Below, piece after piece: positions 1-64,000 of a DNA stretch of 64,000 nucleotides. Location of the stretch: NCBI RefSeq assembly GCF_000425305.1, contig NZ_AUDE01000022.1, positions 1 through 64,000 of the forward strand. Reading direction: 5' to 3'. How positions within the stretch are numbered: the first letter of the stretch is position 1; every line of letters begins with the position of its first letter. The DNA comes from Psychroserpens burtonensis DSM 12212. GTDB taxonomy: Bacteria > Bacteroidota > Bacteroidia > Flavobacteriales > Flavobacteriaceae. A program made the translations under genes and the position numbers. Below the pieces are notes generated by a model, which had not been told where the DNA came from, did no database searches, and saw only the letters and a list, made by a program, of their open reading frames with translations.

Positions 1-276
1 ACTTAAAAGAAAAAAGATAAATATTAGTATGACTGAAGAAAATCATTGTTACGAAAACGCAATGGCAGAGCGTGTAAACGGTATCTTAAAAGATGAATTT
101 TATCTCGATCAAACCTTTGATAATGTAGCACACGCAAAGAGAGCTGCAAAAAATGCAATTAATTTGTACAATGAAGTAAGATTACATTTATCTTTAGATT
201 ATAAAACACCAAATATGGTATATAAATTATCAGCTTAATTCAATTTTAACCTGTAGCCATATTTCAGGACAAGACA
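1..276 (+). mobile_element. IS3-family insertion sequence, right end only
   Basis: The window opens inside an insertion sequence. The visible part is the last third of a transposase followed by about 38 non-coding bases ending in GACAAGACA at 268-276. That ending fits an IS3-type right inverted repeat, whose tips end in CA. Bases from 277 onward read as ilvA on the opposite strand, so 276/277 is the inferred insertion junction. The left end and the target duplication lie outside the window. Confidence 0.8.
2..238 (+). CDS. IS3-family transposase, C-terminal fragment (5' end outside window)
   Basis: The frame is open from base 2 with no upstream stop, so the ATG at 29 is internal. The translated part contains CYENAMAERVNGILKDEF, which carries the third acidic residue of the DDE catalytic triad (the E of AER) in the usual IS3 context. 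It is followed by the YNEVRLHLSLDYKTP block typical of the end of the integrase core (rve domain). About 79 residues are present, compared with roughly 280-300 for a complete IS3 orfB product. The protein would catalyse strand transfer of the element. Whether the complete element is active cannot be judged from this end alone. Confidence 0.88.
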   Translation, partial: LKRKKINISMTEENHCYENAMAERVNGILKDEFYLDQTFDNVAHAKRAAKNAINLYNEVRLHLSLDYKTPNMVYKLSA

Positions 277-1307
277 TTAACAATGAAATAGTGTTTTAGA
301 TTTGCGTAAAGTAGGGCACGTTCTTTAATCTCTGCAGTACGTGTAATATCGTTATTGCTTCCGCTAATCACACACACTACGTTTTTGTCTTTTATCTCTT
401 CGGAAAACTGATCTAAAGCAGAAAGACTCAAGGCTCCTGCGGGTTCAACAACGATGGCGTCTTTATTATACAGGTCTAAAATAGTTTGACAAATTTTGCC
501 TTCATCAACTTCAACTACACGATGCAGAGTTTCTTTACAAATGGCAAAGTTCAAATCGCCAACGCGTTTAACAGCAGCACCATCTACAAAGTTATCTATT
601 GTTTTTAACTCTGTGTTTTTATTATTTCTAATGGACGTTAACATAGAAGCTGCGCCTTTTGGTTCGACACTAATAACTCTAGTTTGTGGTGATAAAATTT
701 TAAAAACAGATGATAATCCTGCAGCAAGTCCGCCACCACCCACCGCTACAAATACATAGTCAATTGGATGGGTTTTAGCTTGTTCTATGATTTCTAAACC
801 CACCGTTGCTTGACCTTCAATCACTTTTTTATCATTAAACGGATGAATAAAGGTTTTGTTTAATCTTTCAGATTGTGTCATTGCGGCGTGGTACGCATCA
901 TCAAACGTATCCCCAATTAAAATAACATCTATGTAGTCTTCGCCAAACATTTTTACCTGCTCAATTTTTTGATTAGGTGTTGGTGAAGGCATAAAAATAG
1001 TGCCTTTAATTTTTAATAACTTACAAGAGAGGGCAAAGCCTTGCGCGTGATTACCGGCACTTGCACAAACAATTTCATTCTCTATTTGAGACGTATTTAA
1101 AGATGATATTTTATTATAAGCACCACGTATTTTATAAGAACGAACTTCTTGTAAATCCTCTCTTTTGAAATATATGTTGGCTCCAAACTGCTTAGAGTAG
1201 CGTGCATTTTTTATTAAAGGTGTCACAGATGCGATACCTTTTAATTTTTTAGCAGCAGCTTCAATTGCTTCTAGAGTTGGTCTGTAGGTTGTTTTTGTTT
1301 CTTCCAT
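264..1307 (-). CDS. ilvA: Threonine dehydratase, C-terminal regulatory domain removed by IS insertion
   Basis: PLP-dependent fold-type II enzyme converting threonine to 2-oxobutanoate, the first committed step to isoleucine. The Schiff-base lysine lies in SYKIRGAYN (K59) and the phosphate-binding glycine loop in VGGGGLAAG (about residues 189-197). The catalytic domain appears complete. Flavobacterial IlvA proteins are normally about 410-420 residues and end in an ACT-like domain that starts just after a motif like LKHYFIV. Here the reading frame enters the IS right end straight after that motif, adds V-L-S and stops at residue 347. About 70 residues are therefore missing. The gene is last in the ilv operon, 155 bp after ilvC. 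Catalysis is probably kept, while isoleucine feedback and oligomer stability may be altered. Confidence 0.92.
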   Translation of the reverse strand: MEETKTTYRPTLEAIEAAAKKLKGIASVTPLIKNARYSKQFGANIYFKREDLQEVRSYKIRGAYNKISSLNTSQIENEIVCASAGNHAQGFALSCKLLKIKGTIFMPSPTPNQKIEQVKMFGEDYIDVILIGDTFDDAYHAAMTQSERLNKTFIHPFNDKKVIEGQATVGLEIIEQAKTHPIDYVFVAVGGGGLAAGLSSVFKILSPQTRVISVEPKGAASMLTSIRNNKNTELKTIDNFVDGAAVKRVGDLNFAICKETLHRVVEVDEGKICQTILDLYNKDAIVVEPAGALSLSALDQFSEEIKDKNVVCVISGSNNDITRTAEIKERALLYANLKHYFIVNVLS

Positions 1308-1308
1308 A

Positions 1309-1427
1309 ATTCCTGCGAAAGCAGGAATCTCTTTTTCCTGTCATCTTTTTTAATACCTGTCAGGTTTGAAAAACCTGACAGAATAAATATATTTCTATCT
1401 TAGCCCGTCGTCCCGATAATTATCGGG
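1309..1427. repeat. Cluster of three palindromes between ilvC and ilvA
   Basis: Three inverted repeats lie in the 155 bp gap. The first is ATTCCTGC-GAAA-GCAGGAAT at 1309-1328. The second has an 11 bp stem, CTGTCAGGTTT / AAACCTGACAG, at 1357-1381 with a GAA loop. The third is CCCGATAATTATCGGG at 1412-1427. They resemble REP-like dispersed palindromes; the third shares its CCGATAA/TATCGG arms with a palindrome in the murD-ftsW gap. None has a clear T-run on the operon strand, so I read them as repeats or mRNA-stabilising hairpins, not terminators. Confidence 0.7.
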
Positions 1428-1462
1428 TGCGCTCAGTGTGATAGTATAACTTCATTTATGTT

Positions 1463-2962
1463 CTAAGCTAAAATTGAATCTTTAACTGTTGTCGTTTCAA
1501 TCCCTTTCATTGCGGTCATAGCCGTTCTTAAACGTTGGCCAACTGCTTCAATCGGGTGACTTCTAATGGCATCATTTACTGCAATTAACTCACTATTATC
1601 TACTGAATTTGATGTCGAAAAGGATTGACCAATAATATCCGTTTTTACGGTTTTCATAAAATCGGCTAATAAGGGCTTACATGCATGGTCAAATAAGTAA
1701 CAGCCATATTCTGCAGTATCAGAAATCACGCGATTCATCTCAAATAATTTTTTTCTAGCAATTGTATTTGCAATTAATGGTAATTCATGTAAGGATTCGT
1801 AATAGGCAGATTCTTCAACTATACCAGTACTTACCATCGTTTCGAATGCTAATTCTACACCAGATTTTACAAAGGCTACTAATAAAACGCCATGATCAAA
1901 ATAGGCTTGTTCACTAATATGATTGGATGTTAGCTTTGTTTTTTCAAATGCAGTCTCGCCAGTTGCAGCTCTCCATTTTAATAGATTTAAATCAGCGTTA
2001 GCCCAATCTTCCATCATTGTTTTTGAAAAATGACCTGAGATAATATCATCCATATGCTTTTGAAAAAGCGGACGCATAATATCTTTTAATTCTTCGGAAA
2101 GTTGATGTGCCTTAATTTTTGACGGGTTAGATAACCGATCCATCATATTAGTTATTCCGCCATGTTTTAAAGCTTCAGTAATAGTTTCCCAACCGTATTG
2201 AATTAGTTTTGCAGCATAGCCAGCCTCTATTCCTTTTTCAATCATTTTGTCAAAGGATAAAATGGCTCCTGTTTGTAACAAACCACATAAAATAGTTTGT
2301 TCGCCCATTAAATCAGATTTTACTTCGGCAATAAAGGAGGATTCTAAAACACCCGCTTTATGGCCGCCAGTTGCGACAGCATATGCTTTTGCCTGAGCCC
2401 AACCTTTTCCTTCAGGATCGTTTTCTGGATGTACAGCAATTAAGGTTGGTACTCCAAAACCACGCTTGTATTCTTCACGAACTTCAGTTCCTGGGCATTT
2501 CGGTGCGACCATGATCACGGTTAAATCTTCACGTACTTGTGTGCCTTCTTCAACAATATTAAAACCATGAGAGTAGCTCAATGTTGCTCCTTTTTTCATT
2601 AGGGGCATCACCGTTTTTACAACATTAGAATGTTGCTTATCTGGTGTTAAATTTAATACCAAATCGGCACTAGGAATAAGCTCTTCATAGGTGCCAACAG
2701 TAAAATCATTTGATCTTGCATTTTTAAAGGAATCTCGTTTTTGGTCAATAGCTACTTGGCGTAAGGCATAAGAAATATCTAAGCCAGAGTCACGCATATT
2801 TAAACCTTGATTTAAACCTTGTGCACCGCAACCTATGATTACGATTTTCTTTCCTTTTAAAATGTTGACACTCTCTTCAAATTCTGAAGCGTCCATAAAG
2901 CGGCACTTTCCTAATTGTTCTAATTGATTTCTTAATGATAATGTGTTGAAATAATTTGACAT
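1463..2962 (-). CDS. ilvC: Ketol-acid reductoisomerase, class II (long form)
   Basis: Catalyses the NADPH- and Mg-dependent isomerisation and reduction of acetolactate and acetohydroxybutyrate, the second common step to valine and isoleucine. The dinucleotide-binding loop GCGAQG is at residues 44-49. At 499 residues it matches the long class II form known from E. coli, which has a duplicated C-terminal knotted domain, and not the ~330-residue class I form. It starts 14 bp after ilvN, so the two are co-transcribed and possibly translationally linked. Nothing abnormal is seen in the sequence. Confidence 0.97.
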
Positions 2963-2976
2963 TTTTTCGGTTGTTT

Positions 2977-3504
2977 TTAATGTTGCAAGGCCTTGAGCAT
3001 TGTAGATATTTTCATTTCGTCTTTAGTCACTGCAATACGTCCAGAGCGGGTGAATTGCATGATTCCAAAAACGCTTAGTTCTCTGTGTAACAAGTCTATT
3101 TCTTCTTTTCTGCCAGATTTTTCAATCACAAAAAATTCTTTATTGACAGTGACGATTCTCGCGTAACTATCTTTTATTATGTTCTGAATTTGACGTTCAT
3201 TGAACAATAAGTCAGATTTAATTTTAAATAAACATGTTTCTTGGTAAATCGTCTCTTCTTCGGTATGATAATACGCTTTAATGACTTCGACTTGCTTTTC
3301 AATTTGACCTATGATTTTTTTCATTTGGTCTTCAGAAAGTTTAACGACCATAATCCATTTAGTGACATTTTCAATTTCCGAAACTGAAGAATTAATACTT
3401 TCTATATTAATATGTCGTCTTTGAAAAATTGCCGAAATACGGTTTAACAATCCAATATTGTTTTCAGTGTAAATCGATACGGTATACAATTGATGTTCGT
3501 CCAT
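2977..3504 (-). CDS. ilvN: Acetolactate synthase small (regulatory) subunit
   Basis: Regulatory partner of the large subunit encoded just upstream. The N-terminal ~80 residues (beginning [21 protein letters not shown]) form an ACT domain of the type that binds valine, and the rest is the typical small-subunit C-terminal domain. The length of 175 residues is in the normal range of about 160-185. It lies between ilvB (53 bp upstream) and ilvC (14 bp downstream). The symbol ilvN or ilvH is a matter of convention because only one small subunit gene is seen here. Confidence 0.93.
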
Positions 3505-3557
3505 TCTGCTTTTATGTTTAGCGCTCTAATATTCTGTCCATATGCTCTTTTTGTAGT

Positions 3558-5291
3558 TTACTCCAATCTCATCTCTGAAACACTCGCTCCTGTAGGAATC
3601 ATAGGGAATACATTGCCCTCTTTTTCTACTCTTACTTCTAGAAAATAAGGGCCATCGCTAGCAATCATTTCTTTAATGGCATCTTTTAAGTCTGATCTGG
3701 TTGTTACTTTTCTAGCATCAATAAAATACCCCTTGGCAATCGCTACAAAATCGGGATTTAACATTTCCGTAGAAGCATAACGTTTATCGAAAAAGAGTTG
3801 TTGCCACTGACGAACCATACCGAGGAATTCATTATTTAACACCACAATTTTAACCGGTACTTTTTGCTGAAAAATGGTCCCTAACTCTTGAATGGTCATT
3901 TGGTAACCACCATCACCAATAATGGCAACTACTTCACGCTCTGGTGCAGCCATTTTTGCTCCAATTGCTGCTGGTAAGGCAAAGCCCATAGTGCCTAATC
4001 CACCAGAAGTAATGTTGCTTTTAGTGGTGTTAAATTGAGCATAGCGACAGGCAATCATTTGGTGCTGGCCAACATCACTCACAATAGCCGCGTGACCTTT
4101 GGTTTGTATATTAATTTCTTTGATGACTTCACCCATCGTTAAGCCTTCTTTGGTGGGATATAAATCGCCTTTAATGACTTTCTCGTATTCTATTTTATAT
4201 AAATCCTTAAACTCCTGGTGCCACGCTTTGTGTGAATTCTCATTCAATAATGGTAATAACGCGTTTAAACTTGCTTTGGCATCTCCTAAAACAGCAACGT
4301 CTGTCTTTATAATTTTATCAATTTCTGCAGGGTCTATTTCAAAATGAATCACTTTTGCTTGCTTCGCATAGGTTGCTGTATTTCCTGTAACACGATCATC
4401 AAATCGCATTCCAATTGCAATTAAAACATCACATTGGTTGGTTAATACATTTGGAGCATAATTGCCATGCATCCCTAACATGCCAACGTTTAAATTGTGA
4501 GATGTCGGTAATGCTGAAGCTCCTAAAATAGTCCAAGCTGATGGAATTCCTGCTTTTTCAACTACGGCTTTAAATTCCGCTTCCGCTTCACTTAAAATCA
4601 CACCTTGTCCCCAAACTATTAAAGGTTTTTTTGCGGTGTTTATTAATTTGGCAGCAGCTATTAATGAATTTTTATCTGTTTCAGGTATTGGAACATAACT
4701 GCGTATTCTTGTGCATTTTTCGTATTTAAAATCGAATTCTTCAAATTGTGCATCTTTCGTAATGTCAACTAAAACAGGTCCTGGTCTTCCGCTTTTAGCG
4801 ATATAAAATGCTTTCGCCATCACTTCAGGAATCTGAGAGGCTTTAGTAATTTGACAATTCCATTTGGTCACAGGCGTAGAAATACCAATAATATCGGTTT
4901 CTTGAAAGGCGTCAGTTCCTAATAAATGTGAGCCTACTTGACCAGTGATGCACACCATTGCTGTTGAGTCTATTTGCGCGTCTGCAATTCCCGTGATTAA
5001 ATTGGTAGCTCCCGGACCAGAAGTGGCTATAGCGACACCAACTTTACCAGAGATTCTTGCATAACCTTGAGCAGAATGTGTAGCGCCTTGTTCGTGTCGT
5101 GTTAATACGTGATGAATTTTATCCTGATACTTGTATAGTTCGTCATAAACTGGCATAATTGCACCTCCAGGATACCCATAAAGGATCTCTACACCTTCCG
5201 CTAACAAACACTTTATGATGGCTTCGCTACCAGAGATTCGCTCAGTAGTTTGGTTGTTTTTTGTTTGGGCATTTATAGTTTGTGTATTCAT
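3558..5291 (-). CDS. ilvB: Acetolactate synthase large (catalytic) subunit
   Basis: Thiamine diphosphate enzyme that condenses pyruvate with pyruvate or 2-oxobutanoate, the first common step of valine and isoleucine synthesis. The sequence shows the N-terminal PYR domain with the catalytic glutamate in RHEQGA, a central FAD-binding-type domain, and the TPP/Mg motif beginning GDGGYQMT and ending in NN about 28 residues later. The 577 residues are a full-length biosynthetic AHAS. It follows ilvD by 133 bp; that gap contains a small palindrome, CCCTC-ctaaa-GAGGG, at 5308-5322. Confidence 0.96.
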   Translation of the reverse strand: MNTQTINAQTKNNQTTERISGSEAIIKCLLAEGVEILYGYPGGAIMPVYDELYKYQDKIHHVLTRHEQGATHSAQGYARISGKVGVAIATSGPGATNLITGIADAQIDSTAMVCITGQVGSHLLGTDAFQETDIIGISTPVTKWNCQITKASQIPEVMAKAFYIAKSGRPGPVLVDITKDAQFEEFDFKYEKCTRIRSYVPIPETDKNSLIAAAKLINTAKKPLIVWGQGVILSEAEAEFKAVVEKAGIPSAWTILGASALPTSHNLNVGMLGMHGNYAPNVLTNQCDVLIAIGMRFDDRVTGNTATYAKQAKVIHFEIDPAEIDKIIKTDVAVLGDAKASLNALLPLLNENSHKAWHQEFKDLYKIEYEKVIKGDLYPTKEGLTMGEVIKEINIQTKGHAAIVSDVGQHQMIACRYAQFNTTKSNITSGGLGTMGFALPAAIGAKMAAPEREVVAIIGDGGYQMTIQELGTIFQQKVPVKIVVLNNEFLGMVRQWQQLFFDKRYASTEMLNPDFVAIAKGYFIDARKVTTRSDLKDAIKEMIASDGPYFLEVRVEKEGNVFPMIPTGASVSEMRLE

Positions 5292-5424
5292 GTTTTTTAT
5301 CCCTAAACCCTCCTAAAGAGGGAGCTGTTGTTTGATTACTCGTATTCTTGTGTTCTTACTGTTGTGCTTTACTTTTTTAACTTTTAGTTTTCTCTGGTCA
5401 CTTTCCTGCCTGCTCAGGACGGTG

Positions 5425-7104
5425 TTAGAACTCGTCAGTAACGCAGCCCTTAGATGCTGATGATACTGTTTTTGCATATTTATAAAGGACACCACGCTCA
5501 AATTTCAGCGCTGGTGCTTTCCATGATTGTCTTCTTTTTTGTAATTCTTCTTCGGAAACTTCAACTGAAATAGAATTGGTTTCTGCATCTATAGTAATGA
5601 TATCGCCATCTTTAACTAATGCTATTGTCCCTCCTTCTTGAGCTTCAGGAGTTATATGTCCAACGACGAAACCGTGCGTTCCTCCAGAAAACCGTCCATC
5701 GGTAATGAGTGCAACATCTTTACCTAAGCCTGCACCCATAATTGCGGCTGTTGGTTTTAGCATTTCTGGCATTCCTGGTCCACCTTTTGGTCCTTCGTAT
5801 CGAATGACAATAACATCTCCTTTTTCTACTTTTCCATCTCTAATGCCATCATTCGCTGCGTATTCACCTTCGAATACTTTCGCTTTTCCTTTAAAACTTA
5901 AACCTTCTTTTCCTGTGATTTTAGCGACACTTCCTTCAGTTGCTAAATTTCCATAGAGCATACGTAAGTGACCAGAAACCTTGATTGGATCTTCAATGGG
6001 TTTGATAACGTCTTGTCCTTCTTTTAGGTCGTCAACATCTAATAAGTTCTCTGCAATCGTTTTTCCCGTGACGGTTAAACAATCCCCATGAAGCATACCT
6101 TTTGTTAGTAAATATTTCATCACTGCAGGAATTCCTCCAATAGCATGAACATCTTCCATTAGATATTTCCCACTTGGTTTTAAATCAGCTAAAAAGGGTG
6201 TATTATCACTTATATCTTGAAAATCTTTAAGCGTGAACTCTATTTGAGCTGCTCTTGCTATTGCTAGAAAGTGTAATACTGCATTTGTTGAGCCTCCTAA
6301 AATGGTCACTAATCGAACCGCATTTTCTAGCGATTTCTTAGTAATAATATCACTTGGTTTTATATCTTTCTCTAAAAGCAATCTTAAGGCCTCACCAGCT
6401 TTAACAGACTCTTCTTTTTTAGCATCGCTTAATGCTGGGTTAGAAGAATTGAAAGGTAGTGCCATGCCTAAAGCCTCAATTGCAGACGCCATTGTGTTAG
6501 CAGTGTACATGCCGCCACAAGCTCCTGCACCAGGACATGCTTTTTCAACGATACTCTGGTATTCGTTTTCATCCATTGTGCCCGCGACTTTAGAGCCCCA
6601 GGCTTCGAATGCAGAAACGATATCTAATTTTTGTCCGTTATGGCAACCAGAATCAATGGTTCCGCCATAGACTAGTATTGATGGGCGATCTAAGCGTATC
6701 ATTGCCATTAATGCTCCCGGCATATTTTTATCACAACCCACAACAGTTATCAAACCGTCGTAACTCATGGCTTGAACTACAGTTTCCATAGAATCTGCAA
6801 TGATATCTCGAGATGGTAATGAGTAACGCATTCCTGGTGTTCCCATAGAAATTCCGTCGCTTACACCAATGGTATTAAAAATTAATCCGATGATGTCTTC
6901 ATTTTTCGTACCTTCCTTTACCAATTTTGCTAAATCATTGAGGTGCATATTACATGGGTTGCCTTCGTAACCTGTGCTTGCAATCCCAACAATAGGTTTA
7001 AAAAAATCTTCTTTAGTTAATCCAATGGCATGCAACATTGCTTGCGCTGCAGGTTGTGTAGGGTCTTGTGTTACGGCTCTACTGTATTTGTTTAATTGAC
7101 TCAT
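5425..7104 (-). CDS. ilvD: Dihydroxy-acid dehydratase
   Basis: Fe-S enzyme that dehydrates dihydroxyisovalerate and dihydroxymethylvalerate, the third common step to valine and isoleucine. Family blocks visible include GCDKNMPG and [16 protein letters not shown] with the cluster cysteines, and [14 protein letters not shown] near the C-terminus. Length is 559 residues, normal for the family. It is the first gene of the operon, with about 490 bp of upstream DNA before the next gene. I see no leader peptide or T-box element upstream. Confidence 0.97.
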
Positions 7105-7461
7105 ATTTCTATTTACTCAAACTAAAGTACTTGTTTGGTTTATGTTACCTTCTATTGTTATTCTGTAGAGGTTAAACTCAATAGTTTAAAATTGTAGTTA
7201 ATTAATTGATTACCAATTTTTTAAATTTAAACTTCTATGATGTTCAATAGGATGTTTTTTTTGCACAAAAAAATCTCTAGAAAAAAGAAGATTAAAAATT
7301 AGTTTATTGTTCAGGTCATCATAGGACCACTTATCTAAATGAAACATTACTAATAGAAATGATTTAGCTGTAGGTTTTCAATTAGGTATTATTAATTATT
7401 TTTTGGTTGTTGTTAGAAGTAGAGTAGAATTTTGAACGAAATGCAGGAATAGCAGCTAACG
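7105..7461. other. Non-coding stretch upstream of ilvD
   Basis: AT-rich DNA containing the ilv promoter region on the minus strand. I found no convincing TAnnTTTG box, riboswitch or terminator here. It joins directly to repeat copy A, which fills 7462-7597. Confidence 0.5.
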
Positions 7462-7597
7462 TTTGTTATATGGAAGTCTACGTGCTTATAGCATCTAATT
7501 TACCAAACACAAACGGAATAGAGTCTTGATAGCTAGAGGGATCGAGGGTTTTCGAGAGTAGGCTGGAACGGGTGATTAATTAGATACTGTGATGTGC
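7462..7597 (-). repeat. Cassette-associated repeat, copy A
   Basis: About 136 bp that aligns by eye along its length with 8083-8220. Shared landmarks are a TATGG block, ATCTAA at about 7493, TTGATAGCTA at about 7527 (copy B has CTGATAGCTA), and a closing TTAGATACTGTGATGTGC against TTAAATGCGGTGTTGTGC in copy B. Several short internal complementary arms suggest a folded RNA or single-strand DNA structure. The copy begins right after the stop codon of the acetyltransferase on the minus strand, the place an attC-like site would hold in a gene cassette. Confidence 0.65.
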
Positions 7598-8054
7598 TTA
7601 GTTATTTATTCTCTTTTCAAATTTTATTTTTCTAATTCCGTGGTCGGTATCCCATTGTTTAACTTCTATAAAACCAAAGTTCTTGTATAATATACTTGCT
7701 GGGCCATTAGCAAGTCCAGTTTCAACTGCAAACAGATTCGAATTAAATGTGTTGAAAATAAATTCTATTAATTGTCTTGCTATACCTTGTCTAAAAAAAA
7801 AGAGGATTTACTACTAAACTTCTGATCAGTGTATGGTGACTATTATAATCAATTTCAATAACTCCAGCTAGTTCTCTGTTTTTTGAATATCCATAAAAGG
7901 ATGTATTGCTTTTTATATAATCTTCAAGAGGTCTTTTTAAGGTAGGGAAATTAGTTGCATTTAATAATTTAGCTTCTATTTTATAGGATACTTGAAAAAC
8001 TGAACGTATTTTTTTAGATATTTCTAACTCGCTATTTTCTAACCTTTCAATCAT
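7598..8054 (-). pseudogene. GNAT-family N-acetyltransferase, frameshifted at a homopolymer
   Basis: The first 87 residues run to a stop inside a run of nine T (nine A at 7793-7801 on the plus strand). Removing one T restores a single frame reading on as RQGIARQLIEFIF, then ETGLANGPASILYKNFGF, with stop at 7598, giving 151 residues. The RQGIARQL block is the acetyl-CoA-binding motif A of GNAT enzymes and LYKNFGF is the usual C-terminal motif, so the restored product is a plausible complete enzyme of unknown substrate. The split could be a decayed gene, a slippage-controlled (phase-variable) gene or a sequencing error in the homopolymer. The gene is bounded by repeat copies A and B. Confidence 0.82.
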
Positions 8055-8082
8055 TTTCTAGTATTTTCTTTTAACTTATCAA

Positions 8083-8220
8083 GATGTGTGTATGGTTATT
8101 TGCACGTTTTAAGTATCTAAATTAGTAAATTCAAATTGAATATAATCCTGATAGCTACTAGGAGTAAGTGTTCTTGCAAGTAGTCGAGAACTAGCAATAA
8201 ATTAAATGCGGTGTTGTGCA
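8083..8220 (-). repeat. Cassette-associated repeat, copy B
   Basis: Second copy of the ~137 bp repeat, ending GGTGTTGTGCACAGG just before the stop codon of the downstream membrane-protein gene. It contains a GTTCT / AGAAC stem around 8170-8191. Together with copy A it brackets the acetyltransferase gene, so each gene is followed at its 3' side by one repeat in the same orientation. Confidence 0.65.
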
Positions 8221-8235
8221 CAGGTTTTTCTCGGT

Positions 8236-8691
8236 TTATCTTTTAACGAATAATATAATTCCGAAAATCAGATATTTTAAAATCGGAATAAAAGCGATAT
8301 ATCCTTGTAATTCGTAATTTTCTTTTCGAGCATTATGATATAATTCAAATTCCTCGAAATATTGATCTATAAAATAACTTGTTCCGTAAAACGTGAAAAG
8401 ATATTGTAGTAATATAATTCCAAAGAATATTACTATAGATATAATTAGAGTTTTCCGAGTATTTATTTCTACAAGTTTGTTGAACTTATTAATAATCCAG
8501 ATAAGAATTATAATAAAGATGATGAGACTTACTATTTCAGGTAGCCATAGAATTAGTGTGGACTGCGTTTTCGATATAATCAGAATGTTTCTAAATACAT
8601 ATTGTATGAAACTGCAAAATTCAAGAACCGAAAGAAATGCAAAAGCACCAATTCCCGAATTTTTTATAAAGTCAGTTTGATTTCTTTTCAA
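8236..8691 (-). CDS. Small integral membrane protein, function unknown
   Basis: 151 residues with four hydrophobic segments (roughly residues 13-32, 43-66, 80-100 and 132-148) separated by short charged loops. I do not recognise a family. It begins MKRNQTDFIKNSGIG and ends in a basic FVKR. It sits alone in an accessory patch, directly followed on its strand by repeat copy B, which suggests it is a mobile or strain-variable gene. The reading frame is intact. Nothing in the sequence indicates a substrate or partner. Confidence 0.65.
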   Translation of the reverse strand: MKRNQTDFIKNSGIGAFAFLSVLEFCSFIQYVFRNILIISKTQSTLILWLPEIVSLIIFIIILIWIINKFNKLVEINTRKTLIISIVIFFGIILLQYLFTFYGTSYFIDQYFEEFELYHNARKENYELQGYIAFIPILKYLIFGIILFVKR

Positions 8692-9107
8692 ATTTGAGTG
8701 AGTTTAAATTGTTGCTAAAAATATAATATAAACAATTATCGATATCTTCATTGTAAAGCTAAGATAGCTAAACTTTTATTTTCGTTGCTCATCTGTCTGC
8801 GGCAGTGATAAACTTGTAGTGTCGATAATTATGAAGATCTATACAAATTTAAATAGTTTTAATAATCTAGTAGTTTTCAGAAACACTATAATTAAGTCTG
8901 TATGTAATTCACTTAAGGCGTGAAGTATACTGAATTTTAAAAGTCGACTGGCTATTAGATGAGGTGTTTTGTTGGTTTTGGAGCAGGTAAGAATTGAATT
9001 CGCAAGACCCTTTTTTAGTGATTTAGGATAAATCCCGATAGTTCTGTTTTTCAATAAAATTAATAGTTTTAATAAACTTGTCAATGATGTTGTCCCTTCT
9101 AAAAACC
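8692..9107. other. Non-coding stretch between the membrane protein and tRNA-Phe
   Basis: AT-rich, no supported gene. It contains a decayed partial copy (9004-9020) of the sequence flanking the tRNA 3' end (9142-9155), about 135 bp apart in direct orientation. GATTTAGGA at 9020-9028 is the reverse complement of 9115-9123. This could be a remnant of insertion or duplication beside the tRNA. Confidence 0.45.
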
Positions 9108-9151
9108 AAAAAAGTCCTAAATCATTTATTTCTAAACGTTTAAGACTTTTT
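9108..9151 (-). terminator. Terminator downstream of tRNA-Phe
   Basis: On the minus strand, AAAAAGTCTTAAA pairs with TTTAGGACTTTTT (13 bp with one G-U) across a loop of about 18 bases and runs into T-rich sequence. It begins a few bases after the tRNA CCA end. Confidence 0.75.
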
Positions 9152-9153
9152 AG

Positions 9154-9229
9154 TGGTGGTGCCTCCAGGAATCGAACCAGGGACACATGGATTTTCAGTC
9201 CATTGCTCTACCAACTGAGCTAAGGCACC
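9154..9229 (-). tRNA. tRNA-Phe (anticodon GAA), CCA encoded
   Basis: A complete cloverleaf reads on the minus strand. The acceptor stem is GGTGCCT / AGGCACC, the D-loop includes AGTTGGTAGA, the anticodon stem-loop is TGGACTGAAAATCCA with anticodon GAA, and the T-arm is CCTGGTTCGATTCCTGG. It is followed by discriminator A and a genomically encoded CCA at 9154-9156. A good promoter lies 22 bp upstream. Confidence 0.97.
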
Positions 9230-9250
9230 AATGGCATAAAAATGCGAGTG

Positions 9251-9281
9251 CAAATATAGGCTCATTTTTATCATTCACAAA
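9251..9281 (-). promoter_or_regulatory. Promoter of tRNA-Phe
   Basis: On the minus strand, TTTG (9278-9281) is separated by 19 bp from TATATTTG (9251-9258). This matches the Bacteroidetes -33/-7 consensus, 22 bp before the tRNA 5' end. Confidence 0.75.
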
Positions 9282-9419
9282 ACTAAAATTCAAAAAAATA
9301 ATTAATAATTTCATATGAGGTTTAAATCATTGATTTTAACCGAAATAATGTTATAATTTGGTTAATTACTATTCTGATTTGGAGCTGTATTTCGTAAGTT
9401 TAGAGCTTTTAAGGGATAT

Positions 9420-10148
9420 ATGAATTTAATTATTGACGTAGGAAACACATCTATCAAGTTGGCTGTTTTTGATTTAGGTAAGCTTATAGGTAAAGTTGTT
9501 GGCGACATTGGCGATTTTGATATGATGGTAGCGCAGGTGCTAAAATCATATCCTAAAATTGATCAAGCGATTGTGTCTTCCGTAGGAAAATTGAAAACTT
9601 CACATATTGAATCTCTTAAAAATAAAATTACAGTTTTAGAGCTTTCCCATAAACTAAAATTGCCATTTATGAACTTGTATGCTACACCAAAAACATTGGG
9701 AGTAGACCGCATAGCCTTAGTAAGCGCTTCTGTAAAACAGTTTCCAGATAACAATGTATTAATTATTGATGCAGGTACATGTATAACGTATGATTTTATA
9801 AACAAAAAGAACGAATATTTAGGAGGTGCTATTTCTCCGGGTATTAGGTTGCGATATAGAACACTAAATAATTTAACTGCTAATTTACCGTTATTGAATA
9901 CGCAATTGCCCGAAGATATTTTGGGTAACTCTACTCAGAGTTCAATCCATTCAGGAGTTGTGTTTGGAGTTTTAAAAGAAATTGATGGTGTGATTGATGA
10001 ATATGTAAAAAAATATTCGCATTTAACAGTTATTTTAACAGGAGGAGATACCAAATTCTTGTCAAACCAATTAAAAAATAGCATATTTGCCCATTCAAAT
10101 TTTCTTTTAGAAGGTTTGAATTTTATTTTAGAATATAATTCACAATAA
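9420..10148 (+). CDS. coaX: Type III pantothenate kinase
   Basis: Phosphorylates pantothenate in the first step of coenzyme A synthesis. The ASKHA fold is shown by the N-terminal phosphate loop IIDVGNTSIK (residues 4-13), GVDRIALV in the middle, the IIDAGTCITYDFI block with the catalytic aspartate, and GGAISPG. Length is 242 residues, normal for CoaX. The stop codon overlaps the start of the next gene by one base (TAATG), so it probably heads the operon that follows. CoaX is the feedback-insensitive, potassium-dependent type and is the usual form in Bacteroidetes. Confidence 0.95.
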   Translation: MNLIIDVGNTSIKLAVFDLGKLIGKVVGDIGDFDMMVAQVLKSYPKIDQAIVSSVGKLKTSHIESLKNKITVLELSHKLKLPFMNLYATPKTLGVDRIALVSASVKQFPDNNVLIIDAGTCITYDFINKKNEYLGGAISPGIRLRYRTLNNLTANLPLLNTQLPEDILGNSTQSSIHSGVVFGVLKEIDGVIDEYVKKYSHLTVILTGGDTKFLSNQLKNSIFAHSNFLLEGLNFILEYNSQ

Positions 10149-11452
10149 TGATAAAAAAACTTGTAATAGTTTTAGTTGCTTTTTTTGCCATACAATCGTA
10201 CGGTCAGCAAGGTACAGCATCTCCATATTCATTTTACGGAATAGGAACATTGAAATTCAAAGGAACTGTTGAAAACAGAAGTATGGGAGGGTTGAGTATT
10301 TATACAGATAGTATTCATGTCAACTTGAGAAACCCTGCAGCTTATGCTAGTCCAAATCTTACAGTTTGGAACAAAGAAAATAGGCCTATTAAGTTTTCTG
10401 TTGGAGCTAGTAATAACAGTACTACTTTAAATGCTAATTCTGGGGAGGCCGAAGTAAGCTCCACAACTTTTGATTATTTAGCGTTGTCTATGCCCTTAGG
10501 GAAATTTGGATTTGGATTTGGATTAGTCCCTTACTCGGCTGTTGGATATAAGTTAGAAGACACCAATGAAGATGTAATTACGAATAGATATAGTGGTGAA
10601 GGCGGAGTTAACAGAGCATTTCTAGGTTTAGGCTATAGTATTTCAGACAAGCTAAGCGTTGGTGTTGATATGAATTATAACTTCGGAAATATTCAAAACA
10701 CCGCAATTGAGTTTGTTTATGATGACGAAGGTAATTTGGTACAGTATCAATCTAGAGAGAGTAATCGATCAGATTTAAGTGGTCTTAATTTTAATATTGG
10801 TTTGACTTATAGAACCATGATCAATGAAAAGTTAGAACTTCAAGCAGGATTAACCTATTCTCCAAAAAGTGATTTATCCTCAATAAATGAAAGATCTTTT
10901 TCTACAATTGTTATCAATGCAACTAGTGGTCAAGAGTTCCTAGTCAACGAAGTTGATGGGAATTTAGAGGCTGAAGGTTTAGCAGAAACTAACTTAACAT
11001 TACCATCTAGATTTTCATTTGGTGCTGGGATTGGAAAACCTAGAGCATGGTTTGTAGGTGGAGAATATACGCGGCAAAATACAAGTGAATTTGCAAACCC
11101 AATAGTTTCTATACAAAATTCTAATTTTGAAAATGCTTCAAATGTCTCTTTCGGAGGGTTTTTTATTCCAGATTATAATTCTTTTGGAAGCTACTGGAAA
11201 CGAATAACTTATAGGGCTGGTTTCTACTTTGAGAATACTGGTTTAGTTATTAATGATGAAACTATAAATGAGTTTGGCATATCTTTTGGAGTAGGGTTAC
11301 CAGTTGGGAATGTGTTTTCAAATGCCAACCTTGGTGTTGAGTTTGGAAAAAGAGGAACAACAAACCAAAACCTCATCGAAGAAAACTTTTTAAGTCTAAA
11401 AATTAGTTTATCACTAAACGATAGGTGGTTTGAAAAAAGAAAATATAACTAA
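10148..11452 (+). CDS. Outer-membrane beta-barrel protein (FadL-like)
   Basis: 434 residues starting with a signal peptide (MIKKLVIVLVAFFAIQSYGQ, cleavage probably before QQGTAS). It opens with SPYSFYGIGTL, a start often seen in flavobacterial barrel proteins of this locus. The rest is rich in glycine, aromatics and alternating hydrophobic strands typical of an outer-membrane barrel. No substrate can be assigned. It overlaps coaX by one base and is followed by a TPR protein and lptC, so an envelope assembly or lipid transport context is likely. The final residues overlap an alternative upstream start of the next gene. Confidence 0.75.
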   Translation: MIKKLVIVLVAFFAIQSYGQQGTASPYSFYGIGTLKFKGTVENRSMGGLSIYTDSIHVNLRNPAAYASPNLTVWNKENRPIKFSVGASNNSTTLNANSGEAEVSSTTFDYLALSMPLGKFGFGFGLVPYSAVGYKLEDTNEDVITNRYSGEGGVNRAFLGLGYSISDKLSVGVDMNYNFGNIQNTAIEFVYDDEGNLVQYQSRESNRSDLSGLNFNIGLTYRTMINEKLELQAGLTYSPKSDLSSINERSFSTIVINATSGQEFLVNEVDGNLEAEGLAETNLTLPSRFSFGAGIGKPRAWFVGGEYTRQNTSEFANPIVSIQNSNFENASNVSFGGFFIPDYNSFGSYWKRITYRAGFYFENTGLVINDETINEFGISFGVGLPVGNVFSNANLGVEFGKRGTTNQNLIEENFLSLKISLSLNDRWFEKRKYN

Positions 11453-11468
11453 CATAAATTACAAGAAG

Positions 11469-12851
11469 ATGAAAATGAGAATTACTTTAATCGTAGCGGT
11501 GCTTTTAATGGTGACAAACTTTAGTTTTGCTCAGCAAGATGAGGAGTGTATGCTTAATTTAACATTGATGAATGATTATGTTAAGAGTAAGAACTATGAC
11601 GAAGCTTACGAGCCTTGGATGAAAGTTAGAAATAAATGCCCAAAGTTTAATATCGCAATATATAAGTACGGAGAAAAGATTTTAGATCATAAAATCGACA
11701 ATTCTACAGGTGCAGAAAAAACAGCATTCATTTCAGATTATATGGCTTTATTAGATGCTGCGGGAGAGAATTTTGCTAGTAAGTATCCAAAAGGTGAAAT
11801 CGAAGAGGAAAAAGCACTTAAAAAATATGAGAACCAAAAGGATTTAGGTCTAACAGATTACCAAATATTTGAAGCATTTGATTTGGAGTTTAAAAACTAT
11901 AGATCAGATTTCACAAGTACTAAAGGCCTGTATGTGTATTTTACTAAAACTGTAGATTTATTTAAAGCTGGAAAATTTGAGATTCAAAAGGTATTTGATA
12001 AATACGATGATGTTAATGATCAATTAGATGATCTAAATGAAAAGTATGCGATATCATTAAATAAATTAATTGAAAAAGAAGCAGCTGGTACTGCCTTAAC
12101 AAGAACTGAAGGAAAGTATAAAGACTTTTATCAAAGAAAATTAGAAGCTAACGGTAAAATTTCAGGAAGCTTAGATGCTTACATTGGAGATTTAGCTAAC
12201 TGTGAGAATTTAATTCCATTATATAAAAAGGATTTTGAGAATTACAAAAATGATGCGGCTTGGTTAAAAAGAGCAGTAAGTAAAATGTATAATAAAGATT
12301 GTACAGATGATCCTTTATATATTGAATTAGTAAAAGCTTACGATCAAGTAGATCCATCTGCAGAAACAAAGTATTTTGTGTCTACAGTGTTGAGAAAACA
12401 AGGTAAAAATAGCGAAGCAGATAAATATGTTAGAGAGTCTTATGATTTACAAGACGATCCAATCAAGAAAGCGAGAATGGCAAAGAAGATTGCAAATGAT
12501 TTTAAAAAGCAAGGAAGTTACGGTTCTGCAAGAACGTACTATAGAGAGGCATTAAATTTAAATCCTTCTGATGGTACTCCTCACTTATATATTGCATCAA
12601 TGTATGCTAAAAGTGCTAACAATTGTGGTAGTGATAGCTTTAATAAAAGAGCTGTATTCTGGTATGCCGCAGATGAGGCAGAAAGAGCAGGTCAAGTTGA
12701 TCCAGGTTTAAGAAGTAATGCAGCACAAACAGCAACCGCTTATAGAGCAAATGCGCCAACTAAAGGTGAGATATTTTCTGATAATATGGCAGGAAAAACA
12801 ATCACAATTGGATGTTGGATTGGTGGTAGTGTAAAAGTGCCTAATCTATAA
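11469..12851 (+). CDS. Periplasmic tetratricopeptide-repeat protein
   Basis: I place the start at the ATG at 11469, not the in-frame ATG at 11430 that overlaps the previous gene, because MKMRITLIVAVLLMVTNFSFAQQ then forms a clean signal peptide. The 460-residue product is acidic, helical and contains TPR-like repeats, clearest near the C-terminus (GSYGSARTYYREALNLNPSDGTPHLY split over two helices). It is probably exported and acts as a scaffold in the periplasm or at the outer membrane. It is followed immediately by lptC. A specific function is not recognisable. Confidence 0.8.
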   Translation: MKMRITLIVAVLLMVTNFSFAQQDEECMLNLTLMNDYVKSKNYDEAYEPWMKVRNKCPKFNIAIYKYGEKILDHKIDNSTGAEKTAFISDYMALLDAAGENFASKYPKGEIEEEKALKKYENQKDLGLTDYQIFEAFDLEFKNYRSDFTSTKGLYVYFTKTVDLFKAGKFEIQKVFDKYDDVNDQLDDLNEKYAISLNKLIEKEAAGTALTRTEGKYKDFYQRKLEANGKISGSLDAYIGDLANCENLIPLYKKDFENYKNDAAWLKRAVSKMYNKDCTDDPLYIELVKAYDQVDPSAETKYFVSTVLRKQGKNSEADKYVRESYDLQDDPIKKARMAKKIANDFKKQGSYGSARTYYREALNLNPSDGTPHLYIASMYAKSANNCGSDSFNKRAVFWYAADEAERAGQVDPGLRSNAAQTATAYRANAPTKGEIFSDNMAGKTITIGCWIGGSVKVPNL

Positions 12852-13418
12852 ATGAAAAAACAGTTATATATAAAATTAAGCATAGTCACAACCATCGTTG
12901 TGACTATGCTTTTTTCATGTGAAAGCAATCTTAATGACGTTCAACAAATTGGGATACTTCAAAATCAACCTATTGGTGAAGCTAAAAACATTAATTTAAA
13001 GTATACCGAAGCAGAAGACTCTATAGGAAAAGTTATTGCGAACTTAGAAAGCCCTAAGATGTTAGATTATTCTAATCGAGGCTTTTCATTTTCTGAGTTT
13101 CCTGATGGTGTGCGTTTGTCCTTGTATGATGAGAATAATCAAAAAAACGTGGTGCTTGCAGATTATGCTATTGTGTACAATGCTACAGATTTAATTGATC
13201 TACAAGGCAATGTTATTTTAATTACGCCTCAAAAAGACAGCCTGTTTGCAGAGCAGCTCTATTACGATCAAAAGCGAGAATGGTTATTTTCAAATTTACC
13301 AGTACGTTTAAAATCTGCAACAGCCAATAATGGTAATGGCGATATTTTTGACTCAGATACTAAATTCAAAAACTATACAATTCTAGAGGGCAAGGGAGAT
13401 ATGATACTAAAAGATTAA
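12852..13418 (+). CDS. lptC: LptC-like lipopolysaccharide export protein (lipoprotein)
   Basis: 188 residues with an N-terminal hydrophobic segment ending in a lipobox-like TMLFSC (C at about residue 24). The mature region shows features of the LptC/OstA-like fold, such as DYAIVYNATDLIDLQGNVILITPQKDSL, a block typical of flavobacterial LptC. LptC would pass LPS from the inner-membrane LptBFG transporter toward LptA. The ATG directly abuts the stop of the TPR gene. Unusually, the codons for the signal segment form a perfect 15 bp terminator-like hairpin. Assignment rests on motif and gene order, so confidence is moderate. Confidence 0.78.
   Translation: MKKQLYIKLSIVTTIVVTMLFSCESNLNDVQQIGILQNQPIGEAKNINLKYTEAEDSIGKVIANLESPKMLDYSNRGFSFSEFPDGVRLSLYDENNQKNVVLADYAIVYNATDLIDLQGNVILITPQKDSLFAEQLYYDQKREWLFSNLPVRLKSATANNGNGDIFDSDTKFKNYTILEGKGDMILKD
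12878..12915 (+). terminator. Terminator-like hairpin inside the lptC signal sequence
   Basis: AAGCATAGTCACAAC (12878-12892) pairs perfectly with GTTGTGACTATGCTT (12897-12911) across a CATC loop. It is followed by TTTT, making the last stem T and tail a six-T run. This has the form of an intrinsic terminator but lies 26 bp inside the coding region. It could attenuate transcription from the upstream genes into lptC when translation is slow. Confidence 0.7.
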
Positions 13419-13436
13419 ATAATTGTAAAACATCTT

Positions 13437-13444
13437 TATCTTTG
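13437..13444 (+). promoter_or_regulatory. Candidate -7 box upstream of the small membrane protein and CNNM gene
   Basis: TATCTTTG matches the TAnnTTTG consensus, 114 bp before the next ATG. No well-spaced -33 TTTG is present; the nearest TTG is only 11 bp upstream. Confidence 0.4.
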
Positions 13445-13557
13445 TACTCTAATAGTCAAATAGTTTTATGAAACGAGCATGTTAAAAACGTTGTCATTCA
13501 AGAGAATGATGAATAGCGAACAACAGGCGACCGTTTAAAAATAATACATATAAACAC

Positions 13558-13749
13558 ATGAAAATCCTTCAGTTCTTTCAATATATATATCTGTTTTTTG
13601 CAGTATTATTTATTTATGATGGTTTTGTAAGTTGGGGAGAAGACGGTAATAAATCAATGATATCTTTCGTATTTGCCGCCTTAGCAATTTTTATGTTCTT
13701 CTTTAGAAAAAAATTCAAAAATAAATTTGGTAATCGTAAAGGTTCATAG
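13558..13749 (+). CDS. Small two-helix membrane protein, function unknown
   Basis: 63 residues with two hydrophobic helices (about 4-24 and 33-49) and a strongly basic C-terminus (RKKFKNKFGNRKGS). The stop is two bases before the start of the CNNM-family gene, so the pair is almost certainly co-transcribed. Small proteins of this kind are common next to this transporter gene in flavobacteria, but I know of no assigned role. Confidence 0.72.
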   Translation: MKILQFFQYIYLFFAVLFIYDGFVSWGEDGNKSMISFVFAALAIFMFFFRKKFKNKFGNRKGS

Positions 13750-13751
13750 CT

Positions 13752-15038
13752 ATGGATTTAAGCATAGTGATCATTATTGTAATGTTATTGTTCTCGGCTT
13801 TTTTCTCAGGAATGGAAATTGCTTACGTGTCTTCCAATAAGATTCATATAGAAATCGAGAAAAAACAAGGTGATTTTCTCGCTAATATTTTAACACGACT
13901 TACAGCAAAACCTTCAAAATTTATAGCAACTATGCTTATTGGAAACAATATAGCGTTAGTTATTTATGGTTTTTTAATGGGAGACGTTTTGATGCGTTGG
14001 TTTGGAACTATGTCATCAAAATATCAAGTGGTTAACTATTTATTAGCAGACTTAAGCCTTTTGTCACAAACTATAATCTCAACAATTATTATTTTGTTTA
14101 CTGCGGAATTTCTCCCAAAAGTCTTCTTTCAAATCTATGCCAATTCATTCCTAAAGATTTTTGCTTTCCCAGCCTATATCTTTTATGTGCTGTTTTGGTT
14201 TATATCTTCTTTTATTATTTCCATATCAGATATTATCCTCAAACGTTTTTTTAAAACTGAAGGTGACGATGTTCAATTAGCCATGACCAAAGTAGAGCTA
14301 GGGAACTACATTAGTGAACAAATGGAATCTTTAGAAGAGCATGATGAAGTCGATAGTGAAATACAGATTTTTAAGAAGGCGTTGGAGTTTTCCGAAGTAA
14401 AAGCTCGTGAAGTCATGATACCGCGTACAGAGATTGTGGCGGTGGCGGTGAAAGATTCTATTGCCAATATAAGTGCATTGTTCATCGAGTCTGGAATGTC
14501 TAAAATTTTAGTTTATAAGGAGAGTATTGACGATATTTTAGGATATGTCCATTCTTTTGAATTATTTAAAAAGCCTGAAACTATAAAGTCTATTGTTAAA
14601 CCAGTGGTTTACGTGCCAGCAACTATGTTGGTCAAAGACGTACTCAGTATTTTGACTAAAAAACGTAAGAGTATGGCAGTTGTAATAGATGAATATGGAG
14701 GAACTGCTGGGATAATGACCATAGAAGATATTGTAGAAGAGCTTGTTGGAGAAATAGAAGATGAACACGATATGGTGGCTTTGATAGAAGAAAAAATAGA
14801 CACCAATAATTATAAGTTTTCTGCACGTTTAGAAGTAGATTACATTAATGAGACTTATAAGCTCAATCTTCCTGATGGTGAGAATTATGAAACTCTAGGA
14901 GGTCTTATCGTAGATGAAACTGAAGAAATTCCTCAAATACATGATCAAATCACTATTGGAAGCTTTAAATTCACCATTTTAGAGGTGTCTTCTACTAAAA
15001 TTGATTTGGTTACACTTCAAATTATTGATCACTATTAA
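13752..15038 (+). CDS. CNNM/CorC-family transporter with CBS domains (hemolysin-like)
   Basis: Domain order is typical. An N-terminal DUF21/CNNM membrane domain with about four helices (residues 1-155) is followed by two CBS domains (about 210-325, including REVMIPRTEIVAV and DEYGGTAGIMTIEDI). A C-terminal CorC/HlyC-type domain comes last (about 350-428, with FSARLEVDYIN and ETLGGLIVDE). The family is linked to magnesium and cobalt handling or efflux and is often mis-named hemolysin. Length of 428 residues is normal. The gene is 2 bp from the preceding small membrane protein. Confidence 0.9.
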   Translation: MDLSIVIIIVMLLFSAFFSGMEIAYVSSNKIHIEIEKKQGDFLANILTRLTAKPSKFIATMLIGNNIALVIYGFLMGDVLMRWFGTMSSKYQVVNYLLADLSLLSQTIISTIIILFTAEFLPKVFFQIYANSFLKIFAFPAYIFYVLFWFISSFIISISDIILKRFFKTEGDDVQLAMTKVELGNYISEQMESLEEHDEVDSEIQIFKKALEFSEVKAREVMIPRTEIVAVAVKDSIANISALFIESGMSKILVYKESIDDILGYVHSFELFKKPETIKSIVKPVVYVPATMLVKDVLSILTKKRKSMAVVIDEYGGTAGIMTIEDIVEELVGEIEDEHDMVALIEEKIDTNNYKFSARLEVDYINETYKLNLPDGENYETLGGLIVDETEEIPQIHDQITIGSFKFTILEVSSTKIDLVTLQIIDHY

Positions 15039-15170
15039 AATAGCGATTTGTTCTGCGCCATGATGGTTCAATTATAACTTTAAATTCAAGATTTGATCAA
15101 CATTCGATGAAACCTACTATAAATCGGTAATAAAAACAGACATCTATTTTTATTATTTGATAGAAAATGG

Positions 15171-15178
15171 TATTTTCG
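15171..15178 (+). promoter_or_regulatory. Candidate -7 box of ppiD
   Basis: TATTTTCG, a one-base variant of TAnnTTTG, lies 32 bp before the ppiD ATG. The same TAnnTTCG form precedes yqeY and the thioredoxin-like gene. No correctly spaced TTTG is seen; one lies 11 bp upstream. Confidence 0.35.
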
Positions 15179-15210
15179 CCCACTTATAATTCGATAAATT
15201 TTACAAAAAA

Positions 15211-17370
15211 ATGGCAGTTTTAAATAAAATTAGACAACGTTCACTGTTTTTGATATTAATCATAGCACTAGCGTTATTTTCATTTGTACTTGCAGATCTA
15301 TTTAAAAATAGTGATGCATTATTGGGTACAGCTCAGGATGTTGTAGCGAGTGTTAATGGTAAAAACATTGATAGAATAGACTTCATGTCTAAGGTTGAAA
15401 ATATGCAGAGACAATTAGGTCCTAATGCTACGTCTACCCAAGCAATGAATAGAGTTTATGACCAAGAAGTACGTCGTGCGGTAATGAATACGCAGTTTGA
15501 GGATTTAGGCATGACTGTTGAACAGGATCAAATGAAAGATTTGATTAAGCAAAATTTTGGAACGTATACAGAGTTTCAAAATGAAGTAGGTCTTTTTGAT
15601 GAGAATAAATTAACAGAATTTGTCGCTAACCTTAAAGCGATATATCCAGAGCGTTCTGTTCTTGGAACCTTTCAGTTAAATTATGACGATTGGGTCAATA
15701 GTGAAAATTCTATTGCTATTGGTGCTCAAGAAAGAGCTTACTTTAATATGGTTAAGGCCGGAGTTAATGCAACATTAAATGAAGCTGAGGTAGAGTATCT
15801 TTTAGAGAACTCTACTAGAGACATTAGATATGTTCAAATACCTTACTCAACAATTAACGATAGCTTAATAGATATTACTAAAAGTGACATCAATGCTTAT
15901 ATCAATAATAACAAAGCGCAATTTGAAGTTGATGCATCTCGCGACATCGTTTTTGTCGAGTTTAAAGAGGCAGCTAGTTTAGATGATGAAAATAATTTAA
16001 AAAATGATCTTGAAGTTTTCGTAACTGGTAAAGCTGTTTTTGAAAATGGTAAGAATGATACGATTGTAGCTTTTAGAAATGTAAAGGAGGCAAATTTAGA
16101 AAGTTATGTTAACTACGTAGCAGCTTCAGATGACAACTATAACGATGCATTTGTTAAAAAATCTGCATTACCAGCAGTGGTTGCAGATACATTATTCAAG
16201 TTAAATGTAGGAGATGTTTATGGTCCTTACAAAGATGGTGCGATGATGAAGTTAACTAAGATGGTCGCAACAAAGCAAATGCCAGATTCAGCTAAAGTTC
16301 GTCATATTTTAATTCCGCATGTTGGAGCATCAAGTGCTACACCAGATGTGCTACAAACAGTCGAACAAGCAAAAATAACTGCAGATAGCGTATTAGCTAT
16401 TGTAAAAGCAAACCGTTCTAAATTTCCGGAGTTAGTTACTGCATTGTCATCAGATCAAGGAAGTGTTGATAAAGGTGGTGTTTATGATTTTCACCCCAGC
16501 ACACAAATGGTGAAACCCTTTAGTGACTTTGAATTTCAAAATAATGTTGGTGATATAGATGTTGTACAAACCCAATTTGGTTTTCATATTATTGAAATAT
16601 TAGATCAAAAAGGAGCCTCTAAGGCTGTCAAGGTCGCTACAATTGTAAGAAATATTGAGCCGTCAACAGAAACTATTGATAATGTATTTACTGAAGCTTC
16701 AAAATTTGAGCTTTCAGTTCAAGGTGCTGTTTTTCAAGATATAGCAACAGAACGTAAACTTGCTGTGAAACCTGTGAGTGGTATTAAGGTTTTAGATGAA
16801 CAAATACCAGGACTAGGAAGTCAAAGAGGTATGGTAAAATGGGCGTTTGAAAACGGAACTAAGGTAGGTGATTTTAAGCGTTTTACAATTCCTGGAGGTG
16901 GTTACGCAGTTGCACAAGTTACCAAAATAAGCAAGAAAGGTTTAATGGATCCAGAAACAGCTTCTGCATCTGTACTTGGTGATATTAGAAAAGAAAAGAA
17001 AGCCAAATTGATTCGTGATAAAGTTATTGGAACTACTGTAGATGAGGTTTCTAAAAATCAATCTAGGCCAACAAGTAATTCTGCTGCTGTGAATATGAAA
17101 AACCCAACAATTACGGGTGCTGGTTTAGAGCCTAAAGTTGTAGGTACAGCTTTTGGATTAAAAGATGGGGAAACTTCAGGTTTAATAGATGGAGATAGAG
17201 GTGTTTATATGGTCTCTGTTTCTAATATTCAAGAAGCAGCCAAACTAGAAAACTATCAATCGATGGCCAGTCGCTTAAGTGCCACAAGGTCAAGTGCAGT
17301 TCAGACTAAAGTATATAATGCTTTAAAAGAAACGGCAGATATTGAAGACAATAGAGCTTCGTTCTACTAG
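15211..17370 (+). CDS. ppiD: Periplasmic peptidyl-prolyl isomerase, PpiD/SurA-like
   Basis: 719 residues anchored by a single N-terminal membrane helix (about residues 12-30). A SurA-type N-terminal chaperone region follows (about 40-200). The parvulin rotamase domain spans roughly residues 345-470 and begins with AKVRHILIPH; DKGGVYDF and FGFHIIEI are also visible. A second, degenerate rotamase-like region follows. It helps fold exported and outer-membrane proteins. It is transcribed alone, ending in a strong terminator shared with the convergent kinase gene. Confidence 0.9.
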   Translation: MAVLNKIRQRSLFLILIIALALFSFVLADLFKNSDALLGTAQDVVASVNGKNIDRIDFMSKVENMQRQLGPNATSTQAMNRVYDQEVRRAVMNTQFEDLGMTVEQDQMKDLIKQNFGTYTEFQNEVGLFDENKLTEFVANLKAIYPERSVLGTFQLNYDDWVNSENSIAIGAQERAYFNMVKAGVNATLNEAEVEYLLENSTRDIRYVQIPYSTINDSLIDITKSDINAYINNNKAQFEVDASRDIVFVEFKEAASLDDENNLKNDLEVFVTGKAVFENGKNDTIVAFRNVKEANLESYVNYVAASDDNYNDAFVKKSALPAVVADTLFKLNVGDVYGPYKDGAMMKLTKMVATKQMPDSAKVRHILIPHVGASSATPDVLQTVEQAKITADSVLAIVKANRSKFPELVTALSSDQGSVDKGGVYDFHPSTQMVKPFSDFEFQNNVGDIDVVQTQFGFHIIEILDQKGASKAVKVATIVRNIEPSTETIDNVFTEASKFELSVQGAVFQDIATERKLAVKPVSGIKVLDEQIPGLGSQRGMVKWAFENGTKVGDFKRFTIPGGGYAVAQVTKISKKGLMDPETASASVLGDIRKEKKAKLIRDKVIGTTVDEVSKNQSRPTSNSAAVNMKNPTITGAGLEPKVVGTAFGLKDGETSGLIDGDRGVYMVSVSNIQEAAKLENYQSMASRLSATRSSAVQTKVYNALKETADIEDNRASFY

Positions 17371-17387
17371 TCTTTTTAAAAATATAT

Positions 17388-17423
17388 AAAAAAAAGCTCC
17401 ACATATTGTAGAGCTTTTTTTTT
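17388..17423 (+). terminator. Bidirectional terminator between ppiD and the GHMP kinase gene
   Basis: A-rich AAAAAAAAGCTC pairs with GAGCTTTTTTTT around a short loop. T-runs exist on both strands, so it can serve both convergent transcripts. Confidence 0.85.
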
Positions 17424-17455
17424 GATATCATTTGGATAATAATAGGATGTGAATT

Positions 17456-18406
17456 TTAATTCGTTTTTAAAACCATTTCAGAATACGATAAAATTGTCGT
17501 GTACCCTTTAGATTTAAAATAAGCAGTTGGATTGTCTTCTGTAGCGACCATAACAAAGTCTCCTCCCCAAGCGCCTAAGCTTTTTATACTGCCTTTGAAA
17601 TCGTTAAACAGACGTGTTTTGATTGGTGTTTCTTTTATGATTTCTGAAATGAGCTGTTCATGTTCGCTCATTAAGTTTTGAAACTCACTAAGTGTCTCGC
17701 ACGCAATCATACTTTGGCTTATCACATTGACTCCTACAATTGAAGAGGATACGTCTGAGTTGTGCGCTCTGTATTGTTTAATCCCATCACGACTGTTCTG
17801 CTTTTGATTAAGATGAACAAAGTAAATGTGATTTTTAAAGCTAGGATTGAAATCAACAGCGGTAATTAATTGTTCGTTGTCATTTGGAGTAGAGCGAGAA
17901 ATATCAACTTTATTTAACTGAAAGATTAAACTTCCAGTGGCCTTAGCACATGCAATGTCATAACCACTTCCTCCAAATGTTAATTCTAATAGAGCATAAG
18001 CATCTACCTCTGCCCAGCTAGCAATATTAGAAATTAATGTGGATGACGTTCCAAGTCCCCAGTTTTTAGGAAACCCTAACTCTGTTGTGATTTGATATCC
18101 TTCAGCGTCATTTAAAAACTCTGGGTTAAGTTGTTTTGCCGCATTCAATATCTGCAATAACCGATCTGATATGTCATCGAGAGGAGTTAGCGATGAAGTA
18201 ATATTTTTATGATGTAGTCTAAATTCAGTTTTAAACCAAATAGTCCCATGTTCATCTAAACTAGTCCATTTAAGTAGTCCGTCTTTCCCTTTTTCTATAT
18301 TTAAGGATTGACCGTAAATACTCGGAACAGCCAATGCAATTGCACCATCAAGAACTACATATTCTCCTGTTAGTAATAATTTTCCGTGACTGTAGAAGCT
18401 TTTCAT
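17456..18406 (-). CDS. GYDIA-family GHMP kinase (mevalonate-pathway type)
   Basis: GHMP-superfamily small-molecule kinase. The N-terminal SHGKLLLTGEYVVLDGAIAL resembles the start of mevalonate and phosphomevalonate kinases. The ATP loop GLGTSSTLISN is a variant of the GLGSSAA motif, and GYDIACAKATG is the signature that names this Bacteroidetes family. 316 residues. It begins exactly one base upstream of the stop codon of HMG-CoA reductase on the same strand, so the two form an operon. Together they point to isoprenoid synthesis from HMG-CoA. Whether the substrate is mevalonate or a phosphorylated form is not decided by the sequence. Confidence 0.85.
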   Translation of the reverse strand: MKSFYSHGKLLLTGEYVVLDGAIALAVPSIYGQSLNIEKGKDGLLKWTSLDEHGTIWFKTEFRLHHKNITSSLTPLDDISDRLLQILNAAKQLNPEFLNDAEGYQITTELGFPKNWGLGTSSTLISNIASWAEVDAYALLELTFGGSGYDIACAKATGSLIFQLNKVDISRSTPNDNEQLITAVDFNPSFKNHIYFVHLNQKQNSRDGIKQYRAHNSDVSSSIVGVNVISQSMIACETLSEFQNLMSEHEQLISEIIKETPIKTRLFNDFKGSIKSLGAWGGDFVMVATEDNPTAYFKSKGYTTILSYSEMVLKTN

Positions 18407-19723
18407 TTATTTCCTTAGATTATTTATAGCTTCCATCGCAGCACTATACGTCACAGTATGAGTTGTAAAATGTTTAATAAGGATTATTTTTTCTTCAGAA
18501 GTCGCTTCAAATTGATTTAAGATATTCATTAAGTGCATTTTCATATGACCTTCTTGAATTCCAGTAGTCGTTAGTGAACGAAGTGCCGCAAAATTTTGAG
18601 CTAATCCGGCAACAGCAACAATTTGCATTAATTCTTTTGCAGAGGGTTCGCCAAGAAGTTCTAGCGCCCATTTTACTAAAGGATGAAGTTTCGTTAATCC
18701 GCCAACGGTTCCCAAGGCCAAAGGTATTTCCATCCAAAAGGTAAAAACACCATCTTCAATTTTTGCATGAGTTAAGCTGGAGTATTGTCCATTTCGAGAA
18801 GCGTAAGCATGAACACCTGCTTCTACAGCTCTAAAATCATTTCCCGTAGCTAAAACCACTGCATCAATGCCATTCATGATGCCTTTATTGTGAGTGACAG
18901 CGCGATAAGGCTCAATTTCTGCAATATTGACTGCTTGCACAAATTTTTCAGCAAATTCTTGAGAAGACCTATTAGAGTTTTCAGTCAGTTCTTCAACTTT
19001 ACAACTCACTTCTGCTCTAACTAGGCAATGAGGAACATAATTTGAAAGAATAGACATAATGACTTGGATGTTCTTCTCTTCCAAAGAAAATAATTCAAAT
19101 TTTTGAGCCTCTTCTCTAAGTGTTTTGGCAAATTGTTCTAAACAAGAGTTAATGAAGTTTGCTCCCATGGCATCCATTGTTTCAAAGGTGGCATGTAGTT
19201 GGTAATAATTATCAATATCTTGACTTTTATCTCTGAGTTGTATATCTAAAATACCACCACCGCGTTTCTCCATGTTTTGGGTAAGTGATTTAGAAGCTTC
19301 AATAAGTTTTGGTTTATTCGCTTTGAAAAATTGCTTAAGTTTAGAGCTATCGCCTTTAAATATGAAATGGACTTGACCAATTTTTTCAGTTGAAATAACG
19401 TTGGTTTTAAATCCACCACGATCAAACCAGAATTTTGCAGCTTTACTAGCTGCAGCAACAACAGAGCTTTCTTCTATAGCCATTGGTATGGCATATATTT
19501 TATCATTAATTAGAAAATTAGGAGCAACGCCTAACGGTAAATAGTAATTGGTTATCGTGTTTTCTATAAACTCGTCGTGACGCTGTTGTATCTTTTTATC
19601 TTCATTCCAGTACTGTTTTAAAAGTGATTTTGCGGACTCTACATCTTTAAAATAAGTATTAACAAGCCAATCAATTTTTTCTAATTTTGATAATTTGGAA
19701 AATCCAGTAATGGTTTTGTTCAT
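18407..19723 (-). CDS. Hydroxymethylglutaryl-CoA reductase, class II
   Basis: 438 residues of the bacterial class II type, often labelled degradative. Family blocks include ENTITNYYLPLGVAPNF near residue 55 with the catalytic glutamate, THNKGIMNGIDAV with the catalytic lysine, ATGNDFRAVEAG, and GLAQNFAALRS followed by GIQEGHMKMH. In Bacteroidetes this enzyme is thought to act in the synthetic direction of the mevalonate pathway, and its pairing with a GHMP kinase supports that. It is the first gene of the two-gene minus-strand operon, with a candidate -7 box about 215 bp upstream. Confidence 0.93.
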   Translation of the reverse strand: MNKTITGFSKLSKLEKIDWLVNTYFKDVESAKSLLKQYWNEDKKIQQRHDEFIENTITNYYLPLGVAPNFLINDKIYAIPMAIEESSVVAAASKAAKFWFDRGGFKTNVISTEKIGQVHFIFKGDSSKLKQFFKANKPKLIEASKSLTQNMEKRGGGILDIQLRDKSQDIDNYYQLHATFETMDAMGANFINSCLEQFAKTLREEAQKFELFSLEEKNIQVIMSILSNYVPHCLVRAEVSCKVEELTENSNRSSQEFAEKFVQAVNIAEIEPYRAVTHNKGIMNGIDAVVLATGNDFRAVEAGVHAYASRNGQYSSLTHAKIEDGVFTFWMEIPLALGTVGGLTKLHPLVKWALELLGEPSAKELMQIVAVAGLAQNFAALRSLTTTGIQEGHMKMHLMNILNQFEATSEEKIILIKHFTTHTVTYSAAMEAINNLRK

Positions 19724-20063
19724 CTGCTATAAGTTAATGTTTGATAACATGAAGTTGCTGTGAGATCAAATAAGTTTTAAAATGAACCATAAATAATTTG
19801 AACATTATTGAGTTTACATGAATAATAAAATCAAAGCATAGCGTTAGCTACAGTTTTGTTTTCTAGTGAAGTATAAGTTCAGTAGAAACAAATAATATAG
19901 TTTATTTTAATGTTTATTTAGTATTTAATTCAAAATGCAAAGATACTATTCTTGGTTTTAATATTGTGGTATTACCATATTATTGCCATTTAACACATCA
20001 TAGTTACTGTTTTTTGCATTATTTTTAGTAAACTTGACATTACTTTGTCAAAAAAACACCTCT
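19724..20063. other. Divergent intergenic region, HMG-CoA reductase / DPP IV
   Basis: 340 bp of very AT-rich DNA carrying the promoters of both divergent genes. The only convincing box is on the minus strand (19938-19945). No small gene or hairpin is supported. Confidence 0.5.
19938..19945 (-). promoter_or_regulatory. Candidate -7 box of the HMG-CoA reductase operon
   Basis: TATCTTTG on the minus strand, an exact TAnnTTTG match. It would give a leader of about 200 nt. No clear -33 TTTG was found at standard spacing. Confidence 0.45.
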
Positions 20064-22289
20064 ATGAATATATTCAAATCCCTAGCATTTCTTGTATTTT
20101 TTGTAACCACTTTATCTTCAGCACAAAATAAGGACATCACGCTTGAAGAAATATGGGACGGAACATTTAAAGCAGTGGGATTGGATGCCTTGCATTCTAT
20201 GAATAATGGACAGCAATATTCGGTTTTGAATCATGAAAATAAGGCATCCAAAATTGATGTCTATGATTACAAAACACTAAGTAAAGTTAATACCCTTGTG
20301 AACTCGAGAGATATTAGTGCTATTGATAGTTTATCAAACTATACATTTAGTGAGGATGAAACTAAAGTATTATTAGCGACAAAGGTGGAATCGATCTTTA
20401 GACGTTCAACATTAGGTCAGTTTTATGTGTACGACACAAAAACGACATCGACCACACTAATTTCCGAAGAAAAAATACAAGAGCCTACATTTTCACCAGA
20501 TGGTAATAAGGTTGCTTACGGATTAAATAATAATCTTTTCATAAAGGATTTAACATCGGGTAAAACCCAACAAATCACTTTAGATGGTGAGAAGAATAAG
20601 ATCATCAACGGAATTACAGATTGGGTTTATGAGGAAGAGTTTGGTTTCGTTAGAGCCTTTGAGTGGAATGCAGAGGGCAATAAAATAGCATTTATTAGAT
20701 TTGACGAAACTAATGTTCCAGAATTTTCTATGGATGTTTATGGCCAGCAATTATACCAAACTCAAACCGTTTTTAAATATCCGAAGGCAGGTGAAACAAA
20801 TTCTGAGGTGTCACTTCATATCTTCGATTTAGCTAAAAATAACACACAAGAAGTTAAGCTAAATAGAACATATAGTGATTTTTATATCCCTAGAATTAAG
20901 TGGTCTAACGATGCTAATGTTTTAAGTGCTCAATACATAAATAGACATCAAAACGAGCTTGATTTATGGGTGATCAATGCGGAAACATTAAGTGGCGATC
21001 TAGTTTTGGCTGAAACTGATAAAGCATATATAGATGTTACTTCTAATTTAACCTTCTTAAAAGATAATAGCTTTATTTGGACAAGTGAAAAGGATGGGTG
21101 GAACCACATCTACCATTATGATAAAACCGGAAAACTTATAAATCAAGTGACATCTGGGGATTGGGAAGTGACCAATTATTATGGCTATAATCAAAAAACA
21201 AAACGAATTTTTTATCAATCAACAGAAGACGGTTCAATCAACAGGAGCATTTATTCAATTGGCCTCAATGGAAAAAAGAAACAACGCTTAACAAAAAGTA
21301 CAGGAACAAATTCGGCTTCCTTTAGTGCAGACTTCACATACTTCATTAATACTTTTTCAAGTGCGACTAATCCGCCAGAGTACACGTTGAATAATTCTAA
21401 GACTGGAAACCTAGTAAAAAGTATCAAAGACAACCACAAACTCTCACAGAAGTTATCCCAGTACAAAATATCTGACAAGGAATTTAGTACCATTAGTATT
21501 AATGGTAATGACTTAAATATGTGGACGATTAAGCCTGCAAATTTTGATGAGACTAAAACCTATCCATTATTTATGTATCAGTATTCTGGTCCTGGTTCAC
21601 AGCAAGTCGCTAACCGATGGAATGGCGCTAATGATTATTGGTATCAACACTTGGCACAACAAGGGTACATTGTTGTTTGTATTGATGGTAGAGGGACTGG
21701 TTTTAAAGGTGCAGATTTTAAGAAAGTCACACAAAATGAATTAGGGAAATACGAAGTTGAGGACCAAATACAAGCAGCAAAGCAATTGGGAAAATTAGCC
21801 TATATTGATGAACATAATATTGGCATTTGGGGCTGGAGTTATGGAGGCTTTATGAGTAGTAATGCCTTATTTAAAGGGAATGATACGTTTTCTATGGCAA
21901 TTGCTGTAGCACCTGTAACGAGTTGGAGATATTATGATTCAATCTATACAGAGCGTTACATGACAACACCTCAAGAGAATGCTTCAGGATATGACGAAAA
22001 CTCACCAATTAATCATGTAGATAAATTAAAAGGCGATTTCTTATTAATTCATGGCACAGGTGATGATAACGTGCATGTTCAAAATACAATGCGCATGGTA
22101 GACGCCTTAATTCAAGCAGATAAGCAATTTGAATGGATGATCTATCCAGACAATAATCACAGTATTAAAGGAGGGAATACGAGATTACACTTATATAAGA
22201 AAATGACAAACTTCATTCATGATCATTTAGGTGCCGATAGGGATATGAAGAAAGTATCTAAGGAAGAAGACGTCAAAATCAAAGAATAA
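20064..22289 (+). CDS. Dipeptidyl/tripeptidyl peptidase, S9B family (DPP IV type)
   Basis: Secreted serine exopeptidase releasing N-terminal di- or tripeptides, usually after proline. I start it at 20064, where MNIFKSLAFLVFFVTTLSSAQ forms a signal peptide; an upstream in-frame ATG at 20034 adds an unlikely polar extension. An N-terminal beta-propeller is followed by an alpha/beta-hydrolase domain with the nucleophile in GWSYGG (S592), aspartate in GDDNVH and histidine in NNHSI. A double-glutamate motif in DWVYEEEFG is typical for binding the substrate amino terminus. 741 residues. The next two genes are peptide importers. Confidence 0.92.
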   Translation: MNIFKSLAFLVFFVTTLSSAQNKDITLEEIWDGTFKAVGLDALHSMNNGQQYSVLNHENKASKIDVYDYKTLSKVNTLVNSRDISAIDSLSNYTFSEDETKVLLATKVESIFRRSTLGQFYVYDTKTTSTTLISEEKIQEPTFSPDGNKVAYGLNNNLFIKDLTSGKTQQITLDGEKNKIINGITDWVYEEEFGFVRAFEWNAEGNKIAFIRFDETNVPEFSMDVYGQQLYQTQTVFKYPKAGETNSEVSLHIFDLAKNNTQEVKLNRTYSDFYIPRIKWSNDANVLSAQYINRHQNELDLWVINAETLSGDLVLAETDKAYIDVTSNLTFLKDNSFIWTSEKDGWNHIYHYDKTGKLINQVTSGDWEVTNYYGYNQKTKRIFYQSTEDGSINRSIYSIGLNGKKKQRLTKSTGTNSASFSADFTYFINTFSSATNPPEYTLNNSKTGNLVKSIKDNHKLSQKLSQYKISDKEFSTISINGNDLNMWTIKPANFDETKTYPLFMYQYSGPGSQQVANRWNGANDYWYQHLAQQGYIVVCIDGRGTGFKGADFKKVTQNELGKYEVEDQIQAAKQLGKLAYIDEHNIGIWGWSYGGFMSSNALFKGNDTFSMAIAVAPVTSWRYYDSIYTERYMTTPQENASGYDENSPINHVDKLKGDFLLIHGTGDDNVHVQNTMRMVDALIQADKQFEWMIYPDNNHSIKGGNTRLHLYKKMTNFIHDHLGADRDMKKVSKEEDVKIKE

Positions 22290-22313
22290 AATAACTAACT
22301 AATAAATAATTTT

Positions 22314-23888
22314 ATGTCAGCAACAACTTTAAAACCGCATCAAAAAGAACTATTTGGTCATCCAGTAGGTCTATATGTGTTATTCTTCACAGAAATGTGG
22401 GAACGTTTTTCATATTATGGAATGCGTGCAATATTGGTTATTTATATGATCGCAGAAGCATCTCATGAAGATGGACCAGGTTTAGGTTGGACAAATCTTG
22501 AAGCATATCAATTATACGGTTGGTATGTCATGTTGGTATATGTGATCTCAATTCCAGGAGGTATATTGGCTGATAAGGTATTAGGACAGAGAAAAACAGT
22601 TATGCTTGGAGCTGTTATATTAGTTTTAGGGCATGGAACCCTTGCAATAGAATCTGATTGGGCTTTCTTCGTAGGTCTAACCTTGATTATTATTGGTGTT
22701 GGATGTTTAAAACCTAATATTTCTACAATGGTTGGAGGTCTTTATAAAAAAGGAGATATTAGGCGCGATAAAGGGTTTAGTATATTTTATATAGGAATTA
22801 ATTTAGGCTCACTTTTGGCGACTTCTATAATTGGTGTTGTAGTTGCGGAATGGGGTTGGCATGCAGGTTTTGGATTGGCAGGTTTTGCAATGCTTTTTGG
22901 TTTAGCGGTATACATTTACGGTCAAAAGTATATTGAACATGTAGGTAATAAACCTACAGCAGAAGAAAACAGTAATGATGTTTCTATCGTTAAATTATTC
23001 TCTAAGATATTTAAATCTCCAATACAATTAGTTATATTTATTGTGCTACTAGCACTTTCAATTTATGCAGGATTTACATTTGAAGGTGTTGATCATTGGG
23101 GATATGGAGCGTTGTTTATTTTTCTTTCTTTTGTGGTTGGATTATTGATGATGATTTATAAAAGTTTAGAAAGTAACATAATGAAAGATCGCTTTTTAGT
23201 GTTACTGCTTTCTTTTTTATTAGTGATTGTTTTTTGGGGTGCATTTGAACAGGCAGGAGGATTAATGAGTGTGTATACCGAAACAAAAACAGATAGAATG
23301 TTGTTCGGTTATTTGATCCCTACACCAATGTTTCAAGGGCTTAATGCAGGATTCATTATATTATTAGCTGTTTGGGTAGCCAATATTTGGGCGAAGAGAA
23401 AACTTAAAAACAAAGAAGCGTCATCATTATTTAAAATGGCAACAGGAACAATAATTATGGGACTTGGTTTTGTGTTTATGATTTTTGCTGTTAGAGAGTA
23501 TGATGCTAATGGAAGTTCTGGAATGCAATGGTTAGTTTTAGCGTATTTATTTCATACCATTGGTGAATTATCTTCATCTCCAGTATCTTTATCATTCGTT
23601 ACTAAATTAGCACCGATTAAATATGCATCCTTAATGATGGGATTATATTTTGCAGCTACTGGTCTTGGAGGAAAAGTAGCCGGTATTTTAGGCGAGAAAT
23701 CTGTAAGTTTTGGAGAATATACTATTTTTTCAGGTATCGTAATATTTACAGTAGTCTTTGGTTTACTAGTGATTTTACTTTTAAAACCATTGAAACGCCT
23801 TACTCATGGGGCAGAAGACAATGAACGTATCATGCATAATGATGAAACCGAAGGTTTCGAATTAGCAGATCCAGACATTAATAACTAA
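22314..23888 (+). CDS. POT-family proton-dependent di/tripeptide transporter (first copy)
   Basis: 524-residue membrane protein of the PTR2/POT branch of the major facilitator superfamily. The signature EMWERFSYYGMRAILVIYM lies in the first helix, and the sequence has about 12-14 hydrophobic segments. The family imports di- and tripeptides with protons. It starts 24 bp after the DPP IV stop codon, so it is co-transcribed with the enzyme that produces its substrates. It ends at a strong terminator. Confidence 0.93.
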   Translation: MSATTLKPHQKELFGHPVGLYVLFFTEMWERFSYYGMRAILVIYMIAEASHEDGPGLGWTNLEAYQLYGWYVMLVYVISIPGGILADKVLGQRKTVMLGAVILVLGHGTLAIESDWAFFVGLTLIIIGVGCLKPNISTMVGGLYKKGDIRRDKGFSIFYIGINLGSLLATSIIGVVVAEWGWHAGFGLAGFAMLFGLAVYIYGQKYIEHVGNKPTAEENSNDVSIVKLFSKIFKSPIQLVIFIVLLALSIYAGFTFEGVDHWGYGALFIFLSFVVGLLMMIYKSLESNIMKDRFLVLLLSFLLVIVFWGAFEQAGGLMSVYTETKTDRMLFGYLIPTPMFQGLNAGFIILLAVWVANIWAKRKLKNKEASSLFKMATGTIIMGLGFVFMIFAVREYDANGSSGMQWLVLAYLFHTIGELSSSPVSLSFVTKLAPIKYASLMMGLYFAATGLGGKVAGILGEKSVSFGEYTIFSGIVIFTVVFGLLVILLLKPLKRLTHGAEDNERIMHNDETEGFELADPDINN

Positions 23889-23900
23889 TATTTAATATAT

Positions 23901-23935
23901 AAACCCTAGCAAAATTAGTATTGCTAGGGTTTTTC
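23901..23935 (+). terminator. Terminator after the first POT transporter
   Basis: AAACCCTAGCAA (23901-23912) pairs perfectly with TTGCTAGGGTTT (23921-23932) across an 8-base loop and is followed by T-rich sequence. Confidence 0.9.
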
Positions 23936-23958
23936 TTTTCTAACTTAATTTACTTTCT

Positions 23959-25746
23959 ATGAATACGGATATTGAAAATCTATTTAACGACAAAGTCATT
24001 GGTCATCCAGCTGGACTGTTCGTTATATTTTTTACAGAAATGTGGGAACGCTTTTCTTTCTACGGAATGCGAATTCTGCTTATATTATTCTTAACAGCGC
24101 CATTAATCGATAGTAATGCAGGATGGGGATGGACTAGTGAAAATGCCTTATCTCTCATTGGTACTTATGGTTCGTTGCTATACCTCACGCCAATTCTTGG
24201 TGGATGGATTGCAGATAATTATACTGGATATAGAGTCGCAGTTGTTATAGGTTGTTTACTTATGACACTTGGCCATGCGGCTATGGCATTAGAAACGACA
24301 ACCACTTTTTATTTAGGTTTAGGATTGTTGATTATTGGAACAGGATTTTTTAAGCCAAATATGACGTCAATGATATCTGACATGTATAAAGGTAAAGAAT
24401 CTAAAAAAGATGGAGCCTATACTATTTATTATATGGGTGTTAATGCAGGCGCTTTTTTTGGTATGATGCTTTGTGGTTACTTAGCAGAAAATTATGGTTG
24501 GAGTTACGGATTTGGATTAGCTGGAATATTCATGCTATTGGGTTTGATTCAATTTTGGTTAGCAAAAGATCTTTTTGGAAGCATCGGTGGAAAACCAACT
24601 GGAGTTCATGAAGTGGAGCTGCCTCAAAATATAAATGAGAGAAGTCCAAAGGAACATGACACTTCTAGGGCTACTGAAGAAAAATTGAATTCATTTACGC
24701 TGTTTGATAAGGTTTTAATCCTTTTATCTTCTGTTGGAGGTTTATTATACCTGTTTAATGACCCATTAGAAAAGATTGAGAACACCAATTTACTGCCTTT
24801 TACGGTAGGTAATATGAGTGGTTCAAATGTGGTCGTCCTTACAGCATTAATTTTATTTTTAATTTTATTGGTTACTAGAATTTCGCGTTATATGCCCATT
24901 GTAAGAGATCGCATTATTGCTGTCTCTATTTTTGGTGTGTTTACAGTGTTCTTCTTTGCTTTTTTCGAGCAAGCGCTGGGATCAATGACTTTGTTTGCAA
25001 GAGATTATACAGATAGAAGTTTAGTAGGTAACTCTGCAATGATCTTTAAAATTGTAGATTTATTATTGACAACCGTTCCTTTGGTTATTATTACTTGGGT
25101 GCTTATACTTTTATCTAAGAAAACATATAAAAAAATAGGGATGTCTAATATCGTTCTTGCTATTGCATTTATTGGTTTATGGGTTTTAGTAATTTTTAGA
25201 TTAATAGATAAATTTTCACAAGACGGAAATGAAGTTGACGCTTCTTGGTTTGGAATTTTGAATTCTTTCTTTATTATAACATTAGCCCCATTGTTTTCAA
25301 AATGGTGGGAAAGCAAATACAATCCGAGCGCAGCCATGAAATATGGTATTGGTTTAGTCTTATTAGGTTTAGGTTTTGCCTTCTTATCATATGGAACTGG
25401 AGATGTCCCTCAAGGTGCAAAAACAGCTTCTGTAAGTATGATATTTTTAATAATGGCTTTCTTGTTTCATACTATGGGAGAATTGTGTATTTCTCCAGTG
25501 GGTTTATCTTATTTGAGTAAGTTAGTTCCTGGTCGTATGATTGGTTTTATGTTCGGGATTTGGTATTTGGCTATCGCTATCGGTCAAAAAGCTGCAGGAA
25601 AAATGGGAGGAATGATTGATTCAATAAGTGAGCAATATTCTATAAGTCATTTCTTTTTAATTTTCACTTTGATTCCTATTGCTGTAGGTATTATTTCTGT
25701 AATACTTAATCCATTACTCAAAAAACTAATGCATGGCGTACGATAA
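23959..25746 (+). CDS. POT-family proton-dependent di/tripeptide transporter (second copy)
   Basis: 595 residues, paralogue of the preceding transporter with the same EMWERFSFYGMR signature. It carries a longer, charged cytoplasmic insert around residues 215-245 (RSPKEHDTSRATEEK). About 14 hydrophobic segments. It lies behind the terminator of the first copy, so it may be expressed separately; no clear promoter is seen in the 24 bp between. The insert and the sequence divergence suggest a different substrate range, not a recent duplication. Confidence 0.92.
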   Translation: MNTDIENLFNDKVIGHPAGLFVIFFTEMWERFSFYGMRILLILFLTAPLIDSNAGWGWTSENALSLIGTYGSLLYLTPILGGWIADNYTGYRVAVVIGCLLMTLGHAAMALETTTTFYLGLGLLIIGTGFFKPNMTSMISDMYKGKESKKDGAYTIYYMGVNAGAFFGMMLCGYLAENYGWSYGFGLAGIFMLLGLIQFWLAKDLFGSIGGKPTGVHEVELPQNINERSPKEHDTSRATEEKLNSFTLFDKVLILLSSVGGLLYLFNDPLEKIENTNLLPFTVGNMSGSNVVVLTALILFLILLVTRISRYMPIVRDRIIAVSIFGVFTVFFFAFFEQALGSMTLFARDYTDRSLVGNSAMIFKIVDLLLTTVPLVIITWVLILLSKKTYKKIGMSNIVLAIAFIGLWVLVIFRLIDKFSQDGNEVDASWFGILNSFFIITLAPLFSKWWESKYNPSAAMKYGIGLVLLGLGFAFLSYGTGDVPQGAKTASVSMIFLIMAFLFHTMGELCISPVGLSYLSKLVPGRMIGFMFGIWYLAIAIGQKAAGKMGGMIDSISEQYSISHFFLIFTLIPIAVGIISVILNPLLKKLMHGVR

Positions 25747-25771
25747 TCGAGTAAATCTGTTAAAACAACTT

Positions 25772-25800
25772 AAAATGCTCCACTTTTGGAGCATTTTTTG
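25772..25800 (+). terminator. Terminator after the second POT transporter
   Basis: AAAATGCTCCA (25772-25782) pairs with TGGAGCATTTT (25787-25797) across a CTTT loop, followed by T residues. Confidence 0.88.
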
Positions 25801-25808
25801 TAAGTTCG
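25801..25808 (+). promoter_or_regulatory. Candidate -7 box of the thioredoxin-like gene
   Basis: TAAGTTCG, of the TAnnTTCG form, lies 26 bp before the ATG at 25835 and directly after the preceding terminator. No clear -33 box. Confidence 0.35.
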
Positions 25809-25834
25809 GAACAACTTTTGCATCAGAAAAAATT

Positions 25835-26389
25835 ATGAAGAAATTACTATTAATATTTGCAATCGCCTTGATGTCTTCAAGTGGTGCAGTAGCGCAATCC
25901 CTAGAAATTAACTGGATGTCTCTTGAAGAAGCTTTAGCACTTCAGAAGAAAAACCCTAAAAAAATTATGATGGATGTCTATACCAATTGGTGTGGTCCAT
26001 GTAAAATGCTCGATAAAAACACCTTTCATAATAAGGATGTCGTTGCCTATGTGAATAAAAATTTCTATGCTGTGAAGTTTAACGCCGAAGGTAATTCTGT
26101 CGTGAATTATAAAGACGCAGAATTTAAAAACCCAGGATATAAAGAAGAACTTAAAAATCGAAGAAATAGCGTGCATGAATTGTCACGTCACTTAGGCGTT
26201 AGAGCGTATCCTACCATCGTGTATTTTGATGAAGAAGGATCTGTTATACAGCCAATTAGTGGCTATATGAAACCGCAACAAATAGAATTATATTTGAAGT
26301 TATTTGTATCAAACGATTATAAGGATATTACAACTCAAGATCAGTTTAATGCCTACTTTAAAGCGTTTAAAGCAGAATTTACAGACTAG
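25835..26389 (+). CDS. Exported thioredoxin-like protein
   Basis: The start is taken at 25835 because MKKLLLIFAIALMSSSGAVAQ is a standard signal peptide; the frame is open further upstream to 25733 but that would overlap the preceding gene and its terminator. The redox site WCGPC is at residues 52-56 in the context VYTNWCGPCKMLDKNTF, followed by GVRAYPTIVYFDEEG with the conserved cis-proline. 184 residues. It is a periplasmic thiol-disulfide protein resembling the DUF255/thioredoxin_7 group. Its partner is unknown. Confidence 0.88.
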   Translation: MKKLLLIFAIALMSSSGAVAQSLEINWMSLEEALALQKKNPKKIMMDVYTNWCGPCKMLDKNTFHNKDVVAYVNKNFYAVKFNAEGNSVVNYKDAEFKNPGYKEELKNRRNSVHELSRHLGVRAYPTIVYFDEEGSVIQPISGYMKPQQIELYLKLFVSNDYKDITTQDQFNAYFKAFKAEFTD

Positions 26390-26391
26390 TA

Positions 26392-28428
26392 TTATTTAAT
26401 GATAAAAGCTCCCTTTTTACTTGTATGGTGAAAAGGGAGTTTTCTTTTTATACAAGTTTGTTCCCAACGATTCACGTAAGACGTATAATTGCTTCCATCT
26501 GCAATGATGTATTTTGGTTGGATAGAATCTATCATACGATCTATATTTATTCTAGGCGAATTGCGAAGTAATACATAGTCAGGCTTAAAGCTTTTCACTG
26601 CATAGACACCCAAACTATCAATGATTAAAATAGTTTTATCTTGAAATATATAAACAGATTTTAAGGTGTCTAAAGTGTTTGTAGTTATAAAATTTCCGAC
26701 GTTAAAATTAGTGATAACCCTATCTTTAGACCACGAGATACTATCAAGATTGTGAGCGGTATGGAGTGTTGATTTTATTTTTTTAGCTATTAAGGTTTTC
26801 CTGCTTTTATGAAAGATGATAAATTCATTATTTGAGTTTTGATAGTCAGTAAACAGCCAAGCGCTTTGTAGGCATAGTATGGATATTAATGCAAATGCAA
26901 GTCTTTTGAAATTTGGTTTTTTATACCAAAATGCAAGTGTTATAATTAAAAGATAACACGCAAAGACTTGAAGCTCATTAATGGATATATTCTTAAATAA
27001 GAAAGCTTCTTGTTGGGATACCCAAGTAACAACAGTATTCATTCCACTTATAATAGAGCCATAGAGGTCTGCAAAAAATTGCGGAAGTGCATTTAAAACT
27101 GCCAGTATAATAATCAAAATACCCAATCCTAGAATCATTCCTAGAAATGGAATAATCGCCAAGTTAGAAATAAAGAACAAACTAGGGAACTGATGAAAGT
27201 AATACAAACTTAGAGGTACAACACCAAACTGTGCAGCAACTGTAACCGTAAGAATTTGCCAGAAATAATCTATTAGTTTCCATTTAGGTTTCCATAATTT
27301 ATAGAGTAATGGTTGTAAGGAAACAATGGCTAAGACAGCGACATAACTCAGCTGAAAACCAACATCAAATAAAAACATAGGTTTTACCAAAAGCAGGACA
27401 AACATCGAAATGGCTAGTGTATTGAAAATATTTGTCGGTCGTTTCATGTGCATCGCAATAGCGACAATACTAAACATAGTGACGGCTCTTGTTACAGATG
27501 CAGACAAGCCAGCAACAATGGCAAACAACCATAATAAAATTAAAATAAGGACCACCTTAATAGTCTTACCATTTTTAATTCGCTCAATAGGTCGCAAACC
27601 AATAGTGAGTAATAATAAGATAAGACCAACATGTAGCCCAGAAACTGCTAGAATATGAATCGCGCCAGCACCTGTATAGCTATCATAAATGTCTTTGCTC
27701 ATGTCTTGTCTTTGACCGAGGATTAGAGCGTTTATGATAGCGAGTTCTTCCGGTTTAAAGTTATAGTTTTCTAGCTTTTCATTGATATGAGTTCTAATAG
27801 CATCTGCATAGCCAAATATTGAAGAACGCTCTGATTTCAATGTTAGGACAGAGGTGTTTTCTGTAAATAATTGATGGTATACATATTGCTTTCCAAGATA
27901 CTTACCATAATCAAATTGATTAGGATTTGTCGGTTTATTGACGACTCTAAATATTGCGTTCATCAGTAATACATCATCAATTTTATGAAGGCGATTTGCA
28001 GAATCTTTTTTTATATTCAGTAACGATTTCCCGTTTACCTTTTCCCCGTTCACTTTAAGAATGTCTATAATGTATTTGTCATTATAATTTCCAGATTTTA
28101 GTCGCTCTCTAATTTTGAATACAACAGGCGTTTCGTTTAGTTTTTCTTCGGAAATGTGCCAACTATAATGATTCTTGAAGTTGCTTTGGTCATGGGTATT
28201 ATATATTAAAACACCCAAGCTTGTCATCGTTAAAATGGTGATGAGTCCGAACCAAATTGTCTTATGTAAGTTATTTCTAGATATGAGAAATAGGACTGCT
28301 AATAAGCAAACTAAAATTAGGGACGTATATATTGAAATAAGAAGCGGAACCCTTAAATACTCAGCAATTAAAATACCCATGATAACACAACAGGTAAGTT
28401 TGATAATTGTAAAATTGAGTAACTTCAT
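26392..28428 (-). CDS. comEC: ComEC/Rec2-type DNA uptake channel protein
   Basis: 678 residues with an N-terminal two-helix region, a DUF4131-like soluble part (about 60-200) and the multi-helix competence domain. The latter begins near residue 225 and contains HILAVSGLHVGLI, the family hallmark. The C-terminal ~150 residues correspond to the metallo-beta-lactamase-like domain, but I see no HxHxDH metal motif, so this domain looks catalytically inactive or reduced, as in other Bacteroidetes ComEC. The protein would carry single-stranded DNA across the inner membrane. It is 25 bp after an NlpC/P60 lipoprotein gene. Its 3' end overlaps a hairpin that can terminate the convergent thioredoxin transcript. 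Confidence 0.9.
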   Translation of the reverse strand: MKLLNFTIIKLTCCVIMGILIAEYLRVPLLISIYTSLILVCLLAVLFLISRNNLHKTIWFGLITILTMTSLGVLIYNTHDQSNFKNHYSWHISEEKLNETPVVFKIRERLKSGNYNDKYIIDILKVNGEKVNGKSLLNIKKDSANRLHKIDDVLLMNAIFRVVNKPTNPNQFDYGKYLGKQYVYHQLFTENTSVLTLKSERSSIFGYADAIRTHINEKLENYNFKPEELAIINALILGQRQDMSKDIYDSYTGAGAIHILAVSGLHVGLILLLLTIGLRPIERIKNGKTIKVVLILILLWLFAIVAGLSASVTRAVTMFSIVAIAMHMKRPTNIFNTLAISMFVLLLVKPMFLFDVGFQLSYVAVLAIVSLQPLLYKLWKPKWKLIDYFWQILTVTVAAQFGVVPLSLYYFHQFPSLFFISNLAIIPFLGMILGLGILIIILAVLNALPQFFADLYGSIISGMNTVVTWVSQQEAFLFKNISINELQVFACYLLIITLAFWYKKPNFKRLAFALISILCLQSAWLFTDYQNSNNEFIIFHKSRKTLIAKKIKSTLHTAHNLDSISWSKDRVITNFNVGNFITTNTLDTLKSVYIFQDKTILIIDSLGVYAVKSFKPDYVLLRNSPRINIDRMIDSIQPKYIIADGSNYTSYVNRWEQTCIKRKLPFHHTSKKGAFIIK
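26409..26450 (+). terminator. Terminator of the thioredoxin-like gene, inside the comEC 3' end
   Basis: CTCCCTTTT (26409-26417) pairs with AAAAGGGAG (26431-26439), followed by TTTTCTTTTT. It lies about 20 bp past the thioredoxin stop and within the last codons of convergent comEC. Confidence 0.65.
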
Positions 28429-28453
28429 GTTTAGAAGTTACAATATTAATTGG

Positions 28454-28975
28454 TTATAATACTCTTCTTGCTTGAACATAAGCAAGATACCAGTAGCTTT
28501 CTGCAAGATTTGATATCATGACGCCTCTACTTGTGGACGCATGAATAAACTCCACATGACCAGGTCTGCTAGAAGTTACAATCCCAACGTGGTTGACACG
28601 TCGGTTATTTTTTTTGGTTGCAAAGAATAGCAAATCGCCCTCTTTGACTTCTTTAACATCAATCCAATCACCACGTTTAGATAAATCGCTAGTAGTTCTT
28701 GGCAATAAGATATCTTCTTTTTTAAAAGCGGTGACTACCAATCCAGAACAATCCATACCTTTTTTTGTAGTCCCTCCATATTTATAGCGCGTGCCTTCAA
28801 ACGTTTTGGCGTGCTCAATAATGTTTACGACTGTCTTTGGTGTTGCCGCAGATGGTGAAGAGTTACGTTTCTTTGTAGTCTTTGAAGTTCTTGTTTTTTT
28901 CGAAACGACGCGTTTAGATGAGTTACAACTCGCGAAAAATGCACTTAAAATAAGAATGAGAATGATTTTTTTCAT
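28454..28975 (-). CDS. NlpC/P60 family cell-wall hydrolase, lipoprotein
   Basis: 173 residues. A lipoprotein signal ends at FFASC, giving an acylated cysteine at about residue 17, and is followed by a Lys/Arg/Ser-rich linker. The C40 peptidase domain carries the catalytic cysteine in GMDCSGLVVTAF and the histidine in RRVNHVGIV, with a third polar residue (H) in VEFIHAS. It probably cleaves peptide cross-links in the wall near the outer or inner membrane. It is the first gene of the pair with comEC. Confidence 0.9.
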   Translation of the reverse strand: MKKIILILILSAFFASCNSSKRVVSKKTRTSKTTKKRNSSPSAATPKTVVNIIEHAKTFEGTRYKYGGTTKKGMDCSGLVVTAFKKEDILLPRTTSDLSKRGDWIDVKEVKEGDLLFFATKKNNRRVNHVGIVTSSRPGHVEFIHASTSRGVMISNLAESYWYLAYVQARRVL

Positions 28976-29179
28976 GTATGCCTATAGATAGGGGCTAAAA
29001 ATATAGAATTAAGAGGGCTTGTAAGACAAATAACGTTTGGGTTTTCAACAATTTTGTTTACAACCTATGATTTTGAGGTCTTCAGGTAGAGGTTCTTTTT
29101 AAGTCTGTTATAAGAAATTGCAACTATTTTTTGTAAGTTTAGTTTTAAATAAAAATAAATATGAGTTTTTTTGCTGCAA

Positions 29180-29470
29180 ATGTACTTCCGCATTGGACTT
29201 GGGGTAGATTTGAATATTATCTCTGTAATAGGCGTTTTTGCAATGCTGAGTGTTGTTGTATTCTTTTTATTAATTAACAAAATTTTCAATACGCAACCTT
29301 TGAAATTCCCAGTAAACGAAAATTTAGAACTCGAGCAATATGCTTTTGGGTTTGAAGAAACACAGGTTAATGTACAAAAGAGGTCGTTACTAATAAGAAT
29401 TATAGTTTATCTAATGGCTGTGTTATTAGTTTTCACACCTTTGAATACGCTTTTAAATATTGGTATTTAG
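29180..29470 (+). CDS. Small two-helix membrane protein, function unknown
   Basis: 96 residues from the ATG at 29180 with hydrophobic helices at about 10-34 and 74-94 and an acidic middle. The frame is open from 29165; a TTG at 29171 is an alternative start. An ATG at 29161 is out of frame only because of seven T at 29166-29172. With six T it would read MSFLLQMYFRIG and join this gene, so either the start differs or there is a single-base change. I do not recognise the family. The gene ends 10 bp from the convergent lpxB. Confidence 0.6.
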   Translation: MYFRIGLGVDLNIISVIGVFAMLSVVVFFLLINKIFNTQPLKFPVNENLELEQYAFGFEETQVNVQKRSLLIRIIVYLMAVLLVFTPLNTLLNIGI

Positions 29471-29480
29471 TGTCTTATTT

Positions 29481-30599
29481 TTATGGTTTGTCTTGTATGT
29501 TTTCATAAATCAACTTCGCCGTCTTCTCACTAGCACCTTTACCACCTAATTTTTTCTCTAACTCATAATAATCACTAAAAAGCTTTTTGCGAATATCTTT
29601 ATCTAAGATTTTTGTCAATTCCTTTTTAAGTTGTTTGGTATTTAAATCGCCTTGGATTAATTCAGTGACAACCTCGCGATCCATAATAAGATTGACGAGT
29701 GAGATATACTTTAAAGTAATAATGCGTTTTGCGATTTGGTAAGAAATAGCATTGGCTTTATAACACACCACTTGTGGTACTTTAAAAAGTGCAGTTTCTA
29801 AAGTTGCAGTCCCAGATGTCACTAAAGCTGCTGTAGAAACGCTTAATAAGTCATATGTTTTATTAGATATAAACGCAACGTTGTCTTGTTTGATGAACGG
29901 TTTGTAAAACTCGAAATCCTGACTTGGAGCACCTGCAATTACAAATTGATACTCAGGAAAATCATCAACTAGACTGAGCATAACACCTAGCATTTTTGTG
30001 ATTTCTTGCTTTCGGCTTCCTGGAAGTAGAGCGATTATCGGTTTTTCAGATAAATCATGCTTATCTCTAAATTGAAATGGGTTGACTTGTATTCTATCTG
30101 CTATAGCATCAATTAATGGATGGCCAACAAAGTTCACATCATAGTTATACTTGGCATAAAATTCTTTTTCAAACGGAAGAATCACATACATAGCATCCAC
30201 GTCCTGTTTGATTTTTTCAACACGACTTGCTCTAGAGGCCCAAACTTGTGGTGCAATATAATAATGCGTTTTAAAATGTAGTTCTTTTGCCCATTTGGCA
30301 ATGCGCAAATTAAACCCTGAATTATCAATGAAAATAATAACATCTGGTTGAAATTTTTCAATATCAGACTTACAAAATTTTATGAGTCCGAGAATTTTCC
30401 GAAGGTTGAAAATAACTTCAGCAAAACCCATAAACTGGCGTTCTTTGTAGTGCTTAACTAAATTGCCTCCAACGGCTTGCATCAAGTCGCCTCCCCAAAA
30501 TCTAATATCGGCATTAACGTCTTGTTGATATAATGCTTTCATTAAATTGGATGCATGAAGATCTCCAGAGGCTTCGCCAGCTATGATGTAATATTTCAT
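29481..30599 (-). CDS. lpxB: Lipid-A-disaccharide synthase
   Basis: Glycosyltransferase family 19 enzyme joining UDP-diacylglucosamine and lipid X in lipid A synthesis at the inner membrane. Visible family blocks are AGEASGDLHASNLM at the N-terminus, FIDNSGFNLRIAKWAK, YYIAPQVWASR, LPGSRKQEI and SGTATLETAL. 372 residues, normal length. It is the last gene of a minus-strand group surE, small membrane protein, lpxB. Its presence confirms an LPS-bearing envelope, consistent with lptC in the window. Confidence 0.96.
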   Translation of the reverse strand: MKYYIIAGEASGDLHASNLMKALYQQDVNADIRFWGGDLMQAVGGNLVKHYKERQFMGFAEVIFNLRKILGLIKFCKSDIEKFQPDVIIFIDNSGFNLRIAKWAKELHFKTHYYIAPQVWASRASRVEKIKQDVDAMYVILPFEKEFYAKYNYDVNFVGHPLIDAIADRIQVNPFQFRDKHDLSEKPIIALLPGSRKQEITKMLGVMLSLVDDFPEYQFVIAGAPSQDFEFYKPFIKQDNVAFISNKTYDLLSVSTAALVTSGTATLETALFKVPQVVCYKANAISYQIAKRIITLKYISLVNLIMDREVVTELIQGDLNTKQLKKELTKILDKDIRKKLFSDYYELEKKLGGKGASEKTAKLIYENIQDKP

Positions 30600-30687
30600 G
30601 TGTATTTAATATTGTTTTTTAATGGTCACACGGTGTTTGCTAATAATCGTTTTCTTGAGGTATTTTCTTATAACACGCTCGTTTCAT

Positions 30688-30972
30688 CTAAAAAAATCTA
30701 ATAATTAAAGTTGTTATGGCTACAAGCACAGTTGCAATAAGTACACCTTGTGCTCTATGGTCTTGATTCTTGTTTATAAATAAGAAAAACGCGCCTAAAT
30801 TTAAGATGGCTCCCATACTCATCAATTTAGCAAAAACACCTTGATTAAGTGCAATTTGAAGCGAATCGTTTAAAGAGTTCCCTTTTCCGAAGAACAATAG
30901 AACCAAAATAAGTCCAACAATACTGCATATCAAGCCTGTGACAATACCAATGGTTGTGTTTTTATTTTTCAT
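30688..30972 (-). CDS. Small membrane protein, function unknown
   Basis: 94 residues with three hydrophobic segments (about 8-27, 43-63 and 74-92). Its start overlaps the last 11 bp of surE, which indicates translational coupling. It lies 88 bp before lpxB on the same strand. It resembles short conserved membrane proteins found between surE and lpxB in flavobacteria, but I can assign no function. Confidence 0.72.
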   Translation of the reverse strand: MKNKNTTIGIVTGLICSIVGLILVLLFFGKGNSLNDSLQIALNQGVFAKLMSMGAILNLGAFFLFINKNQDHRAQGVLIATVLVAITTLIIRFF

Positions 30973-31741
30973 TAAAATCCCATGTATTTAATTCTTGAAT
31001 ACTATGATGTGCAGTCAAATCAAATTGAACTGGAACTACAGAGACATAGCCATTTGCTAAAGCCCATTCGTCTGTGTCTTCACCTTTATCTAAATTTACA
31101 AATTTGCCAGTAAGCCAGTAGTAATCTTTGCCATTAGGGCTTTTACGCTGATCAAACACTTCTTCCCAATTTGCTTTTGCCTGTCTGCAAACTTTAATCC
31201 CTTTTAGTTCTGTAGTATCTAGTTTTGGGAAATTGACATTTAAAACAGTACCACTATCAAGGCCATGTTTTAATACGTTCTCTGCAATGGTTTTGATATA
31301 AGCTTTGCAATGATCAAAGTTGGCATTCCAATTATAGTCGCATAATGAAAATCCAATGGCAGGAATACCTTCAATACCAGCTTCTATTGCAGCACTCATC
31401 GTACCCGAATAAATAACATTAATTGAGGAGTTTGATCCATGATTTATGCCAGATACACATAAATCTGGTCGTCTATCTAAAATTTGCTTAACGCCAAGTT
31501 TCACACAATCTGCTGGAGTACCAGAGCTGCTATATTCTAATTGATTACCATTGCCTATCGTCACTTTTTCAATATGAAGTGTGGAGTTAATGGTAATAGC
31601 ATGTCCCATTCCACTTTGCGGACTATCGGGAGCTACCACAACAACGTCTCCAATGGTATTCATAACTTCTATTAAAGTTCTAATTCCTGGAGCTGTGATT
31701 CCGTCATCGTTGGTGACCAAAATAAGTGGCTTTTTAGGCAT
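30962..31741 (-). CDS. surE: 5'-nucleotidase SurE
   Basis: Metal-dependent phosphatase acting on nucleoside monophosphates, linked to stationary-phase survival. The metal site appears in LVTNDDGITAPG (D12, D13), with PDSPQSGMGHAIT and SGINHGSNSS further on. 259 residues, typical. First gene of the surE / membrane protein / lpxB group. No unusual features. Confidence 0.95.
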   Translation of the reverse strand: MPKKPLILVTNDDGITAPGIRTLIEVMNTIGDVVVVAPDSPQSGMGHAITINSTLHIEKVTIGNGNQLEYSSSGTPADCVKLGVKQILDRRPDLCVSGINHGSNSSINVIYSGTMSAAIEAGIEGIPAIGFSLCDYNWNANFDHCKAYIKTIAENVLKHGLDSGTVLNVNFPKLDTTELKGIKVCRQAKANWEEVFDQRKSPNGKDYYWLTGKFVNLDKGEDTDEWALANGYVSVVPVQFDLTAHHSIQELNTWDFNEK

Positions 31742-31959
31742 ATGTATCGATTGTGTTTTCTAAATTATTTGCTACTGCTAAAATACATAAAGACCCTTGA
31801 AATTCCTATAAATATAGGTTTAACAAAAATTTATAAGCGTCTCGTTTTATTGGCATGGTTTTTTCTGTTACTTTAGTAGAAATTATGTAAATAACCTACA
31901 TGTTCTATTAACTTAAAAGATTTTATGTTAATATAATTTACATTAAAAATATGATTCAT

Positions 31960-34155
31960 ATGATGAAGAGGAATTATAAACTGTCGCTACTAGTATTACT
32001 TTTAGCCTTTGCTTCGTGCAGTTTTACGACCAAAAAATTTCAAGACCCTAATAAAGATAAACTGTTAATTCAGTTAGTTACTTACGTTTTAGAGCAAGGT
32101 CACTTTAGTCCGCAAGATATTAATGACAGTTTTTCAGAACAAGTGTTCACTGACTATTTAGAGCAGTTAGATCCATTTAAGCGTTATTTTTATGCATCAG
32201 ACATTGAAGAGTTTGAAGTTTATAAAAATCAGCTAGATGATCAAATTAAAGCTTACGATTTATCGTTTTTTAATTTGACGCATGAGCGTTTGTTGAAGCG
32301 TATTTCAGAATCTAAGGACGTTTACAAAGAAGTCCTGTCTAGGCCTTTTGATTTTTCGGTTGCTGAGGATTTTTCAACAGACTATGAGAAACTGGAGTAT
32401 GTAAATTCAAAGAAGGAAATGAAAGAGCGTTGGAGACAGCAACTTAAATTTTCTACAATTGCTAATTATGATGATTTGATCTCTGATCAAGAAATGGCGA
32501 GTAAAACTAGTGTGGCTTTGGGTGATATGAGTGATGTTGAAAGAAGAAAGCTTCAAGAAGATAACACAATTAGAAAGAAGGAAAAGAAGTCCGTAAAAAA
32601 AATAGAAGTAGAAGCTAGAGAAGTAACAAAAAGTTCTTTAGATGAGCTTTATGATTTTATAGATGACAGACAACGTAAAGATTGGTTTTCGGTCTATATT
32701 AATGCTATTGTAGAGGAGTTTGATCCCCATACATACTATTTTGCACCAGAAGATAAAGATCGTTTTGATGTTGCCATGTCTGGTAATTTTGAAGGTATTG
32801 GGGCAAGACTTCAGAAAAAAATGGATGCAACTATTGTGAATGAAATCATTAGTGGTGGTCCAGCTTGGAGACAAAACCAATTAGAAGTCGGTGATCAAAT
32901 AATGAAAGTGCGCCAAGGAGACGAAACAGAAAGTATTACTATCGTTGGTATGCGTTTAGAGGATGCTATCAAATTCATTAAAGGACCAAAAGGAACAGAT
33001 GTTGTACTAACACTTAAAAAAGTAGACGGTACTATAGAGGACGTTACAATTACAAGAGATGTTGTGGAGCTAGAAGAAACCTATGCTAAGTCATCTACAG
33101 TAATTAAAGACGATAAGAAATTTGGAGTGATAAACCTACCTAAGTTTTATGTAGATTTTGAAGACTATAAGAAGCGTAATGCAGCATCAGATATTAAATT
33201 AGAAATAGAACGATTAAAAGAAGAAGGAGTAGAAGGTATCGTACTTGATTTAAGAAATAATGGAGGTGGATCTTTACAGACTGTGGTTGATATGGGTGGG
33301 CTTTTTATAGAGGAAGGCCCAATCGTACAAGTTAAAACAGCTGGAGAGCCAAAAGAAATTTTAAATGATAGAGATAAATCTATTGTTTGGGATGGACCGC
33401 TAGTGATATTGGTAAATGAATTATCAGCTTCGGCTTCAGAGATCTTAGCTGCAGCAATGCAAGATTATAAAAGGGCTATTGTTATTGGTAGTGAGCAAAC
33501 GTACGGCAAAGGAACAGTACAAAACGTCTTAGACTTAAACCGTATGGTAAGACAAAATAGTGAAGGCGATATGGGAGCCTTAAAGTTTACAACTCAAAAA
33601 TTTTATAGAATTAATGGCGGTTCAACACAACTAGAAGGTGTTAAGAGTGACGTGGTTGTTCCAGATCGTTATAGTTATATTGATATAGGAGAAAAAGATC
33701 AGGAAAACCCGTTAGCGTGGGACAAGATTGAGCCCGCAGAGTTTAAAGTTTGGAGTAGTTACTACGATTTTGATACGACCATCGCGAACAGTAAAGAGCG
33801 TATGGCAACTAACGAGCAGTTAAAATTAATTGATGCTAATGCGCAATGGGTAAAGAGAATTAGAGATAGAGAAATGTACTCTCTAAATTATGACGATTAT
33901 AAAAAAACCTTAGAGGTTAATCAAGAAGAGTCTAAGAGTTTTGAAAAAATATCAGATTATACAACAAACTTAACATTTCAATCTTTACCGTATGAAATGA
34001 AATTAATGGATAAAGATTCTGTTTTATTAGAGAAACGTGACCGCTGGCACACAAGTTTAAGCAAGGATGTTTACATTGAAGAGGCGCTTAATGTATTAAA
34101 TGATCTCAAAATGACTTATGATATTAAAAAAGTTGCGACGTCTGTAAAAAATTAG
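31960..34155 (+). CDS. prc: Carboxy-terminal (tail-specific) processing protease, S41 family
   Basis: Large periplasmic protease with a lipoprotein-type start. From the ATG at 31960 or 31963 the leader ends at LAFASC, giving a lipidated cysteine. The frame also has an ATG at 31951, which only adds three residues. Order of domains: Prc N-terminal region (about 30-230), PDZ (about 240-330), S41 core with LDLRNNGGGSL and the catalytic serine in ELSASASEI, with lysine in QTYGKGTVQ, then a C-terminal DUF3340-like region. About 731 residues. It degrades or trims proteins from their C-terminus. It lies 1 bp before an OppC-like permease gene. Confidence 0.92.
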   Translation: MMKRNYKLSLLVLLLAFASCSFTTKKFQDPNKDKLLIQLVTYVLEQGHFSPQDINDSFSEQVFTDYLEQLDPFKRYFYASDIEEFEVYKNQLDDQIKAYDLSFFNLTHERLLKRISESKDVYKEVLSRPFDFSVAEDFSTDYEKLEYVNSKKEMKERWRQQLKFSTIANYDDLISDQEMASKTSVALGDMSDVERRKLQEDNTIRKKEKKSVKKIEVEAREVTKSSLDELYDFIDDRQRKDWFSVYINAIVEEFDPHTYYFAPEDKDRFDVAMSGNFEGIGARLQKKMDATIVNEIISGGPAWRQNQLEVGDQIMKVRQGDETESITIVGMRLEDAIKFIKGPKGTDVVLTLKKVDGTIEDVTITRDVVELEETYAKSSTVIKDDKKFGVINLPKFYVDFEDYKKRNAASDIKLEIERLKEEGVEGIVLDLRNNGGGSLQTVVDMGGLFIEEGPIVQVKTAGEPKEILNDRDKSIVWDGPLVILVNELSASASEILAAAMQDYKRAIVIGSEQTYGKGTVQNVLDLNRMVRQNSEGDMGALKFTTQKFYRINGGSTQLEGVKSDVVVPDRYSYIDIGEKDQENPLAWDKIEPAEFKVWSSYYDFDTTIANSKERMATNEQLKLIDANAQWVKRIRDREMYSLNYDDYKKTLEVNQEESKSFEKISDYTTNLTFQSLPYEMKLMDKDSVLLEKRDRWHTSLSKDVYIEEALNVLNDLKMTYDIKKVATSVKN

Positions 34156-34156
34156 A

Positions 34157-35251
34157 ATGCATAAAACTAGCGACTCATTATCACAATTAGCGCTCCGAAA
34201 GTTCAAAAAGAACTTTTGGGGCGTTTTGAGTTTTTGGTTAATTGTGACAATTGGCCTACTGTCACTGTTCGCTTATGTGATTGCTCCAGACGATTCTCCA
34301 AACGCAAATGAAATGCACCTGTCAATCCATTCACAACGACCAGGTTTTGAAGTGCAAATGCTTAATATCCCTTCGGAAATTGAAAACCGTCAATCTCTGG
34401 TCTCAAAATTATTATTTGGAACACAGAGCAGCGATTTGGACATTCCGATTTCTAGTTATGAGGTAGAGAATAATGTGCTGTATTATACTGAATACGCTAT
34501 GGATGGATTAGTAGGAGCAGATAAGTCAGTTAATTTAAGGGTCTTTCCTAACAACGATTATAAATCCTATATTCAAAATAAAACCTTTGTATTCGGTACA
34601 GACAAATATGGACGAGATCTTCTTAGTCGTGTTTTAATAGGCTCTAGGATATCATTTTCTATTGGATTTATCGCTGTTTTTATATCGTTAATAATTGGTA
34701 TTTTCTTCGGAAGTATAGCAGGGTATTATGGAGGAAAAATAGATGCCTTTATTATGTGGATCATTAATGTTACCTGGTCTATCCCTACACTTTTATTAGT
34801 AATAGCTATAACTTTGGCTTTGGGCAAAGGGTTTTGGCAAGTCTTTATTGCCGTAGGTTTAACAATGTGGGTAGAGGTGGCAAGAGTGGTGAGAGGTCAA
34901 ATTATTAGTGCTAAAGAAATGCAATATGTCACAGCAGCTCGAGCACTAGGTTTTAATGATGTTAGAATCATTACCAAACACATTCTGCCCAATATAATGG
35001 CGCCAATTATTGTGATTTCTGCTGCTAATTTTGCAGCCGCAATTCTTATTGAAAGCGGATTAAGTTTTCTTGGTATTGGAGCACAACCACCAATGGCAAG
35101 TTGGGGAGCCATGATAAAAGATCATTATAATTATATTATTCTCGGGAAACCATTTTTAGCCATCATACCTGGTATTTGTATTATGGTATTAGTGATGGCA
35201 TTTATGCTAATTGGTAATGCGTTGCGAGATGCGTTAGATGTGAAAACCTAG
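34157..35251 (+). CDS. ABC transporter permease, OppC/DppC type
   Basis: 364-residue permease. It has one N-terminal helix (about residues 22-43), a long periplasmic stretch, and a binding-protein-dependent transport domain with five helices that starts at about 160. The EAA-loop signature appears as AARALGFNDVRIITKHILPN. The family imports oligopeptides, dipeptides or nickel. The partner permease, ATPases and binding protein are not in the neighbourhood, so the complex must be encoded in pieces. Its stop codon shares the palindrome CTAG with that of the convergent sulfotransferase gene. Confidence 0.9.
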   Translation: MHKTSDSLSQLALRKFKKNFWGVLSFWLIVTIGLLSLFAYVIAPDDSPNANEMHLSIHSQRPGFEVQMLNIPSEIENRQSLVSKLLFGTQSSDLDIPISSYEVENNVLYYTEYAMDGLVGADKSVNLRVFPNNDYKSYIQNKTFVFGTDKYGRDLLSRVLIGSRISFSIGFIAVFISLIIGIFFGSIAGYYGGKIDAFIMWIINVTWSIPTLLLVIAITLALGKGFWQVFIAVGLTMWVEVARVVRGQIISAKEMQYVTAARALGFNDVRIITKHILPNIMAPIIVISAANFAAAILIESGLSFLGIGAQPPMASWGAMIKDHYNYIILGKPFLAIIPGICIMVLVMAFMLIGNALRDALDVKT

Positions 35252-36054
35252 AGCTTTAACCACTTAGAAAGATTTCTATTTGTGAGTTTTTCAATAGCCC
35301 TAATATCATCAGCAACGCTATTAATAATATGTTTTTTTGTTGCTTGAGTTAGTTGAGGTTTTGAATCTATAAAGTCTCTATTGAAGTAGTTCTTAATAAT
35401 TAATCCAACTTTTTTAAACTTCTCCCAAATAGTTTTAGGATTGTCGTATGTGTAATGTAAGACGCGTCTATTAAAACTTTTATTACTATTTATTGATGAT
35501 ATATCAATATCTAATTGGTCAATGTCAAGAAATCTATAAACGGTATTCAGAACTTCTTGAGGCTTAGTAATAAAGTCTTCAAAAAATAAAAGTAGCACTC
35601 TATCTCTGCCAAATTGCTCAATATAAGGAGTTATTTGTGTGGCGTATTGAGACGTATTAATATAATGCTCGTTTTGAGAGATAGCCTCGTTTATATCTTG
35701 CAGTTGCTCATAGCCTCTGTTGTACGTGTGTGTGTAATGTGAAACAATACGATCAATGGGATGGCGCATAATGTAAATGAGTTTCATCTCAGGATTATAC
35801 TCAAATATATCTGTGTATATGTTCTTATTGAAAGAAGGGTGTTTGGTGTAATTTGTAGAGCCTTCGCCATATAATTTTGCTTTGCTTGTAAATAAAGCGT
35901 GGTACTCTGAAATATGGTGTCTCCAATCTATTTTGCTAAAAAATTGAGGTTCTTTAGGGTTACTAAAGCAAATATCGGGATGTAGGGCGAGCCCGTTACT
36001 CAAACTAGTAGTAGCTGATTTTGCAGAACCTATAATAAGAAAATTAACTTTCAA
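35248..36054 (-). CDS. PAPS-dependent sulfotransferase family protein
   Basis: 268 residues. The 5'-phosphosulfate loop is IGSAKSATTSLSNGL near the N-terminus (residues 7-21), and the 3'-phosphate motif is in RHPIDRIVSHYTH with its serine. This pattern matches heparan-type and bacterial sulfotransferases acting on glycans or lipids; the acceptor is unknown. It ends the minus-strand group hydrolase, engB, sulfotransferase, starting 10 bp after engB. Its stop overlaps that of the convergent permease gene. Confidence 0.88.
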   Translation of the reverse strand: MKVNFLIIGSAKSATTSLSNGLALHPDICFSNPKEPQFFSKIDWRHHISEYHALFTSKAKLYGEGSTNYTKHPSFNKNIYTDIFEYNPEMKLIYIMRHPIDRIVSHYTHTYNRGYEQLQDINEAISQNEHYINTSQYATQITPYIEQFGRDRVLLLFFEDFITKPQEVLNTVYRFLDIDQLDIDISSINSNKSFNRRVLHYTYDNPKTIWEKFKKVGLIIKNYFNRDFIDSKPQLTQATKKHIINSVADDIRAIEKLTNRNLSKWLKL

Positions 36055-36064
36055 GTTTTAGAAT

Positions 36065-36673
36065 TTAGCGCAGGGCTTCAATTTCTGTATTAGTATCCTG
36101 TATATATTGTAAGACCTCGTCTCTTCCAATAGTTTTTGATGATGAGGTGACAAAATGATTTGGTACGGCTTCCCAAGTTTCGAGCAGTTTTTTACAATAG
36201 GCTTCAACATTACGCTCAATAGCCAATGGTTTGAGTTTATCTGCTTTTGTGAAAATGATAGAAAATGGTACCTGACTAACACCTAAATATTCCATAAACT
36301 CTAAGTCAATCTTTTGAGGTTCGTGTCTAATATCTACGAGTACAAAGGCAGAAACTAATTGAATGCGCTTCTCAAAATAATTAGTGATAAATTTTTGGAA
36401 CTTTCGTTTAGCAGTTTTAGAAACTTTAGCATATCCATAACCAGGTAAATCTACTAAAAACCACTCTTTATTAATCAAGAAATGATTGATAAGTTGAGTC
36501 TTTCCTGGTCTACCTGATATTTTAGCTAAGTTTTTATGATTGGTAATCATGTTGATTAGTGACGATTTTCCAACATTACTTCGGCCAATAAAGGCGTATT
36601 CAGGTATCTGATCTTTTGGACATTTGTCCACTTCAGAATTACTTACAATAAATTCAGCTGTTTTAATTTTCAT
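36065..36673 (-). CDS. engB: Ribosome-biogenesis GTPase EngB (YihA/YsxC)
   Basis: Essential TrmE-Era-EngA-EngB-type GTPase that assists assembly of the large ribosomal subunit. G motifs are clear: G1 GRSNVGKSS (30-38), G2 in [10 protein letters not shown]3 [10 protein letters not shown] and G4 TKADKL. The length of 202 residues is standard. It lies between an alpha/beta hydrolase and a sulfotransferase on the minus strand. Confidence 0.96.
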
Positions 36674-36756
36674 CTTGAGTTCCCATGATATTGGGAATCT
36701 ATTTTGGTTATAGCATCAATTTTCAATGCTTTTCAGTTTTAGTTTTGAATGGAGCC

Positions 36757-37521
36757 TTAAAGGCCCTTTTTTTCTAGCCAATCATTTAGAATGCGATTGA
36801 ACTCTTGAGGATGCTCCATCATAGCAGCATGGCCACATTTGTCAATCCAAAATAATTCAGAATTCGGCAAAAGTTCATTGAATTCCGTTCCTACTTCTGG
36901 AGGAGTAACGGTATCATTTTTTCCCCAAACAATGCAAACTGGTAATTTCATATTTGGTAAATCCTTAGACATATTGTGACGTATTGCACTTTTTGCTATG
37001 GCAACGGTTTTTATGAGTTTATTTCTATCATTTACAGTTTCAAATACTTCGTCAACAATGGCTTTAGTTGCCACTTTAGGGTCATAAAACACGTCTTGTG
37101 CTTTTTTCTTTATGACCTCATAGTCACCACGTTTTGTGTAGCCTCCACCCATAGCACTTTCATATAAACCAGAACTTCCGGTTATGATGAGTGCCTTAAC
37201 TTTTTTTGGATATAATTTTGTGTGATAGAGACCAATGTGTCCACCAAGCGAATTTCCAAGTAAAATAACCTCTTCAAGTTCTAAGAATTCTATAAAATCA
37301 TGCAAGTAGTTTGCGAAGCTTTTAACATTGGTTTTTAGCAATGACATGCCGTAAATTGGTAACTCGGGAATAATAACCTTGTAGCCTTTCTCACTAAAAT
37401 AGTCTGTAACAGCATCAAAGTTACTTAAGCCGCCCATCAGTCCATGTAAAATGATCATTGGTTTGCCTTCTCCTACTTCAATATAGCTGTAATCTTTTTC
37501 CTTTCTTAAACGGTGTGCCAT
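36757..37521 (-). CDS. Alpha/beta hydrolase
   Basis: 254 residues of the alpha/beta-hydrolase fold. The oxyanion region is in ILHGLMGGLSNF, the nucleophile elbow is GNSLGG (serine near residue 96), the acid is in WGKNDTVTPP, and the histidine is in CGHAAMMEHP. The sequence is close to ester or carbon-carbon hydrolases of the MhpC group, but the substrate cannot be read from it. A -7-like box lies 27-34 bp upstream. It heads a minus-strand group with engB, divergent from mraZ. Confidence 0.88.
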   Translation of the reverse strand: MAHRLRKEKDYSYIEVGEGKPMIILHGLMGGLSNFDAVTDYFSEKGYKVIIPELPIYGMSLLKTNVKSFANYLHDFIEFLELEEVILLGNSLGGHIGLYHTKLYPKKVKALIITGSSGLYESAMGGGYTKRGDYEVIKKKAQDVFYDPKVATKAIVDEVFETVNDRNKLIKTVAIAKSAIRHNMSKDLPNMKLPVCIVWGKNDTVTPPEVGTEFNELLPNSELFWIDKCGHAAMMEHPQEFNRILNDWLEKKGL

Positions 37522-37547
37522 TAATAGTTAGTCATTTTGCTTTAAAA

Positions 37548-37555
37548 CAAATATA
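37548..37555 (-). promoter_or_regulatory. Candidate -7 box of the hydrolase/engB group
   Basis: TATATTTG on the minus strand, 27 bp from the hydrolase ATG. No matching -33 box at the standard distance. Confidence 0.45.
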
Positions 37556-37739
37556 GGTATTTCAATTAGAACATGGCACATTATTTATCGCTCCAAAGTT
37601 TCTTACAACTTAAGATATGAACAATTAGAAAAGGGTTTTAATTTGAGGAATTAGGGCTTTGGTAATAAGTGTTTTATGTTTATTTATTTGGAAATAAGTA
37701 ACATCTATTTTAATGCTAATTACATATTTATTAACAAAT

Positions 37740-37764
37740 GTGGAGTAGAGTGGTAAATAGTGGT
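37740..37764 (+). promoter_or_regulatory. Probable MraZ operator: three GTGG repeats at 10 bp spacing
   Basis: GTGGA, GTGGT and GTGGT start at 37740, 37750 and 37760, an exact 10 bp period, 12-36 bp upstream of the -7 box of mraZ. Known MraZ sites are three or more direct TGGG-like or GTGG-like repeats at one-helical-turn spacing upstream of mraZ. The match in number, spacing and position supports autoregulation. Confidence 0.72.
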
Positions 37765-37775
37765 AAAATTTTCAA

Positions 37776-37783
37776 TATATTTG
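37776..37783 (+). promoter_or_regulatory. -7 box of the dcw promoter
   Basis: TATATTTG, an exact TAnnTTTG match, about 35 bp before the mraZ ATG. The GTGG repeats occupy the -33 region, so bound MraZ would block polymerase. Confidence 0.6.
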
Positions 37784-37817
37784 AATCTTAATCGTTACTC
37801 TAAGTAAATCAGTCATT

Positions 37818-38285
37818 TTGAACTCTTTAATAGGAACATACGAGTGTAAAGTTGATGCCAAAGGAAGGCTCATGTTGCCTGCTGCGATAAAAAAGCAGTT
37901 GCTGCCTGTATTGCAAAATGGTTTCGTACTAAAGCGCGCTGTATTTCAACCATGTTTGGAGTTGTATCCCATGACCGAATGGGAGATATTGATGCAAAAA
38001 GTGAATAAGCTTAATCGCTTCAAAAAGAAAAATAACGATTTTATTCGTCGTTTTACAGCAGGTTTGAAGCAGGTTGAGATAGATTCTGCAGGGCGATTAT
38101 TAATCCCTAAAGACCTCGTGGCTTTTTCGGGTATCACAAAAGATATTGTGGTGTCATCTGCCATCAACATTATAGAAATTTGGGATAAAGACAAATACGA
38201 AAAAGCAATTGATGATGCTACAGGTGATTTTGCTGATTTAGCTGAAGAGGTAATGGGACAAGACGATGACGATGGACTATCATAA
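37818..38285 (+). CDS. mraZ: Transcriptional regulator MraZ
   Basis: First gene of the dcw cluster. 155 residues with two SpoVT/AbrB-like halves, each containing the DxxxR motif: KVDAKGRLMLP near residue 13 and EIDSAGRLLIP near residue 89. It forms ring-shaped oligomers and represses its own operon by binding direct repeats upstream, which are visible at 37740-37764. The gene overlaps rsmH by 14 bp from the preferred rsmH start. Confidence 0.95.
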   Translation: MNSLIGTYECKVDAKGRLMLPAAIKKQLLPVLQNGFVLKRAVFQPCLELYPMTEWEILMQKVNKLNRFKKKNNDFIRRFTAGLKQVEIDSAGRLLIPKDLVAFSGITKDIVVSSAINIIEIWDKDKYEKAIDDATGDFADLAEEVMGQDDDDGLS

Positions 38286-39168
38286 CCCAGTATTACTCAA
38301 AAAAACTGTTGAAGGTTTAAATATTAAGCCTGATGGAGTCTATGTGGATGTCACCTTTGGAGGTGGTGGTCACAGTAAAGAAATATTAGAACATTTAGGT
38401 CCTGACGGGAAGCTATTTGCTTTTGATCAAGATAAAGACGCTCTTTTAAATGTAATTGATGATGATCGTTTCACATTAATTAATGAAAATTTTAGATACG
38501 TAAAACGTTTTCTTCGATTTCATGGTGCAAAACAAGTAGATGGAGTTCTAGCAGACTTTGGTGTGTCATCACATCAATTTGATGTTGCAGAACGCGGGTT
38601 CTCAACGCGCTTCGAGGCTGACTTAGATATGCGAATGAATCAAGAGGATAGTTTGTCGGCCTATAATGTGATTAATAATTACGATGAGGAGCAAATCAAG
38701 CAAGTGCTATTTCAATATGGAGAATTAAGGCAAGCTCCGGCCATGGCTAAAACAATAGTAGAATCTCGACGTGATGAAGAAATAAAAACGAGCGAGCAAC
38801 TAAAGACGGCACTTAAACAATTTCTTAATCACCAAAAAGAGAATAAAGTGTTAGCACAAATATATCAAGCGATTCGTATTGAAGTGAATCAAGAAATTGA
38901 AGCGCTAAAGGCATTTTTGAAACAAACACCAGAGATTTTAGTTAAAGGAGGACGGTTAAGTATGATTTCATACCATTCTTTAGAAGATAGACTGGTAAAG
39001 CGATTTATTAGAAATGGCTTATTTGAAGGAGAGCCTGAGCGTGATGTATTTGGGTATTTTGAAGTGCCACTTAAAAAAGTGGGAGGTTTGATTATTCCAT
39101 CGAGAGAGGAAATTAAAGAAAATAACAGAGCGAGAAGTGCAAAGCTTCGTATTGCTGAAAAACTATAG
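38272..39168 (+). CDS. rsmH: 16S rRNA m4C1402 methyltransferase
   Basis: S-adenosylmethionine-dependent enzyme methylating N4 of cytosine 1402 in 16S rRNA. I choose the ATG at 38272 (MDYHNPVLLKKTV), the form conserved in relatives; an ATG two codons upstream is possible. The SAM loop is VDVTFGGGGHSKEIL, and further blocks are DFGVSSHQFD and YHSLEDRLVKRF. 298 residues. It overlaps mraZ and is followed after 59 bp by ftsL. Confidence 0.95.
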   Translation: MDYHNPVLLKKTVEGLNIKPDGVYVDVTFGGGGHSKEILEHLGPDGKLFAFDQDKDALLNVIDDDRFTLINENFRYVKRFLRFHGAKQVDGVLADFGVSSHQFDVAERGFSTRFEADLDMRMNQEDSLSAYNVINNYDEEQIKQVLFQYGELRQAPAMAKTIVESRRDEEIKTSEQLKTALKQFLNHQKENKVLAQIYQAIRIEVNQEIEALKAFLKQTPEILVKGGRLSMISYHSLEDRLVKRFIRNGLFEGEPERDVFGYFEVPLKKVGGLIIPSREEIKENNRARSAKLRIAEKL

Positions 39169-39227
39169 TGTAATCAATAGATTAATTACGTCCCTTTTAG
39201 GGAGGATGTCTGCAGAACAGATGGGAT

Positions 39228-39545
39228 ATGAGAAAAAATATTTACAGCATATTAAGAGGTAAATTTTTAGTGAGTGACGATTCCTTTAAAAATTGGAGGA
39301 TGATTATTTTTATTTCGGTCTTAGCTATTATAATGATTGCTAGTGCTCATAGTGCAGATCAAAAGGTATATGAAATTGCAAGATTAAAAAATGAAGCAAA
39401 AGAATTAAGATCGGCATTTGTTGATGGACGTTCACAATTGATGAGACTTAAAATGGAATCATCAATTATAAAAAAAGTAGTAGAAAAAGGAATTATAATA
39501 TCAGAGATTCCGCCTCAAAAAATAAAAGTTAAAACACAGAATTGA
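39228..39545 (+). CDS. ftsL: Cell-division protein FtsL-like
   Basis: 105 residues: a short basic cytoplasmic tail, one membrane helix (about 24-42, IIFISVLAIIMIASAHSA) and a periplasmic coiled coil beginning QKVYEIARLKNEAKEL. It occupies the canonical FtsL slot between rsmH and ftsI, which is the main evidence because FtsL sequences are poorly conserved. It would join FtsQ and an FtsB-like partner to activate FtsW-FtsI. Confidence 0.88.
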   Translation: MRKNIYSILRGKFLVSDDSFKNWRMIIFISVLAIIMIASAHSADQKVYEIARLKNEAKELRSAFVDGRSQLMRLKMESSIIKKVVEKGIIISEIPPQKIKVKTQN

Positions 39546-39549
39546 TAAC

Positions 39550-41550
39550 GTGGCAACAACCGAAACTAACATATTAAACAGATTATATTTCGTGGCTGGC
39601 AGTATGTTTGTCTTCGCACTTGCTGTGGTATTTAAGTTGTGCGTAATTCAGTTTGTTCAAGGAGACGTGTATAGGGAATTGGCAGAAGAGCGCACCATTC
39701 AAAATATGGATATTCCAGCAAATAGAGGTAACGTCTATTCGGTAGATGGGAGTTTATTAGCCACCTCAATCCCTAAATATGACATTAGAATTGATGCTAT
39801 CCAGCCAAAACAAGAGCTTTTTAATACACTTGTAAAGCCTTTGGCAGATTCACTCTCAAGATATTCAGGAAAACCGTTGAGCTATCATTTAAATAAAATT
39901 AAAAAAGCGAGACTCGATAAAAACAGATACTTTCTATTAGCCCGAGATATTAGTTATTCAGATTATATTAGAATTCGCAATTTCCCAATGCTAAACCTTG
40001 GTGCTATTCGAGGTGGTCTTATCGTCACTCAAGAAGAAAAGCGCGATCATCCAATGGGTGGTATCGCAGAGCGCACTATTGGTTATGAGAAAATTGATGA
40101 AGACGGAAATGTAACCAGACCAGGAATTGACGGCTACTTCGGTAAAACATATCTACGAGGCACCAATGGTAAAAGACTTATGCAGAAAATAGGAAACCGA
40201 AAATGGAAACCTATCGTTGATTATGATCAAGTAGAACCACAAGATGGTTATGACGTGTATACGACTATAGATGTTAATATTCAAGATATCGCACATCATT
40301 CTCTTTTAGGGCAATTGGAAAAGTACGAAGCAGATCATGGTTGTGCAGTAGTCATGGATGTGAAGACAGGAGAGATTAAAGCAATCTCAAACTTGGGTAG
40401 AAACCAAAGTGGTAGCTATTATGAGCGCCTTAATTATGCTGTAGGAGAAAGTCACGAACCTGGATCTACATTTAAGGTCATGGCATTTATGGCAGCTTTA
40501 GAGGATAAAGTTATTGATACGTCTACTATTGTAGATACAAAGAATGGTAGTAAACGTTTTTATGGAAGAACGATCAGTGATTCTCGTGGTCATGGAAAAA
40601 TTTCTGCAGCAAGAGCTTTAGAGGTTTCCTCAAATATTGGTCTAGCAACTATTATTGATGACCACTATTCAAAACAACCAAAAAAGTTTGTCAATCGCCT
40701 TAAGAGTTGGAAGCTCCATAATAAGCTCGGTGTGTCTTTAATAGGTGAAGGTAAGCCAGTGATTCCAGAACCAGGAGATGCAATTTGGAGTAAAAATGCT
40801 TTGCCATCTATGGCTTATGGTTATAATTTGAGGATGACACCTTTACAAACACTTACATTTTATAATGCTATAGCAAATGATGGTGAAATGGTAAGGCCAA
40901 GATTTATTAATGCAGTTAAAGAGTTTGATAGAGAGGTAAAAAGTTTTGATAAAGAGGTTATTAATCAAAAAATATGTTCTGATAAAACACTAGGAGAAAT
41001 TAGAGAGATTTTAAAGAATGTAGTTGTTAGAGGTACAGGGCAACGTATGTATTCTGAAAACTTTTCAATGGCTGGAAAAACAGGAACAGCAAGAACAGAT
41101 TATTACGACTTTGAAGAATGGAAAAAAGACAGAAAGTATGTGTCCTCTTTTGCGGGATATTTTCCGGCAGATAATCCAAAGTACTCTTGCATAGTTGTAA
41201 TCCATAAACCAAGCACAAAAGTTGGATTCTATGGTGCAGACGTTTCTGGACCAGTATTTAAAAGAATAGCTCAAAAAATATATACCGAAACACCTTTAAT
41301 TGATGAGGTGGAGTCTTTGGAAGTTGTCGATGTAAAAATAGAAGGGCAATATGAGTCTTTTTATAAAACCTCACAACTTCATAAAACGATTATGCCAGAC
41401 GTTGTTGGTCTTCCAGCAATGGATGCTTTAGCATTATTAGAAAATATGGGGCTCAAAGTAAATATGAGAGGCACTGGGACCGTGAAGACACAATCCATTA
41501 ATAAAGGAGTTAAAGTAAAACTAAATCAAATTATTGTTTTAGGAACCTAA
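39550..41550 (+). CDS. ftsI: Penicillin-binding protein FtsI (PBP3) with a PASTA domain
   Basis: Septal peptidoglycan transpeptidase, 666 residues, with a GTG start at 39550 placed 4 bp after ftsL. One N-terminal helix (about 12-33) is followed by a dimerisation/pedestal region (about 50-215) and the transpeptidase domain. Active-site motifs are STFK (306-309), SSN (360-362) and KTG (510-512). A C-terminal PASTA domain (about 612-666, MPDVVGLPAMDALALLENMG) is present, common in Bacteroidetes but absent from E. coli FtsI. The stop overlaps the murE start (TAATG). Confidence 0.95.
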   Translation: MATTETNILNRLYFVAGSMFVFALAVVFKLCVIQFVQGDVYRELAEERTIQNMDIPANRGNVYSVDGSLLATSIPKYDIRIDAIQPKQELFNTLVKPLADSLSRYSGKPLSYHLNKIKKARLDKNRYFLLARDISYSDYIRIRNFPMLNLGAIRGGLIVTQEEKRDHPMGGIAERTIGYEKIDEDGNVTRPGIDGYFGKTYLRGTNGKRLMQKIGNRKWKPIVDYDQVEPQDGYDVYTTIDVNIQDIAHHSLLGQLEKYEADHGCAVVMDVKTGEIKAISNLGRNQSGSYYERLNYAVGESHEPGSTFKVMAFMAALEDKVIDTSTIVDTKNGSKRFYGRTISDSRGHGKISAARALEVSSNIGLATIIDDHYSKQPKKFVNRLKSWKLHNKLGVSLIGEGKPVIPEPGDAIWSKNALPSMAYGYNLRMTPLQTLTFYNAIANDGEMVRPRFINAVKEFDREVKSFDKEVINQKICSDKTLGEIREILKNVVVRGTGQRMYSENFSMAGKTGTARTDYYDFEEWKKDRKYVSSFAGYFPADNPKYSCIVVIHKPSTKVGFYGADVSGPVFKRIAQKIYTETPLIDEVESLEVVDVKIEGQYESFYKTSQLHKTIMPDVVGLPAMDALALLENMGLKVNMRGTGTVKTQSINKGVKVKLNQIIVLGT

Positions 41551-43013
41551 TGACACAATTAAAAGACATATTATACAAGGTTACCATAAATACAGTCGTA
41601 GGAAGTACGAGTATAGCTGTTAATAGTTTGCATTTTGATTCGCGTCAAGTTTCAAAAGGCGATATTTTTATTGCTATCAAAGGAACCCATGTTGATGGTC
41701 ATCAATTTATAGATGCGGTAATTGAGCACGGTGCTATTGCGATTGTTTGTGAGACACTTCCAGATAATTTAATACAGGGAGTCACCTATATAGGGGTAGA
41801 AAACACCCATGAAGCTCTAGCTTTTATGGCGTCTAATATCTTCGGAAATCCTTCGGAAAATTTGCGACTAGTTGGAGTTACTGGAACAAATGGAAAAACA
41901 ACTATTGCTACCCTTTTATATCAATTATTCAAAAAGGCAGGCTATAAGGTTGGTTTATTGTCTACGGTGAAAATTATGGTTGATAATACCGAATACAAAG
42001 CCACTCATACTACTCCAGATTCTTTGACAATAAATAGGTATCTAAAATTGATGAATGATGCCGGTGTTGAGTTTTGCTTTATGGAAGTGAGTTCTCATGG
42101 CATTCATCAAAAACGTACTGCAGGTTTATATTTTGAAGGTGGGATTTTTACGAACCTATCACATGATCACTTAGACTATCACAACACGTTTGCAGAGTAT
42201 AGAGACGTTAAGAAATCATTTTTTGACAATCTTTCTAAAAGCGCATTTGCTTTAGTAAATGTGGATGATAAAAATGGATTGGTAATGCTTCAAAACTCAA
42301 AAGCAAAAACATACACCTATGCGTTAAAAACGTATGCAGATTATAAAGCACAGGTTTTAGAAAATCAGTTTAGTGGCTTATTACTAAAACTTAATGACAG
42401 TGAATTATGGACAAGATTAATCGGTGATTTTAATGCTTACAACATTAGTGCTATTTATGGTACAGCAGAATTACTAGGTCTTGAGAAAGATGAGATTTTA
42501 AGGTTGATTAGCGAATTAGAAAGTGTAAGCGGTCGCTTTGAATATCTCATTTCCGAAGAAAAAATCACTGCCATTGTTGATTATGCGCACACACCAGATG
42601 CTCTAAAAAATGTATTAGAAACCATAAATAATATTCGTACAAAGAATGAGCAGCTTATTACAGTTGTTGGTTGTGGAGGAGATCGAGATACATCAAAACG
42701 TCCAAAAATGGGACATATCGCTTCTGCACTAAGTACTAAGGTGATTTTTACGAGTGATAATCCTAGAAGTGAAGTGCCAGAAACTATTATTGAGGATATT
42801 GAAAAAGGAGTAGAACCTCAAAATTTTAAAAAAACAATGTCTATTGTGGATAGAAAGCAAGCGATAAAAACAGCTTGTCAATTAGCAAACCCTTATGACA
42901 TCATTTTAATTGCAGGAAAAGGGCATGAGACCTATCAAGAAATAAAAGGAGAGCGTTTTGATTTTGATGACTTTAAAACGGTAAAAGAATTTTTAAAACA
43001 ATTACAGAAATAA
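41550..43013 (+). CDS. murE: UDP-MurNAc-tripeptide ligase, meso-diaminopimelate type
   Basis: Adds the third residue to the peptidoglycan stem peptide. ATP loop TGTNGKTT at residues 111-118. The amino-acid-selecting motif DNPR (403-406) is the form that recognises meso-diaminopimelate, not lysine, so the wall should be of the Dap type. 487 residues. The start overlaps the ftsI stop by one base. murF is not in the cluster. Confidence 0.96.
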
Positions 43014-43020
43014 GAAGCCA

Positions 43021-44262
43021 ATGTTATACTACTTATTCGATTATTTAGAACAACAGTTTCAGTTTCCTGGAGCATCTCTTTTTGGTTTTTTAACTTTTAG
43101 AGCTGCTATTGCTATTATTTTATCCTTATTAATTTCTACGATTTTTGGGAAGCGTATTATTGGCTTTCTTCAAAAGCAACAAGTTGGAGAAACCATTCGG
43201 GATCTCGGACTTGAAGGCCAAGTTGAAAAAGCTGGAACACCTACAATGGGTGGAATCATCATCATTTTAGCAACTTTAATTCCGGTATTATTATTAGCGA
43301 AACTTGAAAATATTTATATCATCCTTCTAATTGTAACAACAATTTGGATGGGTACAATTGGATTTATTGATGATTATATCAAAAAATTCAAGAACAATAA
43401 AGAAGGATTAAAAGGACGTTTCAAGGTTCTAGGTCAAGTAGGTTTGGGGATTATTGTCGGTGCTACAATGTACTTTCATGAGGATGTCACTGTGAAAGAA
43501 AAACTACCTCAAGAACAGCAAAATGCGCTGTTGGCTGAGAACCCAAATATATCACCTTCAAAGTTATTTGAAGAAGAAGCTAAATCAACAAAGACAACGA
43601 TTCCGTTTTTAAAAGGGAATGAGTTTGACTATGCAGATTTAATTACTTGGATGAGTCCAGGTTTATCAAAATATGCTTGGATCATTTTTATTCTAGCGTC
43701 CATATTTATTATTACGGCGGTTTCAAATGGTGCTAATCTCACTGATGGAATAGATGGGTTGGCAGCTGGGACTTCTGCCATTATTGTGTTCACTTTAGGG
43801 ATTTTTGCTTGGGTTTCTGGTAACATCATTTTCTCTGATTACTTGGATATTATGTACATACCTAGAGTTGAAGAAATCACTATTTATATTGCTGCTTTCG
43901 TAGGAGCTTTGATTGGATTTTTGTGGTATAATGCTTATCCAGCTCAAGTTTTTATGGGAGATACAGGAAGTTTAACTATCGGAGGAATCATAGCGGTTAT
44001 CGCTATTGCAGTTCGAAAAGAATGGCTTATTCCAGTACTGTGTGGCATATTTTTAGCTGAAAACTTATCCGTAGTGATGCAGGTGAGTTATTTCAAATAC
44101 ACAAGAAAAAAACATGGAGAAGGGAAACGCATTTTTAAAATGTCGCCTTTACACCATCATTATCAAAAGTCGGGATATCACGAAAGTAAAATAGTTACTC
44201 GATTTTGGATTGTTGGAATCTTACTAGCCATTATATCAATTGTGACATTGAAAATTAGATAG
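43021..44262 (+). CDS. mraY: Phospho-MurNAc-pentapeptide transferase
   Basis: Integral membrane enzyme making lipid I on undecaprenyl phosphate. About ten helices over 413 residues. Conserved blocks: [21 protein letters not shown] with the catalytic aspartates, [14 protein letters not shown], and [11 protein letters not shown] in the last cytoplasmic loop. It has a longer loop with EEAKSTKTT near residues 165-200 than the E. coli protein of 360 residues, a common Bacteroidetes trait. It sits 7 bp after murE and ends directly before murD. Confidence 0.96.
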
Positions 44263-45594
44263 ATGAAACGTTTGGTAGTTCTAGGAGGAGGAGAAAGTGG
44301 AGTCGGAACTGCACTTTTAGGGAAAGCAAAAGGATGCGATGTTTTTGTTTCAGATAAGGGAATTATAAAAGACAAGTACAAACAAGTTCTTATACATAAT
44401 GAGATTGAATTTGAGGATGGAGTGCATTCTGAAGACCGTATTCTAAATGCAGATATTGTCATGAAAAGCCCAGGCATTCCCAATCAAGTTGATTTAATTC
44501 AACGGCTTATAAAAAAAGGAGTACCTGTGGTATCTGAAATTGAATTTGCAGCAAAATTCACTAATGCAACCCTTGTGGGAATCACAGGAAGTAATGGTAA
44601 AACAACAACTGCAACGCTAACTCATCACTTATTAAAACAAGAGTTGAATGTTGGATTAGCAGGAAATATTGGAGATAGTTTTGCTAAGCAAATTTTAGAA
44701 CATGATTACAAAAACTATGTTTTAGAGATTAGTAGTTTTCAATTGGATGATATTATTGACTTTAAACCACATATAGCGGTTTTAACGAATATCACACCAG
44801 ACCATTTAGATAGATATGAATATCAGTTTGAGAAATATATCGCCTCAAAATTTAGGATTGTAGAAAATCAAACAAAGGAGGATTACTTCATTTATGATGG
44901 TGATGATGAGGTCATTTTAGATTGGTTAGAAAAGCATCCTGTTCAAGCAATATTATTACCATTTTCATTGACAAAGACTTTTGGAAATGGCGCGTATTTA
45001 GATAACGAGAATATAAAAATAACAATAGATAACAACCAGATAATTATGCCAACAAAAAATTTAGCATTAGAAGGTAAACACAATATTAAAAATGCAATGG
45101 CTGCGTCAACAGTAGCACATTTATTAAAAATTAGAAAGCAAACCATACGTGAGAGTTTAGAAAACTTTCAAGGTGTTGAGCACCGTTTGGAAAATGTACT
45201 TAAAATTAATAAAGTACAGTATATCAATGACTCAAAAGCGACTAATGTTAACGCTACGTATTTTGCATTAGAGACAATGGATGCTCCTACGGTTTGGATT
45301 GTTGGAGGTGTTGATAAGGGCAATAATTACCAAGAGCTGTTTCAGTTTGTAAATGAAAAAGTTAAGGCGATTATTTGTTTAGGTACAGATAATAAAAAAT
45401 TGATGGATAATTTTGGTGGTATGGTCGATATCATTATTGAAACCGAGTTTATGAGTGAAGCCGTTAAAATAGCTTATAAAGTGGCTGAAGCGGGAGATAG
45501 TGTATTGTTATCGCCGGCATGTGCTAGTTTTGATTTATTCGAAAACTATGAAGATAGAGGTCGTCAATTTAAAGATGCTGTTAGGAATTTATAA
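44263..45594 (+). CDS. murD: UDP-MurNAc-alanine:D-glutamate ligase
   Basis: Adds D-glutamate to UDP-MurNAc-L-Ala. N-terminal Rossmann region VVLGGGESGVGTA, ATP loop GSNGKTTT at 109-116, then HRLENV with the Mur-ligase HR motif and NDSKATN in the central part. 443 residues, normal. The ATG follows the mraY stop codon with no gap. It is followed by a 126 bp gap containing a palindromic repeat before ftsW. Confidence 0.96.
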   Translation: MKRLVVLGGGESGVGTALLGKAKGCDVFVSDKGIIKDKYKQVLIHNEIEFEDGVHSEDRILNADIVMKSPGIPNQVDLIQRLIKKGVPVVSEIEFAAKFTNATLVGITGSNGKTTTATLTHHLLKQELNVGLAGNIGDSFAKQILEHDYKNYVLEISSFQLDDIIDFKPHIAVLTNITPDHLDRYEYQFEKYIASKFRIVENQTKEDYFIYDGDDEVILDWLEKHPVQAILLPFSLTKTFGNGAYLDNENIKITIDNNQIIMPTKNLALEGKHNIKNAMAASTVAHLLKIRKQTIRESLENFQGVEHRLENVLKINKVQYINDSKATNVNATYFALETMDAPTVWIVGGVDKGNNYQELFQFVNEKVKAIICLGTDNKKLMDNFGGMVDIIIETEFMSEAVKIAYKVAEAGDSVLLSPACASFDLFENYEDRGRQFKDAVRNL

Positions 45595-45611
45595 AATGTC
45601 ATTGAGAACGA

Positions 45612-45631
45612 GTTCCGATAACTATCGGAAC
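45612..45631. repeat. Palindrome in the murD-ftsW gap
   Basis: GTTCCGATA / TATCGGAAC with a two-base centre. The CCGATA/TATCGG arms match the palindrome at 1412-1427. It is embedded in TCATTGAGAACGAG and GAGATCCTTCGCTTC-like sequence that resembles dispersed flavobacterial repeats. It interrupts an otherwise tightly packed operon. Confidence 0.55.
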
Positions 45632-45720
45632 AACGGAAGACTCTAATTGAATTTTAAAAATATGAGATCCTTCGCTTCTCTATAAATAATAGAATAACGA
45701 TTAAAACCAAGTGTGAAAAC

Positions 45721-46914
45721 GTGCAAACACTATTCAATAACATAAAAGGAGATCGATTAATTTGGGCAATTGCTGCCTTGTTGGCGATTTTCTCATTCCT
45801 TCCTGTGTACAGTGCTGCCAGTAATTTGGCTTATGTTGGAGGTGTTGGGAGTACTTTTAGTTTTTTTGTAAAGCACTTAATGCATCTGGTGTTAGGGTTT
45901 GCGATTATATATGGCGTACATAAAATTCCATATCGATATTTTAGAGGGTTGTCAATGGTGATGATTCCAATAGTTATTGTCTTATTAGTTGTCACGATGC
46001 TTCAAGGAACCACAATTGATGGTGCAAATGCGAGTCGTTGGATTCAAATTCCGTTTGTTGGGATGTCGTTTCAAACATCCACGTTGGCAGCCGTTGTTTT
46101 GATGGTTTATGTAGCGCGATATTTATCAAAAATACAAGATAAGAAAGTCACGTTTGTTGAGACATTATTGCCATTATGGGCTCCTGTGTTTTTTGTGTTA
46201 ATCTTAATTTTACCAGCTAATTTTTCTACGACAGCCATTGTGTTTTTTATGGTCATGATGTTGACCTTTATAGGTGGTTATCCTATTAAATATCTAGCTA
46301 TTATTGTGGGTATTGGAATCTTGGCACTAGCTTTATTTATTCTTATAGCAAAGGCATTTCCAGATGCGATGGATAACCGTGTAGATACATGGACTAGTAG
46401 AATTGAAAATTTCGTAAATGGAGAAGATACCGAAGCAGACTATCAAATTGAAAACGCTAAAATAGCTATTGCTTCGGGAGAAATAACAGGCAAAGGACCA
46501 GGGAAAAGCACACAAAAAAATATATTACCACAATCATCATCAGATTTTATTTTTGCAATTATTATTGAAGAGTATGGTCTAATTGGAGGCTTGTTCTTGT
46601 TACTATTATATTCTTGGTTGTTATTTAGGATTGTGATTGTATCACAAAAAGCAGATACTGTTTTTGGGAAATTATTAGTGTTAGGTGTTGGTTTACCTAT
46701 TATATTTCAAGCTTTAATAAATATGGCAGTTGCTGTGGAGTTGTTCCCTGTTACTGGTCAAACGTTACCACTTATAAGTAGCGGAGGAACATCTATTTGG
46801 ATGACTTGTTTGGCTATTGGAATCATCTTAAGTGTGAGTGCAAAACGAGAGCAAATAAAAGGTCAAGAAATTAACGAGGATAATCCGTTAGAAATTTTAA
46901 GTGAAACTATCTAA
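45721..46914 (+). CDS. ftsW: Septal peptidoglycan glycosyltransferase FtsW (SEDS family)
   Basis: 397 residues, start at a GTG (45721). About ten membrane helices, with the SEDS blocks [32 protein letters not shown] in the large periplasmic loop and [12 protein letters not shown] near the end. It polymerises lipid II into septal glycan together with FtsI. The stop overlaps the murG start by one base (TAATG). It is preceded by a repeat-containing gap. Confidence 0.94.
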
Positions 46915-48008
46915 TGAGTAACTATAAAATCATATTATCAGGAGGAGGAACAGGAGGACATATTTATCCTGCGATTGCTATTGCAGACGAATTGAAATCG
47001 CGCTTTCCCGATGCGGAATTTTTATTTGTTGGTGCTTCAGATCGAATGGAAATGGAAAAAGTGCCTCAAGCAGGTTATGAAATTGAGGGCCTTTGGATTT
47101 CGGGAATTCAACGAAAGCTAACGTTGAGAAACTTAGCGTTTCCGTTTAAGTTGATGTCAAGTTTACTTAAATCCCGTAAAATTCTTAATACGTTTCAGCC
47201 AGATGTGGTTATTGGAACTGGTGGCTTTGCGAGCGGTCCATTATTGAAATCTGCGATATCGAAAGGAATTCCTAGTTTAATTCAAGAGCAAAATTCTTAT
47301 CCAGGAATCACAAATAAGTTGTTATCTAGTCAAGTGGATAAAATTTGTGTTGCTTATGAAGGTTTAGAGGCTTTTTTTCCAAAGGAAAAAATCATTTTAA
47401 CGGGTAATCCAATTCGTAAAGATTTATTAGATATGGCCCATAAACATATTGAAGGTAAGGATGCGTTTACCTTAATTCATAGTAAGCATACGCTTCTAGT
47501 TTTAGGCGGAAGTTTAGGAGCTAGACGTGTGAATCAATTGATAGAAGAAAAACTAGAGTATTTTGAGTCGCAAAATATACAAGTGATTTGGCAATGTGGA
47601 AAGCTTTATTATCAACAATATAAGCAGTACAATGCGCTAGAAAACATACAAGTTCACGCTTTTTTAAATAACATGGATATGGCTTATGCAGCAGCAGATA
47701 TTATTATATCGAGAGCTGGAGCGAGTTCGGTTTCAGAACTATGTGTGGTTGGAAAGCCGGTGGTGTTTATTCCGTCACCAAATGTGGCAGAAGATCATCA
47801 AACTAAGAATGCGAGAGCTATTTCAGATAAAAATGCAGCTATTTTAATTAAAGAAAGTGAATTAGATGTCCAATTTGAAGTTGAGTTTGATGCGTTGATG
47901 TCTTCTTTAGAAAAAAGAGTGGAATTGAGTAAAAATATAAAACAATTAGCATTAGTAAATGCAACAAAAGACATCGCAGACCAAGTTGAAAAATTATTAA
48001 AGCAATAA
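46914..48008 (+). CDS. murG: UDP-GlcNAc:lipid I N-acetylglucosaminyltransferase
   Basis: Converts lipid I to lipid II on the inner face of the membrane. GT-B fold with [16 protein letters not shown] at the N-terminus, [12 protein letters not shown] and [11 protein letters not shown], and the donor-binding [17 protein letters not shown] segment. 364 residues. It overlaps ftsW by one base and abuts murC directly. Confidence 0.96.
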
Positions 48009-49361
48009 ATGAATTTAGAGGAAGCAAATAGCATTTATTTTATAGGTATAGGAGGTATCGGTATGTCTGCCTTAGCTCGCTATTTCGTCGCTAAAGGATT
48101 AACTGTGGGAGGTTATGATAAAACCAAAACTGAAATTACAGATGCCTTAGAAGATTTAGGTGTTTGTATTCATTTTGAAGATGATATTAAAGAGATTGAC
48201 GCTAGGTTTTTAGACATAAAAACGACGCAAGTTATTTATACGCCTGCAATACCGAAATCACATAGTGAACTACATTACTTTAATTCTAATGGTTTTCATG
48301 TGATGAAGCGTTCTCAGGTATTAGGAGAAATTACAAGACAAACGTTTTGTATGGCGGTTGCTGGTACCCACGGAAAAACAACAACAACAAGTATTTTGGG
48401 CCATTTATTAAATGAATGTAATGTTGAGGTTACTGCCTTTTTAGGCGGGATTAGTGAGAATTATAACTCTAATTTAATCCTCAACGGAACAGATGTTACC
48501 GTTGTGGAAGCTGATGAGTTTGATCGGTCCTTCTTAACCTTGTCCCCAGATTTTGCTTGTATTACGTCTATGGATGCAGATCATTTAGATATTTATGGAG
48601 ATGCTTCGGAGCTAGCAAAATCTTTTGAAGATTTTTCAAAAAAAATAAAACCAAACGGAAAACTGTTCGTCAAAAACGGATTGCCAATCACAGGCATTAC
48701 TTATGGGATAGAAGATGATTCAGATTATTCCGCAGAAAATATAAAAATAGTAAATGGTAGCTATGAGTTTGATGTGAAAACGCCAAATGTGCTACTAGAA
48801 AATTTCAAATTTAACCTACCTGGTAGACATAATCTGTCTAATGCATTAATAGCCTTGGCGATGTCTGTAGAATATGGCCTCCCTCAGCCTCAGCTCGCCA
48901 AAGCTTTAGCATCTTATAAAGGTGTGAAACGCAGATTTACGTACCAGATTAAAACAGATCAGTTAGTTTATATTGATGATTATGCACATCATCCAGAAGA
49001 AATTAATGCGGTACATCAAGCTGTAAGAGAAATGTATCCAGATAAAAAAGTGTTAGCTGTTTTTCAGCCACATTTATTTAGTAGAACAAAGGATTTTATA
49101 GATGATTTTGCTAAAAGTTTATCGAATTTTGATGAAGTACTACTCTTGGATATTTATCCAGCGAGAGAATTGCCAATTGAAGGTGTGACATCTCAGTGGT
49201 TATTAGAAAAAATTGAAAATAAAAACAAAAAATTAGTTCAAAAAACAGAATTAGTTAGCACTATAAAAAATAGCGATGCTACGGTAATTTTGACTATTGG
49301 AGCAGGCGATATTGGTGAAGAAGTTAAGCATATTAAAAAAGCATTGAGTTATGCGAGTTAA
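48009..49361 (+). CDS. murC: UDP-MurNAc:L-alanine ligase
   Basis: Adds the first amino acid to UDP-MurNAc. Nucleotide loop FIGIGGIGMSALA, ATP loop GTHGKTTT at 119-126, and DDYAHHPEEI in the C-terminal part. 450 residues. It abuts murG and overlaps ftsQ by 11 bp. No ddl gene follows, unlike the E. coli cluster. Confidence 0.96.
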   Translation: MNLEEANSIYFIGIGGIGMSALARYFVAKGLTVGGYDKTKTEITDALEDLGVCIHFEDDIKEIDARFLDIKTTQVIYTPAIPKSHSELHYFNSNGFHVMKRSQVLGEITRQTFCMAVAGTHGKTTTTSILGHLLNECNVEVTAFLGGISENYNSNLILNGTDVTVVEADEFDRSFLTLSPDFACITSMDADHLDIYGDASELAKSFEDFSKKIKPNGKLFVKNGLPITGITYGIEDDSDYSAENIKIVNGSYEFDVKTPNVLLENFKFNLPGRHNLSNALIALAMSVEYGLPQPQLAKALASYKGVKRRFTYQIKTDQLVYIDDYAHHPEEINAVHQAVREMYPDKKVLAVFQPHLFSRTKDFIDDFAKSLSNFDEVLLLDIYPARELPIEGVTSQWLLEKIENKNKKLVQKTELVSTIKNSDATVILTIGAGDIGEEVKHIKKALSYAS

Positions 49362-50070
49362 TTATGGTTATATAAAAGTGGTATTACTACTAGTGTTAGT
49401 GGTGTTTTTATATGCGTTTTCTTCAGTGAGAAATGCAACGAGAACAGTGAAAACCCCAGAGATAAAATTTGTTGGAGACGACAATCTTTTTGTGACTCAT
49501 GAGACTGTTAGTAAATTGTTAATACAAAATCAAGAGAGTGTTACCAACAAGCCTAAAGATATTATAGATTTGAATCGATTGGAGTCTGCCCTAAACTCTA
49601 ATCCAATGATTAAGCAAGCACAAGTGTTTATGAGTGTTGATGGTGCGATCACTGCTGAAATTGAACAAAAAAAACCTATAGCAAGAGTAAGCACAAATGC
49701 TTCGTATTACATTGATGAAACAGGTGGTTTTATGCCTTTATCAACAAATTATACTGCACGCGTGCCGCTCATTACTGGATTAATTGAAAAAAATGATTTA
49801 GCAAATGTTCATGCTGTTGCTAGAAAAATTCAAGGTGATGACTTTTTGACGAAACACGTTGTAGTGATTCATCAAAATCGGGATAAAACTATTGATTTGA
49901 AATTTAGAAGCCATGATTTTAATATCCATTTAGGGACATTGAAATTATTAGATAAGAAGATTAATAATTTAAAAGCTTTCTATAAGAAGGCAATGAAAGA
50001 TAACACACTAGAAAATTATAAGCTAGTGAATTTAAAGTTTGATAAGCAAGTGATTTGCACCAAAAAGTAA
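49351..50070 (+). CDS. ftsQ: Cell-division protein FtsQ
   Basis: 239 residues: short cytoplasmic start, membrane helix at about 7-25, then a periplasmic domain including LESALNSNPMIKQAQVFMS and DGAITAEIEQKKPIARV, typical of the FtsQ beta domain. The POTRA-like region is present but diverged. It lies between murC (11 bp overlap) and ftsA (1 bp gap). It would connect early and late divisome proteins. Confidence 0.9.
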   Translation: MRVNYGYIKVVLLLVLVVFLYAFSSVRNATRTVKTPEIKFVGDDNLFVTHETVSKLLIQNQESVTNKPKDIIDLNRLESALNSNPMIKQAQVFMSVDGAITAEIEQKKPIARVSTNASYYIDETGGFMPLSTNYTARVPLITGLIEKNDLANVHAVARKIQGDDFLTKHVVVIHQNRDKTIDLKFRSHDFNIHLGTLKLLDKKINNLKAFYKKAMKDNTLENYKLVNLKFDKQVICTKK

Positions 50071-50071
50071 G

Positions 50072-51409
50072 ATGATGGAGAATAATAAAATTTCAGTAGG
50101 ACTTGATATCGGAACCACAAAAATAGTGGCTATGATTGGTCGTAAGAATGAATATGGCAAAGCCGAAATTTTAGGGATTGGTAAATCCAAGAGTTTGGGT
50201 GTGCATCGAGGTGTGGTTAATAATATTACGCAAACTATTCAATCTATTCAGCAGGCTGTTCAAGAAGCAGAAGCAGAAGCAGGACTTAAAATTGAAGACG
50301 TAACTGTCGGTATCGCAGGTCAGCATATTAGAAGTTTACAGCATAGTGATTACATCACCAGAGCAAATTCTGAGGTGGTTATTGATGAAGAGGATATTGA
50401 TCGTTTAATTAATCAGGTTCACAAATTAGTAATGCTTCCAGGCGAAGAAATAATTCACGTTTTACCACAAGAATATAAAATTGATGGTCAAGGTGAAATC
50501 AAAGAGCCCATTGGAATGTATGGTGGACGATTGGAAGCTAATTTTCATGTCGTTGTTGGTCAAGTATCCTCCATAAGGAATATTGGTCGCTGTGTAAAAA
50601 GTTCTGGTTTAGAACTAGAAGGGATTACATTAGAGCCTTTGGCATCTGCAAATGCAGTGTTAAGCCAAGAAGAAAAAGAAGCAGGTGTCGCTTTGATTGA
50701 TATAGGAGGTGGTACAACAGATTTAGCAGTATTTAAAGATGGTATTATTCGTCATACAGCTGTGATTCCTTTTGGAGGGAATGTTGTTACAGAAGACATC
50801 AAAGAAGGTTGCTCAATCATTGAAAAGCAAGCGGAATTATTGAAAATAAAATTTGGTTCTGCATGGCCAGGAGAAAATAAAGATAATGAGATTGTCTCTA
50901 TCCCTGGATTGCGTGGTCGTGAACCAAAAGAGATTACCTTAAAAAATCTCTCTAAAATCATTCATGCTCGTGTCGTAGAAATTGTTGAGCAAGTTTACGT
51001 AGAAATAAAAAATTACGGTCACGAGGAGCAAAAGAAAAAGTTAATTGCTGGTATTGTATTAACAGGTGGTGGTGCTCAATTAAAACATTTAAAACAGTTA
51101 GTGGAATACATTACAGGAATGGATACCAGAATTGGGTATCCCAATGAGCATTTGGCAGGAGGCAGTGATGATGATATTGCAAGTCCGTTGTATGCCACTG
51201 CAGTTGGATTAGTAATGGACGGATTAAAACGTCAAGAGCGCAGACGTATTGAGAAAGAGGTAGAGGAAATGTCTAATGTGGCAGTTGAACATTCCGAAGA
51301 AAATATATCACAAGAAGAAGAGGTTATAGAACCGCCAAGAAAAGAACGAAAATCATTTTTAGACAAGTTAACAGAGCGTGTTAAAGATTTTTTAGATAAC
51401 GCAGAATAA
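50072..51409 (+). CDS. ftsA: Cell-division protein FtsA
   Basis: Actin-like protein that anchors FtsZ to the membrane. Phosphate loops GLDIGTTKIVAMIG (N-terminal) and IDIGGGTTDLAVF, adenosine motif LTGGGAQL. The C-terminus carries a linker and an amphipathic helix, KSFLDKLTERVKDFLDNA, for membrane binding. 445 residues. Two consecutive ATG codons exist (50072 and 50075) and either may be used. Confidence 0.96.
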   Translation: MMENNKISVGLDIGTTKIVAMIGRKNEYGKAEILGIGKSKSLGVHRGVVNNITQTIQSIQQAVQEAEAEAGLKIEDVTVGIAGQHIRSLQHSDYITRANSEVVIDEEDIDRLINQVHKLVMLPGEEIIHVLPQEYKIDGQGEIKEPIGMYGGRLEANFHVVVGQVSSIRNIGRCVKSSGLELEGITLEPLASANAVLSQEEKEAGVALIDIGGGTTDLAVFKDGIIRHTAVIPFGGNVVTEDIKEGCSIIEKQAELLKIKFGSAWPGENKDNEIVSIPGLRGREPKEITLKNLSKIIHARVVEIVEQVYVEIKNYGHEEQKKKLIAGIVLTGGGAQLKHLKQLVEYITGMDTRIGYPNEHLAGGSDDDIASPLYATAVGLVMDGLKRQERRRIEKEVEEMSNVAVEHSEENISQEEEVIEPPRKERKSFLDKLTERVKDFLDNAE

Positions 51410-51419
51410 CATGGTGTGG

Positions 51420-51494
51420 GGATAAGTCGAGACTTATCCGTTATATAGAGTTGAGAGATAAAAAGAAAAACATAGGATAAGTCGCGACTTGTCC
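51420..51494. repeat. Twin palindromes between ftsA and ftsZ
   Basis: GGATAAGTCGAGACTTATCC at 51420-51439 and GGATAAGTCGCGACTTGTCC at 51475-51494 differ at two positions and are 55 bp apart. They fill most of the 109 bp gap. They could be a paired operator, RNA-processing hairpins that set the ftsZ:ftsA ratio, or dispersed repeats. Confidence 0.7.
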
Positions 51495-51518
51495 ATGCAA
51501 ATATAAAAAAGTAGGTTT

Positions 51519-53453
51519 ATGAGCAACAACAATGAGTTAGGCAACATAGCATTTGATTTACCAAAAAACCAATCTAACGTGATCAAAGTGATTGGAGTAG
51601 GAGGCGGAGGAAGCAACGCCATTAATCACATGTTTTTACAAGGGATTAAAGGAGTTGACTTCGTGATATGTAATACAGATGCACAAGCACTGCATAATAG
51701 CGGTGTTCCAAACAAAATCCAATTAGGAGTCAATTTAACTGAAGGTTTAGGAGCAGGAGCAAATCCAGAAGTAGGAGAACAAGCAGCAGTAGAGAGTATA
51801 GAAGATTTACGTCGCATGCTAGGTGCTAATACAAAGATGGTATTTATCACTGCAGGAATGGGTGGAGGAACTGGAACAGGAGCTGCGCCAGTTATCGCTA
51901 AACTAGCTAAAGAATTAGATATTTTAACTGTTGGTATTGTAACGATGCCATTTCTGTTTGAAGGAAAAACAAGAAACGAACAAGCTGCCAAAGGTATTGA
52001 TATACTGCGTTCACATGTTGATTCTTTGGTCGTAATTAATAATAATAAACTGCGTGAAGTTTATGGAAATCTAGGTTTTAAAGCTGGGTTTTCTAAAGCT
52101 GATGAAGTATTAGCTACGGCATCTCGAGGGATAGCCGAGGTTATTACCCATCACTATACACAAAACATTGATTTACGCGATGCTAAGACTGTATTGAGTA
52201 ATAGTGGCACCGCAATTATGGGGTCGTCAACGTCGTCTGGTAAATCCAGAGCACAAGAAGCGATTATGCAGGCTTTAGATTCACCATTATTAAATGATAA
52301 TAAAATTACTGGAGCTAAAAACGTGTTGTTGCTTATCGTTTCTGGTTCTCAAGAAATTACTATTGATGAGATTGGAGAAATCAATGACCATATTCAAAAT
52401 GAAGCAGGTCATGGCGCTAATATTATCATGGGTGTTGGTGAAGATGAATCTTTACAAGAATCAATTTCTGTAACTATAATTGCTACTGGTTTTGATTTAG
52501 ATCAACAGCATGAAATTTCTAATACCGAACAAAAGAAAGTTATTCATGCTTTAGAGGAGGATAGACATGATGATGTTCATGTTAAAGAAAGTAGTCCTGC
52601 AATTATAACACCAGATATCATTCTTGAAAAAGAAGCGATTAAAACTCCCGAGGTTGTCATACATACCTTGGTTGATGATGAAGATGTTAGTAATGTTGTC
52701 GTGAATAACTTAGAAACAGATTTAATCAAAACAACAGACATCATTAAAAATATCAATATTGTTTATGACGAAGTTTTAGATCATAAAGTGAGAGAAGAAG
52801 AGTTTATTATAACGTCTATACAAGAGGTTAAAGAAGCGATTGTTGAGGAGGTAGAAGAAGAACAAATCACACTCACTTTTGATTTACCTTTATCTTTTGG
52901 TGCTTCGGAAGGCGAGGTAGAAGAAGAAATAGAAGAGGATAAAACTATTTTTACTCTAGAAGATGACGTAAGAGATTTAGAAGTAAAAGAACATATTGAA
53001 GTAATTCCTGTTACAGAGGCTAACGAAGAAGGAGAGAAGCGCTATGCTTTAGATGATTTTATGACTTATGAATCTGCAATGAATAAAACGAAAATTAAAA
53101 CGCAGCCAGAGGTTGAAGAGGAAGTCGTTTTTGAAAAGAAGACGATTGAATCTAAAGTTAAAGATGCGCAAGTAGTTGACGAGATTGACCCTATGAATAG
53201 TCCAATTTCAGAATTATTAAAAGATAGAGCAGACGAGAGACGTCGTAAGATGAAAGATTTCAATTACAAGTTTAATACTGCCAAGATTGATGAAATTGAA
53301 AAAGAACCTGCATATAAAAGGCAAGGTGTGAATTTAGATGATGCTCAGCATTCATCAGAAACCAACGCTTCTAGAACATCTGTTTCCAGTGATGAAAACG
53401 ATGATATTCAATTAAGAAGTAATAATTCATTTTTACACGACAACGTAGATTAG
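51519..53453 (+). CDS. ftsZ: Cell-division protein FtsZ with a long acidic C-terminal extension
   Basis: Tubulin-like GTPase forming the division ring. GVGGGGSNAINHM (27-39) and the tubulin signature GGGTGTG (115-121) are intact. The globular part ends near residue 325. The following ~270 residues are acidic and low in complexity (many E, D, V and I), much longer than the ~50-residue linker of E. coli FtsZ (383 residues in all). The conserved FtsA-binding peptide appears as EPAYKRQGV at about 596-604, followed by a further 40-residue tail. 644 residues in total. It is last in the cluster and followed by a terminator. Confidence 0.96.
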   Translation: MSNNNELGNIAFDLPKNQSNVIKVIGVGGGGSNAINHMFLQGIKGVDFVICNTDAQALHNSGVPNKIQLGVNLTEGLGAGANPEVGEQAAVESIEDLRRMLGANTKMVFITAGMGGGTGTGAAPVIAKLAKELDILTVGIVTMPFLFEGKTRNEQAAKGIDILRSHVDSLVVINNNKLREVYGNLGFKAGFSKADEVLATASRGIAEVITHHYTQNIDLRDAKTVLSNSGTAIMGSSTSSGKSRAQEAIMQALDSPLLNDNKITGAKNVLLLIVSGSQEITIDEIGEINDHIQNEAGHGANIIMGVGEDESLQESISVTIIATGFDLDQQHEISNTEQKKVIHALEEDRHDDVHVKESSPAIITPDIILEKEAIKTPEVVIHTLVDDEDVSNVVVNNLETDLIKTTDIIKNINIVYDEVLDHKVREEEFIITSIQEVKEAIVEEVEEEQITLTFDLPLSFGASEGEVEEEIEEDKTIFTLEDDVRDLEVKEHIEVIPVTEANEEGEKRYALDDFMTYESAMNKTKIKTQPEVEEEVVFEKKTIESKVKDAQVVDEIDPMNSPISELLKDRADERRRKMKDFNYKFNTAKIDEIEKEPAYKRQGVNLDDAQHSSETNASRTSVSSDENDDIQLRSNNSFLHDNVD

Positions 53454-53488
53454 TAGCAAATTTAGTGTAGTGTGTCACACTTTGTTAG

Positions 53489-53524
53489 ACCCGAAAAATT
53501 GAAATATATTTTTCGGGTTTTTTA
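53489..53524 (+). terminator. Terminator after ftsZ
   Basis: ACCCGAAAAAT (53489-53499) pairs with ATTTTTCGGGT (53508-53518) and is followed by six T. It closes the dcw transcript. Confidence 0.9.
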
Positions 53525-53570
53525 TCTTTTCTTCGGAAATATTAGCATAATATTATATGGTCAATTTTAG

Positions 53571-53578
53571 TATCTTCG
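53571..53578 (+). promoter_or_regulatory. Candidate -7 box of yqeY
   Basis: TATCTTCG, a TAnnTTCG variant, 24 bp before the ATG at 53603. No clear -33 box. Confidence 0.4.
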
Positions 53579-53602
53579 CTTTTCAATTAAATAGAATATA
53601 TT

Positions 53603-54049
53603 ATGAGTTTACAAATTGAAATAATGGCTGCTATGAAGACAGCGATGAAAGCGAAGGATCAAACAGCTTTAGCTGCATTACGCGCAGTAAAATCTGAGAT
53701 ATTACTCATTCAAACATCTGGTGAAGCAGGAGAATTAACAGAAGAGCAAGAAATTAATATTTTATCAAAGTTGGTTAAGCAACGTAAGGATAGTGCCGCG
53801 ATATATTTAGAACAGGATCGAAAAGATTTAGCATTGCCAGAAATTGATCAAGCAGAAGTTATCAGTCAGTTTTTACCAGAAGCTCTTAGTGAGGAGGAGA
53901 TTGAAAAAGTAGTTGTAATGACTATTGATCAATTAGGTGCAGTAGGTATGAAAGATATGGGTAAAGTGATGGGAATCGTAAATAAGGAACTTGCAGGACA
54001 AGCAGATGGTAAAACGATTTCTAATATTGTGAAAGCAAAGCTGTCTTAG
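53603..54049 (+). CDS. yqeY: GatB/YqeY domain protein
   Basis: 148 residues matching the free-standing YqeY form of the tRNA-binding domain found at the C-terminus of GatB. Recognisable parts are MKAKDQTALAALRAVKSEIL and the C-terminal GMKDMGKVMGIVNKELAGQADG block. The family is suspected of acting on amidation of misacylated tRNA but has no firm activity. It commonly follows ftsZ in flavobacteria. Confidence 0.92.
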   Translation: MSLQIEIMAAMKTAMKAKDQTALAALRAVKSEILLIQTSGEAGELTEEQEINILSKLVKQRKDSAAIYLEQDRKDLALPEIDQAEVISQFLPEALSEEEIEKVVVMTIDQLGAVGMKDMGKVMGIVNKELAGQADGKTISNIVKAKLS

Positions 54050-54076
54050 ATAGTGAGATGCTTATTCGAATAAGTA

Positions 54077-54084
54077 TAAATTTG
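54077..54084 (+). promoter_or_regulatory. Candidate -7 box of tRNA-Arg
   Basis: TAAATTTG, an exact TAnnTTTG match, 31 bp before the tRNA 5' end and just after the palindrome CTTATTCGAATAAG at 54061-54074. Confidence 0.4.
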
Positions 54085-54115
54085 AGTAGTGAAATAAAAT
54101 TAGTAATGTTGAATT

Positions 54116-54189
54116 GGCCACGTGGCGCAACTGAATAGCGCATCAGATTTCGGCTCTGACGGTTGGGGGTTTGAGTCCCTTCGTGGTCA
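54116..54189 (+). tRNA. tRNA-Arg (anticodon TCG), CCA not encoded
   Basis: 74-nt cloverleaf. Acceptor stem GGCCACG / CGTGGTC with one G-U, D-stem GCGC / GCGC, anticodon stem TCAGA / TCTGA with loop TTTCGGC and anticodon TCG at 54150-54152, and T-stem GGGGG / CCCTT with two G-U. D-loop AACTGAATA has A at position 19 and T-loop TTTGAGT has T at position 56, so the usual G19-C56 tertiary pair is replaced by A-U. The sequence after A73 is CGA, so CCA must be added enzymatically. Confidence 0.94.
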
Positions 54190-54201
54190 CGAATTAATTA
54201 G

Positions 54202-54252
54202 AAACCTAAGTGTTAAATCGAGCTTGCTTGAATTTATAAACTTAGGTTTTTT
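54202..54252 (+). terminator. Terminator after tRNA-Arg
   Basis: AAACCTAAG (54202-54210) pairs with CTTAGGTTT (54241-54249), with weak inner pairing TAAAT / ATTTA, followed by a T-run. Confidence 0.75.
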
Positions 54253-54393
54253 GATTATTAAAGCAGAGCATTGAGGAGGCTTTACTAATTGCAGCACTAT
54301 AAAATGTTTGTAATAATAAATCAACTAATTGAGACCAATAGAGTGGGTTTGAAATTTCCGAAGAAAAATAAAAACAAATTTTAAAGCAATTTA

Positions 54394-55281
54394 ATGTCCG
54401 TAGGTTTTCAAATACTTTTATTAATTCAAAGTGACAAATTCGCAGAAAGAGAGGACGTGATTGCCAATTATTTTTTAATATTTGGTGCTTTTTTAATGCT
54501 CATTTTTTTTATATGGCGCTTGTTGTATTTTTTTGAAATGGCCTATGTAGAGTATTTCAACAAAAAGTTATTTGTAAATCATGTGTATTTTAGAAAAAGA
54601 AAACTCACAAAAAGTCAGAAAGCTATATTAAGACAGAATTTTAAATTCTATCAAAAACTATCGCTAAAGTATCAATCTTATTTTGAGCATCGCGTACATC
54701 AATTTATAAATAGAAGAGAGTTTCTAGGCAATAATGTTGAGGTTACTGAGGAGATGAGAGTTATAATATCGGCTACATTGGTGAAATTAACTTTTGGACT
54801 GAGAGATTATAATATTAAGTCTGTTGAGCGCATTATCTTTTATCCAAAAGAATTTTATTCGCGAACTAATGAAGCGTATCATAAAGGAGAATTTAACTTA
54901 GGCTTAAAAGCGTTGGTGTTTTCGTGGGAAGATGTTTTACATGGCTATGAAATACAGGATGATAATTTGAATTTAGCAATACATGAGTTGACACATGCCA
55001 TTCATTTTTATTATATGGGTGTGAGACGTCGCAGTACAAGTGCTGCTATATTTTTAGATACTTTTGTAGAACTAACTAATATGCTTGATAATAAGCCAGA
55101 ATTGAAGACTAAATTAGTTCAGTCTAACTTTTTAAGGGCATATGCTTTTACAAATCAGTTTGAATTTTTATCTGTCATTATTGAGACCTTTATCGAGTCT
55201 CCTCAGCTTTTTAAAACAGAATTCCCAAGTATTTATAGTAAAGTTAAAACCATGTTAGGTTTTAATTTTTCGGGTTATTAG
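54394..55281 (+). CDS. MtfA-like zinc metallopeptidase (M90 family)
   Basis: 295 residues. An N-terminal membrane helix (about residues 25-48) precedes a soluble domain with the zinc site HELTH at 197-201 in AIHELTHAIHF. MtfA in enterobacteria binds the Mlc repressor and is a peptidase; the flavobacterial relatives are membrane-anchored and of unknown substrate. The reading frame ends 3 bp from the stop of the convergent LysR gene. Confidence 0.85.
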   Translation: MSVGFQILLLIQSDKFAEREDVIANYFLIFGAFLMLIFFIWRLLYFFEMAYVEYFNKKLFVNHVYFRKRKLTKSQKAILRQNFKFYQKLSLKYQSYFEHRVHQFINRREFLGNNVEVTEEMRVIISATLVKLTFGLRDYNIKSVERIIFYPKEFYSRTNEAYHKGEFNLGLKALVFSWEDVLHGYEIQDDNLNLAIHELTHAIHFYYMGVRRRSTSAAIFLDTFVELTNMLDNKPELKTKLVQSNFLRAYAFTNQFEFLSVIIETFIESPQLFKTEFPSIYSKVKTMLGFNFSGY

Positions 55282-55284
55282 TGC

Positions 55285-56208
55285 TTAGTAATTGTTGAGC
55301 CAATTAAAATGCGTTTCTGTGATTTTTGCTTTTGATTCATTAATGTGCTCTACAAAGTGTTTTGCAATGGAAGATAGGTTTTTTGATTTTAACCAGATTA
55401 AATTCCAATTCGTAATCAGAGGCAGACCTTTCATTGGGATGATCTGTAAGTCGCCATTATTGAGTTCGTTTTTAATTCCGATGAGTGGCATAATTGAAAA
55501 CCCTAAACCAGCAATTACGGCTTGTTTTAATGCTTCATTAGATTCTAACTCCATTTTTTTATAGGTAGATATTTTGTGTGAGGTTATGAAATTTTCCATT
55601 TGTTCTCGTGTCGCAGACCCTTGTTCTCTATATATAAGGGGGATTTCTTCAAAGACTGCTTGAGACACTTTTTCTCCAGTATGTTCATATTGTTTTCCAA
55701 CAACAAGATAGAGTTTGTTTTCCATAAGAGGAATACTTACTATTTTTAGGTGTTTTGGCAATACAGAGACCATAGCGAGATCAACTAAGTTGTTTTCTAA
55801 TGATTTTACAACTTCAGATTTATTGGTAACATCCATACTTAAATCTACACCTTTGTGGTTGTTTATAAAATCGGTTAATAAGTATGGCATTACATATTTA
55901 GCGGTTGAAACGATCGCTATTTTTAGTTTTCCCGCCAACTCACCTTGAAATGATAATGCTTTATAATTGATAGCATTTACTTCGCTTAGAATATTCTCGG
56001 CAGCGAGTGCTATTTCTTCTCCAAACTCAGTGATGTATATTTTTCGTCCAACAACTTCAAATAGTGGAATATCAAACTGATCTTGAAATTTTTTTAACTG
56101 TATGGATACAGCGGGTTGAGTGAGGAATAATTCTTCTGAAGCTTTAGTAACGCTTTTGAGCTTGGCTACTTTATAAAAAATATCTAATTGATGTAATGTG
56201 TAATGCAT
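55285..56208 (-). CDS. LysR-family transcriptional regulator
   Basis: 307 residues. The N-terminal winged helix-turn-helix spans residues 1-60 (HQLDIFYKVAKLKSVTKASE then LFLTQPAVSIQLKKF). The effector-binding domain extends from about 90 to 295. Regulators of this type with a similar start are often annotated cysteine- or carbon-metabolism regulators, but no target gene is adjacent here, so no regulon can be stated. Confidence 0.92.
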   Translation of the reverse strand: MHYTLHQLDIFYKVAKLKSVTKASEELFLTQPAVSIQLKKFQDQFDIPLFEVVGRKIYITEFGEEIALAAENILSEVNAINYKALSFQGELAGKLKIAIVSTAKYVMPYLLTDFINNHKGVDLSMDVTNKSEVVKSLENNLVDLAMVSVLPKHLKIVSIPLMENKLYLVVGKQYEHTGEKVSQAVFEEIPLIYREQGSATREQMENFITSHKISTYKKMELESNEALKQAVIAGLGFSIMPLIGIKNELNNGDLQIIPMKGLPLITNWNLIWLKSKNLSSIAKHFVEHINESKAKITETHFNWLNNY

Positions 56209-56282
56209 TATTTATATTTATGAATGATTAAATAAATATAAATAAAAATATATGATTTTGAGTTTAGTTTATGTAAAAAAAC

Positions 56283-56313
56283 AAACCCAAATACTAATTT
56301 GGTATTTGGGTTT
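56283..56313 (-). terminator. Terminator of the porin-like gene
   Basis: AAACCCAAATAC (56283-56294) and GTATTTGGGTTT (56302-56313) form a perfect 12 bp stem. On the minus strand it is followed by a T-rich tail. It lies 25 bp past the porin-like stop. Confidence 0.85.
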
Positions 56314-56337
56314 TATAATTATTAATGACTTTTTTGC

Positions 56338-56922
56338 TTACAGTTTAAAAACTGCATAAAGCATATATTGAAAGTGATTGTTACCATACCTTTCATCTTT
56401 ATGATTGAATGCAAATTTACCGACACCTTGTAAGCTAACACCTATGTCCGAATTTATCCAATAGATACCTCCCAAAACAAAATTAGCAGATCCATTGAGC
56501 TCGTCTACAGTGAAAATCCCTAAACCACTACCTACATAAAGGTCTAACCAAGGCGCATTTCGAAAAATCTCCTCATCAAAGTAATATTTGAAATACGTAT
56601 TTGTAGAGAAATAAGTAAATTCTTGTGGTAATACACCATCATCAATTCTTGATGAGGTATTAAACTTGTTTAAAGTAATGTCTTGTTCTATAGCAAAATA
56701 TCTACTCCATCTATACTGAGCAGCCAAAGCAAGAGGTTGGCTAAATTCAAACTGATCTACTCTTTTGAAAGGATTTTGAGTTCCTAAACTACCTACAGCA
56801 TTGACACCAACACTTACAGTCCAAGAGGCAATATCTCTAAATTGTGATTTTGATAACCTTTGAGAATAACTATCAAAACTAAAAAGCGAGACTAATACTA
56901 TAATTAAAACTATCTTTTTCAT
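56338..56922 (-). CDS. Small outer-membrane beta-barrel protein
   Basis: 194 residues with a signal peptide (MKKIVLIIVLVSLFSFDSYS, cleavage near QRLSKSQ) and strand-like alternation ending in an aromatic-rich C-terminus (HFQYMLYAVFKL), typical of OmpA-like or porin-family barrels. It has its own promoter and terminator. No partner gene indicates a function. Confidence 0.8.
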   Translation of the reverse strand: MKKIVLIIVLVSLFSFDSYSQRLSKSQFRDIASWTVSVGVNAVGSLGTQNPFKRVDQFEFSQPLALAAQYRWSRYFAIEQDITLNKFNTSSRIDDGVLPQEFTYFSTNTYFKYYFDEEIFRNAPWLDLYVGSGLGIFTVDELNGSANFVLGGIYWINSDIGVSLQGVGKFAFNHKDERYGNNHFQYMLYAVFKL

Positions 56923-56942
56923 ATTGTTATTATGCTTTCGCC

Positions 56943-56975
56943 CAAAGATATACTTTTGGTTAATTATATTACAAA
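56943..56975 (-). promoter_or_regulatory. Promoter of the porin-like gene
   Basis: On the minus strand, TTTG (56972-56975), 21 bp spacer, TATCTTTG (56943-56950), 21 bp before the ATG. A good -33/-7 match. Confidence 0.65.
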
Positions 56976-57002
56976 TATAACGTCAAAGTTATCGTTTTTA
57001 TA

Positions 57003-58067
57003 CTAAAATTTTGACTTTAAAAGAGATAAAATCCGTCTGTAGTCTTTTATTATATCTATTCTATAATTTTTATTCTTGACAAAAAAGAAGGATCGATGAC
57101 ATATCAATTTGATGAGCATTGATTTTTTTAACAGAATATCAGTTATTTTTTTTAAAAATTTATTATTCATTCTTTTCAAAAAAAGTTGAGACCTAAATGT
57201 GTTTGATGATACGTCGTTAAAATCACTAAAGAAAAGATGACCAATGGCTATATAGCTTTTAACAAAAGGAAGCTTAAGAAACCCCGTGTCAGTTGTCGTT
57301 AAAGTTTTCATAATTATCATAGTGTCATACAGCGAACGTAGGCTCATTGAATTATAAAAGTACCCAAAATCGTTTACCTGAAAATTTAAAATAGAATGCT
57401 CTAGAAGATGTTGTCGATTAGGAATAGATATGTTTTTTACATTCTTTTTGCTATTTAAAATTTCTTCTGCGTTCAATATACCTTTATATGGCTGTATTAA
57501 TACTTTTCTATGAACTTCAACTGCTCCAATAAATTTTAGAGGAATTAATCGTGGTAAGTGTTTATGCTCAAAATATTTTGAACCTAAGGTTTGTTCTATA
57601 TCAGTATATCCTTCTTTCAAAAGAATACCATAAGACTTGTTGACCTCATTGAGCTCTACCAAAATATCAATATCTCCAACCATACGTTCTCCTGGATCTT
57701 CAAAATAGTTTCCAGCTAACAAAGCGGTTCCTTTTAATAGCGTGTAATTAATATTATTTTTGTTAAAAATATCGGTTATGTGAGTTACTTGCGTCATCAA
57801 ACTATGATTCCGGTTTCTGTTAATATGAGTAATCTCTTTGAGGTATATGACTAAGTCTTTGGGAAGATATATGAGTAATTCCTTTTGAGACAACCTGCAA
57901 TAACATGCAGGCAATACTAAATGGTTACTAGCGATAGTTACAAACTGGTCCCAATCTATTGTGGAAGACGATAATTTAAGTTTTAACCCTTCTATAGAAT
58001 TTTTAAAACTTAAAATATCAGCGATAAGCCGCAGTGTCTCTTTATATGTGTTTTTTATTGATGGCAA
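57003..58067 (-). CDS. Nucleotidyltransferase-fold protein (NTP_transf_5 type), peptide-modification context
   Basis: 354 residues. The nucleotidyltransferase core shows YTLLKGTALLAGNYF (about 109-122), with the conserved KG, and the metal-binding GDIDILVEL (131-139; D132 and D134). This matches the family of uncharacterised nucleotidyltransferases often encoded in lasso-peptide and related RiPP loci next to an HPr-kinase-like gene. It follows the kinase gene by 42 bp on the same strand. A likely role is nucleotidyl transfer to a peptide or to the phosphopeptide made by the kinase. The substrate is inferred from context only. Confidence 0.78.
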   Translation of the reverse strand: MPSIKNTYKETLRLIADILSFKNSIEGLKLKLSSSTIDWDQFVTIASNHLVLPACYCRLSQKELLIYLPKDLVIYLKEITHINRNRNHSLMTQVTHITDIFNKNNINYTLLKGTALLAGNYFEDPGERMVGDIDILVELNEVNKSYGILLKEGYTDIEQTLGSKYFEHKHLPRLIPLKFIGAVEVHRKVLIQPYKGILNAEEILNSKKNVKNISIPNRQHLLEHSILNFQVNDFGYFYNSMSLRSLYDTMIIMKTLTTTDTGFLKLPFVKSYIAIGHLFFSDFNDVSSNTFRSQLFLKRMNNKFLKKITDILLKKSMLIKLICHRSFFFVKNKNYRIDIIKDYRRILSLLKSKF

Positions 58068-58109
58068 ATGTTTAGTTTAAATACGATGTCTATTGAATCA
58101 AATAGTAAG

Positions 58110-59243
58110 TTAGTGATCAAATAGTTCTTTAAATTTACGAATAGCAAAATTATTATTACTGTAAGATAACTCATAGCATGTTATATCACTAAGCCAATTC
58201 ATAAATTTAAGCGCATGTTTTTCATTTGGAGAAATCCATGAGTCTGGAATCAAGGTTTGTAATATGTTTTCTACGGAAATTGGATTTAATTCAGACCTTT
58301 TGTTCTCGTCAAACTTTACATAAACAATCGTCTTACAATCGAAATTAGAGGTCTTATGATCTAATCTTTGATTTTGAGGGACATACTTGAGGTTCACTTT
58401 TTTAGGACCATTAGTATGTGTTCTTAAGGAATGAAAACCCGGTATTTTTGATTCTAAAAGGCTAAAGGCACCTGTCTTAATTGAGATTGCACTAGGATAT
58501 CGATATAAATTCATATCCTCATACATAGGTGTGAAATCGTCTGCTAATAAATCGAAACCATCGGCCATCAATAGAGCGGATAATGTGCTTTTTCCATTGC
58601 CAGAATCTCCAATAATCATAATTGATTCTTTGCTATTGGCTATGGTTGAAGCATGAAAAGTAGCAACCCAATTATCAATGATTGTTTTATGAATAGCATT
58701 GGTTAATTCTAAAGCAAAACGGCCTTGTAGGAGATGTAAATCTTTAGTTTTATAATGATTTAAATAGGTGTTATTCCTAAATAAATAGAGGTAATCTTTG
58801 TTTTTAAAGATATGAAACTCTTTAAAGGTGTTGGGCGTGACAGCTGTTTGATGATGCGCTATCTGAGGATGAATGATACTCTGTATTAAGGGCGTTTCAA
58901 AATTCACTTTTATTACCGTAGTTTTAAATTTATAAAACGTTACACAATTTACTTTGGGTATAATAATACGGTTGAGAGGTTCTGTTTTTGTGTGTGTATG
59001 TGTGTTTGAATCTATAAGGAAACTCGAAATGTCATCAAAAAGATCTTGACATTTTGAATCTTCAATTTGCAGAGAGGTCTTTAACTCATCAACAAATGAA
59101 TTTTGGGTGTCTTCTTTAATATAGATACCAATTAGTGTCCATACACTACTAGACACTATAACATATCTATTAGAGGCTTTAAACCAAAGGAGAAAAGTGT
59201 CGTTAATATTACGAACGTGCTTAGGCGCTAAATTCGTTTTCAA
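58110..59243 (-). CDS. PqqD-like domain fused to an HPr-kinase-like domain
   Basis: 377 residues. The first ~80 residues resemble a PqqD/RRE domain: SSSVWTLIGI, then SFVDELKTSLQI and a final helix DLFDDISSFLID match the pattern by which PqqD-like modules bind RiPP leader peptides. The C-terminal half resembles HPr kinase/phosphorylase: FHAS at 197-200, Walker A GDSGNGKST at 212-220, and LLADD at 232-236. Related stand-alone kinases phosphorylate the C-terminal serine of lasso peptides such as paeninodin. A 53-residue peptide gene ends 14 bp upstream. The residue ~85 region contains repeated HT (THTHTKT). The peptide substrate is an inference. Confidence 0.8.
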   Translation of the reverse strand: MKTNLAPKHVRNINDTFLLWFKASNRYVIVSSSVWTLIGIYIKEDTQNSFVDELKTSLQIEDSKCQDLFDDISSFLIDSNTHTHTKTEPLNRIIIPKVNCVTFYKFKTTVIKVNFETPLIQSIIHPQIAHHQTAVTPNTFKEFHIFKNKDYLYLFRNNTYLNHYKTKDLHLLQGRFALELTNAIHKTIIDNWVATFHASTIANSKESIMIIGDSGNGKSTLSALLMADGFDLLADDFTPMYEDMNLYRYPSAISIKTGAFSLLESKIPGFHSLRTHTNGPKKVNLKYVPQNQRLDHKTSNFDCKTIVYVKFDENKRSELNPISVENILQTLIPDSWISPNEKHALKFMNWLSDITCYELSYSNNNFAIRKFKELFDH

Positions 59244-59257
59244 AATAAAAGATGTGA

Positions 59258-59419
59258 TTAATCAAATGGATTTCCTCCTGGATCAACAGGTGAAGTAGCT
59301 TGTGCTTTCTGTGGGTTTAGAATAAGAAACGTACCCATTGCAGTAAGTGCAGCGTACTTACCCATCTTTTTCATGGCTTCTTTACGAGTGATTTGATCTT
59401 GAGGACTATTTCTTTTCAT
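59258..59419 (-). CDS. Candidate RiPP precursor or exported small peptide (53 residues)
   Basis: Short open frame ending 14 bp before the RRE-kinase gene. It begins MKRNSPQDQITRKEAMKKMG, continues with a hydrophobic stretch YAALTAMGTFLIL, and then NPQKAQA followed by TSPVDPGGNPFD. The layout is a charged leader with hydrophobic core, a plausible AxA-like cleavage (QKAQA) and a 12-residue tail rich in G, P and D. The close spacing with a leader-binding kinase fusion and a nucleotidyltransferase makes it the likely substrate of both. Alternatives are a plain small secreted protein or an unrelated small membrane protein. I do not recognise a named family. Confidence 0.68.
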   Translation of the reverse strand: MKRNSPQDQITRKEAMKKMGKYAALTAMGTFLILNPQKAQATSPVDPGGNPFD

Positions 59420-59438
59420 TATATAAAAATATAGGGTT

Positions 59439-59446
59439 CAAAAGTA
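59439..59446 (-). promoter_or_regulatory. Candidate -7 box of the peptide operon
   Basis: TACTTTTG on the minus strand (TAnnTTTG), 20 bp before the peptide ATG. No convincing -33 TTTG at 19 bp. Confidence 0.4.
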
Positions 59447-59737
59447 AGTAAAAATTTAGAATTTAAAAATGTTATCTGTTTAATTTTGATTAGAAATCTT
59501 GTAATAATTGGCTATGGAGCTAATTATTAGCTATTATTCGAAAATTTAATTATATACCTAACTACTTAGGTGAGACATGGTTGCCAGTTTTTTTTAATAA
59601 TACCATTAAAATAGAAGTTAAAAGTTAATTTATTTGGACTGGTAATAACCTTATGCTTTGAATTTTTGATGAGTATTCGTGCTGTATTTACAATGTATAA
59701 ATAGGCTATTAACTGTGTTCTTTTAAGTCAATAATAA

Positions 59738-59767
59738 AAAAACGTATTCTGTAAAGAATACGTTTTT
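59738..59767 (-). terminator. Terminator of the T9SS cargo gene
   Basis: AAAAACGTATTC (59738-59749) pairs perfectly with GAATACGTTTTT (59756-59767). On the minus strand it ends in a T-run. Confidence 0.9.
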
Positions 59768-59790
59768 AAATAATTTGTAATACGGTATTG

Positions 59791-62700
59791 TTATTTGATA
59801 ATCACTTTTTTAGATTTTTGTTGCAGTCCATTATTTAATTTAACAACATAAATACCAGATGTAAATCCTGAGATATCAATTTGATTAGAATTGCGTGAAG
59901 TATCTAATTTAGAGTTTAAGATCATTCGACCTTGAATATCATAAATTTCAACTGTGGTATTGTTCTCAAGTGCTCCTTTTATAAATAAGATCTTAGGCGT
60001 TTTCGTTGTGTAAATTTGAATAGTTTCAAAGTTGTTTTCTGAAGTTGATAAAGCATCTGCAGTAAACCTTAAGAAGAAACGTCCTGTTCCTAATAAGTTC
60101 GTACTTGGAGTGAAAACATATTCCGAAGTATTTAATAATGTAAACGTATTCGTTAACGTGTCTTCCAAATACACCTCAATACCTTCTGGTATATCCATTT
60201 CTAAAATACCTATTGTTAGTTGTTCGCCTTGATTAGCATTAACTCCTAAAGGAATAACGACAGTGTTTAAAGCAGTGTAATTAACAGATTGAACTGCTAA
60301 ATCTAAGCCTGAGTTATCAGTGACTAAGTGCGAAAATATGGCAAACTCTGGTGCTTGACCTTGGAACATTCCAGAGTCGTAACCAGCATCCATACTCAAT
60401 GTTGCATTATTATTGAAATAAATATCGGTTCTAAATGCATCAGTATCACTAGTCATTTCAAGTTTCACATGTGCCAGATCGACCTCGCTAACTCGTCCTA
60501 CAACAAAGTCATCTGTAGTTCCGATAGAACGGGATGCAGCATCAAAAATAATGGTACCGCCCCCAACTTTGGAAGTTACCAAAAATCCTTGGCCTGGTGC
60601 AATCAATGCTGATGGATTAGCATCAGAATAGGCTTGATTCCAAATTGTAAATCCGTCTGTTGCTGAGCCATCATAGCCATAAACGCCAGAATTTGAAGCG
60701 CTAAATTCACTGTTATTATCTGATAAGAAGTCTGAAAGCTTAATATAGGAAGGGTAAGGATTACCAATTAAATTGAAATCAGTTCCAGTGCCTACCGCTA
60801 TTGGGACTAATTTGGTTGTGGTTTCTACATTACCAACAAATCTAAATGCAGATCCTGTTGCTGCCGTAGAGGCTGTTCTATATCCAATTCCTGCTTCAAT
60901 AAGAGAACCGTCGTCTGCGGTTGTGTAATTGATATAATCATTGGTGTCTTTATCAAAAGGGCCAAACAAGAACGAAGATACACCATCAATTGTTCCTGAT
61001 GGTACATCTGGATTAGCAGTTCTAAATTCTAAAAATGTTTGATTGGTATTTGTAACAGGTGCTGCAATTAAATCGTTCTTACCTGTAGAAGAACCTGTAT
61101 CGGCTAATTGGTTGACATGGCGATTATAAATGACTTCACCTCTTACGTTATTAGAAATCAAACTAGAGTAACTTGTAGACGCTGAGTTTAATTCAATGAC
61201 ACCAAAATTGACGATACCTGTGTTAGCTTTTATAGACTGTCCAAATGAGACTATTGTTGTCGCAGCTTCATCAACATATAAATTATTGACTTGAATGTTG
61301 GTGCCTATATTATAGGTGCCATCAAGAACATACGCATTGTCGCTTCCTGTTGTGTTAGACGGAGCATTTGGAGACCAACCGTTATCTACATAGAGTAAGC
61401 CGTCAAACGCGCTTGTTAATTTGAAGTTATCAAATCCAGAGAAGTGTGTAACACCGTTATCCCTTATACTTAACTGTAACCCAACAGTGGTAGTTCCATC
61501 CGGGATGTCTAAGCGAACAATGCCTTCATCAGACTCTACAGGACCATTACCATCAAATAAAAGGATGCTAGCTTGAGGTATTCCATCTAGTACTAAATTA
61601 TAACGTACATCATCACTGTTATTAGTGAAATTTTCGACATCCCATTCGAAACTAACTCCAACATTTTCAAAGCTGCTTACGTCAACGTTAACAAATGTTA
61701 TGGTTGCAAAACCACTTGTTCCGTTTCCTTCGTCATTCAAATCATTTTCACCTAAAATATTATTTGAGAATAAATTATTATCAAGTGGTGAAGCGTTTAC
61801 GATGTCAATAACACCAAAATAACCATCTATTCCCCAACCATTATCAAATGTCGGTACATCGGTTGCATAAGTCCATTCTGGTAAAGAGCCATCAAAATCT
61901 TGGATTGCAATGGTGATTAATGGACCATCAATATCAAATGGATTACTTATGGCTGATATTAGACCTCCTCCAAACGTTAAAAGTGTTGTTTCGGTTTCCT
62001 GTTCAGAAAATATAATGGTATTCAATGTTGCAAAACCGTTAATCATTGTATATTCAATTATGGATGGCTCTAAAGAACCAGCTGCTATAACAGAGAAATC
62101 ACTGTTATAATCTAAATCGTGGCTACCATTATCATCAACAGCCAAAACTGTTGGAAAAGGGGTCATGATTTCAAATTGAAATGAATTCGTGGGCTGTTGG
62201 TCAAACGTTAATGCACTGACGATAACTTCAATTCTGTTATCATCACCAAATATTGGTGTTGATGCACCACCGGCATCGAATGCAGTAAAAGTAGAGCCAG
62301 AAACTGCATCAGCAACAGCGGTATTAATAATGAGCTCGATTTGTTGATTATCATTTACAATATTTTTGAATGTTGCATAGACCGCAAAAGCTTTAGAATT
62401 ATCATCTAGTGCAATCAATCCACTACCTGAATTTATAGCACTAAAATCTATATTACCCGAAACAGAGTTAATCTCACCTATATTTGTTGTACCATCAAAT
62501 AGGGCTAATGCAGCAATATATTCAAAATTATTAACGGTAAATGATAAGTCTGTAAGTGCTGTACCTAAAGCATCTGAATCTAATAAGTCATTTCCACCAT
62601 CTTGAATAAGAAATTCACCTATTTGTATTGAATTAGACGTAGTTAGTCCTGATGTTGCATTGTTCTCGATATAGTTGATGTTATCCGTAGGGTCAAAATT

Positions 62701-63339
62701 ACTAGAGACTATATTTGATTCTGTGCTGTTAGGAGTTGTAGTGGTAATATTTCCGAGTAATCGAATGCCAGGATTGCTAATCCCAAAATCAGACCAAGCA
62801 GTTTCGCCTATTACTCGAAACCATCCTGAACTAGTTGTTGATCCCCAAGCATAAATTCTAAAAGTGATTGTTCCGGAAATACCGGAATTTATGTTAAGAC
62901 TGTTAAAGTTATAAATAGTCGTAGTTGTTGAAGCGCTTTGTAAAGCATTAACGGCTATGCCAGTAGTAGCAAAATTATCTAAACTGTAAAATAACTGCCA
63001 ATTGACTGGCCCTGAAGTGCTTCTTCTTAATTTAAGGTCTAATTCTGTAATTTCTATATCATTACTGGCATTAGAGGTAACTGACCATTGTAAATATTCA
63101 TTATTGGCCTCAGCATTAGCTAGACTTGCCTCATCCCAGTTTCTGGTTGAAAAATTTGAGCTTCCTGTATGTTGTATTACTCCTGCACCTCTAATAATTC
63201 CTACCGATGAAATTGAAGGATCGTTTCCTGTTGCTGTTGGTCCAATAACATTAGCTCTATCAATTGTAACAAGGGTGGATTGACTGAATCCAATAGCAAA
63301 AAAGAAAAATGCTAATAATACTAAGTAGTTGTTTTTCAT
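59791..63339 (-). CDS. Large secreted protein with type IX secretion C-terminal sorting domain
   Basis: 1182 residues. Signal peptide MKNNYLVLLAFFFFAIGFSQ. The body is made of Ser/Thr/Asn/Asp-rich beta-sandwich-like repeats without a catalytic motif that I can recognise; the TITFRIYAWGSTTSSGWFRV region and GFDNFKLTSAFDG segment look like adhesive or carbohydrate-binding modules. The last ~75 residues contain VEIYDIQGRMILNSKL and ISGFTSGIYVVKL, ending KKVIIK, the type A T9SS sorting domain. The protein is exported by the type IX system and attached to or released from the cell surface. It is transcribed alone on the minus strand. Confidence 0.9.
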   Translation of the reverse strand: MKNNYLVLLAFFFFAIGFSQSTLVTIDRANVIGPTATGNDPSISSVGIIRGAGVIQHTGSSNFSTRNWDEASLANAEANNEYLQWSVTSNASNDIEITELDLKLRRSTSGPVNWQLFYSLDNFATTGIAVNALQSASTTTTIYNFNSLNINSGISGTITFRIYAWGSTTSSGWFRVIGETAWSDFGISNPGIRLLGNITTTTPNSTESNIVSSNFDPTDNINYIENNATSGLTTSNSIQIGEFLIQDGGNDLLDSDALGTALTDLSFTVNNFEYIAALALFDGTTNIGEINSVSGNIDFSAINSGSGLIALDDNSKAFAVYATFKNIVNDNQQIELIINTAVADAVSGSTFTAFDAGGASTPIFGDDNRIEVIVSALTFDQQPTNSFQFEIMTPFPTVLAVDDNGSHDLDYNSDFSVIAAGSLEPSIIEYTMINGFATLNTIIFSEQETETTLLTFGGGLISAISNPFDIDGPLITIAIQDFDGSLPEWTYATDVPTFDNGWGIDGYFGVIDIVNASPLDNNLFSNNILGENDLNDEGNGTSGFATITFVNVDVSSFENVGVSFEWDVENFTNNSDDVRYNLVLDGIPQASILLFDGNGPVESDEGIVRLDIPDGTTTVGLQLSIRDNGVTHFSGFDNFKLTSAFDGLLYVDNGWSPNAPSNTTGSDNAYVLDGTYNIGTNIQVNNLYVDEAATTIVSFGQSIKANTGIVNFGVIELNSASTSYSSLISNNVRGEVIYNRHVNQLADTGSSTGKNDLIAAPVTNTNQTFLEFRTANPDVPSGTIDGVSSFLFGPFDKDTNDYINYTTADDGSLIEAGIGYRTASTAATGSAFRFVGNVETTTKLVPIAVGTGTDFNLIGNPYPSYIKLSDFLSDNNSEFSASNSGVYGYDGSATDGFTIWNQAYSDANPSALIAPGQGFLVTSKVGGGTIIFDAASRSIGTTDDFVVGRVSEVDLAHVKLEMTSDTDAFRTDIYFNNNATLSMDAGYDSGMFQGQAPEFAIFSHLVTDNSGLDLAVQSVNYTALNTVVIPLGVNANQGEQLTIGILEMDIPEGIEVYLEDTLTNTFTLLNTSEYVFTPSTNLLGTGRFFLRFTADALSTSENNFETIQIYTTKTPKILFIKGALENNTTVEIYDIQGRMILNSKLDTSRNSNQIDISGFTSGIYVVKLNNGLQQKSKKVIIK

Positions 63340-63415
63340 AACTTTAATAATTTTAGTTCTACTATGCTTTTATTTAATCTTTAAACCAGTTATTCAGTAG
63401 ATTGAGGAAAACGTT

Positions 63416-63423
63416 CAAAGATA
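63416..63423 (-). promoter_or_regulatory. Candidate -7 box of the T9SS cargo gene
   Basis: TATCTTTG on the minus strand, 77 bp before the ATG. No clear -33 box. Confidence 0.45.
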
Positions 63424-63562
63424 GTAAAAGATATGTGTGGGAAAAATTAATTATTTGTTTTTGTAGAGGAATTCACTTAGAAGAAGTTTTTTTCTTACAT
63501 ATTATAATTAATATCCGTATAATTTGAGCGCCAAATAGTTCTATTTTCGTTAGAAACTCAAT

Positions 63563-63581
63563 TATATTTGGAATATATTTG
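63563..63581 (+). promoter_or_regulatory. Tandem -7 boxes of the murA-like gene
   Basis: TATATTTG occurs twice, at 63563-63570 and 63574-63581, 59-77 bp before the ATG. Either could direct transcription; no clear -33 box is seen for either. Confidence 0.5.
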
Positions 63582-63639
63582 CCTCAAGATTAACACGATT
63601 ACTTAACAAAAAAAGCACATTGTAATCAATGTCCTATTG

Positions 63640-64000
63640 ATGAATAAAGAGACTCTTAAAATAAGTAAATCCCAACTTAATGGGCAAGTAAGATTAAGTG
63701 GTGCAAAAAACAGTGCGCTTAAACTCTTGACAGCTTCAGTTCTTACCAATGGAGCGGTTGAGATTTTAAATTCGCCTAATGGACTTTTAGATATGCAGGT
63801 GCATATTAAAATGCTTAATCAAATGGGTAAGACCTGTGTTGAAGGTGAGAGATATTTAAAAATCACCGAAAGCAAATTAAATCCGGAGTTACTATGGGAT
63901 GAGCGCTCTATTAGAAATTCACTTTTAATTTTAGGGTCGTTAACTACACGATTTGGAAATGGTAAAGTGCCGCTTCCTGGTGGATGTCCCTTAGGTGATA
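63640..64000 (+). CDS. UDP-GlcNAc 1-carboxyvinyltransferase-like (MurA family), 3' end outside window
   Basis: About 120 residues are visible from the ATG at 63640. The substrate-binding motif is GAKNSALKLL (like K22/N23 of MurA), and the active-site loop reads PLPGGCPLGD with a cysteine at the position of C115. Housekeeping MurA proteins usually have PGGCAIGAR here, so this may be a MurA2-type or diverged paralogue. MurA adds enolpyruvate to UDP-GlcNAc, the first step of peptidoglycan synthesis. The gene continues past the right edge. Confidence 0.85.
   Translation, partial: MNKETLKISKSQLNGQVRLSGAKNSALKLLTASVLTNGAVEILNSPNGLLDMQVHIKMLNQMGKTCVEGERYLKITESKLNPELLWDERSIRNSLLILGSLTTRFGNGKVPLPGGCPLGD

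Follow-up and report, generated by a model that had tools for sequence, protein, structure and literature searches.

What do a small peptide gene, a kinase gene and a nucleotidyltransferase gene, lying in tandem in Psychroserpens burtonensis DSM 12212, make together? An earlier note had read them as a RiPP operon, and this interpretation was partly supported by our analysis. The product of the locus is probably an exported phosphopeptide in the service of RemA- and RemZ-like surface proteins that leave the cell through type IX secretion.

A conserved three-gene unit

The window, which is the whole stretch of 64,000 nucleotides that was analyzed, carries the three genes on the minus strand in the order peptide, kinase, nucleotidyltransferase, with gaps of 14 bp and 42 bp. 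The precursor peptide gene (59258..59419, 53 aa, MKRNSPQDQITRKEAMKKMGKYAALTAMGTFLILNPQKAQATSPVDPGGNPFD) starts with ATG and is supported by its homologues and dN/dS. The gene for the RRE-HprK-type kinase fusion (58110..59243, 377 aa) and the gene for the NTP_transf_5 nucleotidyltransferase (57003..58067, 354 aa), the latter assigned by a Pfam match to PF14907, both start with TTG. The coordinates confirmed the ORF sizes, motifs and gaps given earlier. TTG was the first possible kinase start in 21 of 21 genus loci, where the gap between peptide and kinase was 8 to 17 bp, apart from one overlap of 8.

Among 23 genomes of the genus, most of them named Psychroserpens, 21 had the peptide, the kinase and the nucleotidyltransferase, each gene being absent from the same two; the cassette, a gene set of marine flavobacteria, is thus a real conserved unit, as had been proposed. 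Three of 32 genomes with kinase matches (G149, G151, G267), in which the matching stretches were broken or short at E 2.6e-5 to 9.2e-4, were excluded from the counts, as were three of 35 with peptide matches (G027, G173, G298; E 0.005-0.009). An intact peptide ORF lay directly upstream of the kinase in 22 of 29 kinase-bearing family genomes, and contigs ended there in three more. A kinase without a preceding small peptide gene, which the earlier note had named as grounds for refuting it, was found in 2 of the 29 (G076 and G144), both of which had peptide genes elsewhere. Of 28 kinase regions, 24 had the PF14907 gene next to the kinase; G076 and G170 had no nucleotidyltransferase of this family downstream of the kinase. 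Purifying selection on the peptide ORF was strong (median dN/dS 0.058 in the 163 usable of 210 pairs), and 20 of 44 compared codons varied only synonymously among the genus loci.

A candidate promoter element, TACTTTTG (59439..59446, minus strand), starts 27 bp before the peptide ATG and fits TAnnTTTG, the Bacteroidota -7 element. TAnnTTTG was present at most 75 bp upstream of the peptide in 31 of 40 loci, in comparison with 5.9% of single-base shuffles.

The peptide and the two enzymes

The alignment comprised 80 distinct, mutually non-independent peptides, 3 of 83 strings having been left out as truncated or degenerate. Conservation among them delimits a predicted leader, residues 1-41 (59297..59419, minus strand), which resembles a signal peptide and ends in the signal-peptidase-like A39-Q40-A41. 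Its motif is ITRKEA..MGKYAALTA.GTF.ILNP, or [IM][TS]R[KN]EA...GKYAALTAxGTF with alternative residues written out. The TRK(E)A stretch had RK in 74 of the 80 peptides and RN in 4, and no twin-Arg RR occurred in these 78, the other two not being read by the pattern; a Tat-type NCBIfam model was touched by 1 of 32 peptides (E 0.035). Twelve of the 80 peptides had a sequence other than AxA or SxA at the predicted cleavage site. Taken from the AxA site, the predicted core consists of residues 42-53 (TSPVDPGGNPFD; 59261..59296, minus strand). The leader and the site suggest that the peptide is exported and cleaved after AxA.

Seven residues past the conserved Pro, just beyond the AxA-like site, 79 of the 80 peptides had Ser and one had Tyr, and the residues flanking this position were variable. 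In the window it is S43 (codon 59291..59293, minus strand), the candidate phosphorylation site. The tail varied from 8 to 55 residues in length and contained GG in 58 of 80 peptides, so the GG-P-F-D tail, previously taken as a feature to be kept, was not universal and was rejected as the decisive feature. The earlier suggestion that the tail or its Thr and Ser residues are modified fits a phosphorylated peptide, but the conservation points to the single invariant Ser rather than to the tail in general.

The HprK/PEPCK-fold part of the kinase spans residues 86-377 (58113..58988, minus strand) and includes the Walker A motif GDSGNGKST at residues 212-220 (58584..58610, minus strand). H197, K218, D235 and D236 were invariant in 29 of 29 sequences, which bears out the HPr-kinase-like C-terminus described before. 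The best curated match was HprK-related kinase A (NCBIfam TIGR04352), with 60.4 bits over residues 195-374; membership in that family was rejected since its curated cut-off is 200 bits, and the Psychroserpens kinase differs in having an extra RRE-like domain in front.

This N-terminal domain, residues 1-80 (59004..59243, minus strand), had been called PqqD-like. HMMER searches of the kinase N-terminus against Pfam and NCBIfam did not detect PqqD, nor was PqqD among the 25 commonest of 55 families. PF05402 was not found anywhere in the same genome at E 1e-5, i.e. there was no discrete PqqD by this search. In a confident AlphaFold2 model, however, three strands (9-13, 16-21, 26-31) are followed by three helices (32-43, 47-58, 62-79), as in PqqD/RRE domains, and HHalign against PqqD gave a score of 24.2 and a probability of 28%, whereas shuffles reached at most 14.1 (n = 30). 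The predicted topology and this modest-probability match support a PqqD/RRE-like domain; the absence of PqqD similarity that would have told against the earlier note thus applied to HMMER and not to HHalign.

The third protein was, as claimed, a nucleotidyltransferase: it matched PF14907 at 4.8e-30, has the GDIDILV motif at residues 131-137, and its K112, G113, R128, D132, D134, E184 and H186 were invariant in 28 of 28 sequences.

Relation to phosphorylated RiPPs

The closest comparison is with the linear polyphosphorylated peptides (LPPs) of Bacillota, whose lpp cluster is known from Paenibacillus alginolyticus (Popov et al., 2026; PMC13381572). An HprK-like kinase phosphorylates core S3 of LPPs. 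Several features are shared: a linear precursor with a conserved N-terminal and a variable C-terminal part; an RRE and an HprK-like kinase encoded beside it; an NTP transferase in the cluster, LppN in LPPs and a PF14907 protein here; leader removal of the signal-peptidase type, which is a prediction in Psychroserpens; and a phospho-Ser at most three residues from the cut, to which the conserved candidate Ser at the predicted cleavage site would correspond. The likeness includes location, often near capsule loci. The differences are that the LPP RRE is a discrete protein, whereas the RRE-like domain here is fused to the kinase N-terminus, and that the LPP leader carries a YxxPx[V/L] RRE-binding motif. 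LPP and lasso RREs bind YxxP, which is lacking in the signal-peptide-like Psychroserpens leader. LPP clusters also encode a SipW-like LppS and an MsbA-like LppD. Neither was seen in the cassette, and no SipW-like leader peptidase or MsbA-like exporter was recognized as a recurring neighbor among the annotated families of 40 regions. Moreover, LPP hosts are Bacillota, whereas the cassette occurs in Flavobacteriaceae, where a T9SS cargo is its partner. The main text of the LPP paper nowhere contains the word stem "Bacteroid". The system is therefore LPP-like but lacks two defining LPP features, the discrete RRE and the YxxPx[V/L] leader motif. Our best reading is an LPP-like Bacteroidota system in which the RRE is fused to the kinase, the signal peptide serves as leader, and the product would be phosphorylated and perhaps glycosylated.

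Phosphorylated lasso peptides are known as well, namely paeninodin (PadeK) and pseudomycoidin (PsmK, PsmN). According to the review describing them (PMC9266682), their HprK-like kinases have a His-Lys-Asp-Asp motif, and an annotated nucleotidyltransferase acts after phosphorylation, PsmN being linked to hexoses on phospho-Ser. An enzyme pair of this kind could supply the tailoring half of a pathway to a lasso or another macrocyclic RiPP, with the cyclase and the protease encoded at a distant place in the genome. We consider this very improbable: none of the 23 genus genomes had the lasso B2 leader protease domain (Transglut_core3, PF13471) at E 0.001, which largely refutes it, the known phosphorylated lasso site is a C-terminal Ser whereas the candidate Ser lies near the core N-terminus, and the wide range of tail lengths also speaks against it. 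The earlier view of a tailoring-only system, or of maturation genes elsewhere, thus did not hold in its lasso form; an exporter need not be encoded in the cluster, because the leader resembles a signal peptide ending in AxA.

The upstream type IX cargo

The earlier note had overlooked the T9SS cargo gene upstream of the peptide, which has a RemA/RemZ-like C-terminal module. This gene (59791..63339, minus strand) encodes a large secreted protein of 1182 aa. Its C-terminal sorting domain, residues 1124-1181 (59797..59970, minus strand; Por_Secre_tail), was above the cut-offs of PF18962 (5.9e-12; 46.1 bits, cut-off 27) and TIGR04183 (49 bits, cut-off 23), by which the protein is a T9SS type A cargo. 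Among six upstream cargos scanned, L107 had no Pfam sorting domain and L098 was below the cut-off. A phmmer search with the window cargo recovered 26 of 27 upstream cargos and missed L107. The cargo module (60025..61233, minus strand) aligned over its full length with RemZ 626-1035 and RemA 957-1356. RemA and RemZ (Fjoh_0803) belong to a family of gliding adhesins that Flavobacterium johnsoniae secretes by T9SS, and are type A substrates like the window cargo (PMC10994853, PMC12618676). They scored 114-120 bits, within the range of modules from non-carriers (at most 150 bits, G087, G142 and G312 apart), whereas the peptide-linked modules, including that of the window, form a stronger subclass of at least 190 bits. 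This cut was chosen once the scores were known, the next match from a non-carrier reaching 149.9 bits, and at most six candidates were scored per genome; the module profile was derived from cassette carriers, with L107 and L108 added by eye, and is biased toward carriers.

Strong module matches occurred in the same 21 genus genomes as the cassette, and 29 of 34 genus peptide matches lay directly 3' of a module cargo gene, while five did not adjoin one. Many module proteins had no adjacent peptide (134 module matches, some of them two pieces of one protein, versus 34 peptide matches). The window species has a small set, with a single strong module match, one peptide gene and one kinase gene; Psychroserpens damuponensis and Gelidibacter algens are further cultured carriers of a small set. 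Outside this pattern, G142 (99% complete), G087 (80%) and G312 (84%) had a strong module without kinase or peptide, and G157 and G315 had the peptide without a strong module. That the cassette and the adhesin class are gained and lost together suggests that the modified peptide serves those adhesins. The family names alone, Hpr_kinase_C and nucleotidyltransferase, would also suit a regulatory HPr-kinase-like switch or a toxin-antitoxin-like pair with an incidental peptide, for which we see only a slight chance in view of the conserved leader and the co-occurrence with a signal-peptide-bearing peptide and T9SS module proteins.

Cargo-peptide pairs were also seen away from the enzyme genes, as would be expected if the peptide were exported unmodified and acted as a chaperone, cap or ligand for T9SS proteins, with the enzymes acting on an envelope glycan, a lipid-linked sugar, the adhesin itself or another substrate. 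In 11 of 28 kinase-locus regions, families that include sugar-nucleotide or NusG-like proteins (c6, c12, c13) point the same way, a count that stands without a genome background control and with annotation from representatives only. We nevertheless regard such a division of roles as unlikely: the kinase follows the peptide closely or overlaps it in every genus locus, its RRE-like domain is of a kind known to bind peptide leaders, and a single Ser is invariant among variable peptide residues.

In the preferred reading, a modified peptide serving the adhesins, the precursor would be made with a leader that doubles as a Sec/Tat-type signal peptide. In the cytoplasm, the PqqD/RRE-like domain would bind this leader and offer the peptide to the fused kinase, which would phosphorylate S43, adjoining the future cleavage site, and the nucleotidyltransferase may then extend the phosphate by nucleotidyl or sugar transfer. 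After export, signal peptidase would cut behind AxA and leave a short core whose second residue is the modified Ser. This core could work in the envelope with T9SS proteins as a ligand, cap or anchor. In the partner proteins, the RemA-type module sits immediately ahead of the sorting domain. A more specific proposal, to which we give a low probability, is that this ribosomal peptide receives a phosphate and then a sugar or nucleotidyl group on one Ser in the cytoplasm, and that the whole adhesin class has it as a dedicated surface anchor or an obligatory ligand. Once the sorting domain has been removed, the RemA-type module would lie at the new C-terminus and either bind the modified peptide or become joined to it. 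If so, the 1 to 14 adhesins of a genome would share a single kinase and a single nucleotidyltransferase, and a RiPP would be a component of the cell surface rather than a released metabolite.

The biological roles of LPPs and paeninodin are stated as unknown in the discussion of the LPP paper (PMC13381572). Here, an LPP-like enzyme pair has a defined partner, the RemA/RemZ-like surface proteins, to which it is tied in that the genes adjoin and are present or absent together; the role of such phosphopeptides is therefore directly testable by knockout in marine laboratory strains. The link would also suggest how RemA-like proteins of type A are retained at the surface, and would connect RiPP chemistry with protein secretion and gliding.

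An intrinsic-terminator-like hairpin of 13 pairs with a T run follows the cargo gene (59738..59767, minus strand); two such hairpins were observed in the region versus 1.1 expected from shuffles. Directly downstream of the nucleotidyltransferase, a gene on the minus strand (56338..56922) encodes a small outer-membrane beta-barrel-like protein (weak Pfam match, E 0.075), and its family occupied the equivalent position in 11 of 28 kinase regions.

The peptide-kinase-nucleotidyltransferase cassette

All three genes proposed in the earlier note were confirmed on the minus strand: peptide (59258-59419), kinase (58110-59243) and nucleotidyltransferase (57003-58067). The kinase scored 60.4 bits against HprK-related kinase A (cut-off 200) and matched Hpr_kinase_C weakly, and the third protein was assigned to PF14907 (4.8e-30). 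The window peptide had no match at E 1 in Pfam or NCBIfam; its median dN/dS within the genus was as low as 0.058 (163 usable of 210 pairs), so the peptide ORF is a genuine gene.

The kinase was present as a single copy in 21 of the 23 genomes of the genus; most of the named members are Psychroserpens, and G022 is recorded as Subsaximicrobium wynnwilliamsii. Other named carriers included Gelidibacter, Subsaxibacter, Lutibacter and Mangrovimonas (37 loci, two of them Bacilli matches not belonging to the peptide-kinase system). Across the family, 32 genomes matched at E 0.001, and after three with short or broken stretches were dropped the kinase was counted in 29 of 299. A phylum sample of 395 genomes, with 4 candidates scored per genome, gave full-length matches in five, all from the same family; the 50 other matching genomes showed the kinase domain only, at 53 bits or less. 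A tandem pair of HprK-like proteins was seen in Paenibacillus glacialis (L164:3494-5651), with methyltransferase and isopropylmalate-type genes (by eye) beside it.

The expectation that a small peptide gene precedes the kinase in homologous loci held throughout the genus, where the kinase has a TTG start and the peptide lies directly upstream in 21 of 21 (gap 8 to 17 bp, one overlap of 8), and in 22 of the 29 family carriers, which have an intact peptide ORF there; it failed in two genomes (G076, G144), whose peptide genes lie elsewhere. The kinase was at a contig end in three carriers (G069, G088, G170), the upstream ORF was interrupted in G172, and G026 had the order cargo, peptide, nucleotidyltransferase, kinase, an arrangement unlike that of the other loci whose adjacent genes were read. 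Of the 28 kinase regions fetched, 24 have the nucleotidyltransferase next to the kinase; among the remaining four, two end near the kinase and two (G076, G170) are without the gene.

The peptide and its invariant serine

We compared 80 distinct peptides, obtained from 83 strings by skipping three truncated or degenerate ones. The data showed a common leader, [IM][TS]R[KN]EA..(K/R)MGKYAALTAxGTFxILNP followed by (K)xAxA; the tail after it ranges in length from 8 to 55 residues, with a median of 12. At +7 from the Pro stood Ser in 79 peptides and Tyr in one, while positions +6 and +8 varied widely. The presumed cleavage site at +3 to +5 read AxA in 61/80 and SxA in 7/80 and was relaxed in the rest, which makes the invariant Ser (S43 in the window peptide) residue 2 after the presumed cut. 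The analysis shows the genes and their conservation, the invariant Ser, the folds, the gene adjacency and the shared phyletic pattern; beyond this, the peptide is probably exported and cut after AxA, and it is the likely kinase substrate, with S43 as the candidate phosphorylation site.

The lasso B2 domain was absent from all 23 genus genomes searched, which argues against lasso maturation. The closest known system is the linear polyphosphorylated peptide (LPP) family of Bacillota, described as having an RRE (PqqD-like leader-binding domain), an HprK-like kinase, an NTP transferase and a signal-peptidase-type leader peptidase, with the core phosphorylated at S3; in the experiments described, deleting lppN had no detectable effect (PMC13381572). 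The present system works like the LPP system but is not classed as LPP, because here the RRE-like domain is fused to the kinase, the leader is without YxxP, its resemblance to a signal peptide would make up for a missing dedicated peptidase and exporter, and the partner is a type IX secreted (T9SS) protein. In the account of pseudomycoidin, PsmK makes the phospho-Ser and PsmN was linked to the hexoses on it, an initial nucleotidylation with a host glycosyltransferase acting next being left possible (PMC9266682). By analogy, PsmN serves as the model for what the cassette nucleotidyltransferase would add.

The upstream T9SS cargo

The gene upstream of the window peptide (59791-63339, minus strand) encodes a 1182-residue T9SS protein (PF18962, 5.9e-12). 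Across 40 regions, each at most 20 kb long, the same-strand upstream neighbour was a cargo of this family for 27 of 30 peptide genes; the exceptions had a second peptide gene between (L082), an Lcl_C protein (L088) or an opposite-strand gene between (L102). The pairing was also kept at L089, L107, L110 and L111, loci with a kinase located elsewhere or with none found. Among six upstream cargos scanned, the sorting domain was above Pfam's cut-off in four, below it in one and missing from one. About 400 residues just before this domain, the module (profile A6), were common to the cargos (26 of 27 by phmmer) and matched RemZ (1.5e-33) and RemA (8.2e-32) by sequence along the whole length of the module. 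RemA is described as a gliding adhesin and RemZ as its homologue (PMC10994853), and single-molecule work suggested surface anchoring of RemA ahead of its release (PMC12618676). The peptide product may serve the adhesins.

Joint presence and expression

Peptides, the nucleotidyltransferase and strong module matches (E of 1e-40 or lower, with 1 to 14 such matches in a genome) were each found in 21 of the 23 genus genomes. G010 and G016, each 99% complete, lacked kinase, peptide, nucleotidyltransferase and strong module; an 18 kb stretch surrounding the M90 peptidase gene contained no cassette, module cargo or beta-barrel-like protein gene in either, the only trace being a T9SS-tail similarity over 90 residues in G016. 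Peptidase_M90 (window 54394-55281, 4.3e-29) is a cassette neighbour whose family occurred in 10 of 40 regions and was kept in both of these genomes.

In the family, 33 genomes carried kinase or peptide, 34 had a module of at least 190 bits and 31 had both (p 2.3e-36), with a profile built from carriers and a cut chosen after the scores were seen; the genus result is therefore the fairer test, and 18 of its 21 positive genomes contributed no row to the profile. G157 and G315 were carriers without a strong module, and G087, G142 and G312 had the strong module only, G142 alone of these three being nearly complete.

Directly 3' of a module lay 29 of 34 genus peptide matches. Three others (G003:C4, G011:C294, G015:C13) had PGGG-type tails and adjoined a GTPase gene (Era by eye), one (G003:C6) was preceded by a module cargo and then two Lcl_C proteins, and one (G019:C1:216183) was broken by stops. 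PGGG-tailed paralogues were seen directly upstream of an Era-like GTPase gene (by eye) in three genus members (L230:5407-5571, L231:4973-5140, L232:5170-5328); further upstream genes in L231 were a SpoU RNA methylase and a 678 aa protein without a Pfam match, both with look-alikes in L232.

TAnnTTTG, the Bacteroidota -7 element, was present in the 75 bp preceding the peptide gene at 31 of 40 loci, compared with 5.9% of shuffles at the single-base level. The gap to the cargo gene was 38 bp or less in seven of the nine loci without it, which suggests read-through. In the window, a terminator-like hairpin lies between the two genes.

Family peptide genes flanked by or after Lcl_C-like (PF07603) proteins were seen in two genera (L088:8739-10958, L229:2327-4999); two of four such proteins scanned were above Pfam's cut-off. 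Five consecutive 119-aa ORFs of one family, with a period of about 391 bp, lay near a stand-alone peptide gene in G144 (L088:4079-6002). Just past the window end, beyond the cargo gene, EPSP-synthase-family, polysaccharide-flippase-like and MurB genes (L079:14637-18957) possibly form a surface-polysaccharide locus.
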